The notes under the pieces were generated by a model. The model saw only the letters and a list, made by a program, of their open reading frames with translations, made no database searches and had not been told where the DNA came from. A program made the position numbers and the translations under genes. Shown in pieces: positions 1-44,337 of a DNA stretch of 44,337 nucleotides; positions within the stretch are counted from its first letter, which is position 1; the number at the start of each line of letters is the position of its first letter. Origin of the DNA: Candidatus Magasanikiibacteriota bacterium (GTDB taxonomy: Bacteria > Patescibacteriota > Patescibacteriia > Magasanikbacterales > GWA2-37-8); NCBI GenBank assembly GCA_016189025.1, contig JACPGS010000022.1:1-44337 (forward strand), in the 5' to 3' direction.

Positions 1-75
1 GACGATCGCCATGCCCTCGTCCTTAACGGACGAGATGATTTTGGCCCGTTGTTCCGGGCTAACTGGCTGAGCCAT
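1..75 (-). CDS. transposase N-terminus (partial, runs off window)
   Basis: An open reading frame starts at an ATG (complement of 73-75) and stays open to position 1, giving 25 residues that begin MAQPVSPEQRAKIISSVKDE. This resembles the first helix of helix-turn-helix transposase subunits (IS3/IS911 OrfA type). It overlaps the last codons of the upstream ATPase ORF in another frame, and an imperfect inverted repeat lies just before the start, so it is read as the first ORF of an insertion sequence that landed in the ATPase gene. The family assignment rests on only 25 residues and is tentative. Confidence 0.5.
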   Translation of the reverse strand, partial: MAQPVSPEQRAKIISSVKDEGMAIV

Positions 76-1291
76 ATATACTAGGCTTAGCGCTCCGTAA
101 AGGTGGAGCTATGTGTCTAGTATACAGGGTACACACCACCGCGCTCGGCATATCCATCCGGCCGATCACTTTGAATGGCGTGTTGCCGAGGAGTACTGGC
201 ACGAGGCTGTCGCTCGCCTCGTCGAGCAGAACCGGCGACTGGGTACACAGAGCGAGCGACACGTTCCGGCTCCGGCCGGTCGTTTCGATTGCCTCGCAGC
301 AGTCGCTCAAAATCGGTACGATAAGGTGGGCCTCGTCGGCAAACAGGCGCACGTGATGGCCCGGATAAGGGCTCGGCCGCTCGAGGAGGTATTCGACGGC
401 CAAGCGTACGATGAGATTGGCGAAGAACCGCGTCAGCACGGAGAGACCGCCGGTCGGGCGCCCAAGATCCACGAGACAGGCACGTCCCGGACCGAGCAAT
501 TCGGAGAACTGCACGCAGGTCGGCGCCGACATCATGCGTTCGAGCGACTCTGAAGCTGCGAGCGCCAGGCGAAGGCGGCCGGCGCAACTCGCACGCAATT
601 CTTCGCTGAGCTGTGCCGAAAGGAGAAACTGCTTGGCCCGCTCCGAGTCCGTGATGGCAGCGAGACACTTGAGGCCCTGAGGGATGATCAGCCCGTCAAG
701 CGCCCACAAGGGACTGGCACGCGGGTCGGGACTGGCGAGGGGAGCCAGCAGGCAATTTTGGATGACATCAATCTGCCGGGAACCCGCCCCTAAATGCGCC
801 TGCGTACCGACGCCAGTTGACACGGTGGCGGCGAGGTTGGCCAGGCCCAGGCTTCTCACCTCAAGTGGGGTGTTGCCGCCGCGGGCGAGGTGCTTCAGGT
901 TGAAAGCGAACGGAAGGGCCGCAAATGGATCAAGCACACGTACGTCGACGAGTCGCTCCGGCCGTAGCGCTGCTACGCCGGAGAGAAAAGCCTTGATGTA
1001 ATCGCCCTTACCATCGACGCCCAGTAACGCGTGCCGTTTCTCCAGTGGGCAGTCCGAGAGGCAGAACTCGGCGGCGGTCGCCGCCGCAAACATTTGGGTC
1101 TTGCCCGTCCCCGAGGCCGAGAAAACCAGCCCATGACTTGCCCGCACGGGCGACGGTGCCGGCCAGATGATCGGCACCGCTCCTTCTCCGTAGCCGATTA
1201 CTACCTCTCCTTCTTTTATGGTCGGTGGCGCGGTGCGAGGCACCCGCCACCGCTGCCACGTCACCGCCCACCGCGTGAAGTCCAACATCAT
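59..1291 (-). CDS. VirD4/TraG/HerA-like P-loop ATPase, C-terminus truncated by IS
   Basis: The 410-residue product has a Walker A motif SASGTGKT at residues 58-65 and a Walker B-type segment LFADEAH near residue 315, followed by a sensor-like TTGRSRNVSLALCTQSP stretch. This arrangement is typical of type IV secretion coupling proteins and related HerA/DUF87 ATPases, which move DNA or protein across membranes. The last roughly 25 codons (after MDMPSAVVC) read into the IS inverted repeat, so the natural C-terminus is missing and function may be lost. The ATG at 1291 overlaps the stop of the preceding two-TM gene as ATGA, so the two are translationally coupled. It is the last gene of a five-gene minus-strand operon. 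The coupling-protein role is inferred; no relaxase or VirB4 is visible here. Confidence 0.65.
   Translation of the reverse strand: MMLDFTRWAVTWQRWRVPRTAPPTIKEGEVVIGYGEGAVPIIWPAPSPVRASHGLVFSASGTGKTQMFAAATAAEFCLSDCPLEKRHALLGVDGKGDYIKAFLSGVAALRPERLVDVRVLDPFAALPFAFNLKHLARGGNTPLEVRSLGLANLAATVSTGVGTQAHLGAGSRQIDVIQNCLLAPLASPDPRASPLWALDGLIIPQGLKCLAAITDSERAKQFLLSAQLSEELRASCAGRLRLALAASESLERMMSAPTCVQFSELLGPGRACLVDLGRPTGGLSVLTRFFANLIVRLAVEYLLERPSPYPGHHVRLFADEAHLIVPILSDCCEAIETTGRSRNVSLALCTQSPVLLDEASDSLVPVLLGNTPFKVIGRMDMPSAVVCTLYTRHIAPPLRSAKPSIYGSAS
77..124. repeat. inverted repeat at presumed IS end
   Basis: TATACTAG (77-84) is matched by CTAGTATA (117-124), and GCTCC (92-96) by GGAGC (105-109), forming one hairpin just upstream of the transposase start. 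It may be part of the IS terminal structure, or a hairpin that hides the transposase start from read-through transcripts. The IS edge itself probably lies near 135-142, where a TG dinucleotide on the minus strand follows the last plausible ATPase codons. The exact end cannot be set without a second copy. Confidence 0.4.
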
Positions 1292-1593
1292 CAGTCACGC
1301 TCGACGCGGCGCTTGAGACCAGGTTTCGGCTCGTCGAACCAGTGCTCGAGTCTGCGGCGGTGCCGGGTGTAACGGACCCAGGTGGCAACCACGAGCAGCA
1401 CCACCGCGACGCCGACAAAGGCGCCAAGGTAGTCGTCGCCAAACGACCCAGTCTCCGCGAACAATTCGTCGAGCAGGGCGCCGACAATCGCGAGCGCCAC
1501 CGCCACCAGGAAGGTCCGGAGCGCCAGCCGGCGGGCGCCCACCACGAAGAGAAGAGCGGCGATCACAAAACAGAGCAGGCCGAGCGAAGCCAT
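1291..1593 (-). CDS. small two-TM membrane protein
   Basis: The 100-residue protein has two strongly hydrophobic segments (about residues 3-22 and 56-72). The first, with no cytosolic extension, begins MASLGLLCFVIAALLFVV. An acidic stretch lies between them, and the tail is rich in Arg and His. Its start overlaps the stop of the VWA-like gene by one base and its own stop overlaps the ATPase start, so it is clearly part of the same operon. Small membrane proteins are common in conjugation-type operons, but I recognise no family. The function is unknown; an inner-membrane partner of the ATPase is plausible. Confidence 0.6.
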   Translation of the reverse strand: MASLGLLCFVIAALLFVVGARRLALRTFLVAVALAIVGALLDELFAETGSFGDDYLGAFVGVAVVLLVVATWVRYTRHRRRLEHWFDEPKPGLKRRVERD

Positions 1594-2408
1594 CAGCGAT
1601 CCTCCTGGTCGTTGCGCACCGGACGATTGCTCCGGTGCGGTGATGGGGTGAGGGCCGGAGGGAGAGAACTCCGGGCCCGCCGGAGACTGTCGGCGTCTTT
1701 GGAACGGCGGAATAGATCCTCAAACCGGCACTCCTCGCGCAGGACAGCGCCAGGCAGACCCATTGCCGCGAAGGCGGCCTGCCAGGCTTCCCGCAGCGTC
1801 TGCGACTGACGGGCAGTCCAGGGGGTGCCGTCGGGATTGCGCCGATCATGCACGCCGCAGACGTAAGAGTCGCTTCCGGACAAGTCCGGAAGCAGTCCCT
1901 CTTCCCGCAGCTTCTTGACGAACGCCGACGGCTTCGGGACTTCCCGCTCGAAGTTGAACCCGAGCGCGGCGCTCACCTCGCGCAGGTCCGAGACCAGGAT
2001 GAGCTGACCGTGGCCGTTGGCCTCGGCGAGCGCCCGCCCACTCTTCCACAGGGTCGCCACGATGCCGCTGCAGTCGGAGAGGGGCGGCAGTATGAGGTCC
2101 GCGATCAGTTCTTCGGACTCGCGCCGCCAGCGGCGCTTGCGGGACGCCACTCCGCCACCCCAGCGACGGGGAACGCGCAGCTCTAAGACCACCGTCACGT
2201 CGCCCACGTCGCAGCCGGTAGCGAGCACTGTGAACGTTGATCCAGGGGGCGGGTTGCTCCCCAGGAAGGCCAGAGCCGCTGCCTCCACCTTCACTTCGTC
2301 GCAGGTCGATGACGTGGAGCGATCACAGACGAGCACGGCGGAGTGGGGTAGCCGATGCCCATCGCAGCCGAGGAAGAGCAAGAGGAGCAGAGCCCTACGC
2401 ATGGCCAT
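1593..2408 (-). CDS. von Willebrand A-like secreted or lipoprotein
   Basis: The start is placed at ATG 2408 (MAMRRALLLLLFLGCDG) because GGGAGGGG lies just upstream and the longer frame reaches back into the previous gene. The N-terminus is a basic-hydrophobic signal ending in a cysteine, so a lipoprotein is likely although the lipobox is not ideal. DRSTS at residues 29-33 fits the DxSxS metal-ion-dependent adhesion site of a VWA domain, and a later LILVSDLRE strand fits the domain's downstream Asp strand. Several cysteines suggest disulfides outside the cytoplasm. The gene overlaps the four-TM gene by 14 bases and is coupled to the next by TGATG. The VWA fold is inferred from motifs, not from a profile match. 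Confidence 0.55.
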   Translation of the reverse strand: MAMRRALLLLLFLGCDGHRLPHSAVLVCDRSTSSTCDEVKVEAAALAFLGSNPPPGSTFTVLATGCDVGDVTVVLELRVPRRWGGGVASRKRRWRRESEELIADLILPPLSDCSGIVATLWKSGRALAEANGHGQLILVSDLREVSAALGFNFEREVPKPSAFVKKLREEGLLPDLSGSDSYVCGVHDRRNPDGTPWTARQSQTLREAWQAAFAAMGLPGAVLREECRFEDLFRRSKDADSLRRARSSLPPALTPSPHRSNRPVRNDQEDR

Positions 2409-3363
2409 CCCCTCCCTTCCCGCCGCTCCCCGCCCGGCCCGCAAACCGGGCGCCGAGGGCGTAGACCCACCTCGCCGCCGCGAGCCTCGCCTGGAGAATC
2501 CGACGCCCTCTGGCCTCGGCAGCGGGGTCCCTCGCCACCGTCTCCGGAGAGCCGCTCGCCCGCCGGCGCTCCTGCTCGTGCGCCTCCAGACGCCGCACCT
2601 CGGCCGCGCTGGCGCGCAAAGCCAAGTCAGTCTCTCGCTCGCGGGCGCGGTACCGCGCCCGACGCTTCAGAAACGCTCCCACCTGCTCGTGGGCGACACC
2701 GGCCGCCAGCCCCCCAACCAGGGGAATCAGAAAGCCGAATAGCGTCAGCGCCCAGGAGGCCTCGGCCGAAGCCGCCCCGCGCAGTACCGCGAGCACCACG
2801 CCGCAGCCAAACAGGAGCAGCCAGCCGCCGAGCCGGCGCAGGGGGACGGTTTCCTTGGCACGGACGCCGGCCGCGGCGTTCGCGAGCACCGCCAAGACCG
2901 TCATCACCCCAACGAGGAGAACCGTGAAGGACGGTGCGTCGGCAAGACTCTCGGTCACGACGCCCAGGGCGTCAGCGAGCGCCTGGAAGGTGAAGGCCGC
3001 GTCCCCGAGCAGGATCATTCCCGCAAACCCGATCCAGAGCAGGGGACCCCAGAAGGGCGGCTCTCTTGCCACCACGGCGGGCAGCTTTCCGAGGAGCGCC
3101 TGGTACCTCTTTCGCGCGCTCGCGAGCCCGGTCTCGGACGAATCCGAGGGCATCGCCCCGCTCGGCGCTGGGGTGATACCTTGACTACCCGCTCCGGTTC
3201 GTCGCGGGGCACGCGCGGATAGCGGGGCGTCCAGGGTGGCGCTGCGGATGCGATCCAGGAAGCGGGCGAGGGGCAGGCCGCTCATGCCGGCGTAGAAGCC
3301 AGCCAGGCGCTCGCGCCAGGTAAGCGGCCTCACCGCAAGGCGGGTCTTGTCGGTCTTTTCCAT
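2395..3363 (-). CDS. four-TM membrane protein with C-terminal charged coiled segment
   Basis: The frame is open from 3759, but ATG 3363 (MEKTDKTRLAVRP) is preferred: it has GGAG about eight bases upstream, and the longer N-terminus is Arg-rich and looks non-coding. The 322-residue product has a soluble N-terminal part with a Ser/Pro/Ala-rich linker (about 42-80). Four hydrophobic segments follow at roughly 105-125, 146-166, 180-200 and 203-224, then a very charged Arg/Glu-rich helix (about 228-290). I recognise no family. Its position before a VWA-like lipoprotein and a coupling-type ATPase suggests an envelope component of a transfer or secretion apparatus. That role is inferred from context only. 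Confidence 0.55.
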   Translation of the reverse strand: MEKTDKTRLAVRPLTWRERLAGFYAGMSGLPLARFLDRIRSATLDAPLSARAPRRTGAGSQGITPAPSGAMPSDSSETGLASARKRYQALLGKLPAVVAREPPFWGPLLWIGFAGMILLGDAAFTFQALADALGVVTESLADAPSFTVLLVGVMTVLAVLANAAAGVRAKETVPLRRLGGWLLLFGCGVVLAVLRGAASAEASWALTLFGFLIPLVGGLAAGVAHEQVGAFLKRRARYRARERETDLALRASAAEVRRLEAHEQERRRASGSPETVARDPAAEARGRRILQARLAAARWVYALGARFAGRAGSGGKGGDGHA

Positions 3364-3490
3364 GGAGCACTCCGTCCGAGGTTTCTGGACCAAGGCGACC
3401 CAGCAAGCTCCATGCCTCGACCGCCGCCTGCCCTTCCCCGTCGCGCTCCCTTCAAACGTTTCGCCAACGTTTGGAATCGCCGCACGAAAC

Positions 3491-4342
3491 CTACCCGTCC
3501 CGTGCCCCTTTTTTTCTAAACGTTTGGTCCGCCTGCCGCCTCGCGATTCGTCTCCTTGTTGCCGTACCCAGGCTGCCCTGAAGGTCAGCCGCGCGAAGTA
3601 GCCCGGCGTCGAAGAAGCGAAGCCCGACAATCTCGATCCTTCCCTCGGTGAGTTCCTCCGACTCCGGCCGCTTCCGATTGAGCCACCGTGCCATCCCGGA
3701 TAGCGATCCCTGAGTCGCAACGGAGGCCTGCTTGAACTCAAGCCAGCATACCTTCGCACCGATCGGCCCGCGGCTCTTCGATCGCACGCGGCGGGTGGCG
3801 TTGCAGATTCCTAACGCGACACATCGCGTACCAACACACTCGAGGTCGTTCTCGTCGGCGGCACCTTCGGCCGGAGCCGCCGGTGAGCCAAGCTCAGCGG
3901 GTGCGGGGACGGCACCCAGACTCGCCTGCTGCTCCCCCCGATCACTTCTCCAACTGGTGAGGTGAGCGATCCACGAGATGAGGTACCCGGCGGCGGATCT
4001 GAACTCCCTCTCCGCTTCTTCCACACTCTGCCTCTGCACCGTTGAAAGTTGCGTCTCTTTAGCCACCAAGTCCGAGAGGTATATCAGCGAGCCTTCCATG
4101 ACCCGGATGTTCGCGTGTAGCAGGAGAGGCAGGTCTTGCGGAAAGGACTCTTCCGACGATGACTCGACGGGCTGTTCCTTGCCAAGAGTAACCGTATTCG
4201 CTATTATACTTGCACGCACGTCTTCGTGCGTTTCACCCCCCCGGCCACTGGCGTGGGCGCGCGGGTCGCCGGTCTCGGCTGGGCCGAGACGGTTATGGAT
4301 TCCGGGCTCCTGCGGGAGCAGCCGGGAGGGGGGTTTTTCCAT
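3491..4342 (-). CDS. hypothetical protein, first gene of the transfer-like operon
   Basis: ATG 4342 (MEKPPSRLLPQEPG) is chosen because GGAGGT lies eight bases upstream; a GTG at 4357 is also in frame. The 283-residue product has a disordered N-terminus, an acidic helical middle, an Ala/Pro/Gly linker and a C-terminal part with several cysteines and a very basic tail. There is no signal peptide or TM segment and no recognised motif. It is separated from the next gene by 128 bases, longer than the other gaps of this operon. The function is unknown. The codon use is GC-rich like the rest of this block. Confidence 0.45.
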   Translation of the reverse strand: MEKPPSRLLPQEPGIHNRLGPAETGDPRAHASGRGGETHEDVRASIIANTVTLGKEQPVESSSEESFPQDLPLLLHANIRVMEGSLIYLSDLVAKETQLSTVQRQSVEEAEREFRSAAGYLISWIAHLTSWRSDRGEQQASLGAVPAPAELGSPAAPAEGAADENDLECVGTRCVALGICNATRRVRSKSRGPIGAKVCWLEFKQASVATQGSLSGMARWLNRKRPESEELTEGRIEIVGLRFFDAGLLRAADLQGSLGTATRRRIARRQADQTFRKKGARDG

Positions 4343-4734
4343 AGGTGATACCTCCACCTTGGGGAGACTCTTTGCCTAGCCGGCGGCGTTGCGTGCCGTT
4401 CACTAGGTTGCCTTTCGGCTGCTCCCCAACTATCCTGCTTATTGCCGGGCTTCCGTTCCGATTTCCTCCGTACACGAAAAGGGCTGGTTGCTAAAATAGG
4501 GCTAGTGTCATAGGCATTACCTATCCAAAATCAGCTCTAGTTGTTTGGAATTGGCGCGTCGCGATTGGGAGGCGCTTTTCCCGGAGAACCCGGATGGTCT
4601 CAACGCCATGAGGCGCCGTCCTCCTGTTGCGCCGATGGCGTGCGGGGAGGATCGACCGGTGGTGGCAGCGTCACGCCCTCGGCGGAGCACGGGGCCGGTA
4701 TTGGTCGTTGCGTTGGCCGCGCCGTAGCGCGAAG
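4343..4734. other. gene-free stretch between operon and structured RNA
   Basis: Short ORFs of 60-66 codons occur in several frames, but none has an SD sequence, recognisable protein character or conserved-looking ends. They are treated as chance in GC-rich DNA. The part nearest 4342 is presumably the 5' leader of the transfer-like operon, since a promoter-like sequence reading toward it is visible only at 5152-5180. Confidence 0.4.
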
Positions 4735-5020
4735 GGCCTAACCGACCCGCCTCTGAGGAGAGCAGGACTGCTTGGACTGCTCCCTCTCCAGAGGTACTCC
4801 GATTCGTCCTGATACGGTCCGGCGTGCGCTCAGCACACGCCGGAAAGGAGAGGTGACGCGCCTGATGGCGTCACAGAGGTCCACCCAGGATCTGTCGAGG
4901 CGACCATCGGGGAGGCCTGGTCTCCCTGATGATCAGCCCCCCGAGCCAGCATCGCAGCGGCACACGACTTCGTGCCACCGCCCAGGTCTACTTTAATGCA
5001 CGTGCTCGGGGCTAACTCAA
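4735..5020 (-). ncRNA. candidate structured RNA (HEARO/omega-RNA-like?), no associated ORF
   Basis: This interval holds nested and serial hairpins. GCTCGGGGC (5004-5012) can pair with GCCCCCCGAGC (4936-4946). GGCAC/GTGCC encloses a second helix (4959-4976). GTGACGC/GCGTCAC pair at 4853-4874. CCGGCGTG/CACGCCGG pair at 4819-4843 with a nine-base loop. CCTCTG/CAGAGG (4750-4794) encloses AGCAG/CTGCT. Density on this scale without an ORF points to a structured RNA. The minus orientation is preferred because a promoter-like sequence lies upstream on that strand. Single strands such as TTAAAGTAGACCTGGGC remind me of IscB/IsrB-associated HEARO RNAs, but no HNH or RuvC ORF follows, so that identity is uncertain. 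Confidence 0.4.
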
Positions 5021-5082
5021 GCTCTCGCCGCGACGACCCTTCTCCGTCTTCTTTCTGAGCGAGGTTTCGGCGGATTGCCTCT

Positions 5083-5096
5083 CCGGAATATTCCGG
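5083..5096. repeat. perfect 14-bp palindrome
   Basis: CCGGAATATTCCGG is perfectly self-complementary and lies between the divergent minus-strand promoter-like sequence and the structured RNA. It could be an operator half-site pair or a small hairpin. No second copy was seen. Confidence 0.4.
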
Positions 5097-5151
5097 TCTC
5101 CTTTTTGATGACCGCCGTCACGCTCCTGAGTCCCGGCGGGTACTTGCATAG

Positions 5152-5180
5152 TTTGTAGCCAACGAGACGCCCAATGTCAA
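5152..5180 (-). promoter_or_regulatory. sigma70-like promoter reading toward the structured RNA
   Basis: On the minus strand TTGACA (complement of 5175-5180) and TACAAA (complement of 5152-5157) are separated by 17 bases. This would start transcription near 5145, through the palindrome and the structured RNA and possibly on into the operon at 4342. Confidence 0.5.
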
Positions 5181-5217
5181 GGGTACCACATGCCACTGGT
5201 CCCTACTCGTCGCCCCG

Positions 5218-6054
5218 ATGGCTTACCTTATCCGACAGTCGTATATGCTGTACGCAATCAAGCTCGGCCCGGTGGCGGTCGGGACAGGAACGACCTACCT
5301 TTACCTCGGTCTGCGCAACGGTGGCGCGGGCATCCTGCCACCGGTGACCGGTGACCACGATCGTCTGGCTCTCTGCGCGTTCGTGCAACAGGCGCCGGGT
5401 GAGGAGTTGTACTGTGAGCCCTCCCTGGAACCAGCCGGCGCCCTGCTCGGCTTCCGCCCTGCCAAGCTCCCGCGCTGGGCTGCCCCGATTCGGGCTACGC
5501 TGGCGCTGACCGTCGGGCTCGGCACGCTGCTGCAGGGGACCGAACCGCCCGCCGTTGAACTCCTGATCGAAGGCGCTGCCCACTTCTGGCGTGCTCGGCC
5601 CTGGCGCTTCTGGGCCCATACCGCGCCCCTCACGGTTGCCATCTCGGGAGCGCGCAATGAAGAACTCGAGGGCTCGATCATGGGGGCAGGCGGCTTCGAG
5701 TATGGGCTGGCGCTCTACCACCGCAAGGGAGCCCTCGCCCGCATGGCGGCCTTGATGGCCGCGGGAAGGCGCTCGGCGATTACCGAAGACGGCTATGCCG
5801 TCACCTTCGACAAGGAGCCGGCCTTTGCGGTTGAGGCCCTGGATGATGCCTACTCCCTGCCGCGCGTTCCTTTTCCGGTGCGGGTGGAGAAGGGACGCCC
5901 GGCCTCACCGCGCAACCTTGAACTCGCGCTTCTCTCAGGCGCGCTGGGCGCGGTCGCCGCCCTTTCTCCCGAGCAACCTGAAACCTCCTGCGAGGTGGAA
6001 CTCGGCGACGAGCGACTGTCCGTCCACGTCCGGGCGCCGGAGCGGGAGACGTAG
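5218..6054 (+). CDS. hypothetical protein, possible DUF6930/DUF7309-like
   Basis: The 278-residue soluble protein is GC-rich in codon use. A segment PWRFWAHTAPLTVAIS, followed by SIMGAGGFEYGLALYHRKG, resembles the W...D...V then V/I-MG-GG-EYGLALY pattern of DUF6930/DUF7309 proteins, whose role is not known. The start is uncertain: ATG 5218 has no SD, and ATG 5245 (MLYAIKLG) is also possible. It has no operon partner; it is divergent from the transfer-like block and followed by the compositional boundary. The family suggestion comes from memory of the motif pattern and should be treated as tentative. Confidence 0.5.
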   Translation: MAYLIRQSYMLYAIKLGPVAVGTGTTYLYLGLRNGGAGILPPVTGDHDRLALCAFVQQAPGEELYCEPSLEPAGALLGFRPAKLPRWAAPIRATLALTVGLGTLLQGTEPPAVELLIEGAAHFWRARPWRFWAHTAPLTVAISGARNEELEGSIMGAGGFEYGLALYHRKGALARMAALMAAGRRSAITEDGYAVTFDKEPAFAVEALDDAYSLPRVPFPVRVEKGRPASPRNLELALLSGALGAVAALSPEQPETSCEVELGDERLSVHVRAPERET

Positions 6055-6275
6055 AAGCGCGGCGGGGGAATCAAGGACGCCGACCCCGCGTCATCCTGAC
6101 TGCCGCCAAGCGTTGCCCACCGGTTGCCCACGAACTGATGAACAGTGAGATCGGGTGACAACGTTTGAGTACGGTTGAGAATGCTGTTTCTCTGCGAGGT
6201 TGAGCTATTTTTCGCTACTGTTCGCCATTCTCTTTATCCTGCCGGCTTCGGTTTCGATTCCCGGTGGGGTCACTT
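6055..6275. other. intergenic boundary of GC-rich block, with short direct repeat
   Basis: Codon and base composition change across this gap: genes to the left are clearly more GC-rich than those to the right. It contains GTTGCCCAC twice in tandem (about 6112-6131) and no convincing gene. It could be an old element junction, but no attachment-site core shared with the left end was found. Confidence 0.35.
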
Positions 6276-6464
6276 ATGACTTACCTCACCAAGCACCCTA
6301 AAAAAACTGCCCAAGAAATCCAGGACGACATTTTTCGCGCCATGTCCGCCGATCGCAAACTGGAAGTGGGAGCACAGTTATGGAGGTTAGCTAAGGCTTT
6401 AGTCGGCGATAAAATTGACTATGGAAAACTCCGATCCGCGGCAGCTGCTCGTAGTGATCGCTAA
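6276..6464 (+). CDS. short helical protein upstream of nucleotidyltransferase
   Basis: ATG 6276 (MTYLTKHPKKTAQEIQ) is preferred over the in-frame GTG at 6264 because GGTGGGGT lies just upstream. The 62-residue product is predicted helical, with a central KTAQEIQDDIFRAMSAD segment. Similar short proteins sit next to nucleotidyltransferase genes in other genomes, to my recollection, but have no assigned function. Its 3' end overlaps the nucleotidyltransferase start by 44 bases, so the two are translationally coupled and probably work together, perhaps as a toxin-antitoxin-like pair. That role is inferred. Confidence 0.55.
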   Translation: MTYLTKHPKKTAQEIQDDIFRAMSADRKLEVGAQLWRLAKALVGDKIDYGKLRSAAAARSDR

Positions 6465-6999
6465 TATTTTACAACGCCTAGGCATCCCTTACCTGGTTAC
6501 CGGAGGCATTGCGGTACTGGTGTGGGGCCGGCCGCGTTTTACAGCTGATATTGATATTGTAATTGAACTGGGTCAAACATCAGCCGATCAACTGGCAGAA
6601 GCGTTGCAGGCGCTGGGAGCTACTGGCTATCTAGACCGTGAGGATATGCGGCGGGCAATGATCCCCGGCGTTCGGTTGAATGAGTTTAATTTTATTGACG
6701 GAAATACCGGTGTCAAAGTGGATTTTTGGACTTTACAAAGCAATTTTGATCGACAACGCCTAACGCGCCGTGTCGCCCGGGAAATTCTAGGACAGCCGAT
6801 TTATTTCAGCTCTCCCGAAGATTTAATACTAAGCAAACTTCTTTGGCATCAGCAATCCAGCTCCAGCCGGCAATGGGAAGATGTTCAATCAATCATCCGC
6901 ATTTCTGGCGCTACTTTGGATTGGGATTATTTACAAAAAACGGCAGCAAAACTAGGAGTGAAGGAGGAATTAGCAAAGGCAAAACAAGAAATAAAATAA
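6421..6999 (+). CDS. nucleotidyltransferase (AbiEii/MNT or DUF6036 type)
   Basis: The 192-residue protein begins MENSDPRQLLVVIANILQRL and carries YLVTGGIAVLVWG, then RFTADIDIVIE at about residues 38-48. This is the GG...D-x-D pattern of the polymerase-beta superfamily active site. A third acidic residue is offered by VKVDFW near residue 102. Such stand-alone enzymes (AbiEii, MNT, DUF6036) transfer nucleotides to protein or tRNA targets and are common in toxin-antitoxin modules. An alternative TTG start lies six bases upstream. It overlaps the short gene in front of it. The substrate is unknown. Composition is AT-richer than the block to the left. Confidence 0.75.
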   Translation: MENSDPRQLLVVIANILQRLGIPYLVTGGIAVLVWGRPRFTADIDIVIELGQTSADQLAEALQALGATGYLDREDMRRAMIPGVRLNEFNFIDGNTGVKVDFWTLQSNFDRQRLTRRVAREILGQPIYFSSPEDLILSKLLWHQQSSSSRQWEDVQSIIRISGATLDWDYLQKTAAKLGVKEELAKAKQEIK

Positions 7000-7058
7000 C
7001 TATTTACCAATTCCAAAAGAATTTTAGATGCCTAAGTCGCTGCCGCTCCGGTTCCCAT

Positions 7059-7088
7059 TTGACGCCGTGCCGTACCGAAGAGTATAGT
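7059..7088 (+). promoter_or_regulatory. near-consensus promoter for 37-residue peptide gene
   Basis: TTGACG (7059-7064) and TATAGT (7083-7088) are 18 bases apart, placing the transcript start near 7095, just before the AGGAGGTG ribosome site. Confidence 0.65.
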
Positions 7089-7113
7089 AATTTTATCGCC
7101 AGGAGGTGTCATC

Positions 7114-7227
7114 ATGAAGCGTTGGCTGACCGATCTGGCGCACGGGGGGCTCTATCTCCTGTGCACTCTGCTGCTCTGGCCAGGGTGGTTCTACCCCGAG
7201 GTGGTGTTCCCGGCTAAGCGACCGTAA
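7114..7227 (+). CDS. 37-residue single-TM peptide
   Basis: ATG 7114 follows an ideal AGGAGGTG SD (7101-7108). The peptide starts MKRWLTDLAHGG, continues with a hydrophobic run LYLLCTLLLWPGWF and ends in a short basic tail. A good promoter upstream and two strong hairpins downstream make this a self-contained expression unit, which supports a real gene despite its size. It could be a membrane-active toxin, a small regulator or a subunit of an envelope complex. No family is recognised. Confidence 0.6.
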   Translation: MKRWLTDLAHGGLYLLCTLLLWPGWFYPEVVFPAKRP

Positions 7228-7261
7228 GGCCGCTACCAGGACCCCGGCCAAAGCGCCCTGC

Positions 7262-7325
7262 CGCCGCGGAAATCCACTCTCCGCGGCGCCATCAAAAACG
7301 GCTTACGCGGTATGCCGTTTTTGAT
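7262..7325. terminator. two tandem hairpins, second a bidirectional terminator
   Basis: CGCCGCGGA/TCCGCGGCG (7262-7288) has nine pairs. It is followed by ATCAAAAACGGC/GCCGTTTTTGAT (7291-7325), twelve perfect pairs flanked by A and T runs. It ends the 37-residue peptide transcript and insulates the glycosylase gene. Confidence 0.75.
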
Positions 7326-7354
7326 CTCTGACAATTTTGAAATAACCTTTCTTT

Positions 7355-7921
7355 ATGTCTGCCGTCATTCGCAAACTGCCACGGTCATTTTATGTTCGCG
7401 ATGTTACGGTAGTAGCCCAAGACTTGTTAGGCAAATTTTTGGTGCGGCGGGAAGCCAAAGGAGAGCAGATTGGGAGAATTGTAGAAACCGAAGGCTATCT
7501 CGGCCCCCACGATCTGGCTTCTCATTCATCGCGGGGGCTGACCCAGCGTAACGCCGTATTATTCGGCCCGCCGGGCCATGCCTACGTCTACTTGATCTAC
7601 GGAATGTATTACTGTTTTAACGTGGTCGCGGAACAAGAAGGCAAGGGAGCCGCGGTTTTAATCCGCGCTCTGGAACCGATAAAAAATTGCCCGGAAAAAA
7701 CCACCGGCCCGGGGTTATTGTGCCGGAGTCTACATCTTACCCGCGCCCACAACGGCTGCGATTTGCGGGGCGATGAGCTTTTTCTTGCCCTCCCGACCGC
7801 GCCGACCGCGCCTTTTTCCATTGTCGCACGACCGCGCATTGGCGTAGACTACGCCGGCCCCTGGGCCCGCCGCCGCCTGCGCTTTTATATCAAAGGCAGC
7901 CGCTACGTTTCTAAAAAGTAA
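7355..7921 (+). CDS. mpg: 3-methyladenine DNA glycosylase (AAG/MPG family)
   Basis: The 188-residue protein matches the AAG family along its length. LPRSFYVRDVTVVAQDLLGK opens the fold, IVETEGYLGPHDLASHSSRG carries the catalytic-Glu motif (ETE-Y), and FGPPGHAYVYLIYGMYYCFN is the conserved DNA-binding segment. The enzyme removes alkylated and deaminated purines to start base-excision repair. Length is usual for bacterial members. No SD is visible. The gene is convergent with the large repeat protein, four bases apart, without an obvious terminator between them. Confidence 0.92.
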   Translation: MSAVIRKLPRSFYVRDVTVVAQDLLGKFLVRREAKGEQIGRIVETEGYLGPHDLASHSSRGLTQRNAVLFGPPGHAYVYLIYGMYYCFNVVAEQEGKGAAVLIRALEPIKNCPEKTTGPGLLCRSLHLTRAHNGCDLRGDELFLALPTAPTAPFSIVARPRIGVDYAGPWARRRLRFYIKGSRYVSKK

Positions 7922-7925
7922 GCAG

Positions 7926-10900
7926 CTACGGGGTAATCGGCAAAGCATTAAGATAAGCGCGGCTTTGAGAGCCTAATACCCCCAACGGATGGCGCCACCG
8001 CGCGCCCGGCAGAATCGTTCGCGCCCGGGCGCGCTGCCAGCGGATTAAGGCGGCGCGGGTACGCGGACCGAAATAGGCGGTTTCCCGGCCCGGTGACCCG
8101 GCGTTACGGCGGGCCAGCACGAACCCGGCCTGATTCAGGTATTGCTGCAGCCGGCGGACATCTTCCCCCCGGGAACCCTGGCGTAAATCGCGGGTAAATG
8201 CCGGCGCTGGCAGCGACGCCGTACGGCCGGGGACGGAGATAGCCGGAATTTCAACCGCCGCCGGAACTGCCGGCGCCCCCCGAGCGCCCGGCGGCTGGTA
8301 ATGAATTATTTTTTTAAATACCGGAGAGCTGTACCCGCAACGGCTGATCACTTTAACATATAATGTTTTGGTGCCGGGGCGGCAGGCCGGCCCGGGGGCG
8401 CCGCTATTATCTTGGCAAAAATTCCAGGCCGTAGCAGCGGCAACCGGCACCGCCCGCGCCTGATAAAAATCCTCGCGGTCAGAAAACACCGCGCGCTCAA
8501 TATTACGATCAAGCTGCCAGCCGACCGGCACCGTTGCGGTGGTAGCCACGCTACCGCCATCTAAAACCGTAATGTTAATACCCTCGGCCAAGGCGCCGGG
8601 CGGCGCTTCAAAATAGCACAAATTTACCCCGCCTCCGCCGCTCACCGTACTGGCGGCAGGGGCAGTATCATCGTTGGTAATAGTATAGGTGAAAGTAGTA
8701 TTAGACCCCAAAGTGGCGTCTACCGCGTTGGCGAGCGTCACAATAATCGTTTCGTCCGATTCTACCGTGCTGTCATTATTGATGGTGATGGTGATAGAGC
8801 CGGAGGAACTGCTGGGATTAACAAAAGCATTCCCCTCGGCCAGGGTATAGTCGGTACCGCCGCCGGTGGCCGTGCCGCTTAAAGTGTAATCAACCGTGGT
8901 GGTAGCGGGCTGGGTTTGGGAAACGGAAAGAGTCAGGGTTACCGAGGCAGTGGACTCAGCGCCGCTGCCGGCAGTACTGCTGAATTGCACTACGGGACTG
9001 CTGAATTGCGACAGATATTTGGATACGGAATTGGTGTCGCTGTTCAGGGTTGTATAAGCGCCGCTGATGTATAATTTATCTCCGGCAGCGGCCAGGGAGC
9101 GAACCAGATTATCTGGTTGCGGATTCCAGGCCGTGATACTGCCGTCAAAAATACTGACCGCGGCCAGATTGGACCGGGAAGCGCCGCTCATGGTAGTGAA
9201 TAAACCGCCGAGGTAGATGGTTGAGGTGGTGGGCAAAATATACAGCGGAGCGCTGTCCGGATTAGGAGCCCAGGAGGTAAGGGCGTTATTGCTCATACTG
9301 AAAGCGGCCAGCTGATTGCGCGCCACGCCGCCGACAGTAGAAAAATTACCCGAAATATAGACGGTGGAAGTGGTAAGCGCTACGGTGGTACCCGACGCCT
9401 GATCGGGATTCGGATTCCAGCCCAAAGCCGTACTGGTAGAAAGCTGAAGCTGGGCAAAGCCGCTCCGCGCCGCACTGCCGATGTTAGTAAAGGAGCCGGC
9501 GACGAAAATGGTAGAGGTGCCAACAGCAATGCTGGTTACCGATGAATCGGACCAGGCGTTCCAATCGGTGGAACTGCCGGTGGTGGGGCTGATCGCGGCA
9601 ATCCCCAGGCGATTAACGCCCCCTACCGTGGAAAAATCTCCGCCGGCAAATACGGTATTGCTGGTAAAAACTATTGCATACACCGTATTATTCAGGCTGG
9701 GGTCCCAGGCCGTGGAGCTGCCGGTGGTAGGATTGACGGCAGCCAGATAATTGCGAGTGGCGCCGTTAACCGTAGTGAATTCGCCGCCGAGATAGACGGT
9801 AGAAGTAGTAACGGCAAGGGCGCGTACCGTGCTGCTGGCGCCCGGCACCCAGGAGGTAGCTTGACCGCTTGTTAAATTAATGGCAGCCAGGTTATCGCGG
9901 AATACTCCCCCGGTAATAGTAAAAAGCCCGCCCGTTACCAAGACCCCGTTTTGGAGAGCAAAGGCACGCACGTCGTTATCGGTTGCCGGCGCCCAGGAAG
10001 CAGCATTACCAGTAACAGTATCTAAAGCAGCAAGAAATTGACGGTTTTGCCCGCCAATATTAGTAAATAACCCGCCGGCGTAGATAGTTGAACTATCCAA
10101 TTTGATTCCCAATACCTGGCCGTTGGCGTTGGGATTCCAGGCCGATGAACTGGCAGTGCTAAGGGAAAGCTCGGCGATATTATTGCGGCTGTTGCCTCCG
10201 ATTGAGGTAAAACTGCCTCCGACATACACCGTGGAGGTGTTAATTTCAATATCGTTAATAGTCGCTCCGACATTGGCGCTTGGGTTCCAGGCGGTAGAGC
10301 TGCCGGTAGCGGGGTCAAGGGCGGCCAGACCGCGGCGGGTATTGCCGCCGATGGTGCTAAAGCTGCCGCCGGTATAAATTGTAGAACTCGTTAGTTCTAT
10401 TGCGCTAACCGCGCTGTTGGCATTCGGGTTCCAGGCGGTAGAGCTGCCGGTAGTGGTATTAATCGCGGCGATACGGTTGCGGGCAACTCCGCCCACCGTA
10501 GTAAAAGAACCGCCGGCGTAGACTACGGTACTGCTCACCGCCAGCGCGGACACGGCATTATTCAGGCTGGGATCCCAGCTGGTGGCAGCGCCGGTAGTAG
10601 TATTAAGCGCCGCCAGATAATTGCGCGACTGGCTACCGATTTGAGTAAAACTGCCCCCAACATACAGCAGTGTTGTGCCATCCCGCGCCAGAGCGCTAAC
10701 TGCGGCATTGGCGTTGGGATTCCACGCGCTATCTAGCGTATAATCGGCGTTAATATGGGCGATATTATTACGGGTAGTGCTACCCACTTTACTAAATGAT
10801 CCGCCGACGTACCAGCCGCCCGAACCGTCAGTAATAATCACGCTTACTAATCCGTTAATTTTAGGAAAACTGCCGATCAAAGCGCCGCTGGAAGTAGAAA

Positions 10901-11132
10901 AATCAGCCGCGCCGCCGGTATAGGGGCCAACAATAGTAAAAACGCCTCCCAGATACAGCGTATTACCGTTCACTACAGTAGTATAGGTATCGCCGTTCGG
11001 AATCCACATGGTGGTGCTGGCGGTGTTAAAATAGGCCCGGGCCGAGGGGATTCTCAATAAAAAATAGGCGGCCAATGCCGCAATTAAAAATCCAAAAAAC
11101 AAAAATCGAAAAGATGGGCGCTCCGCTGGCAT
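7926..11132 (-). CDS. secreted/anchored repeat protein: delta-60-like repeats, Calx-beta domain, peptidoglycan-binding domain
   Basis: The 1068-residue protein has an N-terminal membrane segment (FLFFGFLIAALAAYFLL, about 10-27) that acts as signal or anchor. About fifteen repeats of roughly 42 residues follow, of the form TTTGSSTAWNPNAN...STIYTGGSFSTIGG, resembling delta-60 or beta-propeller repeats. Next comes a Calx-beta-like domain (GTATGGGTDYTLAEG ... STVESDETIIVTLANA), a cysteine-containing domain, and a C-terminal peptidoglycan-binding domain (DLRQGSRGEDVRRLQQYLN ... YFGPRTRAALIRWQ). It is probably a cell-surface adhesin or envelope protein fixed to the wall. It starts three bases after the polX stop and is probably cotranscribed with it. 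The repeats are also close in DNA sequence, so copy number may change by recombination. Confidence 0.8.
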   Translation of the reverse strand: MPAERPSFRFLFFGFLIAALAAYFLLRIPSARAYFNTASTTMWIPNGDTYTTVVNGNTLYLGGVFTIVGPYTGGAADFSTSSGALIGSFPKINGLVSVIITDGSGGWYVGGSFSKVGSTTRNNIAHINADYTLDSAWNPNANAAVSALARDGTTLLYVGGSFTQIGSQSRNYLAALNTTTGAATSWDPSLNNAVSALAVSSTVVYAGGSFTTVGGVARNRIAAINTTTGSSTAWNPNANSAVSAIELTSSTIYTGGSFSTIGGNTRRGLAALDPATGSSTAWNPSANVGATINDIEINTSTVYVGGSFTSIGGNSRNNIAELSLSTASSSAWNPNANGQVLGIKLDSSTIYAGGLFTNIGGQNRQFLAALDTVTGNAASWAPATDNDVRAFALQNGVLVTGGLFTITGGVFRDNLAAINLTSGQATSWVPGASSTVRALAVTTSTVYLGGEFTTVNGATRNYLAAVNPTTGSSTAWDPSLNNTVYAIVFTSNTVFAGGDFSTVGGVNRLGIAAISPTTGSSTDWNAWSDSSVTSIAVGTSTIFVAGSFTNIGSAARSGFAQLQLSTSTALGWNPNPDQASGTTVALTTSTVYISGNFSTVGGVARNQLAAFSMSNNALTSWAPNPDSAPLYILPTTSTIYLGGLFTTMSGASRSNLAAVSIFDGSITAWNPQPDNLVRSLAAAGDKLYISGAYTTLNSDTNSVSKYLSQFSSPVVQFSSTAGSGAESTASVTLTLSVSQTQPATTTVDYTLSGTATGGGTDYTLAEGNAFVNPSSSSGSITITINNDSTVESDETIIVTLANAVDATLGSNTTFTYTITNDDTAPAASTVSGGGGVNLCYFEAPPGALAEGINITVLDGGSVATTATVPVGWQLDRNIERAVFSDREDFYQARAVPVAAATAWNFCQDNSGAPGPACRPGTKTLYVKVISRCGYSSPVFKKIIHYQPPGARGAPAVPAAVEIPAISVPGRTASLPAPAFTRDLRQGSRGEDVRRLQQYLNQAGFVLARRNAGSPGRETAYFGPRTRAALIRWQRARARTILPGARWRHPLGVLGSQSRAYLNALPITP

Positions 11133-11135
11133 AAT

Positions 11136-12893
11136 TTATCCTATGATAGTCTTTTTCCTGAAAACTTCAAGCAGTTTGTTGAGAGGCAAGGTATTCAGGA
11201 CATCGCCGCGGGTGGCCCAGCCGCGCCGCGCCGTGGCTTCGCCGAATTCCAGATAGCGCAAATGTTCGGGGGCGTGCGCGTCGGTGTTGATTACCAACTT
11301 GACCCCGGCGGCCACTGCCAGCCGCACGTGTTCGTCTTTTAAGTCCAGCCGGTCGGGGAACGCATTAACCTCCAGCGCCACGCGGTATTTTTTGGCGGCT
11401 TTGATGACTTCCCTAATATCCACTTCATAAGGCGGCCGTTTGTTAATCAGCCGGCCGGTCGGATGGAAAAGAATATGAAGCCGCGGGTGCTGCAGCGCCT
11501 TAATTATCCGCCGGGTCATCTCGGGCCGCGGCATTTTCATGTTGGTATGCACCGCCGCGGCGACGATGTCTAATTTAGCGAGCGCCGCGTCGTCAATATC
11601 CAATGAACCATCTTTCAGGATATTAACTTCCGCGCCTTTGAGGACGCGGAATTTTTTATTTTTATCCCCGAATTTTCCCTGAACAACTTTTGTGTTCAAG
11701 GCGTCAATCTCCTTGGCTTGCCGCGCCAGGCCCCGCTCATCCAGCCCGCCGGTCATGGCGAGCGTCCTGGTATGATCAGTAATGGCAATGTACTCGCGCC
11801 CCAGCGCCAGCGCCGCCCGCGCCATTTCCTCTAGGGAACTAACGCCATCGGTCCACTTCGTCTGAATCTGCAGGTCCCCCCGCACTGATCCGTAGGGCAG
11901 GAGCCGGGGCAGCGCGTGATTTTTGGCGGCCGCTAATTCTCCCGCCGCAGTGCGAACCTCCGGCGGAATCAAATCTAACCCGAGGGCGCGGTACACTTCG
12001 GCCTCGGTGCGGCTAGCGATTAATTTTTTTTCTCTAAACAACCCGTACTCATTCAATTTTAAACCTTTAGCGATGGCGATTTTACGCAGCTCTACATTAT
12101 GCTGCTTATCGCCGGTAAAATACTGCAGCGCCGCGCCAAAACTTTCCGGCGGCACCACCCGCAAATCCGCATCCATCCCCAGGGAAAGACGGACTTCGGA
12201 GCGCCCCGCACCGTGCGCTTTTACGGCAATCACCTCCGGCATCTTAATAAAAGTCTCGTGCGCTAACTTCGGCTTGGTAGTAACTACCAGCAAATCAATA
12301 TCGCCGATCGTTTCCTGCCGCCGCCGCAGGGAGCCGGCGACCACCGCTTCGGTTACCCCAGGGAGCCGACGGAAGCGCTCTTCCAGGGCGCGCGCCAGCG
12401 GTAATACTGCGCCCAACAGTTTGCGATCCCCCGTTTGGCGCACAAAAGTAATCGCCCGCAAAATTTTCTCCTGCGTTTTTTCGCCCAAATGAGGAACAGT
12501 GGCGATTTTGCCCAGGCGCGCCGCCCGCTCTAAATCTTTAAGATTCTTAATTTTCAACTGCTCCCACAGCAGTTTAATGGTTTTCGGGCCTAACCCTTCC
12601 ACGGCATAAAGTTCCTCCAGATTAAGGGGTAGCTTTTTCTTAAATTGTTCCTGGGTATGTACCCGGCGGGTTTTCAAATACTCCTCAATTTTCTCGGCGA
12701 GCGACCCGCCAATGCCGGGAATTTCTTCCAGGGCTTTTAGCCAGCCGCGCCGATAAATTTCTTTTACATCTTCCGCCAACGCTTCTAACGCCTCGGCCCC
12801 CCGCTGATAAGCTCGCGCCCGAAAAAACTCGTTTTCCATGTCTTCGTAAATGGCGAGCTGGCGAAAAATCTTGGCAACTTCCGCGTTTAGCAT
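11136..12893 (-). CDS. polX: DNA polymerase/3'-5' exonuclease PolX
   Basis: The 585-residue protein has the full bacterial PolX layout. Helix-hairpin-helix segments (IPGIGGSLAEKI and VEGLGPKTIKLL) come first. The polymerase-beta-type active site GSLRRRQETIGDIDLLVV follows near residue 190, with a third acidic site at GMDADLRVV. A C-terminal PHP domain contains YIAITDHT and VINTDAHAPEH. The role is gap filling in base-excision repair. The first PHP motif reads GDLQIQTKWTDG, where the usual metal-binding HxH is QxQ, so nuclease activity may be changed. The start at ATG 12893 lies about two bases from the expected transcript start, so the mRNA is nearly leaderless. Confidence 0.93.
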   Translation of the reverse strand: MLNAEVAKIFRQLAIYEDMENEFFRARAYQRGAEALEALAEDVKEIYRRGWLKALEEIPGIGGSLAEKIEEYLKTRRVHTQEQFKKKLPLNLEELYAVEGLGPKTIKLLWEQLKIKNLKDLERAARLGKIATVPHLGEKTQEKILRAITFVRQTGDRKLLGAVLPLARALEERFRRLPGVTEAVVAGSLRRRQETIGDIDLLVVTTKPKLAHETFIKMPEVIAVKAHGAGRSEVRLSLGMDADLRVVPPESFGAALQYFTGDKQHNVELRKIAIAKGLKLNEYGLFREKKLIASRTEAEVYRALGLDLIPPEVRTAAGELAAAKNHALPRLLPYGSVRGDLQIQTKWTDGVSSLEEMARAALALGREYIAITDHTRTLAMTGGLDERGLARQAKEIDALNTKVVQGKFGDKNKKFRVLKGAEVNILKDGSLDIDDAALAKLDIVAAAVHTNMKMPRPEMTRRIIKALQHPRLHILFHPTGRLINKRPPYEVDIREVIKAAKKYRVALEVNAFPDRLDLKDEHVRLAVAAGVKLVINTDAHAPEHLRYLEFGEATARRGWATRGDVLNTLPLNKLLEVFRKKTIIG

Positions 12894-12901
12894 ACGCCTA
12901 T

Positions 12902-12930
12902 ATTGTACTCTAGCCCCGACTAATTAACAA
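12902..12930 (-). promoter_or_regulatory. promoter of polX, near-leaderless
   Basis: On the minus strand TTGTTA (complement of 12925-12930) and TACAAT (complement of 12902-12907) are 17 bases apart. The expected start, near 12895, almost coincides with the ATG at 12893. Confidence 0.6.
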
Positions 12931-12943
12931 CGCCGGCGCTGCC

Positions 12944-12973
12944 TTGACCGGCGCCGCGGCCGTGCGGTATGAT
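12944..12973 (+). promoter_or_regulatory. promoter of tRNA-Met
   Basis: TTGACC (12944-12949) and TATGAT (12968-12973) are 18 bases apart, placing the start a few bases before the mature tRNA 5' end. It is divergent from the polX promoter. Confidence 0.65.
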
Positions 12974-12985
12974 GAGGCAGATTAA

Positions 12986-13059
12986 GTCAGGGTAGCTCAG
13001 CTGGTTAGAGCATAGGATTCATAACCCTAAGGTCGGCGGTTCGACTCCGCCCCCTGACA
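12986..13059 (+). tRNA. tRNA-Met (CAT), elongator type
   Basis: A 74-nt cloverleaf with acceptor GTCAGGG/CCCTGAC, D arm GCTCAGCTGGTTAGAGC, anticodon loop TTCATAA (CAT) and T arm GGCGG-TTCGACT-CCGCC. The normal first pair (G1-C72) and the lack of three G-C pairs in the anticodon stem argue for elongator rather than initiator Met. A lysidine-modified tRNA-Ile2 cannot be wholly excluded. The anticodon stem has an A-C mismatch at its loop end. CCA is not encoded. The next gene starts only 14 bases downstream. Confidence 0.92.
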
Positions 13060-13072
13060 CTAAATCTGCCCT

Positions 13073-13504
13073 ATGGAACAAACCAAACAATTTGAACTGG
13101 CAAGCAGAGAATGGGAGCTGACCCAGGGAGTGATGGATAAATACGATGCCCTGTCGATAAAAATCAAGGCCTGGGCTGTAACGGTCTGGGTGGCTGGGCT
13201 GGGCTGGAGTTTTAGCCGGGGCGACCAAAAAGTGCTCGGGGCGGTGCTGTTTCTGCTGGTTGCCCTGTGGGTGTTAGACGCGGTGAATAAAGATTACCGC
13301 AATCAGTATAAAAAACGCCGCGATGAAATTAGCGCTGGCCTGCAACATTACTGGCAATCCGCCTCCTGGCCGGCCGAGTTTGTCTGCCCGCAACTGCCGG
13401 GCAAAGGACAATCCGACTTCCGGGCAATGATCACGCGGCCTCACATTGCTATTTTGTACCTGGCCTTAATGCTGGTAACAACGCTAGCGTTACTCATCAA
13501 ATAG
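13073..13504 (+). CDS. three-TM membrane protein
   Basis: The 143-residue protein has a polar N-terminal helix (MEQTKQFELASREWELTQG), two hydrophobic segments about 34-50 and 58-77, a cytoplasmic-looking charged helix, and a C-terminal hydrophobic segment from about residue 124 to 142. I recognise no family. It begins 14 bases after the tRNA with no terminator or promoter between, so it is probably cotranscribed with tRNA-Met and released by processing. It ends just before a large palindromic repeat. Confidence 0.6.
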   Translation: MEQTKQFELASREWELTQGVMDKYDALSIKIKAWAVTVWVAGLGWSFSRGDQKVLGAVLFLLVALWVLDAVNKDYRNQYKKRRDEISAGLQHYWQSASWPAEFVCPQLPGKGQSDFRAMITRPHIAILYLALMLVTTLALLIK

Positions 13505-13517
13505 TTTACACCTAAAT

Positions 13518-13680
13518 TGAGCTCATTCCAAAACCTGCTTTCGCAAGCGAGCCGTTTGATTTTCGCAGCGAGGCGAAGCGGCGGAGGCTGAAACGTATTG
13601 GAAATACGTTGAAGCCGAGCCGCTAGCCACAGCCGAAAATCAAACGGGGAAGCCGAAATGAGGTTTTGAAATGAGCTCAT
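13518..13680. repeat. long imperfect palindrome (MITE/REP-like)
   Basis: Arms of about 75-80 bases pair across a centre at AACGTATT/AATACGTT (13592-13610). The outer ends are TGAGCTCATT and AATGAGCTCA, and each arm shares a CGTTTGATTTTCG block. Mismatches are clustered between the arms. It carries no ORF. It looks like a non-autonomous palindromic element and can act as a transcription barrier between the tRNA unit and the DUF4258 gene. Confidence 0.7.
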
Positions 13681-13715
13681 TGTACAAAAGCGCGTCGCCC
13701 TAAATACTATGCGTT

Positions 13716-13967
13716 ATGATTATTTTTACCAGACATGCGGAAGAAAAATTTGCTCTTTTACAAAAGCACAAAATCCGTATCACTCGGGAACAAGTTATTT
13801 CTATTGTTAAACAACCGAAGCGCCTGGACTTATCTCGCTTTCCACTTTTTATCGCTCAAGGGCCACTTGACCAAAATCGGGTAATTCGTGTAGTATATAA
13901 ACGTGAAAACGATACAACCAAAATTATCACTTTTTATCCAGGTAGAAAAAAACAGTATGAAATCTAA
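13716..13967 (+). CDS. DUF4258-type small protein (toxin-like)
   Basis: The 83-residue protein reads FTRHAEEKFALLQKHKIRIT, then IVKQPKRLD, and ends with IRVVYKRENDTTKIITFYPG. This is the H-A...R, then V-Y, then KIITFYP layout of DUF4258 proteins, which belong to the RelE/MqsR-like fold group and often act as ribonuclease toxins. It overlaps the next gene by 11 bases, a normal arrangement for a toxin-antitoxin pair. Composition is AT-richer than the nearby metabolic genes. Activity as a toxin is inferred from family and context. Confidence 0.75.
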   Translation: MIIFTRHAEEKFALLQKHKIRITREQVISIVKQPKRLDLSRFPLFIAQGPLDQNRVIRVVYKRENDTTKIITFYPGRKKQYEI

Positions 13968-14193
13968 ACTTAAATCAATTTTCCATCTCTCCTATGACCC
14001 GGAGGCAGATGTGTTAAGCTGGGAGATGAGCGAAAAACCGATTGATTACGCAACGGAAATGGGAAATATGATAGTGCATTTCAGCCGTACTCACCAACCA
14101 GTGCTGGTAGAAATTTTGCAAGCTAAAGATTTTCTCCGACAAACGAAACAAATGGTCCGTCCGCAACATCACCGTCTGGCACAAATGGCATAA
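13957..14193 (+). CDS. DUF2283-type protein, likely antitoxin partner
   Basis: The start is placed at ATG 13957 (MKSKLKSIFHLSYDPEADVL); an upstream in-frame ATG at 13903 would lie deep inside the previous gene. The YDPEADVLSWEMSEKPIDYA segment and later VLVEILQAKDFL fit DUF2283, small proteins that pair with DUF4258 or similar toxins. Length (78 residues) is slightly long for the family, with a basic His-rich tail. Translational coupling by the 11-base overlap supports one functional module. Confidence 0.75.
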   Translation: MKSKLKSIFHLSYDPEADVLSWEMSEKPIDYATEMGNMIVHFSRTHQPVLVEILQAKDFLRQTKQMVRPQHHRLAQMA

Positions 14194-14217
14194 TTCCATG
14201 AACTGTGGATAAACTAC

Positions 14218-14246
14218 TTGACGGCCAAAAACAAAAGGCGTAAGCT
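14218..14246 (+). promoter_or_regulatory. promoter for leader peptide and attenuator
   Basis: TTGACG (14218-14223) and TAAGCT (14241-14246) are 17 bases apart. The -35 is good and the -10 keeps the key T, A and final T. The expected start falls at about 14253-14254, on the leader ATG. Confidence 0.5.
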
Positions 14247-14253
14247 GTTTTTT

Positions 14254-14334
14254 ATGAACTCTTATCAATCCGCTACCGAATTAATGATGGTGGCCATGCC
14301 TTCGCGGCGAAGGTCTGGTTGGAGTTTGCGCTAA
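14254..14334 (+). CDS. putative methionine-rich leader peptide (26 residues)
   Basis: ATG 14254 opens a 26-codon frame ending at TAA 14332. Its middle reads TELMMVAMPSRRR, so three Met codons fall within five codons, directly before the first arm of a set of alternative hairpins. The ATG sits at the expected transcript start, giving a leaderless mRNA, in keeping with other promoters here. The frame ends before the terminator of the attenuator. The downstream operon encodes a MetE-type methyltransferase, which makes a Met-sensing leader peptide plausible. No independent evidence of translation can be seen. Confidence 0.5.
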   Translation: MNSYQSATELMMVAMPSRRRSGWSLR

Positions 14335-14383
14335 GCGTAAATTTGCCTCCGCCTTCGCCCCGCGCGAAGGCGGTTTTGTTTTT
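14299..14383 (+). terminator. attenuator: alternative hairpins ending in a rho-independent terminator
   Basis: Four segments can pair in exclusive ways: 1 CCTTCGC (14299-14305), 2 GCGAAGG (14307-14313), 3 CCGCCTTCGC (14349-14358), 4 GCGAAGGCGG (14364-14373). Pairing 3-4 gives a ten-pair terminator followed by TTTTGTTTTT; pairing 2-3 would prevent it; pairing 1-2 would free 3. Segment 1 starts right after the last leader Met codon. This is the classical leader-peptide attenuator arrangement. The terminator is certain, the switching inferred. Confidence 0.6.
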
Positions 14384-14393
14384 ATCACTTTCT

Positions 14394-15167
14394 ATGAAAA
14401 CCATCATCATCGGCGCCGGCCGGGGACGACGGCTGGAGCACCTTACCGCCCAGGAGCCAAAACCGTTTACCGTTATCCAGGGCAAACGCATTTTGGATTG
14501 GGTATTGGCAGCCCACCGCGCCAATGGCATCACCGACCTCACCTATATCGGCGGCTATCTGCTGGACGTGGTGAAACAAAATTACCCTGCCCTGCAGTTT
14601 CGCCATAATACCGAATGGGCCAGCAACAATATCCTGCAATCGCTCTGGTATGCGGCGGACGACATGGATAACGGCTTTATTTCCACCTATGCCGACATTC
14701 TGTACCAGCCGGGAATTGTCGCTAAATTGCTCGCTAGCCCGGCCGACATCACTATCGCCGTAGACACGGACTGGCGCACCCGTTACCGGCACCGCTCGCT
14801 CCACCCCACCACCGACGCGGAAAAAGTTACCGTCGCGGGCGGCCGGATTGCCCGGCTGCATCGCGCCATTCCCGATAATGAGGCGGCGGGCGAATTTATT
14901 GGTGTGGCTAAATTTTCGCCCCGCGGCGCTCAAATTTTTAAAACCTATCACCAGGCCCTGCCGCCAAATTTCCAATTTGAAGGCAAGATCCCCCTGGCGC
15001 GCGCTTACTTAATTCACTTTCTTAATTACCTAGTGGAGCAAGGAGTGGAAATAAAATTTGTGACTACCCCCGGCTACTATATTGAGGTGGATACTCTGGA
15101 AGACTACGCTTATGCCGAAACATATTGGCAGCTCCCTAACCCCCAACTCATCGCTTCTACCGTATGA
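14394..15167 (+). CDS. sugar/choline-phosphate nucleotidyltransferase-like protein
   Basis: The start is ATG 14394 (MKTIIIGAGRGRRLEHLTAQ); the longer frame would run into the attenuator. The 257-residue product has the nucleotide-binding GAGRGRRL loop and EPKPF motif of nucleotidyltransferases. TEWASNNILQSLWYAADD, STYADILY and AVDTDWRTRYRHR resemble phosphocholine cytidylyltransferase (LicC) and phosphonate cytidylyltransferases. It would activate a phosphorylated small molecule as a CDP or UDP derivative, probably for surface decoration. It overlaps the next gene as ATGA. The substrate cannot be fixed from sequence. Confidence 0.75.
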   Translation: MKTIIIGAGRGRRLEHLTAQEPKPFTVIQGKRILDWVLAAHRANGITDLTYIGGYLLDVVKQNYPALQFRHNTEWASNNILQSLWYAADDMDNGFISTYADILYQPGIVAKLLASPADITIAVDTDWRTRYRHRSLHPTTDAEKVTVAGGRIARLHRAIPDNEAAGEFIGVAKFSPRGAQIFKTYHQALPPNFQFEGKIPLARAYLIHFLNYLVEQGVEIKFVTTPGYYIEVDTLEDYAYAETYWQLPNPQLIASTV

Positions 15168-16240
15168 CTAATTTACCTCTTTTCCCGGCCAGCATAGTCG
15201 GCAGCCTCCCCCGGCCGCTTTTCGTGCAGGACATTATCCTGAATCAGGGCGACCCCTGGTCGCCGGAAATGGATAATGCGGTGCGCTATGCCCTGGCGCT
15301 GCAGGAATCTGCCGGCCTGGACATTGTTTCCGACGGCGAATGGCGGCGCAAATCGTATCTGGAGCCCATTGCCCAGGTAGCCTCGGGCATTGCCCACTGG
15401 TTTAAAGACGGGCAATCCTGGCATACCATAGTTACCCCTCTGCAACAGGTAAACCCCGGCTGGTTTGCCCGCGAAGCAAAATTCTTAAAACAACATACCG
15501 GACGCCAAATTAAAGTCTGTCTGCCTTCGCCGTATTTGCTGGGAGAGCGCCTGTGGGACTCCGAACGATCGCGCCAGGCTTACCCCACCCGCGCCGAATT
15601 CCGCGCCGCGCTGGTGCCGATTCTGCGCGCCGAGATTAAATTGCTGGCGGAAGCCGGTGCTGACATAATTCAAATTGACGACCCGCATATCTGCCTATTT
15701 GTAGACTCGGCAGTGCGCGCTAAATACCCGGACCCGGAAGCAGAACTGGCCGAGGCCTGCCGTTTGGTTAATGCCACGGTAGAGGGAATAACCGGCGCTA
15801 CCACTGCCTTGCATCTGTGCCGGCGCAATAAAGGACGCCGGGGTTGGATTGGCGAGGGCGGCTATGAACCGATTATTCCAGCCCTGGCTAATTTGAGAGT
15901 TAACCAACTGGTGATGGAATACTCTATTCCGGTAGCCGGTGATTTACGAGCGCTCCGGTTGCTACCCCAAAGATTCACCGTTGGCCTGGGCTGTGTGGAT
16001 TGCCGGTTTGCCCATATTGACACGCCGGAGGAAATTGTGGCGCGGGTGCAGCGGGCGCTGCGCTATGTGCCGGCCGAGCGGATAATTTTAAACCCTGATT
16101 GCGGCTTTGCGCCTGGCAGCCAGGCCGAGGTTCCCCTGGATGAGGCTTACCAGAAATTAAAAAACGAGGCGCGTGCTGCGGAAATTTTACGCGCTCAATA
16201 TAGCCGGATGATGCCTCCTTCCCTAAGCGGCGCGGGCTGA
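15164..16240 (+). CDS. MetE-core cobalamin-independent methionine synthase family protein
   Basis: The 358-residue protein matches only the C-terminal catalytic half of MetE. It opens with PASIVGSLPRPLFVQD, contains EAGADIIQIDDP in the barrel, and has the zinc ligands in TALHLCRRN (HxC), LVMEYS and LNPDCGF. Stand-alone MetE-core enzymes transfer methyl groups to homocysteine from various donors, and relatives cleave other thioethers. Translational coupling to the nucleotidyltransferase (ATGA at 15164) is unexpected for plain methionine synthesis and may point to a linked pathway. A strong terminator follows. Methyl donor and acceptor are unknown. Confidence 0.8.
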   Translation: MTNLPLFPASIVGSLPRPLFVQDIILNQGDPWSPEMDNAVRYALALQESAGLDIVSDGEWRRKSYLEPIAQVASGIAHWFKDGQSWHTIVTPLQQVNPGWFAREAKFLKQHTGRQIKVCLPSPYLLGERLWDSERSRQAYPTRAEFRAALVPILRAEIKLLAEAGADIIQIDDPHICLFVDSAVRAKYPDPEAELAEACRLVNATVEGITGATTALHLCRRNKGRRGWIGEGGYEPIIPALANLRVNQLVMEYSIPVAGDLRALRLLPQRFTVGLGCVDCRFAHIDTPEEIVARVQRALRYVPAERIILNPDCGFAPGSQAEVPLDEAYQKLKNEARAAEILRAQYSRMMPPSLSGAG

Positions 16241-16264
16241 TTTTGATTGAATCCAAAATTTATT

Positions 16265-16291
16265 GCCCTCGCGCCGCCGCGAGGGCTTTTT
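16265..16291 (+). terminator. rho-independent terminator after MetE-like gene
   Basis: GCCCTCGCG (16265-16273) pairs with CGCGAGGGC (16278-16286) across a four-base loop and is followed by TTTTTG. Confidence 0.85.
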
Positions 16292-16324
16292 GTTCTTTAC
16301 CAAATTAATATCGTTGGCCAATTC

Positions 16325-16405
16325 TGTCATTCTGAGCGGAGCGAAGAATCTCTATCGGTGAAACAAGGGATCCTTCGCCCCGCTGAAGCGGGACTCAGGA
16401 CGACA
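16325..16405. repeat. REP-like palindromic repeat
   Basis: GTCATTCTGAG (16326-16336) and CTCAGGACGAC (16394-16404) form imperfect outer arms. Inside are GCGGAGCGAAGAATC and GGATCCTTCGCCCCGCTGAAGCGGG. The TCATTCTGAGC...GAAGAATC theme is a widespread bacterial dispersed repeat. It lies directly in front of the methyltransferase leader. Confidence 0.75.
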
Positions 16406-16458
16406 AAACAACCGACTGTCGTTTGGCAGCGGCCAAACGTACAAAAAAGGAGGAACTC

Positions 16459-17163
16459 ATGCGCAATGGCACGCCCTGGTGGGGCGGTGGCGAGTATCAA
16501 ATTGGCGACCAGCCAAGCCCGCATGTGGCTGGGCCTTGCCTTAAATTTTTGCGGCGCGAGACTAAGAATGGCCCCCTTGCCGACATCGGCGTGTTGGGGG
16601 GGCGCAACCTACCACCACTCCTCGCACTCGGCGGCGAAGTAGTCGCCACGGACACGGCCGAGGCAGGAGCAGCGCTGGCCAAAGCGCGCCAGCGCTTCCC
16701 GAAGGTGCACTTTATCACAACGCTGATCACGGCGCTCCCGTTTGGGGACGGGACGCTCGGCGGCGCCCTGTGCTGGCGGGTGCTGCACAACATCACGAAC
16801 CCACGCGAGTTAGTAATGGCCTGGGCAGAGTTGAACCGTGTCCTGGCGCCGAACGCGCCGCTTGTTATCGCGGTGCGGAGCGAACGCCACCACGACGACC
16901 ACCTGGCTCGGTTATTCGTGCGACGCCTGCCGAACGGCGGTAGTGGAGTACGCGAAGACGTGTACTTCACCAATGGTGGGTTCCGGCTCCTGGCCGGGCT
17001 CACCGGATTCACAGTTATGGACTTGCTGCCCGATGTTGAGGGTGGCGAAAACATTGACGGCCGGGAGGTGACCAATCGATACTTAGTAGCGCACCTCCTA
17101 AAAACTGCGCCGATCCGCTCTCCCCACCTGGCTGTGGCCGAGAAGCTCGTGGTGCGGCCGTAA
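16459..17163 (+). CDS. class I SAM-dependent methyltransferase
   Basis: The start is ATG 16459 (MRNGTPWWGGGEYQIGD), with AAAGGAGGA seven bases upstream. The 234-residue product has LADIGVLGGRNLPPLLALGG as the SAM-binding loop, VVATDTAEAG as the acidic motif II, and GGALCWRVLHNITNPRELV as the methyltransferase-11-like post-motif. The target is not evident. A hairpin CGTTTGG/CCAAACG (16420-16439) sits just before the SD and could modulate translation. Codon use is GC-rich, and the gene stands alone between a palindromic repeat and a terminator, so recent acquisition is possible. Confidence 0.75.
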   Translation: MRNGTPWWGGGEYQIGDQPSPHVAGPCLKFLRRETKNGPLADIGVLGGRNLPPLLALGGEVVATDTAEAGAALAKARQRFPKVHFITTLITALPFGDGTLGGALCWRVLHNITNPRELVMAWAELNRVLAPNAPLVIAVRSERHHDDHLARLFVRRLPNGGSGVREDVYFTNGGFRLLAGLTGFTVMDLLPDVEGGENIDGREVTNRYLVAHLLKTAPIRSPHLAVAEKLVVRP

Positions 17164-17225
17164 ATTCCCCTCCCCTTTCGCTCTTTCTTCCCAATGCCTG
17201 ACAACGCTTTCCCCCGCGCCAGGCT

Positions 17226-17250
17226 TGCCCGGTACCGTTCTGGTGCCGGG
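17226..17250. terminator. hairpin after methyltransferase gene
   Basis: GCCCGGTACC and GGTGCCGGGC form a ten-base stem with a G-T pair around a five-base loop. There is no strong U-tract, so it may be an mRNA 3' stabiliser rather than a terminator. Confidence 0.45.
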
Positions 17251-17308
17251 CTTCTCTACTTGCCAGCGAATACTCGCTAGCAAATAGCGAAAAAATTTTC
17301 TCCAAACT

Positions 17309-17338
17309 AAAAACCGCGCCCGAAAGGGCGGGTTTTTA
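17309..17338. terminator. bidirectional terminator between methyltransferase and tRNA-like RNA
   Basis: AAACCGCGCCC and GGGCGGGTTT pair around a GAAA tetraloop with A and T runs on both sides. It serves the plus-strand methyltransferase transcript and, on the minus strand, ends the tRNA-like RNA. Confidence 0.8.
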
Positions 17339-17341
17339 GCG

Positions 17342-17410
17342 TGGAGCCAAGGGGTATTGAACCCCTCTATCCGAGTGTCGACCACGGATTCCTCACCAAG
17401 AGGTGGCCCC
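17342..17410 (-). ncRNA. aberrant tRNA-Ala-like RNA
   Basis: Read on the minus strand, GGGGCCA pairs with TGGCTCC as a seven-base acceptor with a G3-U70 wobble, the main alanine identity element, followed by discriminator A. The T arm AGGGG-TTCAATA-CCCCT is normal. The rest is not: CCTC-TTGGT-GAGG is a D arm with only five loop bases and no two-base connector, and ATCCG/CGGAT closes an eleven-base anticodon loop with no alanine anticodon. At 69 nt it is too short for tmRNA. It has its own extended -10 and a terminator, so it is probably expressed. It could be a decaying tRNA, a tRNA mimic or an RNA charged with alanine for another purpose. Confidence 0.55.
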
Positions 17411-17429
17411 TTAAACTCCACTGGGCAAC

Positions 17430-17435
17430 ATTGTA
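17430..17435 (-). promoter_or_regulatory. extended -10 promoter of tRNA-like RNA
   Basis: TACAAT (complement of 17430-17435) is preceded by TGC, an extended -10; no good -35 is visible. The expected start is near 17423, giving a leader of about 12 bases before the tRNA-like 5' end. Confidence 0.45.
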
Positions 17436-17459
17436 GCACTTTTTATAAAAAAGAAAAGG

Positions 17460-17477
17460 CCGAGATTTAGGTCTCGG
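17460..17477. terminator. hairpin with T-rich flank, minus-strand terminator
   Basis: CCGAGA (17460-17465) pairs with TCTCGG (17472-17477). On the minus strand it is followed by TTTTCTTTTTT, so it isolates the tRNA-like RNA from upstream minus-strand transcription. Confidence 0.6.
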
Positions 17478-17608
17478 ACTTTTGAGGTTTCAATAGGTCA
17501 ACAATAATATCCTATCAAATCTATATATTTTGTCAATACTGATTGTCCACAACCGAAAAAAATCGTATTTCCGTCCCGCGCCGCCCAAATGGCGCGATCC
17601 AGTGCCTC

Positions 17609-17637
17609 TTGACTTCCTTGGCTGCTTGGCCTAAAAT
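17609..17637 (+). promoter_or_regulatory. near-consensus promoter for basic orphan protein
   Basis: TTGACT (17609-17614) and TAAAAT (17632-17637) are 17 bases apart. The leader then carries a GCCCGC/GCGGGC hairpin before the AGGAGG site at 17693-17698. Confidence 0.6.
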
Positions 17638-17698
17638 AACCGCCGTCTGACTGACACTGCCCGCACAACGCGGGCCGGTCGCAGACCTCACCAGGAGG

Positions 17699-18043
17699 AT
17701 GAATTTGGGACAAGCACGTGGAAAAGGAAGGTCCCGGGGATACCGGGGCGACAAACCGACAAAGGCCAAGCAGCCTCCGTCGGGCAACTCCAACCCCAAC
17801 CAGGATCGCCAGCCCCGGCGGGCCAAGCGTGAACGGTTCCGGGTCACCTCGCCGTTCGGGGCGGTCGCTCCGGGGCACGAACCGGGCGGTCACTTCGAGA
17901 CGGCATCGCCGGCCGACCCGCCTTCCGGGCATGCCGACGAACCGCTGACCCGGCGTGACCCAGCCAAGCGCTCCGAGGGCAGGCAGCCGCCGAAGCGTGA
18001 CAAGCTGCACGGAAGCTCTACCGGCTGCAACGACGAGATCTAG
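17699..18043 (+). CDS. small basic, disordered orphan protein
   Basis: The 114-residue frame is rich in Arg, Pro, Gly, Ser and Lys with almost no hydrophobic core, so the product is likely disordered and may bind nucleic acid. The AGGAGG is adjacent to the ATG at 17699, too close for normal initiation; the in-frame TTG at 17705 (MGQARGKGRSRG if used) has ideal spacing and may be the true start. A good promoter upstream and strong hairpins downstream support a transcribed gene. An overlapping frame from GTG about 17718 and an antisense ORF (17498-18010) compete, so the coding assignment is moderate. Confidence 0.4.
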   Translation: MNLGQARGKGRSRGYRGDKPTKAKQPPSGNSNPNQDRQPRRAKRERFRVTSPFGAVAPGHEPGGHFETASPADPPSGHADEPLTRRDPAKRSEGRQPPKRDKLHGSSTGCNDEI

Positions 18044-18090
18044 CCCGCCTGCCCCTCCCCCGCTCTTTTTCCCCGCCCCACCCCCTGCCT

Positions 18091-18199
18091 TAAAGACCCC
18101 TCCGCTTCACCCCCGTTGCCGAGAACTCTCCTTCTCGCCAGCGGGGGAGGGGTCTTTAGAAAAAACTAACAAAATCCCGACTGACTAGCCGGGATTTTG
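18091..18199 (+). terminator. two terminator hairpins
   Basis: TAAAGACCCCTCC (18091-18103) pairs with GGAGGGGTCTTTA (18146-18158), thirteen pairs with a long loop. CAAAATCCCG (18170-18179) pairs with CGGGATTTTG (18190-18199) and runs into TTTG. They separate the orphan gene from the toxin-antitoxin unit. Confidence 0.75.
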
Positions 18200-18200
18200 T

Positions 18201-18227
18201 TTGACAAATTACTCCATAAATTATAGA
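18201..18227 (+). promoter_or_regulatory. promoter of toxin-antitoxin pair
   Basis: TTGACA (18201-18206) is followed 15 bases later by TATAGA (18222-18227). The spacer is shorter than ideal, which is common for autoregulated toxin-antitoxin promoters. Confidence 0.4.
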
Positions 18228-18272
18228 CTAAACTCAAACCAAAACTCATTGTTTCTTATCTCTACCTGATTT

Positions 18273-18491
18273 ATGTATAAAATCATTACTAAACCCGTTG
18301 TTGTTAATAAGTACCAGCTTACTGCCGAGGTAAAATTGCTGCGCTCTTCTCTCATCGGTTTCCTAGGAGAGGATGAGGAGGGCGAGTATCGGCCAGAATT
18401 TGTGGCAAAAATACTCCATCGCAGCCAACAGTCCCCCACCCGGGTCTTTAGAGGAGCGCGCGACTTTCTTAGCCGGTTGCGCTCCGCCTGA
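18273..18491 (+). CDS. antitoxin-like protein paired with RelE/ParE-type toxin
   Basis: The 72-residue protein starts MYKIITKPVVVNKYQLTAEV and ends in a basic helix. No family is certain, but size, position and the one-base gap to a RelE/ParE-like toxin make antitoxin the likeliest role. Such antitoxins bind their toxin through the C-terminus and repress their own promoter through the N-terminus. No SD is visible. Confidence 0.55.
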   Translation: MYKIITKPVVVNKYQLTAEVKLLRSSLIGFLGEDEEGEYRPEFVAKILHRSQQSPTRVFRGARDFLSRLRSA

Positions 18492-18492
18492 T

Positions 18493-18753
18493 ATGGCACT
18501 GCTATACTATCAAGATTTTGAATCAGAAGCTCGTAATCTACCAAAGGCCGCTCAACAAAAACTTGCTCGCTGTCTGGAACTTCTCGCTAATCAGCCTTTT
18601 CATCCCCTACTACATACCAAACGTCTAGGGGGAGAACTGCTTGGCGTTTATTCTTTCCGCATTACCCGCGACTGGCGGGTATTGTTTCAATTTTTGGATC
18701 AACAAACAATCCAATTACTAGCAGTTGGCCATCGTAAGGAAATTTATCGGTAA
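18493..18753 (+). CDS. RelE/ParE-family toxin
   Basis: The start is ATG 18493 (MALLYYQDFESEARNLPKAA), one base after the antitoxin stop; the longer frame overlaps the antitoxin. The 86-residue product has KLARCLELLANQPFHPLLHTKRLGG as the helix pair and linker, then VYSFRITRDWRVLFQF and VGHRKEIYR. This is the L...G..S.R...YR...F.....I.VGHRK.IY pattern of RelE/ParE toxins. These either cleave mRNA in the ribosome or inhibit gyrase, and sequence alone does not decide which. Length is usual for the family. Confidence 0.85.
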   Translation: MALLYYQDFESEARNLPKAAQQKLARCLELLANQPFHPLLHTKRLGGELLGVYSFRITRDWRVLFQFLDQQTIQLLAVGHRKEIYR

Positions 18754-18800
18754 TCCTTCCTCTACCACATCTTAATTGCTGGCTTCTTTATCTACTAAAC

Positions 18801-19889
18801 ATGCTCATTTTAGGTATTGAAACTTCCTGCGATGAAACGTCGGTGGCGCTGGTGGATTGCCGCGCCGAGGGGCACCGCGTAATTACGGAGCGCACCGCTT
18901 CGCAAATTGATATTCACCGCCCTTATGGCGGCGTGGTGCCGGAAGTGGCCGGGCGACAGCACGCCGAAGCAATCGTGCCGCTGATAGGAACTGTGCTGGC
19001 CGGACAACCCCGGCCAGAAGTAATTGCCATTACTGCCGGGCCAGGACTGATTACCGCTTTATTGGTAGGCGTGGAAGCGGCGCGGACGCTCTCGTATGCC
19101 TGGGGAATACCGTTGGTGGCGGTTAATCATATTGCCGGGCATATTCACTCCGTGGAAATCGGCAGCCTGTCCCGAGCTCGGTCGAGGGATCAGAAATCAC
19201 TTACTTTTCCCGTCCTCGCTCTGGTAGCGAGCGGCGGCCACACTGAACTTATTCTGATGCGCGGCCACGGTGATTATCACCGGCTCGGCGCCACCCGCGA
19301 CGATGCGGCCGGCGAAGCGTTCGACAAAGTAGCAAAACTACTTGGTCTACCTTACCCGGGTGGGCCGGAAATTTCCCGTTTAGCTGCTGCCGGGAGCCCT
19401 AACGCAATTCCTTTCCCTCGGCCAATGCTGGCAGAAGATAACTTAGACTTCAGTTTTGCCGGACTAAAAACCGCGGCGCTCTATTGGCTGCGGGATAATC
19501 AGCTTGCGGCAATGCAGCTCACCGCAGTGCCGCTCCCGGCCGGCATCTTCGGGCAGTCTCCCGACCCCCCCACTATCAACGACTTTTGCGCCAGCTTTGA
19601 GGCGGCGATAGTGGACGTACTGGTAGAAAAAACTCTCCGCGCGGCGAAGCAAATCAAACCTAAAACTATTATTCTCGCCGGCGGCGTAGCCGCTAATAAA
19701 ACACTGCGCCAAACACTCGCCGCAGAAATTTCCCATCGCCTGCCGGCTACCGGCTTCCAGCTGCCAGCCAACACTTACTGCATGGACAACGCCGCGATGA
19801 TCGCCGTAGCCGGCTATTACCAGGCGCGCCAGGGCAAGTTTCCCGACTGGCAAAAGCTAGACGTTGACCCCAACTGGAAAATTGGGTAA
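18801..19889 (+). CDS. tsaD: tRNA N6-adenosine threonylcarbamoyltransferase TsaD
   Basis: The 362-residue protein opens with ILGIETSCDETSVALVD, has the metal-binding histidines in VNHIAGHIHS (H110, H114), and the ASGGHTEL and AGGVAANKTLR nucleotide motifs. TsaD transfers threonylcarbamoyl from its AMP adduct to A37 of ANN-reading tRNAs, working with TsaB, TsaE and TsaC, which are not in this window. Length is a little above the usual 340 residues because of a short insertion near 185-200. No SD is visible and the preceding gene ends 47 bases upstream. Confidence 0.95.
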   Translation: MLILGIETSCDETSVALVDCRAEGHRVITERTASQIDIHRPYGGVVPEVAGRQHAEAIVPLIGTVLAGQPRPEVIAITAGPGLITALLVGVEAARTLSYAWGIPLVAVNHIAGHIHSVEIGSLSRARSRDQKSLTFPVLALVASGGHTELILMRGHGDYHRLGATRDDAAGEAFDKVAKLLGLPYPGGPEISRLAAAGSPNAIPFPRPMLAEDNLDFSFAGLKTAALYWLRDNQLAAMQLTAVPLPAGIFGQSPDPPTINDFCASFEAAIVDVLVEKTLRAAKQIKPKTIILAGGVAANKTLRQTLAAEISHRLPATGFQLPANTYCMDNAAMIAVAGYYQARQGKFPDWQKLDVDPNWKIG

Positions 19890-19894
19890 ACTCA

Positions 19895-19942
19895 ACCTGT
19901 CTTCCTACTCCTACCATCCTACCGTCCTACCTGCCTACTATC
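19895..19942. repeat. degenerate CCTAC repeats between tsaD and prs
   Basis: Five CCTAC units and two CCTA variants follow each other at six- to eight-base steps, giving a pyrimidine-rich tract. It fills most of the gap and precedes the prs ATG, so it forms the prs 5' region. It looks like a decaying microsatellite. Confidence 0.6.
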
Positions 19943-19948
19943 CTAAAT

Positions 19949-20893
19949 ATGAACTTAAAACTCTTCTCCGGCTCCGCCCATCTGGAGCTGGCCAAGCGAA
20001 TCGCCCGAGAGCTGAAGATCCCATTAGGTAAAGTCACTAGTTTCACCTTTGGGAACGACAACCGCTTCGTTAAAATAGACGAACCAGTGCGGGGGAGCGA
20101 TGTTTATGTGGTCCAAACCAGCCGCCCGCCGGTGGACGCGTATTTATTTGAATTGCTTATGCTGCTGCGGGCGTTGCGCGATGCTTCGGCCGCACGCTTG
20201 ACAGCGGTAATTCCTTACCTGCCTTATGTCCGCGGCGACAAACGCGACCAACCCCGGGTTTGCCTGACGGCTCGCCTGGTGGCTGATTTGATTGCCGAGG
20301 CCGGCGCCGAGCGCGTGCTGGTAATGGATCTGCACGCTCCCCAAATTCAGGGATTCTTCTCGATTCCTGGCGACGAACTGTTTGCGGCTCCGCTTTTAAT
20401 TGCCCACCTGAAAAAGCACTGGGATTTAACCAACGCTGTGCTGGTAGCGGGCGACGCCGGCGCCGCCAAACTTACCCGCCGGTTTACCGATGCCTTAAAA
20501 CTGCCGGTGGCAATAATGGATAAACGCCGGGTGGGCAATAAAACCGCACCGGTAATTAAAGGCGTAATCGGCGACGTGAAACAAAAAAACGCTATCCTGA
20601 TTGATGACGAAATTGCCAGCGGCGCGACGATTATCGGCGACGCCAAATTTCTGCAGGGCAAGGCCGGAGCGGCGAGCGTGGCGGCGGTGGTTACCCATGC
20701 CGTATTCTCCGGCGCGGCGCGGGCGGCGCTTAATCGTTCTCCGCTTAAGCGTATTTTAGTTACCAATACCATACCGACCGCCGGCAAAACCATCCGCCGC
20801 CTGGAAGTAGTAGACGTCGCCCCCCGCCTGGCCGAAGGCATCCGCCGTCTCCACGCCGAAAAATCCTTACAAAATCTTAATGATCTCCCGTAA
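19949..20893 (+). CDS. prs: ribose-phosphate pyrophosphokinase
   Basis: The 314-residue protein fits PRPP synthetase. FSGSAHLELAKRIARELK and DNRFVKIDEPVRGSDVYVVQ form the N-terminal domain, YVRGDKRDQPR resembles the ATP/Mg loop, VMDLHAPQIQGFF is the metal site, and AILIDDEIASGATI is the PRPP-binding loop. The enzyme makes PRPP from ribose 5-phosphate and ATP for nucleotide synthesis. The flexible-loop motif is slightly divergent (usual R-Q-D-R-K), so regulation may differ. The 3' end overlaps the convergent dnaE end by 17 bases. Confidence 0.92.
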   Translation: MNLKLFSGSAHLELAKRIARELKIPLGKVTSFTFGNDNRFVKIDEPVRGSDVYVVQTSRPPVDAYLFELLMLLRALRDASAARLTAVIPYLPYVRGDKRDQPRVCLTARLVADLIAEAGAERVLVMDLHAPQIQGFFSIPGDELFAAPLLIAHLKKHWDLTNAVLVAGDAGAAKLTRRFTDALKLPVAIMDKRRVGNKTAPVIKGVIGDVKQKNAILIDDEIASGATIIGDAKFLQGKAGAASVAAVVTHAVFSGAARAALNRSPLKRILVTNTIPTAGKTIRRLEVVDVAPRLAEGIRRLHAEKSLQNLNDLP

Positions 20894-23800
20894 AGAGTCG
20901 CTCCAATTGCTCGCGTAACTGCAGGGTATCCGTTACTTGGTAAGAAGTCTTAATGCGTTTGCCGGCCACCTCCAGATAAAGCGTCAAACTCCCCGGGTGT
21001 TCAGCCAGGAGTTTTTTAATTTGGTCGGCCCGGGCGCGGATTTCCTCTGCCGTCAGGTGGATAATCACTTCGCCCTCGTTGACGGTTACCCGCGCCGGCT
21101 GGTCTGCCCTCTCCTGAACTAGACGCTGCCGCAGAGACGCCGGCACCGCCTGGCGCAGGGGCGAAACAAACGCCTGCAGCTGCTCCCGCAAACCCGGAGC
21201 CGTGGCAGCGGTAATTAAATAGGCGCGCTCCACGAACAGTTTATCATCGCCCTCGGCTTCGGTAGTGCGCCCCACCACGCACACCGAGGTACCCGTCTGC
21301 CAAACCTCGCGGGTAGCGGCAAAAGTGCGGGGGAAAACCAGCAGTTCAAACGGCCCGGTGGTGTCGGCGATAGTAACAAACAGCATCGGCTCGCCGCCGC
21401 GGGTAATTTTTTTCTTCAATTTCTCCACCACCCCGCCCACCACCACCCAAGCAGCGCGCGGCGCTTCGGGCAGGGCATGCAACGGCGTCAGGCAATCCGC
21501 CAGTAATTTCTGCCATTTGCCAAACGGATGGGCGCTGACATACAGCCCTAACAGCTCCTTTTCCCAGGCGAGCTTAGCCTCGGGCGGGGCGGGCGGGGCA
21601 GGGGCGAGCGTTAAGCGCCGGGCCTTCTCCAGATTAGTGCCGCTGAATAGACTGTGCTGCCCGCCCCCGCCCGCCCCACCCGCCCCACCCGCCCCACCCG
21701 CGCGGTGCCAGGCGAGCAGCGCCTCCAGGTTAGTAAGCAAGGTATTGCGATCAGCGCCGAAGCTGTCCAGCGCTCCGCATTTAATTAAACTCTCCAGAGA
21801 TTTTTTATTCAGGTCTTTATCGGTTACCCGCGCTAAAAAATCTTCCAAATTGCGGTACGAGCCGCCGGCGAGGCGCTCGCGATAAATTACTTCGGCAATA
21901 TGCTCACCCAAATTCTTAATGCCGTTCAGACCGAACCGGATATGGGCCTCCCCGCCTTCCGGCGGGGTAATCAGCGCAAAATTCTTAAAGCTCTCGTTGA
22001 TATCCGGCGGCAAAACCAAAATCCCCATCCGCTCGCATTCGTGGATAATCGCCGGCACCTTTTCAATATCGCCGCTCTCGGCCACCAACACCGCCGTCAT
22101 GTATTGCCGGGGATAATTCGCCTTAAGATACGCGGTCTGGTAAGCCACCACGCCGTAAGAGGCGGCGTGCGCTTTGTTGAATCCGTAGGCGGCAAACGGC
22201 TCAATCAGCTCCCACAAGCGGTGAATTTTCAGCTCGGATAATTTGCCGAACCCCCGGCAGCCGGCAAAAAATTTTTCTTTCTGCCTGGCCATGGCCGCAG
22301 GAATCTTTTTCCCCATTGCTTTGCGGAATTTATCGGCCTCTTCCCAGCTGTAGCCGGCCAGTTTAATAGCGGTCAGCACCACGTCATCCTGGTAAACAAT
22401 CAAGCCCAGCGACTGGTCCAGATACTCCTCCATCCGCGGATCCAGGTAATCCACTAGCTCCGGATGGTGCTTGCGCCTAATATACTCGGGGATGGATTCC
22501 AGGGGCCCCGGCCGGAACAGCGCCACCATAGCCATAATGTCAAAAATGTTGGTGGGTTTAAGTTCGCGCAGATACCGCGTCATGCCGGCGCCCGCCAGCT
22601 GGAATACCCCTACCGTTTCGCCCCGCGCCAGCATGGCATAAGTTTTCGCATCGTCCCAGGGCGCTAAATTATCCAGGTCAATCTTGACGCCGGCAGTTTT
22701 CTCAATAATCTCCACGGCATGCCCCAAAATGGAAAGATTACGAATCCCCAAAAAATCCATTTTCAAGAGCCCGGCTGCTTCCACCGCGTGCATGTCGTAT
22801 TGGGTAATCACCTGCTGTCCGCCCGCTTCGTATTGCACCGGAGTAAAATCAGTCAGGGCGGAAGGGGCAATCACTACGCCCGCCGCGTGAATGGAAGTAT
22901 GCCGGACATTGCCTTCAATTTTTTGCGCCAAATCCAACAAACGCCGCGCCTCCGGATTATCGCGGTATAATTTAGAGAGGTCCGGCTCCACTGCCAGGGC
23001 TTTGGCAATCGTCATCGGGAACCCCTGGGCGCCAAAGGGAATAAGTTTGGCGAGCTGGTCGCAGAAAGAATAAGGATACCCCAGCACCCGCCCCACGTCG
23101 CGCACCGCGGCCCGCGCCATCATGGTGCCGAAAGTGATAATCTGGGCCACGTGGTCCGCGCCGTACTTGTTGGTAACATAAGCAATCATCTCGTCGCGCC
23201 GGTCGTCGGCAAAATCCGCGTCAATATCCGGCGGACTCGGCCGCTCCAGCGTCAAAAACCGCTCAAACGGAAGTTTGAAATATAACGGATTGACATTGGT
23301 GATGCCGAGCGCATAAGACACCATGGAGCCGGCAGCCGACCCTCTAGTAGTTTCCATAATGCCGTGCGCCCGGGCATAATTTACATAATCAGCCACCGCC
23401 AAAAAATACGGCGAGAACCCTTTTTTGGTGATTACCGACAGCTCGTATTCCACCCGTCCGGTAACCGCCGGGGTAACTGCGGTGAGCGTCGGCAGGCGCT
23501 CGTAAACCAGAGCACGCAGATGTTCGTCCCCGGTTTTCCCCGGCGGCACTTCAATCGGCGGAAAATGCCAGCGGTACAGGGGCAATTCCAAATTGACCCG
23601 CTCGGCAATCGCTCCGGTATTGGTAATTGCCTCGGGGATATCGGCAAAACGATCGGCGATGTCTTCCCCGGCCGAGAGCGAGTAATCCACGCCAATCAGA
23701 GTGGGCCGGTTGGGCTCGTCAATGGTGCGCCCCCCGCCAATGCAGATAAGGGCATCCTGGGCTTCAGCATCGGCGGGCTCCAGATAATGGACATCGCGGG

Positions 23801-24410
23801 TAGCGACCAAAGGAATTCCGGTCTCCCGGCTCAACCGGATTAGTTCACGATTAACAGCGGATTGCCCGGGGAGCGCCGGCAAGTCGGGCAATTCCAGATA
23901 AAAATTAGAGCGGCCGAACAATGCCTCGTATTCACGCGCCCGCTCCTGCGCTTCGGCTTGTCTACCGGCGCGCAAGAGAGTCGGAATTTCTCCGGCGCTG
24001 CAGCCGGAGAGCGCCAGCAACCCCTCGTGATATTGCCCCAGCGCCTCGCGATCAATTACCGGCGTGCCCGTGGCATTGCCCTCCCGCTGACCAACCGAGG
24101 CTAGTTGAAGCAAATTCCGGTATCCGGCAGGATTGGCGGCCAGGAGCACCAGGTGATATGGTTCTCCGATAGGCAGCGTCCGTTCGGAACGACTGGCGCT
24201 GGTATAGTATGCTTCCAGACCAATGATTGGTTTAATGCCTGCGGCGCGGCAGGCTTCGTAAAACTCCAGGGCGCCATATAAGTTGCCGTGGTCAGTTAAA
24301 GCTAGAGCGGTAAACCCGCGTTTTTTAGCAGCCACCACTAATTCCGGAACCTTCGGCAAACCGTCGAGCAGCGAATAATGGCTGTGTACATGCAGGTGGA
24401 CAAAATCCAT
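20877..24410 (-). CDS. dnaE: DNA polymerase III subunit alpha
   Basis: ATG 24410 (MDFVHLHVHSHYSLLDG) is the start; it matches the conserved DnaE N-terminus and has GGTGG upstream, whereas the frame open to 24461 adds an unrelated leader. The 1177-residue protein has an intact-looking PHP domain, the polymerase palm with PDIDADFADDRRDEMI, the conserved FNKAHAASYGVVAYQTAYLK block, helix-hairpin-helix and OB domains (AWVVVGGVVEKLKKK). It replicates the chromosome. A Gly/Ala run (GGAGGAGGAGGGGQ) lies between the fingers and the C-terminal domains, probably a flexible linker grown by slippage. It is convergent with prs and separated from the upstream gene by a terminator. Confidence 0.96.
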   Translation of the reverse strand: MDFVHLHVHSHYSLLDGLPKVPELVVAAKKRGFTALALTDHGNLYGALEFYEACRAAGIKPIIGLEAYYTSASRSERTLPIGEPYHLVLLAANPAGYRNLLQLASVGQREGNATGTPVIDREALGQYHEGLLALSGCSAGEIPTLLRAGRQAEAQERAREYEALFGRSNFYLELPDLPALPGQSAVNRELIRLSRETGIPLVATRDVHYLEPADAEAQDALICIGGGRTIDEPNRPTLIGVDYSLSAGEDIADRFADIPEAITNTGAIAERVNLELPLYRWHFPPIEVPPGKTGDEHLRALVYERLPTLTAVTPAVTGRVEYELSVITKKGFSPYFLAVADYVNYARAHGIMETTRGSAAGSMVSYALGITNVNPLYFKLPFERFLTLERPSPPDIDADFADDRRDEMIAYVTNKYGADHVAQIITFGTMMARAAVRDVGRVLGYPYSFCDQLAKLIPFGAQGFPMTIAKALAVEPDLSKLYRDNPEARRLLDLAQKIEGNVRHTSIHAAGVVIAPSALTDFTPVQYEAGGQQVITQYDMHAVEAAGLLKMDFLGIRNLSILGHAVEIIEKTAGVKIDLDNLAPWDDAKTYAMLARGETVGVFQLAGAGMTRYLRELKPTNIFDIMAMVALFRPGPLESIPEYIRRKHHPELVDYLDPRMEEYLDQSLGLIVYQDDVVLTAIKLAGYSWEEADKFRKAMGKKIPAAMARQKEKFFAGCRGFGKLSELKIHRLWELIEPFAAYGFNKAHAASYGVVAYQTAYLKANYPRQYMTAVLVAESGDIEKVPAIIHECERMGILVLPPDINESFKNFALITPPEGGEAHIRFGLNGIKNLGEHIAEVIYRERLAGGSYRNLEDFLARVTDKDLNKKSLESLIKCGALDSFGADRNTLLTNLEALLAWHRAGGAGGAGGAGGGGQHSLFSGTNLEKARRLTLAPAPPAPPEAKLAWEKELLGLYVSAHPFGKWQKLLADCLTPLHALPEAPRAAWVVVGGVVEKLKKKITRGGEPMLFVTIADTTGPFELLVFPRTFAATREVWQTGTSVCVVGRTTEAEGDDKLFVERAYLITAATAPGLREQLQAFVSPLRQAVPASLRQRLVQERADQPARVTVNEGEVIIHLTAEEIRARADQIKKLLAEHPGSLTLYLEVAGKRIKTSYQVTDTLQLREQLERLFTGDH

Positions 24411-24459
24411 AGTGCCACCATCGTACCCCAGAGCAGAGAGAAAAGCAACGTTTCTAAAC

Positions 24460-24500
24460 AAAAAACAAAACCACCCGACTAAGTCGGGAGGTTTTGTTTT
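24460..24500 (-). terminator. terminator before dnaE
   Basis: CAAAACCACCCGAC (24466-24479) pairs with GTCGGGAGGTTTTG (24483-24496) with one mismatch, and TTTT follows in either direction. It ends the membrane-protein transcript ahead of dnaE. Confidence 0.8.
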
Positions 24501-24504
24501 CCAG

Positions 24505-24900
24505 TTAAGCGCTGGGACGGAGGCGCTTGGCGGCGCGGCGCATGGTTTTGGCCGTGGCGTTCACCGCCCGCTCCACCGCTGTTTTGGCCGCGTCGTTAGC
24601 CGCGGCGGTCTTCCCCGCCATCCACTGTTCGGCTTTGCGCGTTACCACTTTTTTCACCAGCCCCCCCACGCCGCTGCCGGCGGCGGTCAGCACGGCCGAG
24701 ATGTGTTCCACCTTGCCGCGGATGTACTGAATTGCTTCGGTCAGCCCCTGCAGGCGCATCCGGAATTCCTCCACAATTTCGTTGGCGTTCTTCAAAATCC
24801 GCATCAGGTAATAAAATATCCAGCAGAGAAACACCGTCACCCACAGCACGCAGAAAGCAATTACCAGATATAAAATGTCGCGCGATGATTCTACTAACAT
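24505..24900 (-). CDS. single-TM membrane protein, DUF948-like
   Basis: The 131-residue protein begins MLVESSRDILYLVIAFCVLW, with a long hydrophobic segment to about residue 33. Amphipathic helical stretches (EEFRMRLQGLTEAIQYIRG) and an Ala/Lys/Arg-rich tail ending in RRAAKRLRPSA follow. The layout resembles DUF948 proteins, small membrane-tethered coiled proteins of unknown role. AAAGGAGGG lies seven bases before the ATG, one of the few strong SD sites among the non-orphan genes. It is 42 bases downstream of the coiled-coil gene and probably in one operon with it. Confidence 0.6.
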   Translation of the reverse strand: MLVESSRDILYLVIAFCVLWVTVFLCWIFYYLMRILKNANEIVEEFRMRLQGLTEAIQYIRGKVEHISAVLTAAGSGVGGLVKKVVTRKAEQWMAGKTAAANDAAKTAVERAVNATAKTMRRAAKRLRPSA

Positions 24901-24942
24901 AAACCCTCCTTTAAAGGCTGCTGGCCTAAATTAAAGATGAAA

Positions 24943-25344
24943 TTAAATATTGGCCAACTGTAAATGTTTGACTTGCTGCTCCAGCTCGTCCACCCGTCGC
25001 CTAAGTTCCAAGATATCGTGCGCCGCGGCGTCAGCGTCTTCTTTAGTGCGCTTTTCCAGTCGGTCTAGCTGCTGCCTAATTTCATCCAGATCCATCCGTA
25101 TCAACCGCAGTTCACCAGTCATTTCTGCCTTGAAACTGTCCAAGTCGCTTCGCAGTAACCTGATATCGCTTTTTACCCCCACCATGTCCAATTTTAAGCC
25201 ACCCACATCTTCCTTTAAGATACCCACGTCCCCTTTAAGGACGGCAATGTCCTCCTTCATTATCGTCATATCCTCCTTAATCTCCGCCACCATTTCCATT
25301 ACCCCGAGGAGATTGGTTTCTATCCGCTCTAACTGCTTTTCCAT
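24943..25344 (-). CDS. coiled-coil protein, copy A of a paralogous pair
   Basis: The 133-residue protein is almost wholly heptad-like. It starts MEKQLERIETNLLGVMEMVA, then runs of IKEDMTIMKEDIAVLKGDVG, then further helices ending in RRRVDELEQQVKHL. There is no signal or TM. Its first 19 codons and the 70 bases before its ATG are nearly identical to those of the gene at 27399-27908, while the middle and end differ. It probably forms oligomers or tethers; cotranscription with a membrane protein suggests an envelope-proximal role. The function is unknown. The SD (GGGGAG) is 15 bases from the ATG, rather far. Confidence 0.6.
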   Translation of the reverse strand: MEKQLERIETNLLGVMEMVAEIKEDMTIMKEDIAVLKGDVGILKEDVGGLKLDMVGVKSDIRLLRSDLDSFKAEMTGELRLIRMDLDEIRQQLDRLEKRTKEDADAAAHDILELRRRVDELEQQVKHLQLANI

Positions 25345-25414
25345 AGAAAAAAGCTTAATCTCCCCGATGAATAAAGTGTAGGCAGTATAGCAAAAAACTT
25401 ATCAACAGGCAAAC
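25287..25414 (-). repeat. duplicated promoter + N-terminal coding segment, copy A
   Basis: This 128-bp segment is aligned without gaps to 27851-27978, with about seven mismatches. Only one mismatch falls in the 70 non-coding bases, which include TTGATA and two TATACT motifs on the minus strand. It ends just downstream of the trmB-like stop. Confidence 0.85.
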
Positions 25415-25416
25415 CG

Positions 25417-26193
25417 CTAGGGCAGGCTGGCCCAGAGCTGGTTAAACCACATGGTAAAAGTTTTTACCAGCGCTTCATTCTCAATAATAATCCCCGAAGG
25501 ATGCCCAGCCAGATCAATGTAAGTAATTTTATGCGGCCAGCAAATAGTATCTACCGGGAACTCGCCTAGGTTGCCTGGCCAAAGCTTATAGAAATGTTGA
25601 GCGGGACTAGTTTTGATATTAGCTAAATACTTTTGGAGGAGTTCCGATTGGCAGACAATGCCACGCTTGACTATCGCCGGTGGCACCTCAATATATTCAC
25701 CGCTCTCAAACCATCCCGGCAGCGCCCGCTCCACTGCTGCTGGAGAAAAAATCGTCAGGAGCTCGGCGGGCGCCGTTACTTTGGCCATGTCGCGCTTAAT
25801 TTCCGCATAGATCGCGTGGATGCCATCCGGGCCGTCAAAAAACCGCACCCGAGTTTTAGACGCGCGCCCCAAACGCAGAGCATTAAACTCGCTGCCCCAT
25901 TGCTCCAGATTCTTGCCCAGTTTATTCAGGCGTTCTTGCTCCCGCGAAACATAGGCGATTAGCCCGGCATGATCCGTAGCTTCGTATCGTTTCACGCCGC
26001 GACTTTCCACCACGCTCACTAATCCCCGCTCGATTAAATCCACGACTAAATCGTAGACGTGGGTGCGGGTAAGGTTGGCCTCGTGGGCAATGGCCGAGGC
26101 AGCGGCCGAACCAAGTTTAACCAGAGCGAGGAAAACCCGGGCTTCTTTTTCGTTAAGAGTGAGTTGTTGCAAGAGCTCTTTAAGCTTGGCCAT
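25417..26193 (-). CDS. TrmB-like transcriptional regulator
   Basis: The 258-residue protein has an N-terminal winged helix-turn-helix (LTLNEKEARVFLALVKLG ... HEANLTRTHVYDLVVDLIERG), a short coiled linker (VSREQERLNKLGKNLEQWG) and a C-terminal domain with VRFFDGPDGIHAIYAEI, the pattern of TrmB-family regulators. TrmB proteins sense sugars in archaea, but CPR members have unknown ligands. It is divergent from the orphan gene at 26433 across an AT-rich region, so it may control that gene and itself. A long coding interval without SD fits the near-leaderless style here. Confidence 0.8.
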   Translation of the reverse strand: MAKLKELLQQLTLNEKEARVFLALVKLGSAAASAIAHEANLTRTHVYDLVVDLIERGLVSVVESRGVKRYEATDHAGLIAYVSREQERLNKLGKNLEQWGSEFNALRLGRASKTRVRFFDGPDGIHAIYAEIKRDMAKVTAPAELLTIFSPAAVERALPGWFESGEYIEVPPAIVKRGIVCQSELLQKYLANIKTSPAQHFYKLWPGNLGEFPVDTICWPHKITYIDLAGHPSGIIIENEALVKTFTMWFNQLWASLP

Positions 26194-26282
26194 ATTTTTG
26201 TTGTGTTGTAAAAATCTTTCGACAATATTACTATATCATAACAATTTTTAGCTGTCAATAGGTAAAATTGTGTATAAAATGC

Positions 26283-26311
26283 TTGACAAAAATAAATTAT
26301 TTTGCTATGAT
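26283..26311 (+). promoter_or_regulatory. near-consensus extended promoter with structured leader
   Basis: TTGACA (26283-26288) and TATGAT (26306-26311) are 17 bases apart, with TGC before the -10. The roughly 115-base leader has two TTCGAA palindromes (inside 26317-26324 and at 26347-26352), the hairpin ATTCCGA-TGGG-TCGGAAT, and an AAAGGAGA ribosome site. The divergent TrmB-like gene is a natural candidate regulator. Confidence 0.7.
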
Positions 26312-26432
26312 ACGTTATTCGAATTTGCTAAATTCAAGTAAACAAGTTCGAATCAATCGCCGAAACGCCCTCCGATTCCGATGGGTCGGAATTCTCTGGG
26401 AACGACTGTAGCTCTTTGCAAAGGAGAACTTC

Positions 26433-27212
26433 ATGGACACTGGAAATTTTCGCTCGCCCCGCACTCCCCCTGGCTTCTTCAACCGTCTGGGAACCATTCA
26501 CGTGCACGTGGACGGTTTCGCCTTGCCCCTGATCCTCAAACTCCTGCGGCAGCTGCAACGGCAGGGATACCGCGGCAAACTCAACCCGGTGCTGGCGGCC
26601 GCGGCCGGGCCGCAACGGCAGGATTTACCGGAGGCTTATCGGGCGCACACCCCGGCCGTACAGGGCACCGAGCGTTTCGCCTGCTTCTCTACCGTGTGGT
26701 TGCCCAATCGGCCGGCGGCAGTTAAGGTGATCCGCCGGCTCTTGCCGAAACTAGCCACTACCCGGGGAATGGTGGTGGAGCTGGAGAAGGTGATTGGCAA
26801 GGTGGAAAAAACTGCCACTTGGGTCAGCGACCGGCGCCTATCAGTGTGGACGCTGGACGCGAAGGAAGCAAGGTACTGCCCGCAAGATTCCCTACCGATT
26901 GAAATTCACCATCACCTGGAAGTGGCAAAGCAGGGTTCGCCGCCCTGGCATCCGGAGGAGCTGGTAGAGGCCAGCGCGGCGCTTGGCGTGCCCGTGGGTG
27001 GCTGGTTTCTCTTTGAGAAAGAGCGGGTCTGGGCCTACCGTTCTAATGCCTTTGTGCAGCTTGATCGTGCCCGGCTGACGGCGGTGGACCAATACCATAC
27101 CCTGACGGCGCTCCCGATTTTGCTCCCAGGCAACTGTCCGGTGCGTCGCTTCTTCACTTCGGTGGAATTTATTCTCGGGGTATGGAATACGCCGCTGCCG
27201 CCTCGGCAGTAG
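26433..27212 (+). CDS. orphan protein with near-consensus promoter and SD
   Basis: The 259-residue soluble protein begins MDTGNFRSPRTPPGFFNRLG and contains TIHVHVDGFALPLILKLLRQL, LEKVIGKVEKTATWVSDRRL and IEIHHHLEVAKQG. No family is recognised and there is no TM or signal. The near-consensus promoter and SD (AAAGGAGA) suggest high expression, and the following hairpin 27278-27311 a monocistronic unit. Codon use is GC-rich compared with the neighbouring TrmB gene. The His triplet with nearby acidic residues could bind metal, but that is speculation. Confidence 0.55.
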   Translation: MDTGNFRSPRTPPGFFNRLGTIHVHVDGFALPLILKLLRQLQRQGYRGKLNPVLAAAAGPQRQDLPEAYRAHTPAVQGTERFACFSTVWLPNRPAAVKVIRRLLPKLATTRGMVVELEKVIGKVEKTATWVSDRRLSVWTLDAKEARYCPQDSLPIEIHHHLEVAKQGSPPWHPEELVEASAALGVPVGGWFLFEKERVWAYRSNAFVQLDRARLTAVDQYHTLTALPILLPGNCPVRRFFTSVEFILGVWNTPLPPRQ

Positions 27213-27277
27213 GGTCAATTCCCCAGTGCGCCGGACACTTTCCAAACCGGCATCCCAGCTTGCGCGCAAACACAAGA

Positions 27278-27311
27278 CAAAAAATCTCCGCTCACCCCGG
27301 ATGATTTTTTG
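27278..27311 (+). terminator. terminator of orphan gene
   Basis: CAAAAAATC (27278-27286) pairs with GATTTTTTG (27303-27311), extended by an inner CCG/CGG. The T-run lies in the 3' arm. Confidence 0.65.
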
Positions 27312-27338
27312 TTTATCAGGAACTACTGAATCTTAAAA

Positions 27339-27359
27339 CCGCCCGGTCGGTCCGGGCGG
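27339..27359 (-). terminator. terminator of coiled-coil gene copy B
   Basis: CCGCCCGG (27339-27346) pairs with CCGGGCGG (27352-27359). On the minus strand TTTTAAG follows, 40-60 bases past the stop of the coiled-coil gene. Confidence 0.7.
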
Positions 27360-27398
27360 CTGGCTATTTCTAGGGAAAAATTTTCCCCCTACCCCAGG

Positions 27399-27908
27399 TT
27401 AACTTAACCCCAATAATGGCTTCATCAGTCTGATATCTTTTTCTGCTACCTCCAGCCGATCATTGGTACCACGCTGCTGGTGCGCTAATACAGTTAACTC
27501 CTGGTCCTTCTTTTCCGCTAAAACAACTAAATGGTCAAGGGTGATGATAATTTGCCGGAGATCGGCTTTGGTGGCCATGTTCTGTTCAATCCGATCCAGG
27601 CGATCCGTGTGATTTACCACGGTTTGCGCCAGCAAATCTATCTGGCTATCCAGCTGATCAAAACGCTTGTCGTGGGCGTCGAAACGCCGATCATGCTCGG
27701 CGAATTTCGCATCGTGTTCTTTTAATTTTTCATCTAACTGATCAAAGCGTTGGTCATGCGCATCAAAGCGCTTGTTATAGGCGTCGAAACGCCGATCGTG
27801 TTCAGCAAACTTCGTGTCTTGCCTCACGATCAGATCCTCCTTCATTTTGACCACCATCTCCATTACCCCGAGGAGATTGGTTTCGATGCGGTCCAATTGC
27901 TTTTCCAT
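27399..27908 (-). CDS. coiled-coil protein with seven-residue repeats, copy B
   Basis: The 169-residue protein shares its start (MEKQLDRIETNLLGVMEMV) with the gene at 24943-25344 but then differs. The middle is built of RRFDAHDKRFDQLD-type heptads in which F, D and H recur, repeated at DNA level as well. The end is a plain helix pair ending in RLEVAEKDIRLMKPL. No TM or signal is present. The repeats probably make a long parallel coil. It stands between pheT and the orphan gene and has its own copy of the duplicated promoter. The function is unknown. Confidence 0.6.
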   Translation of the reverse strand: MEKQLDRIETNLLGVMEMVVKMKEDLIVRQDTKFAEHDRRFDAYNKRFDAHDQRFDQLDEKLKEHDAKFAEHDRRFDAHDKRFDQLDSQIDLLAQTVVNHTDRLDRIEQNMATKADLRQIIITLDHLVVLAEKKDQELTVLAHQQRGTNDRLEVAEKDIRLMKPLLGLS

Positions 27909-27978
27909 AGAAAAAAGCTTAATCTCCCCGATGAATAAAGTATAGGCAGTATAGCAAAAAACTTATCAACAGGCAAAC
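27851..27978 (-). repeat. duplicated promoter + N-terminal coding segment, copy B
   Basis: Second copy of the 128-bp segment at 25287-25414, same orientation. It begins 23 bases downstream of the pheT stop. Confidence 0.85.
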
Positions 27979-28001
27979 GGTACTTCCTTGGCAGTAAATG
28001 A

Positions 28002-30515
28002 TTAAGACCTAATCTCGGCATTGAATTTTTGTTGCAGCAGTTTAATAATTTTTTGTTCCACCGCATCCACCTCGGCGCTGGTCAATGTCCGTTCCGGATG
28101 AATATAGGTGAGGTGATACGCTAGGCTCTGATGGCCGGCTTTAACTCCCTGACCGGCAAACACATCAAAGAGTTCCGTTTTTTTGATCAGCGGATCGGAC
28201 TTTTGTAATGCCTGAACAATTTCGGCATGGGTAGTTTCGGTACGGACGATAAAAGCAATATCGCGCATCACTGCGGGATAGAGCGATACCGGCTGATAAG
28301 GCGACGGAGCCGCCCCTCCCGTGAGTTCGGCTAAAGCAGACAAATTAAGCGAGAATATACCGACGCGTACCGCTAAACCAAAATTGCCGGCTACCCGCGG
28401 GTGCAGTTCGTAGACAAGCCCAAGTTGACGATCGCCGTGCTTAAGGGCTGCCGCGCGCGCCGGATGCTGCCAGGGTTTTGGTTTGGCCGGTGGTAAAAAA
28501 TCAAAAGTGAAAGCCAGGCGCTTGCTGATTGTTTCCGCGGCCCGGCGCGCCTCCCCAAATGGGGTGTCGTTTGCTTTATCAACATATATTGCTGTTAGCC
28601 AGGTATCCTGACGCGGTAATAATTCATCGCTATTAGCGGCGACGCGCGGACCGGCATCTTCCCCGTGGAATACCTGGCCGACTTCCCATAACCGCAGTAC
28701 CGGATAGGCATCAATATTTTGATGAAGGTTTTCCAATAAGTTATCCAGTAAATGACGGCGCAAATATGGCTTCTCTTTAGAGAGCGGATTATCCAGCTCT
28801 AAATACCGTGCTCCGTCGTCGCCTAATTTAGCGATCTGCGCCGCGCTGACAAATGAATAGTTGTAAACCTCGGTATAGGCCAGCTCGCGCACCAATACGT
28901 CCGCCACCGCGCGCTCCAGCGCGCGCAATTTATTCGGCTCTGGCGGGGTAAGGGGGAAACTGGGGAGGCTCGCCGGAATATTGTCGTAGCCATAAATTCG
29001 CGCCACTTCTTCTACCACGTCCTCGGCAATGGTAATGTCGCCCGTTGCCCGCCAAGAGGGTACTGACACTTGAAGTATTCCTTTCTTCAGCGCCACGGCA
29101 AAACCCAGTCGCTCTAAAATACCGATGATAATCTTGGTATCAATTTTGACTCCCAGCTTTTGAGCAAACCATTCAACCGAGATTGTTAATCGGCTGACCG
29201 GAGATTTTCCGGCGCCTTCAGCGGCCACCGCGCTGGCTACGGTTGCCCCCGGGCAAATCTCCTGCGTCAGCTCTACCGCTCTCTTCAGGGCCAGCTCGCA
29301 CTGCGCCGGGTCCAGACTCTTTTCAAAACGCGCGGAAGAATCGGTGCGCAGGCCGAGTTTGACAGAAGTCTTGCGGATTGAAGCCGCCGCAAAATTAGCT
29401 GATTCAAAAATAATAGTCGCGGTATCGCTGGTGATGCCGCTATCCTCCCCACCCATCACTCCGGCGAGCGCCAGCGGCCCCGCTTCGTTGGCAATCACCA
29501 ACATCTCCGGCGTTAGAACGTGCTCTTTCCCATCCAAGGAAACAAACTTTTCTCCCTCCTGCGCTCGTCGAACCATAATTTTTTTCTGATTTCTGATCTC
29601 CGATATCCGATCGCCATCAAACGCATGCATCGGCTGCCCCAAATCCAGCATCACATAATTGGTAATATCCACAATGTTATTGAGTGGCCGGCAGCCGACC
29701 GCCGCCAGGCGCTGTTTGAGCCAGCGGGGGGATTCTGCTACCCGGATATTGCTCATCGCCACCGCCAGATAGCGCGAACAAAGTTTGCTGTCCTTAATCT
29801 CAGCTTTAATCTTAACCTCTTTCCCGGGCTTGATATCTTTGGTCCGGCATACTTCAAGTTTCCTGTTAAACAACGCCGCCGCCTCGCGGCTGAATCCATA
29901 ATGCCCCCACAAATCAGGCCGGTGGGAAAGGGATTTGTTGTCTATCTCGAGGATGGTGTCATTGAGGCCGAGGATGTCGGCCAGCAGCGTTCCTGGCTTC
30001 AATTTGTCATTCCCGCGTAGGCGGGAATCCACGTTGTCCTGGATCCCCGCTTTCGCGGGGATGACAACTGACAAATCAAAAATCTCTTTTTCCTCTTTTT
30101 TAGGAAACATTTCACTCAACCCAATCTCGTCGCTCGCGCAAATCATGCCCTGCGATTCCACGCCTCTAATCTTAGTTGGCTTCAATTCTACTAACTCCCC
30201 CGCGCCGTGCCACCTCACCCGGGCTCCCGTTTTAGCGAGCGCCACCAGCATCCCCTCGCGCACATTGCTGCCCCCGCAAACAACTGTTACCTTTTCGGCA
30301 CCAATATCTACCTCGCAGACTTTCAATTTATCCGCGTTCGGATGCTTTTCATATTTCAAAATCTTGCCAACTACAATATTCTCCAACTGCGCCCCCTGCC
30401 GCTCCACTTTCTCCACCTCCACGGTCGCCAATTTCAATTTCTCCGCCACCGCTTCGGGAGTGACGGAGTCGGGGAGTTTGACGTATTGTTTGAGCCAGTT
30501 GAAGGAGAGTAGCAT
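28002..30515 (-). CDS. pheT: phenylalanyl-tRNA synthetase beta subunit
   Basis: The 837-residue protein follows bacterial PheT. An EMAP-like tRNA-binding domain comes first (IVVGKILKYEKHPNADKLKV), the B3/B4 editing domain contains HAFDGDRI and LALAGVMGGEDSGI, the B5 domain follows, then the catalytic-like core and the C-terminal anticodon-binding domain ending HPERTLTSAEVDAVEQKI. With PheS it charges tRNA-Phe. Residues about 151-170 are an insertion encoded by a palindromic repeat (VIPAKAGIQDNVDSRLRGND), kept in frame between the first domain and the editing part. The gene is separated from pheS by two unrelated genes, which is unusual. Confidence 0.95.
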   Translation of the reverse strand: MLLSFNWLKQYVKLPDSVTPEAVAEKLKLATVEVEKVERQGAQLENIVVGKILKYEKHPNADKLKVCEVDIGAEKVTVVCGGSNVREGMLVALAKTGARVRWHGAGELVELKPTKIRGVESQGMICASDEIGLSEMFPKKEEKEIFDLSVVIPAKAGIQDNVDSRLRGNDKLKPGTLLADILGLNDTILEIDNKSLSHRPDLWGHYGFSREAAALFNRKLEVCRTKDIKPGKEVKIKAEIKDSKLCSRYLAVAMSNIRVAESPRWLKQRLAAVGCRPLNNIVDITNYVMLDLGQPMHAFDGDRISEIRNQKKIMVRRAQEGEKFVSLDGKEHVLTPEMLVIANEAGPLALAGVMGGEDSGITSDTATIIFESANFAAASIRKTSVKLGLRTDSSARFEKSLDPAQCELALKRAVELTQEICPGATVASAVAAEGAGKSPVSRLTISVEWFAQKLGVKIDTKIIIGILERLGFAVALKKGILQVSVPSWRATGDITIAEDVVEEVARIYGYDNIPASLPSFPLTPPEPNKLRALERAVADVLVRELAYTEVYNYSFVSAAQIAKLGDDGARYLELDNPLSKEKPYLRRHLLDNLLENLHQNIDAYPVLRLWEVGQVFHGEDAGPRVAANSDELLPRQDTWLTAIYVDKANDTPFGEARRAAETISKRLAFTFDFLPPAKPKPWQHPARAAALKHGDRQLGLVYELHPRVAGNFGLAVRVGIFSLNLSALAELTGGAAPSPYQPVSLYPAVMRDIAFIVRTETTHAEIVQALQKSDPLIKKTELFDVFAGQGVKAGHQSLAYHLTYIHPERTLTSAEVDAVEQKIIKLLQQKFNAEIRS
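30006..30065. repeat. palindromic repeat inserted in pheT coding sequence
   Basis: GTCATTCCCGC...GCGGGAATCC and GGATCCCCGC-TTTC-GCGGGGATGAC form two back-to-back hairpins. This is the widespread 'ATTCCCGC' dispersed repeat, usually intergenic, here translated without a stop. Confidence 0.9.
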
Positions 30516-30542
30516 AATTTTTTATCTAAGCTATTGAACTTC

Positions 30543-31325
30543 TTACTTTTCTTCATCAAAATACCCTTTTGACCTTAAATAATCCACTATTTCTTTATCT
30601 AACTGGTGTTCTTCAGCATGAGACGAAGGCCGTTTCCCCTGGCTATGCTCCTCTTCCTCAATCTCATGTTCCAAAATTCTGTCTAAATAATATCTACCCT
30701 TCTTTGTCTTCTTTAATAAGTTATATGCTTCTTTTCGTATAAAGATATGAGTCTTGCTACCATACATAGCAACCTCGTCTTTTTCCACCAAATAATTATG
30801 TTTGGTAGCATAAATAGAATGGTCCTTATACTGGCTCACCTTATTGGATACTAAAGAATCAACAAGCTTTTCTGCCTCTGCTACTAAAGCGGCTTCATAT
30901 TCTACAAAATCATCGGCTTCAACTCTAAAAGGGCTAGTATGTGTAGGATTTACGCGCTTTTGTCTCTCGACAAATTTTTTTTCTATTTTGAAATAATTTT
31001 GAATAATTTCTGCTAAAGACTCCTTAATTCCTTTACCACTGAGATTCATAATCGATCGTGCGAAATCAGAAATTTTTTCCCCGTCACGATTACCGTTCGG
31101 TAATATTAGCCTATTAAATCTCTCTGCTAATTCCCTAAGTGCGCGCCTAATAACCACTTCATAAAATTTAAACAGCTCCTTTGGAGAAGCTTCTTCAATA
31201 CAGATAAACCTTTCAAAAAATACTTCTTCTTCCTTGGTTTGAAATTCAACTATCTGACAATTACTACACAAGCCTGGCGCGCCTTCTCGCCCTCCAAACT
31301 CTTTTCCACATTTAATGCACGGCAT
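30543..31325 (-). CDS. zinc-ribbon protein of unknown function
   Basis: The 260-residue protein begins MPCIKCGKEFGGREGAPGLC with cysteines at 3, 6, 20 and 23, a classic CxxC...CxxC zinc ribbon. A long helical, Glu/Lys-rich body follows, then an acidic region (LEHEIEEEEHSQGKRPSS) and a C-terminal helix. No family is recognised. The coding sequence is markedly more AT-rich than pheT and pheS, which flank the insertion, suggesting transfer. It follows the AAA_14 ATPase gene and may be functionally tied to it, but a 116-base gap separates them. Confidence 0.6.
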   Translation of the reverse strand: MPCIKCGKEFGGREGAPGLCSNCQIVEFQTKEEEVFFERFICIEEASPKELFKFYEVVIRRALRELAERFNRLILPNGNRDGEKISDFARSIMNLSGKGIKESLAEIIQNYFKIEKKFVERQKRVNPTHTSPFRVEADDFVEYEAALVAEAEKLVDSLVSNKVSQYKDHSIYATKHNYLVEKDEVAMYGSKTHIFIRKEAYNLLKKTKKGRYYLDRILEHEIEEEEHSQGKRPSSHAEEHQLDKEIVDYLRSKGYFDEEK

Positions 31326-31441
31326 ACTAAAATTTTACAAATTTCTCGTTTTAACCTTCTCTCTTTTGCAACCTCCTGCCATTGGCTAAAAAATTATTTT
31401 TAGAAACAATTGGCTTCCATAATTTCCGCTCAATCTGCTTG

Positions 31442-32710
31442 CTAAAACTGCTCCGGCAACTCCCACGGCCGCAGGTGGCGAATGCCGTTTCTGACACCGA
31501 ACGACGCATCGTCCAGACTGACCACGAATTTTGGGTAATTGTCCTCAATTTTTTCCAGCGCGCCGAATTCTCGTTCCACTACCTGATCATCGGCTAACAG
31601 ATACGCCGCCTGCACATACTGGCGTTCGCCGTCTTTTTCCGCCACAAAGTCTACTTCCTGTTTGCCGACCGTCCCCACAAACATGCGGTATCCAAGCGAG
31701 CGGAAATGCAAAAAAATGCTGTTTTCCAGCAGTTTGCCCGGCGCCGCGTCATAGCCGGATGAGAGAAAAGCGCGAAAAGCCAGATCGTTCAAATAATATT
31801 TCCGCTGGCGCGCGAACACCGCTCGGCCCCGCACGTCGTACCGGGGCGTTTCGTGAATAAGAAACGCGTCGCAGAGATACGACGCGTAATTGGCAACGGT
31901 TTCGTGATTGGTTTTGCGATGATGGCTCTTGAGATAATTCACAATGCTGTTGACAGAAAATAAAGTACCGATTCCGTCAACGCAGAAAGAAAAAATATCC
32001 TGCAATAAGGCCGCGTCTTTAATAGCAAAACGCTCCACAATGTCTTTTAAAATAATCGTGTCCCGCACGGCTGCCACATAATTGCGGCGCGCCTCTTCGC
32101 CCGACAGGCGGGCTAATTCCGGCAAGCCGCCGGTGCGCAGATACGACAGATAGCTGTCTTTGCCGGCTGGCAGGCGGTAGGCCGCGCAAAATTCCGAAAA
32201 CGAAAACGGAAAAACTTCTATGGCGACAAACCGGCCGGATATCACCGTAGCGAGTTCTCCAGACAGCATGGCGGAGTTAGAGCCGGAAATAAATACTTCG
32301 CACGCTTCGCGAGGATTTTGCGCCAGCGAATTAACCAGTTTCTCCCAGCCGGAGATAGTCTGGACTTCGTCCAAAAATATATACGACTGGCCGCTGATCT
32401 TTAGCTTCTCCCGATACGCTGCGATCAGCGACCGCGCCTCCTCGTAGGTGCGGACCTCGTCAAATTCCACCAGTTCCTTATTCAGGTAAAAAATATTTTT
32501 GGCCGGTGTGCCGGCCTCCATCAGCCGGTGGATAATCTGGCGCAAAAGATAGCTCTTGCCAGCGCGGCGCTGGCCAACCAATACTTTGATGAGCTGGTTC
32601 CCCAGATAGCCGCTGATGCGCTGCTGATAGCGGGTTCGGCTGACGCCGATCTCTGGCAATACGCCATCCCAATAATTATATTTTCTAAGATTATCAAATA
32701 ATTCGGTCAT
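31442..32710 (-). CDS. AAA_14/DUF4143 ATPase
   Basis: The 422-residue protein has Walker A VLVGQRRAGKSYLLRQ near residue 45, Walker B SYIFLDEVQTISGWEKL near residue 113, sensor segment VFISGSNSAML, and the C-terminal DUF4143 domain with a GKLLENSIFLHFRSLGY segment and a nuclease-like VDFVAEKDGE motif. Full-length members of this family are widespread in CPR and host-associated bacteria; their role is unknown, perhaps in defence or mobile-element control. It appears leaderless, with a near-perfect 24-bp palindrome over its -35. It sits between pheS and pheT. Confidence 0.88.
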   Translation of the reverse strand: MTELFDNLRKYNYWDGVLPEIGVSRTRYQQRISGYLGNQLIKVLVGQRRAGKSYLLRQIIHRLMEAGTPAKNIFYLNKELVEFDEVRTYEEARSLIAAYREKLKISGQSYIFLDEVQTISGWEKLVNSLAQNPREACEVFISGSNSAMLSGELATVISGRFVAIEVFPFSFSEFCAAYRLPAGKDSYLSYLRTGGLPELARLSGEEARRNYVAAVRDTIILKDIVERFAIKDAALLQDIFSFCVDGIGTLFSVNSIVNYLKSHHRKTNHETVANYASYLCDAFLIHETPRYDVRGRAVFARQRKYYLNDLAFRAFLSSGYDAAPGKLLENSIFLHFRSLGYRMFVGTVGKQEVDFVAEKDGERQYVQAAYLLADDQVVEREFGALEKIEDNYPKFVVSLDDASFGVRNGIRHLRPWELPEQF

Positions 32711-32761
32711 ACCTGAATTATATTACTAAATTACTTAATATTTCAAGTATACCTGAAATAT
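32711..32761 (-). promoter_or_regulatory. leaderless promoter with 24-bp palindromic operator
   Basis: On the minus strand TTGAAA and TATAAT are about 18 bases apart, with TATAAT ending only six or seven bases before the ATG at 32710. The palindrome ATATTTCA-GGTATACT-TGAAATAT (32738-32761) covers the -35, and a half-site ATTCAGGTAT overlaps the start codon. The layout suggests autoregulation or repression. Confidence 0.6.
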
Positions 32762-32779
32762 AAAATTTTGTCGAGGCCA

Positions 32780-33817
32780 CTAAAATTGTTCCAAAAACTT
32801 CAGCTTCCCGCTCTCCAATAATCGGATATCCTCAATGCCGTACTTAAGCATCGCCAGCCTCGTCAGTCCAAAACCAAAAGCAAAGCCCTGATATTGCTGC
32901 GGGTCAATACCGCCTTCTTTAAGCACATTAGGGTGTACCATGCCCCCCGGCATCACCTCCAGCCAGCCGGTATGGTTACATACCCGGCATCCCTTGCCAG
33001 CACATAAAAAGCAGGTCAATTCCCCGCGCGCGCCGGGTTCAACAAACGGATAATACTTGGGCATTAATCTAATCTTGGTGCCCGCTCCGTACAAATGGTC
33101 CGCCACGGCCTGAAAAACCCCTTTCATCTGTGCAAAGGTTATCCCCTGGTCTATTACCAATCCTTCCAGCTGATAAAAGGTATGCTCGTGGCGGGGATCG
33201 GTAGCCTCGTTGCGGTAACACTTGCCAGGCACAATCGCTCGCAGCGGAGCGCCAAATTTTTGCATAGCGCGAACCTGTACGGGAGAAGTATGAGTGCGCA
33301 TTACCCAATTCGGATGGCCTTTGATATAAAACGTGTCTTGCATATCGCGGGCCGGGTGGGTGGCGGGAATGTTCAGGGCCGTAAAATTGTAATAATCGCT
33401 CTCCAGCTCCGGGCCGTCCAGCACCATAAAGCCCATTGAGGTAAACAGATCTTCCAACTCGCGCTGAATGATGGTGTTGGGGTGGAAGTGCCCGCGCTCT
33501 TTGGGCGGCAGCGCCGGCTGGGTAATGTCTACCCGCTCTCGTTCTATCATTGCGCTCCACTCGCTTTGCTCTAGCTCACGCCGCTTGCCGGCAAGCGCGG
33601 TTTCAATTTGAAATTTCACTTCATTTGCCAGCTTACCGGCTTCTTTCCGCGCCGCTTCGGATAAATCTTTTAGGTCTTTCATGAGTTCGGTCAACTGGCC
33701 GCTCTTGCGACTGAGCAATTTATTTTCCCACTCCTCTAGCTGCGTTTTATTCTTGACTGCTTTGATGGCAGGCAGGGCTCCGGTTTTGAGTTGTTCGATG
33801 CGCGTCGGTAAATCCAT
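32780..33817 (-). CDS. pheS: phenylalanyl-tRNA synthetase alpha subunit
   Basis: The 345-residue protein has an N-terminal coiled-coil arm (about 1-90), then class II motifs: HPNTIIQRELEDLFTSMGF (motif 1 region), RTHTSPVQVRAMQKF and GKCYRNEATDPRHEHTFYQLEG (motif 2), and FAFGFGLTRLAMLKYGIEDI (motif 3). A zinc-binding insert (CFLCAGKGCRVCNHTGW) is typical of one bacterial PheS group. It charges tRNA-Phe with PheT. It follows an unknown gene by four bases and is followed by the AAA_14 ATPase instead of pheT. Confidence 0.96.
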   Translation of the reverse strand: MDLPTRIEQLKTGALPAIKAVKNKTQLEEWENKLLSRKSGQLTELMKDLKDLSEAARKEAGKLANEVKFQIETALAGKRRELEQSEWSAMIERERVDITQPALPPKERGHFHPNTIIQRELEDLFTSMGFMVLDGPELESDYYNFTALNIPATHPARDMQDTFYIKGHPNWVMRTHTSPVQVRAMQKFGAPLRAIVPGKCYRNEATDPRHEHTFYQLEGLVIDQGITFAQMKGVFQAVADHLYGAGTKIRLMPKYYPFVEPGARGELTCFLCAGKGCRVCNHTGWLEVMPGGMVHPNVLKEGGIDPQQYQGFAFGFGLTRLAMLKYGIEDIRLLESGKLKFLEQF

Positions 33818-33821
33818 AAAA

Positions 33822-34241
33822 TTATTTTTGCTTGTTCGGAAAATCCACTTTTACCCCCACTGTTTTATCCATCGCCTGAAAAGTATCTAAAATTGCCTTG
33901 TCAATGTCATTCTGCACCTGCCAGACCCCTCTAAGTTCAGGTAACAAGGATAAAAATTTATCCATATTCTGGCCATTAGTTGCTAATGCTCTCATCGTGT
34001 CTAAAATCCTTACTCTAAGGGAACGCGACGGCAGGGTTACTGCTTCTACCAAATCCGCAAAACGCGCGGCTAGTTGATCATAATTGATGCCGGCTAGTTC
34101 TTGATCTCCCGTTCCCTTGGCTAGTTGCTGGAGCCGCGCTACTACTGTATCGCGGAACCATTCGGCTGCCTGCCGACGCAATTTATCAGCTCGCTCAAAC
34201 CCGCGAGGCGGCAAATCTGATGATTCCCTTTTCATATCCAT
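33822..34241 (-). CDS. hypothetical helical protein upstream of pheS
   Basis: The 139-residue protein starts MDMKRESSDLPPRGFERADK and is largely helical, with RLQQLAKGTGDQELAGINYD and a C-terminal LDTFQAMDKTVGVKVDFPNK. No TM, signal or family is recognised. Its stop is four bases before pheS, so the two are likely cotranscribed. The palindromic repeat at 34261-34381 separates it from rseP. Confidence 0.5.
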   Translation of the reverse strand: MDMKRESSDLPPRGFERADKLRRQAAEWFRDTVVARLQQLAKGTGDQELAGINYDQLAARFADLVEAVTLPSRSLRVRILDTMRALATNGQNMDKFLSLLPELRGVWQVQNDIDKAILDTFQAMDKTVGVKVDFPNKQK

Positions 34242-34260
34242 TGTTGTTTTATTAAATTTT

Positions 34261-34381
34261 AGGATTTACGCGTTTGGATGCAGTTCAAGGCGGCAGCGAG
34301 CAGCGGAGCGAGACGTAGCCAAGACTACGGCGAGCGAGCAGCGGAGCGACAACGCCGAAATGCGCCAAACGCGTAAATCCT
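34261..34381. repeat. palindromic repeat with internal direct repeats
   Basis: AGGATTTACGCGTTTGG (34261-34277) and CCAAACGCGTAAATCCT (34365-34381) are 17 perfect pairs. Inside, GCGAGCAGCGGAGCGA occurs twice in direct orientation (34296-34311, 34334-34349) around TAGCC-AAGAC-TACGGC. It lies just downstream of rseP. Confidence 0.85.
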
Positions 34382-34383
34382 GA

Positions 34384-35610
34384 TTAAAACAACACCCGCA
34401 AATCTTTAATCGTTACCGCCAAAATCAGCAGCAAGAGGAATAAAAATCCGGCGGTATTGATCAAGCGTTCATAACGGGGCGGCAGGCGGCGGCGGATTAC
34501 TGCTTCCGCCACTAAAAAAACCAACCGGCCGCCGTCCAGCGCCGGGAAAGGCAGGATATTTAACACCGCCAGATTAAGCGAAAGCAGAGCGGTAAACTGA
34601 ATCAGATAGCCAAACCCCAGCCGCGCCGCCTCGCCGGTTAATACTGCTACCCCTACCGGCCCGGCTACGCTGCTCCCTACCCCTTGCCCCTGGAAAATAT
34701 CAGACAGCAGGACGCCGAACGAGCGAAAAATCTGCGCTAAATAATTTCCCGTGGCCTGGGCTCCTTCCCTAATTGCTGCCCCCCAGGGATAGCGCACTGT
34801 GCTAATCTCGGCAATGGCAATGCCCAGGCCGGGGCGGCCGGTATCAGGATTCACTACCGGCGTAGCGCGATACTGCCGCAAGGCGCCGGCTCGCTCTACC
34901 GTCACGGCTAGCTCTGCCCCGGCATGCTCCTGAATATATTGCTGCAGCTCGGCTACGGAAAAACCCACGCGCGCGTCTACCTGCGCTATCTTATCTCCCG
35001 CCTGCAAACCAACTTGGGCCGCCGGAGTGTCGGGGCGCACCTGTAAAATTACCACTCGCCGCTCTACTACTTCTCCGCCGGGCGCGGCCCCGGCAGCAGT
35101 AGGCTGGGCTACTCCGGAGCGAAAACTGACGGTGAATAAAATAAACCCTAGGAATACATTCATTACTACGCCGGCCACCACCACGGCAATACGCCGGTAC
35201 ACGGGCTGGGCGCTGAAGCTGTCAGCTTCCTGGCGCGCAGCCCCGTCTTCGCCCTTAATGCGCACAAAGCCGCCCAGCGGCAGCAAATTAAATGAGTAGA
35301 GGGTGCCACGCCCCCAGTCCGTTTCATCTACTCGTGCTGGTTTCTCTTTCCTGCCCCAGCTTACTTCCCAGCGCACTTGGCCTGCCATCGGCTTGCCCCC
35401 GGGGCGCGCTGCTTTCCCGCCCGAGGCCTCGGCGGCCGCCGCCACGGCGGCGTGTTTTACCAGGCGACGCACGGCAAACAGGCGGGGCGGAAACCCGAAG
35501 CCGAATTCCTCTACCCGCATGCCGCTCCGCCGCGCCAGAATAAAATGCCCCAACTCATGCGATAATACCAGCACCGCCAGCACGGCTAAAAAAACTAATA
35601 CCGTTACCAT
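34384..35610 (-). CDS. rseP: site-2 intramembrane zinc protease RseP (M50)
   Basis: The 408-residue protein opens with VLVFLAVLAVLVLSHELGHF (HELGH at 18-22) as the metal site in the first TM. A PDZ domain follows (about 190-280, with ILQVRPDTPAAQVGLQAGDKI), and the C-terminal membrane motif LPFPALDGGRLVFLVAEAVI supplies the third ligand Asp. Such enzymes cut membrane-embedded regulators or remnant signal peptides. A basic insertion follows the first TM. Length is normal. It has no visible SD and lies upstream of the pheS group on the same strand. Confidence 0.94.
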   Translation of the reverse strand: MVTVLVFLAVLAVLVLSHELGHFILARRSGMRVEEFGFGFPPRLFAVRRLVKHAAVAAAAEASGGKAARPGGKPMAGQVRWEVSWGRKEKPARVDETDWGRGTLYSFNLLPLGGFVRIKGEDGAARQEADSFSAQPVYRRIAVVVAGVVMNVFLGFILFTVSFRSGVAQPTAAGAAPGGEVVERRVVILQVRPDTPAAQVGLQAGDKIAQVDARVGFSVAELQQYIQEHAGAELAVTVERAGALRQYRATPVVNPDTGRPGLGIAIAEISTVRYPWGAAIREGAQATGNYLAQIFRSFGVLLSDIFQGQGVGSSVAGPVGVAVLTGEAARLGFGYLIQFTALLSLNLAVLNILPFPALDGGRLVFLVAEAVIRRRLPPRYERLINTAGFLFLLLLILAVTIKDLRVLF

Positions 35611-35655
35611 ATTCTCACCATAAGACTGTAGAAAAACAGAAAAAACCGGTTAGTA

Positions 35656-36012
35656 TCAGGGCGCGGCAACCTCTCTTTTTCTAAACTCTACCCCGCTTCC
35701 CCGCAGGTTGACTTTTACCGAACTTCCGGTCCGCCGCCCGGGCTGTTTGCCGATGAGCGGGTTGGCGGTTTGTACTTCGCCGTGCCCATCGATCGCCAAC
35801 ACCGACTGCCATTCCCTGGTCCCTCCCGGCCCAATATACCGTGCTTCCAATTCACTCTCGCGCGCCACGCCAAAACGCTTAAGGAGGTCTTCCTTAAGGG
35901 CGTTCATTGCCTGCGATTCCTTGGCCATCCCCTCCTGGCGCCGCGCTGCCCGTTCTTTCGCCTGCAATTCGCCAAGCGCCGTTGCCATTTCGGGCCGGAT
36001 ATTACGCTTCAT
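35656..36012 (-). CDS. hypothetical protein
   Basis: The 118-residue protein has a charged helical N-terminus (MATALGELQAKERAARRQEG), a short beta-like centre and a basic tail. There is no TM or signal and no recognised family. Its own promoter (36048-36076) makes it the first gene of the rseP/pheS transcript. The start at 36012 follows a leader of about 30 bases with AGAG only, so the SD is weak. Confidence 0.45.
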   Translation of the reverse strand: MKRNIRPEMATALGELQAKERAARRQEGMAKESQAMNALKEDLLKRFGVARESELEARYIGPGGTREWQSVLAIDGHGEVQTANPLIGKQPGRRTGSSVKVNLRGSGVEFRKREVAAP

Positions 36013-36047
36013 AAATCAACTCTTTAACTTGCTAATTATCGCGTCTT

Positions 36048-36076
36048 ATTATATACTAATTTACAGCCCAAGGCAA
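36048..36076 (-). promoter_or_regulatory. promoter of 118-residue gene / rseP operon
   Basis: On the minus strand TTGCCT (complement of 36071-36076) and TATAAT (complement of 36048-36053) are 17 bases apart. Confidence 0.6.
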
Positions 36077-36103
36077 CTTTTTACTCTTAAATTACTCTAA
36101 GAT

Positions 36104-36667
36104 ATGACCGGCACAGGCATCATTATCGTAATTATCGTCGTGGTGGTGTTGTGGGCGATTTTCACCTACAACCGGCTGGTGCGCCTGCAAAAACGAACCG
36201 AGGAGGCGTTTAGCGACATTGACGTCCAGCTCAAGCGCCGCTATGATTTAATCCCCAATCTGGTGGAAACCGTTAAGGGATACTTGACGCACGAGCGGGA
36301 AACCTTGCAGAAGGTTACCGAGGCGCGCACTACTGCCATGGGGGCCCATGACCGGCACGCTTCGCTCGCCGACCAGGGGGCCGCGGAAAATATGCTTACC
36401 AATACGTTAAAGACCCTGTTCGCGGTGAGCGAAAATTATCCTGACCTCAAAGCCAACCAAAACTTTCTGCAGCTGCAGGATGAATTAAGCGACACGGAAA
36501 ACAAAATCCAGGCCGCCCGCCGCTTTTACAACGGCAACGTGCGCGACTTTAATACCACCATTCAACAGGTGCCGGCTAACATTATTGCCGGCGCGTTAAA
36601 ATTCAAACCGCGCGAATTCTTTGAAGCGGAGGCCGGCGAACGGGAAAATATCAAAGTAAAATTCTAA
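36104..36667 (+). CDS. lemA: LemA family membrane protein
   Basis: The 187-residue protein has an N-terminal TM segment (IIIVIIVVVVLWAIFTYNRLV) followed by the LemA helical domain: RTEEAFSDIDVQLKRRYDLIPNLV, then EARTTAM, then FYNGNVRDFNT and a C-terminal KPREFFEAE. The segment VQLKRRYDLIPNLVE is the family signature. LemA is exported or membrane-bound and is usually encoded beside HtpX; its molecular role is not settled. Here htpX is separated from it by a hicB-hicA pair. Confidence 0.95.
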   Translation: MTGTGIIIVIIVVVVLWAIFTYNRLVRLQKRTEEAFSDIDVQLKRRYDLIPNLVETVKGYLTHERETLQKVTEARTTAMGAHDRHASLADQGAAENMLTNTLKTLFAVSENYPDLKANQNFLQLQDELSDTENKIQAARRFYNGNVRDFNTTIQQVPANIIAGALKFKPREFFEAEAGERENIKVKF

Positions 36668-36675
36668 ACACAAAT

Positions 36676-36735
36676 TGAGAGCGTTGAATAACTATTCAAC
36701 GCTCTCATCCCGAGGCGAAACCGAGGGATCTCGGA
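36676..36735. terminator. terminator-like hairpin plus REP half-element
   Basis: TGAGAGCGTTGAATA (36676-36690) pairs with TATTCAACGCTCTCA (36693-36707); the inner loop would be TAACTA. CATCCCGAGGCGAAACCGAGGGATCT then follows in pieces, a half-copy of a common dispersed repeat. It separates lemA from the toxin-antitoxin pair. Confidence 0.7.
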
Positions 36736-36800
36736 TTATAACATAACGATTATTTGTTGCCGGAGAGCTGACGTAGATAATTGTTCAACAGTCTAAAATT

Positions 36801-37022
36801 ATGAAACAACAATTTACTGCGATTTATCAAAAACGAGGGAAATGGTATGTCGGGTGGGTAGAAGAAATAACCGGGGTTAACTCCCAAGGAAAAACACTTA
36901 AAGAGGTCCGCGCCAATCTCCAAGAAGCCCTCTCCTTAATTATTACCGTCAATCGTGCTCTCACTATCCAAGAAATTCGCGGACGAACGATCCGCGAACC
37001 ATTAACTCTCGCCCTAGCATGA
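36801..37022 (+). CDS. hicB: HicB-like antitoxin
   Basis: The 73-residue protein reads QQFTAIYQKRGKWYVGWVEE, then GVNSQGKTLKEVRANLQEAL, the partial RNase-H-like fold of HicB, then a short C-terminus (REPLTLALA) lacking an obvious DNA-binding helix-turn-helix. It probably neutralises the HicA encoded next. It overlaps the hicA start by four bases (ATGA). The order B then A is opposite to the classical hicAB. Confidence 0.85.
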   Translation: MKQQFTAIYQKRGKWYVGWVEEITGVNSQGKTLKEVRANLQEALSLIITVNRALTIQEIRGRTIREPLTLALA

Positions 37023-37204
37023 AACGAAAAGATTTAATCCGCCACCTGTTGCGATGCGGCTGTGTGTTTATTCGCGAAGGCGCTAATCATAGTATCTGGC
37101 TTAACCCGTTACTCCACAAAGTTTCTACCGTACCGCGCCATAATGAAATTGACGACTACTTAAGCAGAAAAATCTGCCAAGACCTGGGCATCCCTCCACC
37201 GTAA
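37019..37204 (+). CDS. hicA: HicA toxin
   Basis: The 61-residue protein has MKRKDLIRHLLRCGCVFIRE followed by GANHSIWL and VSTVPRHNEIDDYLSRKICQDLGI, the double-stranded-RNA-binding-like fold with the catalytic His in GANH. HicA toxins cut mRNA. Length is normal. The htpX ATG follows one base after its stop, so the module is tightly coupled to htpX. Confidence 0.92.
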   Translation: MKRKDLIRHLLRCGCVFIREGANHSIWLNPLLHKVSTVPRHNEIDDYLSRKICQDLGIPPP

Positions 37205-37205
37205 T

Positions 37206-38093
37206 ATGTACAACCAAATCGCCTCTAACAAGCGCAAATCCGTTTTCCTCATGATGATCTTCATCGCCCTGATCATCGGCCTGGGCTACATTTTTAGCTA
37301 TGCCCAGGGTGATCGAACTTATAGTGGCGTGTGGTTTGCCATTATCTTCTCGCTCGGCCTGACCATGATTTCTTACTTCGCCGGCGACAAAATTGCGCTC
37401 GCCATGAGTGGCGCCAAACCGATTACGCGGGAAGCCAATAAATACCTGTGGAACCTGGTCGAAAATGTGTGTATCACTGCCGGGCTGCCGATGCCTAAGG
37501 TATATGTAATCAATGATCCGGCGATCAACGCCTTCGCTACCGGACGCAATCCGGCACTGGCCTCGATGGCGGTTACCACCGGAGCCATTGAACAATTGGC
37601 CAACGAGGAGCTGGAGGGGGTGATCGCCCACGAAATCTCTCACGTTAAAAATTATGACATTAGATTCATGATGCTGGTGGCGGTGCTGGTCGGCGCCATT
37701 GTTATGCTGGCTGATGTATTTTTACGCGCCCGCTGGTTGGGGGGTGATCGCCGCGACCGCGGCGGCGGCAACGCGGGAGCCATTCTGATGATTGTCGGCA
37801 TTGCTTTGGCGGTCCTCTCGCCCCTGATCGCGGAGCTGATTAAACTGGCGATTTCTCGCCGACGCGAATACCTGGCCGATGCTTCCGGAGCGCTGCTGAC
37901 CCGCTATCCCGAAGGGCTCGCCTGCGCCCTAGAAAAAATCGGCGCGCAAAATCTACCTCTGCGCCGCGCTTCCGACGCTACCGCTCCCCTCTACTTCAGC
38001 AATCCCTTCGGCCGCAAAAAATTCCACGCCCTCTTTTCCACCCATCCGCCGGTGGAGGAGCGGGTAAAACGGCTGCGGGCGATGACGGCGTAG
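37206..38093 (+). CDS. htpX: zinc metalloprotease HtpX (M48)
   Basis: The 295-residue protein has two N-terminal TM segments (about 12-32 and 41-58), the metal site VIAHEISHVKNYD (HEISH at 142-146), two more hydrophobic segments (about 152-172 and 192-214), and the downstream Glu in REYLADASG. HtpX degrades misfolded membrane proteins. It follows hicA by one base and belongs to the lemA-htpX group. The end, with HALFSTHPPVEERVKRL, is the usual C-terminus. Confidence 0.95.
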   Translation: MYNQIASNKRKSVFLMMIFIALIIGLGYIFSYAQGDRTYSGVWFAIIFSLGLTMISYFAGDKIALAMSGAKPITREANKYLWNLVENVCITAGLPMPKVYVINDPAINAFATGRNPALASMAVTTGAIEQLANEELEGVIAHEISHVKNYDIRFMMLVAVLVGAIVMLADVFLRARWLGGDRRDRGGGNAGAILMIVGIALAVLSPLIAELIKLAISRRREYLADASGALLTRYPEGLACALEKIGAQNLPLRRASDATAPLYFSNPFGRKKFHALFSTHPPVEERVKRLRAMTA

Positions 38094-38106
38094 CCGTTAT
38101 CAATCC

Positions 38107-39600
38107 CTAAAGATAACCCAATTTCCCGGTCGGGGAATACACATGCTCCCGGTCCAACTGTTCGGTAATTTCAGGAAAAGTGTCCAGCACCTCGGCCAGG
38201 TGTTTTTTAATTTCTAGCGCCCGTTCGGCGGTGGGGGCCTCCAGGCGAATGGTAAGATAGGGGGAAGTATTAGATGCCCGCACCAGCCCCCAAGACTCTG
38301 AATCAAATATCACCCGCACGCCATCAATGGTAATCGTATCGTGGGTAGCGGAAAACCGCTCGGTGACTGCTTTGACTACGGCAAATTTCGCCGTATCTGC
38401 GCAGGGCAGTTTAATTTCCGGCGTACGCACCCGCGAGGGGATAAAAGAAAACATCTGGGAAACCGACCCGCCGGATGCCGCGAGCAGTCGCAATACCTCG
38501 GCCGCGGCCCAAAAACCGTCATCGGCCTTGACGTAATTTTCCACAAAATAAAAATGGCCGGATACTTCGCCCCCCAAGATCACTTCGGCATCCCGGCGCA
38601 AGGTGTCCTTAATTGGCGCGTGCCCGGTGCGATGCATCAGGGGTACCCCGCCCAAAGTTGGAATCAGCTCTGGCAACAACTGCGAACACTTAACGTCAAA
38701 TAAAATTTTCTTCCCCGGATGGCGAGTCAGCGCATCTTTAGCCAGCAATAACAACACCTCGTCGGCAAACACAAACTCCCCGGTTTCGTTGACAAATCCT
38801 ACCCGGTCGCCGTCGGCATCAAAAGCAATGCCTATATCGGCCTTGGTTTCCTTAACCGCCGCCATCAAATCCTTCATATTCAAAGGCGACTCCGGATCCG
38901 GCACATGATTAGGAAAGTAGGCATCCGGCTCCAGATATAATCCTTTTACTACCTGGCAGCCGAGACTAGTAAACAAATCCGCGGCAAATAATCCGGGCGT
39001 GCCGTTGCCGCAATCAATCACCACCCGCAGGGGGCGCGCCAGCCGCACTTTACTTAATAAATAATTTTTATAAATCTGATACGCGTCGGGCAAAGCCGTA
39101 ACCGCGGCAGCCTCCCCGGCCAGGTCATAATCATCATTAACTATCATCTGGCAGAGCGTTTGGAGTTCGGCGCCATAAACCGGAGCCGAATTCTGCTTCA
39201 TCATTTTAAATCCGTTAAAAAAATAGACGTTGTGGCTGCCGGTGATATTGACGCCGCCGTCATAATGCCGGTGCGCGGTAAGCCAATAAATAAAAGGCGT
39301 GGTAACGCTGCCCGCATCTGTAACGCCGACGCCAGCGCGGGTAATGCCCTTAATAAAAGCTGCCTTCAGTTGTTCGGCGTAGGGCCTCACCTCGTGGCCT
39401 ACCAGTACTTGCTGGCCGCCGCCGCGTTTAATCAGCGTGCCGTAGGCCTGGCCGATCGCGGCGCTGGTTTCTAAATTAATAGTAACGCCGGGGAAAGCGC
39501 CATACCATTTTTCATACTCCGCCACCACCCGCGGATCAAACTCAACCCCGGCCACGCCGCGGATATCGTATTCCCGAAAAATACTGGACTCAATCTGCAT
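38107..39600 (-). CDS. phosphomannomutase/phosphoglucomutase
   Basis: The 497-residue protein has the phosphohexomutase motifs: the catalytic serine in NITGSHNVY (S122; TGSHN replaces the usual TASHN), the metal loop IAFDADGDRVGF, the sugar-binding GGEVSGHFYF, and the phosphate-binding RASNTSPYLTIRLE. It interconverts 6- and 1-phosphates of mannose or glucose for cell-surface glycan synthesis. It is longer than most (about 455-465) through a variable region near residues 20-45. It is convergent with htpX, 13 bases apart, and divergent from the clpC promoter. Confidence 0.93.
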   Translation of the reverse strand: MQIESSIFREYDIRGVAGVEFDPRVVAEYEKWYGAFPGVTINLETSAAIGQAYGTLIKRGGGQQVLVGHEVRPYAEQLKAAFIKGITRAGVGVTDAGSVTTPFIYWLTAHRHYDGGVNITGSHNVYFFNGFKMMKQNSAPVYGAELQTLCQMIVNDDYDLAGEAAAVTALPDAYQIYKNYLLSKVRLARPLRVVIDCGNGTPGLFAADLFTSLGCQVVKGLYLEPDAYFPNHVPDPESPLNMKDLMAAVKETKADIGIAFDADGDRVGFVNETGEFVFADEVLLLLAKDALTRHPGKKILFDVKCSQLLPELIPTLGGVPLMHRTGHAPIKDTLRRDAEVILGGEVSGHFYFVENYVKADDGFWAAAEVLRLLAASGGSVSQMFSFIPSRVRTPEIKLPCADTAKFAVVKAVTERFSATHDTITIDGVRVIFDSESWGLVRASNTSPYLTIRLEAPTAERALEIKKHLAEVLDTFPEITEQLDREHVYSPTGKLGYL

Positions 39601-39612
39601 AAAAAAATTCTT

Positions 39613-39641
39613 TTGACTGCAAGCTCAAACTAGTGTATAAT
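39613..39641 (+). promoter_or_regulatory. promoter of clpC
   Basis: TTGACT (39613-39618) and TATAAT (39636-39641) are 17 bases apart. The transcript would start near 39648, leaving a 15-base leader without SD before the ATG at 39663. Confidence 0.75.
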
Positions 39642-39662
39642 AACAACAATAAAAGTGCAAAT

Positions 39663-42197
39663 ATGGAACTCGCGGACCGTTTTACCAACCACCTGCGCGA
39701 AGTGATTGCCAAAGCCATTCAGTTAACGGCGGAGCTGAAAAACCCGGCGGTGGAGCCCATCCACCTGTTTTTTACTTTGGCTAATCAGCGCGGCTCGGTA
39801 GCGGCGGAGCTGTTGCGCCGGCTCAACCTCAACAGTAAAAACCTGGAACAGGCAATACTGGCTTTACCCACCATTAAAGGCGCTTTGCCGGCGCCCCCGC
39901 CGGCGCGCGGCGGCACCGCGGAACTTGCCCTCTCTCCCCTCTCCGCTGCCACCAAGGCAATTTTGGAGCATGCCATGCTGGTGGCCCACCATCACAGCCA
40001 TTCCTACATCGGCACCGAACACTTGCTCACGGCCCTGCTCCACCAGGGAGACCGCGCCATTACCGAGGTGCTTACCCTAAGCCAGGTCAACCTGGCCGAT
40101 CTGCAGCGCCAGCTGGAAGTGTTGTTAAATAACGTCGGCCAGTTCCCCGACTTAACCGACGTAACCGAAGTGGTGAATCGCCTGGAAGGGCATTTTGGCG
40201 GCCCGGAGGCGGCGCCCCCGAAAAATTCCGCCGCCGCTCCTAAAACAGAAGCAACCGAAAAAAAACGCCCCACCGCCCTGGAATTTTTTGCCACCGACTT
40301 AACCAGCCCGGCAGTGCAGAAAAACATTGACCCGGTAATCGGCCGCGACCGCGAAATTGAACGGGTCATTCAAATTTTGTGCCGGCGCACCAAAAATAAT
40401 CCCCTGCTCCTCGGCGAGCCCGGGGTAGGCAAAACCGCCATTGTGGAGGGCCTGGGCAAACGCATTTTGGAGGGCAAAGTGCCGGAGCCCTTGCTGAACA
40501 AAAAAATTTACGCTCTGGATATGGGCCTCCTGATCGCCGGCACCATTTACCGCGGCGAATTTGAGGGCCGCCTGCGCCAGGTGATTGACGAAGTAGTGGG
40601 CAATCCCAACATCATTTTATTTATTGACGAAATTCACACCGTGGTCGGCGCCGGCGCGAGCCAAGGGGCGCTGGATGCGGCCAATCTCCTTAAGCCGCCG
40701 CTGGCGCGCGGACAAATCCGCTGCATCGGCGCCACCACCCCGGCGGAATACAAAAAACAGATTGAGGCCGACGCGGCGCTGGAACGCCGCTTCCAGCCAG
40801 TGCTCTGCCCCGAACCAACGGTGGCCGACACTACCGCAATCTTACGCGGCATTAAAACTAATTATGAATTGTATCATGAGGTAACGATTCTGGATGAAGC
40901 GCTGGTGGCGGCGGCCCGGACGGCCGACCGCTATTTAACCGGCAAATTCCTGCCCGATAAAGCGATTGACTTGCTGGACGAAACCGCGGCCGCCAAGCGG
41001 CTCTCGGCCAAAATGCCGGCGGTGAAAAGCAAACTGTGGCGGCTGGAACAAAAGTTGGCGGAAATCGTCCGCGCCAAAGAAAGCGCGGCGCGCGAGGACC
41101 GCTTTAACGAAGCAGTAGAACTCAAAAGCCAGGAAGAGCAGCTGCGCGGCGAGGTGAAAACCACCGCCGCCCTGGCCAAAAACAAAAAAAATAAGCGCTA
41201 CGGCACGGTTACGGCGCATGACGTGGTGGCGCAGGTGGCCAAAATGATCGGCGCGGCGCCGGCCGAGCTGCTGGTAGACGAACAGGAACAGCTTACCACG
41301 CTGGAGGGCCGGCTGCGCGAGCGCATTGTCGGGCAAGACCCGGTTGTTCATGAAGTGGTGGCGCTCATCCGCCAGGCCCAGCTGGGGCTCTCGGCGCCCG
41401 ACCGGCCCCTGGCGTCGTTTTTGTTCGTCGGCGACAGCGGGGTGGGCAAAACCGAACTGGCCAAAACCCTGGCCGAGCTGCTCTACCCCGATCGCGATGC
41501 CTTTATCCGCCTCAATTTGTCCGAATTCAGCGAGGCCTTCAGCACCGCAAAAATTTTAGGTTCGCCCGCCGGCTACATCGGCTTTAAGGAATCTACCCAG
41601 TTTACCGACAAAATCAAACTTCATCCTTATTGTGTTATTCTGTTTGACGAACTGGACAAAGCCCATGCTGACGTCGTCAAACTGCTTTTGCAGATGCTGG
41701 AGAACGGCGAACTGACCGACGCCGCCGGCAAAAAAATCACCCTGCGCCACGCCATTATTATTCTTACCACCACCTGGGGGGCGGAAGAGGTGGCGCGCGG
41801 CGAACTGGGCTTTGGCCGCGCCGCCGCGGGCGCAACCGAACTCCAACGCCGTTTAACGGAACGTCTAAAAGAACGATTTTCGCCGGAAGTAATTAATCGG
41901 ATAGATAAAATTTGCTGGTTCCGGCCGCTGGGGGAGCCGGAACTGGCCCGGATTGCCGCCCAGGAACTGGCGCGGCTGAACGAGCGGCTGCAATCTTACC
42001 ACACTAATGTTGCTTCTACCGAGGCGGTGCGGGAATGGCTGGTGCGCCAGTTGCCTGCGGGCGCCGCGGGCGCCCGCGACCTGCGGCGCCTGGTGCGCGG
42101 CGAAGTGGAAGCGCTGATGTCGGAGCTGATTTTAGAGCGCCACCTGAAACCCCACTATGAACTGACGGTGGAGCGCGATCATTTGGCAGTGCGGTGA
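39663..42197 (+). CDS. clpC: ClpC-type AAA+ unfoldase
   Basis: The start is ATG 39663 ([20 protein letters not shown]); a longer frame would cover the promoter. The 844-residue product has an N-domain of two repeats, D1 with [13 protein letters not shown] (about 251) and [12 protein letters not shown], a short UVR-like middle ([18 protein letters not shown]) as in ClpC rather than the long ClpB domain, and D2 with [13 protein letters not shown] and [15 protein letters not shown]. It unfolds proteins for ClpP or remodels aggregates; no clpP is in the window. The last gene starts two bases after its stop, so they are coupled. Confidence 0.92.
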
Positions 42198-42198
42198 T

Positions 42199-44121
42199 AT
42201 GCCCGACGAACCTACTGCTCCCGTGGCGCCGGATGCTTCGGTAGATAATTCCGGAGAATCTACAGCGGCCAAAGCCGATCCGGCTTATCAACAATACCTC
42301 AAAAACTTTGCGCGGCGCCAGACTAAACGCGCCGCTTCGGTTAGTAAGGGAGCGGGCGGCACTACGCGAATCGGCGCCACTACCCCGCTTACTCCCCGCG
42401 CCACGGAAACTCCCGCGGCCGCCCCTGCCCCCGCTACCGGAGTTTCGGAACCCGGGGCGCCGACCGTGGAAGGCGTCAGCGCCGTCGGGGGCGCCGAAGC
42501 CAAAAAACTCGGCCCCCAAGAAGTGGAAATTACCTTTAAGGGATTGTTTGACCGGCCCCAGCCCTTGTCTTATAACGACTGGCTGGCGGTACTGGCCGCT
42601 AACCCGGCGCTGGGCGACGAGCTGGCAGAAGAAGAACCGGAAGAAGAAGCGCCGGAAGCAGGGGCGCCGGTTGTCCAACCTCCGAAAGAAAAAGAGGGAA
42701 AGGCCGAGGAGGCGGCCGAGGGTGAAGAGGGTAAAAAGGAAGGCGCTGGCGCTCCGGCTGAAGCAGCGCCTCCGGCTGAAGCAGAGGGTGGTGAGCGGAA
42801 AGAAGAAGGGGCGGCCGCGGCCGAAAAACCAGCCGGCGAAGGAGAAGAAGCTGCCGCCCCAGAGCCTCCGGCTGCTCCGTCGGCGCCGAAAGAGACCGCG
42901 GGCGAAGCTAAACCACCGGTAGCCAAACCGCCTACGACCGAAGGAGCAGAAAAAGAAACGCCGCCATCAGCTAAAGAAACTCCGCCCGAACCATCGCCTG
43001 CTCCTCCCCCGGCAGAGGAAGCACCCCCCGGTGGCTGGCCAGCGAAAGAAAGCGAGGAGGGCAAACCAGCAACCGCAGCGCCTGCCGGCGAACCCGCCGC
43101 AAAACCTCCGGCGGCCGAACAACCGCCAGCCGGAGCGACTGCCGAAGCGCCCCGCGAGGCTCCGGAAACTCCGGCCGAAAAACTAAGCCGGCCGCCGCCG
43201 ACCGAAGAAGCGCCCCTGGTGCGCCAGGATGAGGCTGGGCGCCCCTTGCCGGCAGCGCCGCCCGGCGGCGAAGCGCCAGGCGCTCCGCCCCCAGCGCCAC
43301 CGACCGAAGAATCAGCCGCCGGCGGCGCCCCGGCCCCGCCCCGCCAGCGCTCGCTGCGCGACGCCCTGGCTTCGGCGGCGCAAATGGGCAGCGAACGCGC
43401 CAAATTAAAACGGGCGCGGGATAAATTCCAACAAGAGCTGGATGAACTGGAAGCAAAAATTAAAGGGGTAAGCACCTCGCGCTATCTGCGGGTATTGCGC
43501 TTCTTTATGCCCAAGCTCTATGCCCAAATCAGCGGCGCTTTTGACACCGGTAAAAATGTCGCGGGCGCGGCTAGAATCGTCGCCCTGGAAGCGCGCCTGG
43601 TAAAACTTAAATCCGCCAAAGCCGCTCTGGAAACCGGCAAAGGGGTAGGGAGCATCGTGGACGCCGCCAAGGCCCTGATTGAATTTATCGGGGCGACGAG
43701 CGAAACCATTATTATTCCGATCCTTGCTATCCTGGCTTTTCCGTTGATCGTTTTTGTCCTGGCGCTCGTTTATTCCACGGTCGGCGGCGGCACAATTACC
43801 CGAGCGATGAAAAAACTGATTGACCAGGTGGATGAATTGATTAAGCCGCTCCAGGAATTATTAAATAAAGAAAAACGCAAAATCCAGCTGCGCAAAAAAA
43901 TCCAGCAGATTGATACGGCGCTGGCCCAAAGACGGGTGCTGCCGCTGCGCCCCGGGGTAGCGCCGGGGGCCGAAGAGGCAGCCAACGATAACGCTGCTCC
44001 GGCCGCTCCCCAAACGCGCCCCCTGCCGCCACCCGGCACTCCCCCGCGGGCTGCTAATGACAATGCCGCTCCGGAAGCCGGCGCCGGAGGGAGCCGGGAA
44101 GCGCCGCGCCTGGCTGCCTGA
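42199..44121 (+). CDS. large disordered membrane-anchored protein coupled to clpC
   Basis: The 640-residue protein has a long Ala/Pro/Glu/Gly-rich disordered region (about 40-390) built of EEGKPATAAPAGEPAAKP-like low-complexity runs. A coiled segment near 395-430 follows, then a conserved-looking YLRVLRFFMPKLYAQISG stretch, one hydrophobic helix IIIPILAILAFPLIVFVLAL (503-522) and a basic helix, then another Pro/Ala tail. It starts two bases after the clpC stop. It could be a membrane adaptor, scaffold or substrate for ClpC. No family is recognised. Extreme base bias gives long false ORFs on the other strand. Confidence 0.6.
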   Translation: MPDEPTAPVAPDASVDNSGESTAAKADPAYQQYLKNFARRQTKRAASVSKGAGGTTRIGATTPLTPRATETPAAAPAPATGVSEPGAPTVEGVSAVGGAEAKKLGPQEVEITFKGLFDRPQPLSYNDWLAVLAANPALGDELAEEEPEEEAPEAGAPVVQPPKEKEGKAEEAAEGEEGKKEGAGAPAEAAPPAEAEGGERKEEGAAAAEKPAGEGEEAAAPEPPAAPSAPKETAGEAKPPVAKPPTTEGAEKETPPSAKETPPEPSPAPPPAEEAPPGGWPAKESEEGKPATAAPAGEPAAKPPAAEQPPAGATAEAPREAPETPAEKLSRPPPTEEAPLVRQDEAGRPLPAAPPGGEAPGAPPPAPPTEESAAGGAPAPPRQRSLRDALASAAQMGSERAKLKRARDKFQQELDELEAKIKGVSTSRYLRVLRFFMPKLYAQISGAFDTGKNVAGAARIVALEARLVKLKSAKAALETGKGVGSIVDAAKALIEFIGATSETIIIPILAILAFPLIVFVLALVYSTVGGGTITRAMKKLIDQVDELIKPLQELLNKEKRKIQLRKKIQQIDTALAQRRVLPLRPGVAPGAEEAANDNAAPAAPQTRPLPPPGTPPRAANDNAAPEAGAGGSREAPRLAA

Positions 44122-44225
44122 AGTTGCCGACTTCCGAATAATCGGTTAAACTATACCCATAAATGAACTCATACAGGGTTTCACCCCTTGTCATTTCGGG
44201 ATTAATGTCGTAAATGTGTTGTTAA

Positions 44226-44336
44226 TTACCGCGGGCAGAGGGTAAAATACCACGCAAAGTATGCTGTCCGATGCGAGCGAGCTAATCCTCGGTGATCCCG
44301 GTACCGATCTTTCAAACGGCCGAAGTATCCTTCAAG
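44226..44336 (-). CDS. transposase C-terminus (partial, runs off window)
   Basis: Codons from 44336 to the stop at 44226 encode 36 residues starting LEGYFGRLKDRYRDHRGLAR and ending YFAWYFTLCPR. The E-G-YFGRLKDRYR-HRGL pattern is the C-terminal end of DDE transposases, after the catalytic Glu. The family cannot be set from this part. The gene runs off the right end of the window, probably because the contig breaks at a repeated IS. The roughly 100 bases between this stop and 44121 presumably include the IS terminal region; no gene is seen there. Confidence 0.65.
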   Translation of the reverse strand, partial: LEGYFGRLKDRYRDHRGLARSHRTAYFAWYFTLCPR

Positions 44337-44337
44337 G

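Follow-up and report, generated by a model that had tools for sequence, protein, structure and literature searches.

The leader region of a nucleotidyltransferase/core-MetE operon in the window (the whole 44,337-nt stretch of Candidatus Magasanikiibacteriota DNA analysed here, from a genome of 1.22 Mb) probably encodes a transcription attenuator of the ribosome-mediated kind, with charged methionyl-tRNA as its signal. Attenuation of this kind is known, and what appears to be new is methionine as the sensed amino acid. The evidence from the window on its own amounts to a modest case, and it is the comparison with related genomes that makes the case strong.

Leader region and operon in the window

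A putative promoter, TTGACG-17-TAAGCT (14218..14246, forward strand), is present as originally predicted, with TTGACG at 14218-14223, a 17-nt spacer and TAAGCT at 14241-14246, and 7 nt lead from there to the leader ATG at 14254. Its -10 element is weak; as TAAGCT fits the consensus at only three of six positions, a consensus promoter scan did not return the promoter of this leader. The ATG opens a leader peptide ORF of 26 codons (MNSYQSATELMMVAMPSRRRSGWSLR; 14254..14334, forward strand), which has counterparts in the relatives L006, L007 and L008. Its regulatory methionine codons lie in the stretch ATG ATG GTG GCC ATG (14284..14298, forward strand), at 14284, 14287 and 14296, and this stretch lines up, position for position, with the MMMTMM run of L007. 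The window contains 168 ORFs that open with ATG and span 15-40 codons; of these, only the leader has three or more Met within six codons.

The leader and the four segments described for it in the original prediction were all recovered at the same positions, on the forward strand. Segment 1, CCTTCGC (14299..14305), is specific to the window and unconserved. Segment 2, GCGAAGG (14307..14313), lies 8 nt beyond the last Met codon and, judging from the sequence and the relatives, would be the 5' arm of an anti-terminator. Segment 3, CCGCCTTCGC (14349..14358), is indicated by sequence, scan and fold to be both the 3' arm of the anti-terminator and the 5' arm of a terminator. It is separated by the loop CCCGC from segment 4, GCGAAGGCGG (14364-14373), which together with the U-tract TTTTGTTTTT (14374-14383) completes a predicted intrinsic terminator (14364..14383). 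The terminator, spanning 14349-14383, was picked up by two independent scans. The folding energy of the leader RNA is 4.1 sd below that of dinucleotide shuffles, and the minimum-energy fold, calculated without a ribosome, is the 2-3 anti-terminator. Neither a T-box nor a SAM riboswitch was found in the window, from which RF00162 is absent, and an Rfam search of positions 13960-14400 gave no match at E<=1.

Between the end of the U-tract and the ATG of the first operon gene at 14394 lie 10 nt. This gene encodes a nucleotidyltransferase (PF12804; 14394..15167, forward strand) and overlaps the gene of a core-MetE-like methyltransferase (PF01717; 15164..16240, forward strand), in which the zinc ligands H217, C219, E252 and C313 and the homocysteine-binding residues S14, E59 and D172 are invariant among 10 homologs (residue list for core-MetE: PMC7857596). 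The protein matches solved structures of B12-independent methionine synthases and scores far under the curated equivalog cut-offs set for the named models of methionine synthase. A second terminator (16265-16295), found by the terminator scan, lies ahead of a SAM-dependent methyltransferase gene (PF08241; 16459..17163, forward strand), the third gene of the conserved cluster. With its catalytic residues intact and a SAM-I riboswitch upstream of the operon in two relatives, the operon may have a role in methionine metabolism.

On its upstream side the attenuator region adjoins a DUF4258 and DUF2283 gene pair (13716-14193) with an overlap of a few bases, which is a common toxin-antitoxin-like arrangement. 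A long imperfect inverted repeat occupies 13530-13680, between an ORF at 13073-13504 and the DUF4258 gene, and a ParE/RelE-family toxin-like gene (PF05016) is located at 18373-18753.

Conservation of the leader in other Patescibacteria

In a homolog scan of about 85,000 species genomes, the cluster of nucleotidyltransferase, MetE-like and methyltransferase genes was identified in three further Patescibacteria of other genera (L006, L007 and L008), of which L006 is a contig of the Magasanikbacteria genome G062, from the same order as the window genome. The cluster also occurs without the nucleotidyltransferase in another member of the Patescibacteria (L009). The nucleotidyltransferase and core-MetE domains are fused in a single ORF in L006 (4251-6035, 594 aa) and L007 (4233-6050, 605 aa) and are encoded by separate genes in the window and in L008, where the methyltransferase gene comes first behind the leader. 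MetE-like homologs were identified in Poribacteria, Chloroflexi and Planctomycetota as well; no Met leader was found upstream of these genes, and the leader is therefore, as far as seen, a feature of Patescibacteria.

The leader peptides upstream of the three operons, MEFYCKLNMMMAMMMSFKRRPD in L006, MNSITKQIFVMMMTMMPLKRRIVFGIFT in L007 and MNTIHFTVVMMMGMMREDHQTAAG in L008, contain Met runs (MMMAMMM, MMMTMM in L007, and MMMGMM) that are clearer than that of the window, and behind each leader come an anti-terminator segment and then a terminator, immediately ahead of the first gene. The window run, with three Met in six codons, is the weakest of the set and may represent a weaker, less sensitive or decaying sensor. 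In the window, L006 and L007, segment 2 is GCGAAGG and its distance from the last Met codon is exactly 8 nt, even though the 8-nt spacers differ (CCTTCGCG, TCTTTTAA and CCTTTGAA). The counterparts of the window segment 1 are TCTTTTA in L006 and CCTTTGA in L007. Methionine attenuation as first proposed agrees well with these same-operon relatives: the leader ORF, the Met run, the spacing of segment 2 and the 2-3 and 3-4 pairings are all kept, and in none of them is the leader ORF lost, do the Met codons vary freely, or is the 3-4 hairpin the only element conserved. An equivalent promoter, TTGACA/G-17-TAnnnT, precedes the leader in L008 and in two of the Met-run units described below (L053 and L055). 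As the distance from promoter to ATG is 6-11 nt in several relatives, it is plausible that the leader is leaderless, as had been suggested.

In L006 and L007 a SAM-I riboswitch (RF00162) immediately precedes the Met leader, with scores of 64.5 and 62.0 bits, respectively, both above the Rfam threshold. In these two loci (3981-4237 in L006 and 3930-4222 in L007), the riboswitch with its own terminator-like hairpin is followed by the Met-run leader and a second terminator, the leader ATG coming after the riboswitch U-run. The riboswitch appears to provide an independent tie of the operon to methionine/SAM and, as it comes first, both signals would have to allow read-through. L009 has a weaker SAM-I match (28.7 bits) and yielded no Met leader. 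Among 20 SAM riboswitches examined in the order, the tandem of riboswitch and Met leader was seen only in L006 and L007 and never beyond the MetE operon, and a search of the window genome returned no SAM riboswitch above threshold.

Alternative pairings

In a set of 20 leaders, the Met runs are kept in frame, and in all 20 the last Met codon is followed by the stop codon at a distance of 21-36 nt and by the start of the terminator at 43-63 nt. The pairing of segments 2 and 3 was better than shuffles in 20 of 20 leaders (individual p 0.003-0.10; 0.037 for the window), with a combined Fisher p of 1.5e-18 that overstates independence because the 20 leaders are partly related. Segments 2, 3 and 4 vary jointly between leader groups, as in GCGAAGG/CCTTCGC/GCGAAGG, GCGAGGG/CCCTCGC/GCGAGGG and CGGGGTTG/CAGCCCTG/AGGGCTG, with GCGAGGC/GCCTCGC as a further segment 2/3 pair, which is what selection on pairing predicts.

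The four-segment arrangement of the original prediction, in which pairing 1-2 would allow the terminator, is retained only in part. Segments 2, 3 and 4 are conserved and covariation across relatives holds for the 2-3 and 3-4 pairs; however, segment 1 is peculiar to the window and its pairing with segment 2 was no better than shuffles over the 20 leaders (combined p 0.75), and the four-segment model was dropped for these reasons. On the sequences compared, the conserved device consists of three segments (2, 3 and 4).

Methionine-run leaders before other genes

When a plain Met-run pattern (ATGATGATGNNNATGATG) was searched in 381 genomes of the class, most matches were due to chance or coding sequence, and a leader with a terminator was found at five listed sites only, namely L008 (G105) and four additional units (L053-L056). 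A conserved protein of about 70 aa (MANIDPQGDAMREIVQQIRDRG...ENCII...ITGSF), without a Pfam match, is encoded behind the leader and terminator in L053, L054 and L056 (reverse strand). In L055, around position 1274 (reverse strand), a Met-run leader (MNNQPRQSVNMMMSMMMSSCRGCF) and terminator have no clear co-directional gene behind them and possibly form a stand-alone small RNA.

A stricter pattern of promoter, ATG and Met run was found at 12 sites in 380 genomes of the phylum, and six of these sites also have the leader ORF, terminator and gene. In a control search of the same 380 genomes, in which Trp replaced Met at an equal number of specified bases, nine sites were found with a terminator at one of them, apparently a chance ORF, versus terminators at 6 of the 12 Met sites. 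At one Met-run locus (L074, 1571-2435), a leader (MNPTAHTHMAMMMMMSMPRPPR) and terminator are followed by a gene for a 245-aa protein of unknown family and then by a 6-pyruvoyl-tetrahydropterin synthase gene.

Two of the genes at the six complete sites of the stricter pattern, those of L075 and L079, are similar by eye. A weak match to the C-terminal domain of SAM hydroxide adenosyltransferase was obtained for the L079 protein, and no homologs of its gene other than itself were found in the order. Among the 21 homologs of the L075 gene (family f118), nine possess a leader with 5-6 Met in seven codons, and L094 has a weaker Met run. A terminator separates leader and gene in nearly all leader-bearing homologs, L097 having been missed by the terminator scan. 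The leader is absent from L087-L093 and L096, where the gene is at another locus, and from L104-L106; most leaderless homologs are at another locus. A SAM_HAT_C match at E<0.1 was obtained for 8 of 15 homologs, the best (5.8e-5) falling just under the curated cut-off. This protein family (L086-L104), which has SDTYG...TDF motifs and is often encoded downstream of a Met-run attenuator within one family of Patescibacteria, may be remotely SAM hydroxide adenosyltransferase-like. Overall, a strong Met-run leader with the set of segments 2, 3 and 4 precedes these putative SAM_HAT-like genes in nine genomes of one family and in G039.

Proposed mechanism and alternative explanations

The anatomy of the device, the conservation of its leader, the two alternative pairings and the gene context emerge from comparison of the related sequences, and from them we infer that transcription starts at the leader ATG, that the leader is translated and ribosomes stall on it, that transcription terminates and that the outcome depends on methionine. 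RNA polymerase would start just ahead of the leader ATG with a ribosome trailing behind. When Met-tRNA is scarce, the ribosome would wait on the Met codons and leave segment 2, which begins 8 nt downstream, free to pair with segment 3; as this pairing takes up segment 3, the 3-4 terminator would be unable to form and the operon would be transcribed. When Met-tRNA is plentiful, the ribosome would reach the stop codon and cover segment 2, and the 3-4 terminator would form and end transcription at about 14380. In L006 and L007, the upstream SAM riboswitch is expected to act in series with the Met leader.

A simpler reading of the window, in which the hairpin terminates the upstream DUF4258/DUF2283 pair, the Met codons and repeated words are coincidental and the nucleotidyltransferase promoter overlaps the terminator, draws on the upstream gene ending at 14193, on the mere three clustered Met codons of the leader and on the six and eight occurrences in all of CCTTCGC and GCGAAGG, respectively, across the window. 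It is nevertheless quite unlikely, as three other genera, whose upstream genes are entirely different, show the same order of leader, segment 2 and terminator ahead of the orthologous operon, and as the U-tract, ending 10 nt before the gene start, leaves almost no space for a second promoter. Another alternative is an attenuator gated by translation with a signal other than Met-tRNA, which could be a general slowing of ribosomes at the AUG run, initiation factors, drugs or the binding of metal by a Met-rich nascent peptide. Methionine has a single codon that doubles as the start codon, Met-rich motifs in other proteins bind copper, and a 70-aa protein of unknown function follows some of the Met-run leaders. 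A signal other than Met-tRNA is still considered unlikely in view of the serial SAM-I riboswitch, the core-MetE operon, the putative SAM_HAT-like genes behind other leaders and the classical spacing between regulatory codons and anti-terminator arm.

That the leader and terminator act on their own, as a small RNA or through a Met-rich micropeptide with its own function, and that control of downstream genes is secondary, seems highly improbable: the first gene begins shortly past the terminator in the MetE operon and in most of the SAM_HAT-like cases, and complementarity of segments 2 and 3 would be purposeless in a free-standing RNA, although L055 has no conserved co-directional gene after its terminator and attenuator-derived small RNAs such as rnTrpL do exist (cited in PMC9373788).

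With attenuation by charged Met-tRNA as the preferred explanation for the window, it is somewhat probable that Patescibacteria at large possess widespread near-leaderless attenuators of this type on methionine-recovery genes (the core-MetE operon and SAM_HAT-like genes), some of them in series with a SAM riboswitch and transcribed only if SAM and charged Met-tRNA are both scarce. Against the preferred explanation, the window has the weakest Met run and an unconserved segment 1, some Met-run leaders precede a gene with no evident role in methionine metabolism (the 70-aa protein) or no clear gene at all (L055), and the window itself is without the SAM riboswitch found in L006 and L007.

Relation to known regulatory systems

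The proposed device resembles the trp, his, leu, thr, phe and ilv attenuators in its short leader ORF with clustered codons for what would be the end-product amino acid, its mutually exclusive 2-3 and 3-4 pairings and a U-tract just before the structural gene. It differs from them in the use of Met codons, the near-leaderless leader and the lack of a conserved 1-2 protector hairpin. The protector or pause hairpin, known from the classical trp case, is treated here as typical and not essential, and the window sequence permits the pairing. As with the SAM-I (S-box) riboswitch, methionine/SAM genes would be controlled via transcription termination; however the riboswitch aptamer senses SAM, and the window is without one. 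The methionine T-box of Firmicutes likewise senses the charging state of tRNA-Met and controls termination, but it binds the tRNA directly by means of a conserved specifier and T-box sequence, whereas here a translated ORF would be the sensor. The enzyme encoded in the operon is similar to core methionine synthases (core-MetE; MesA-MesD) in having the MetE catalytic domain only, with zinc and homocysteine residues kept, and differs from them in its linkage or fusion to a nucleotidyltransferase, a setting unmentioned in PMC7857596.

In a survey of Actinobacteria, no RNA structure was reported to be conserved ahead of the methionine operons (PMC1262725). According to the available text of a broad attenuator survey, leader-peptide systems had earlier been shown only in Proteobacteria and Actinobacteria, to which a His leader in Firmicutes was added, and a Met leader is not described in that text (PMC2965389). 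No description of a methionine leader-peptide attenuator was found in the open-licence literature or Rfam, in line with the remark in the original prediction that attenuation was unfamiliar for met genes. The open-licence literature likewise yielded no report of leader-peptide attenuation in Patescibacteria/CPR and no description of tandem riboswitch/Met-leader systems or of methionine riboswitches in Patescibacteria.

If the proposed mechanism is correct, it would fill the methionine gap in the list of amino acids sensed by leader-peptide attenuation, and it would demonstrate codon-level amino acid sensing in a host-dependent, mostly uncultured phylum with very small genomes. It would also combine two sensors of one pathway, a riboswitch and a ribosome-based one, within a single leader, and the question of which methionine-recovery enzymes Patescibacteria use, including two uncharacterised families, would become testable.
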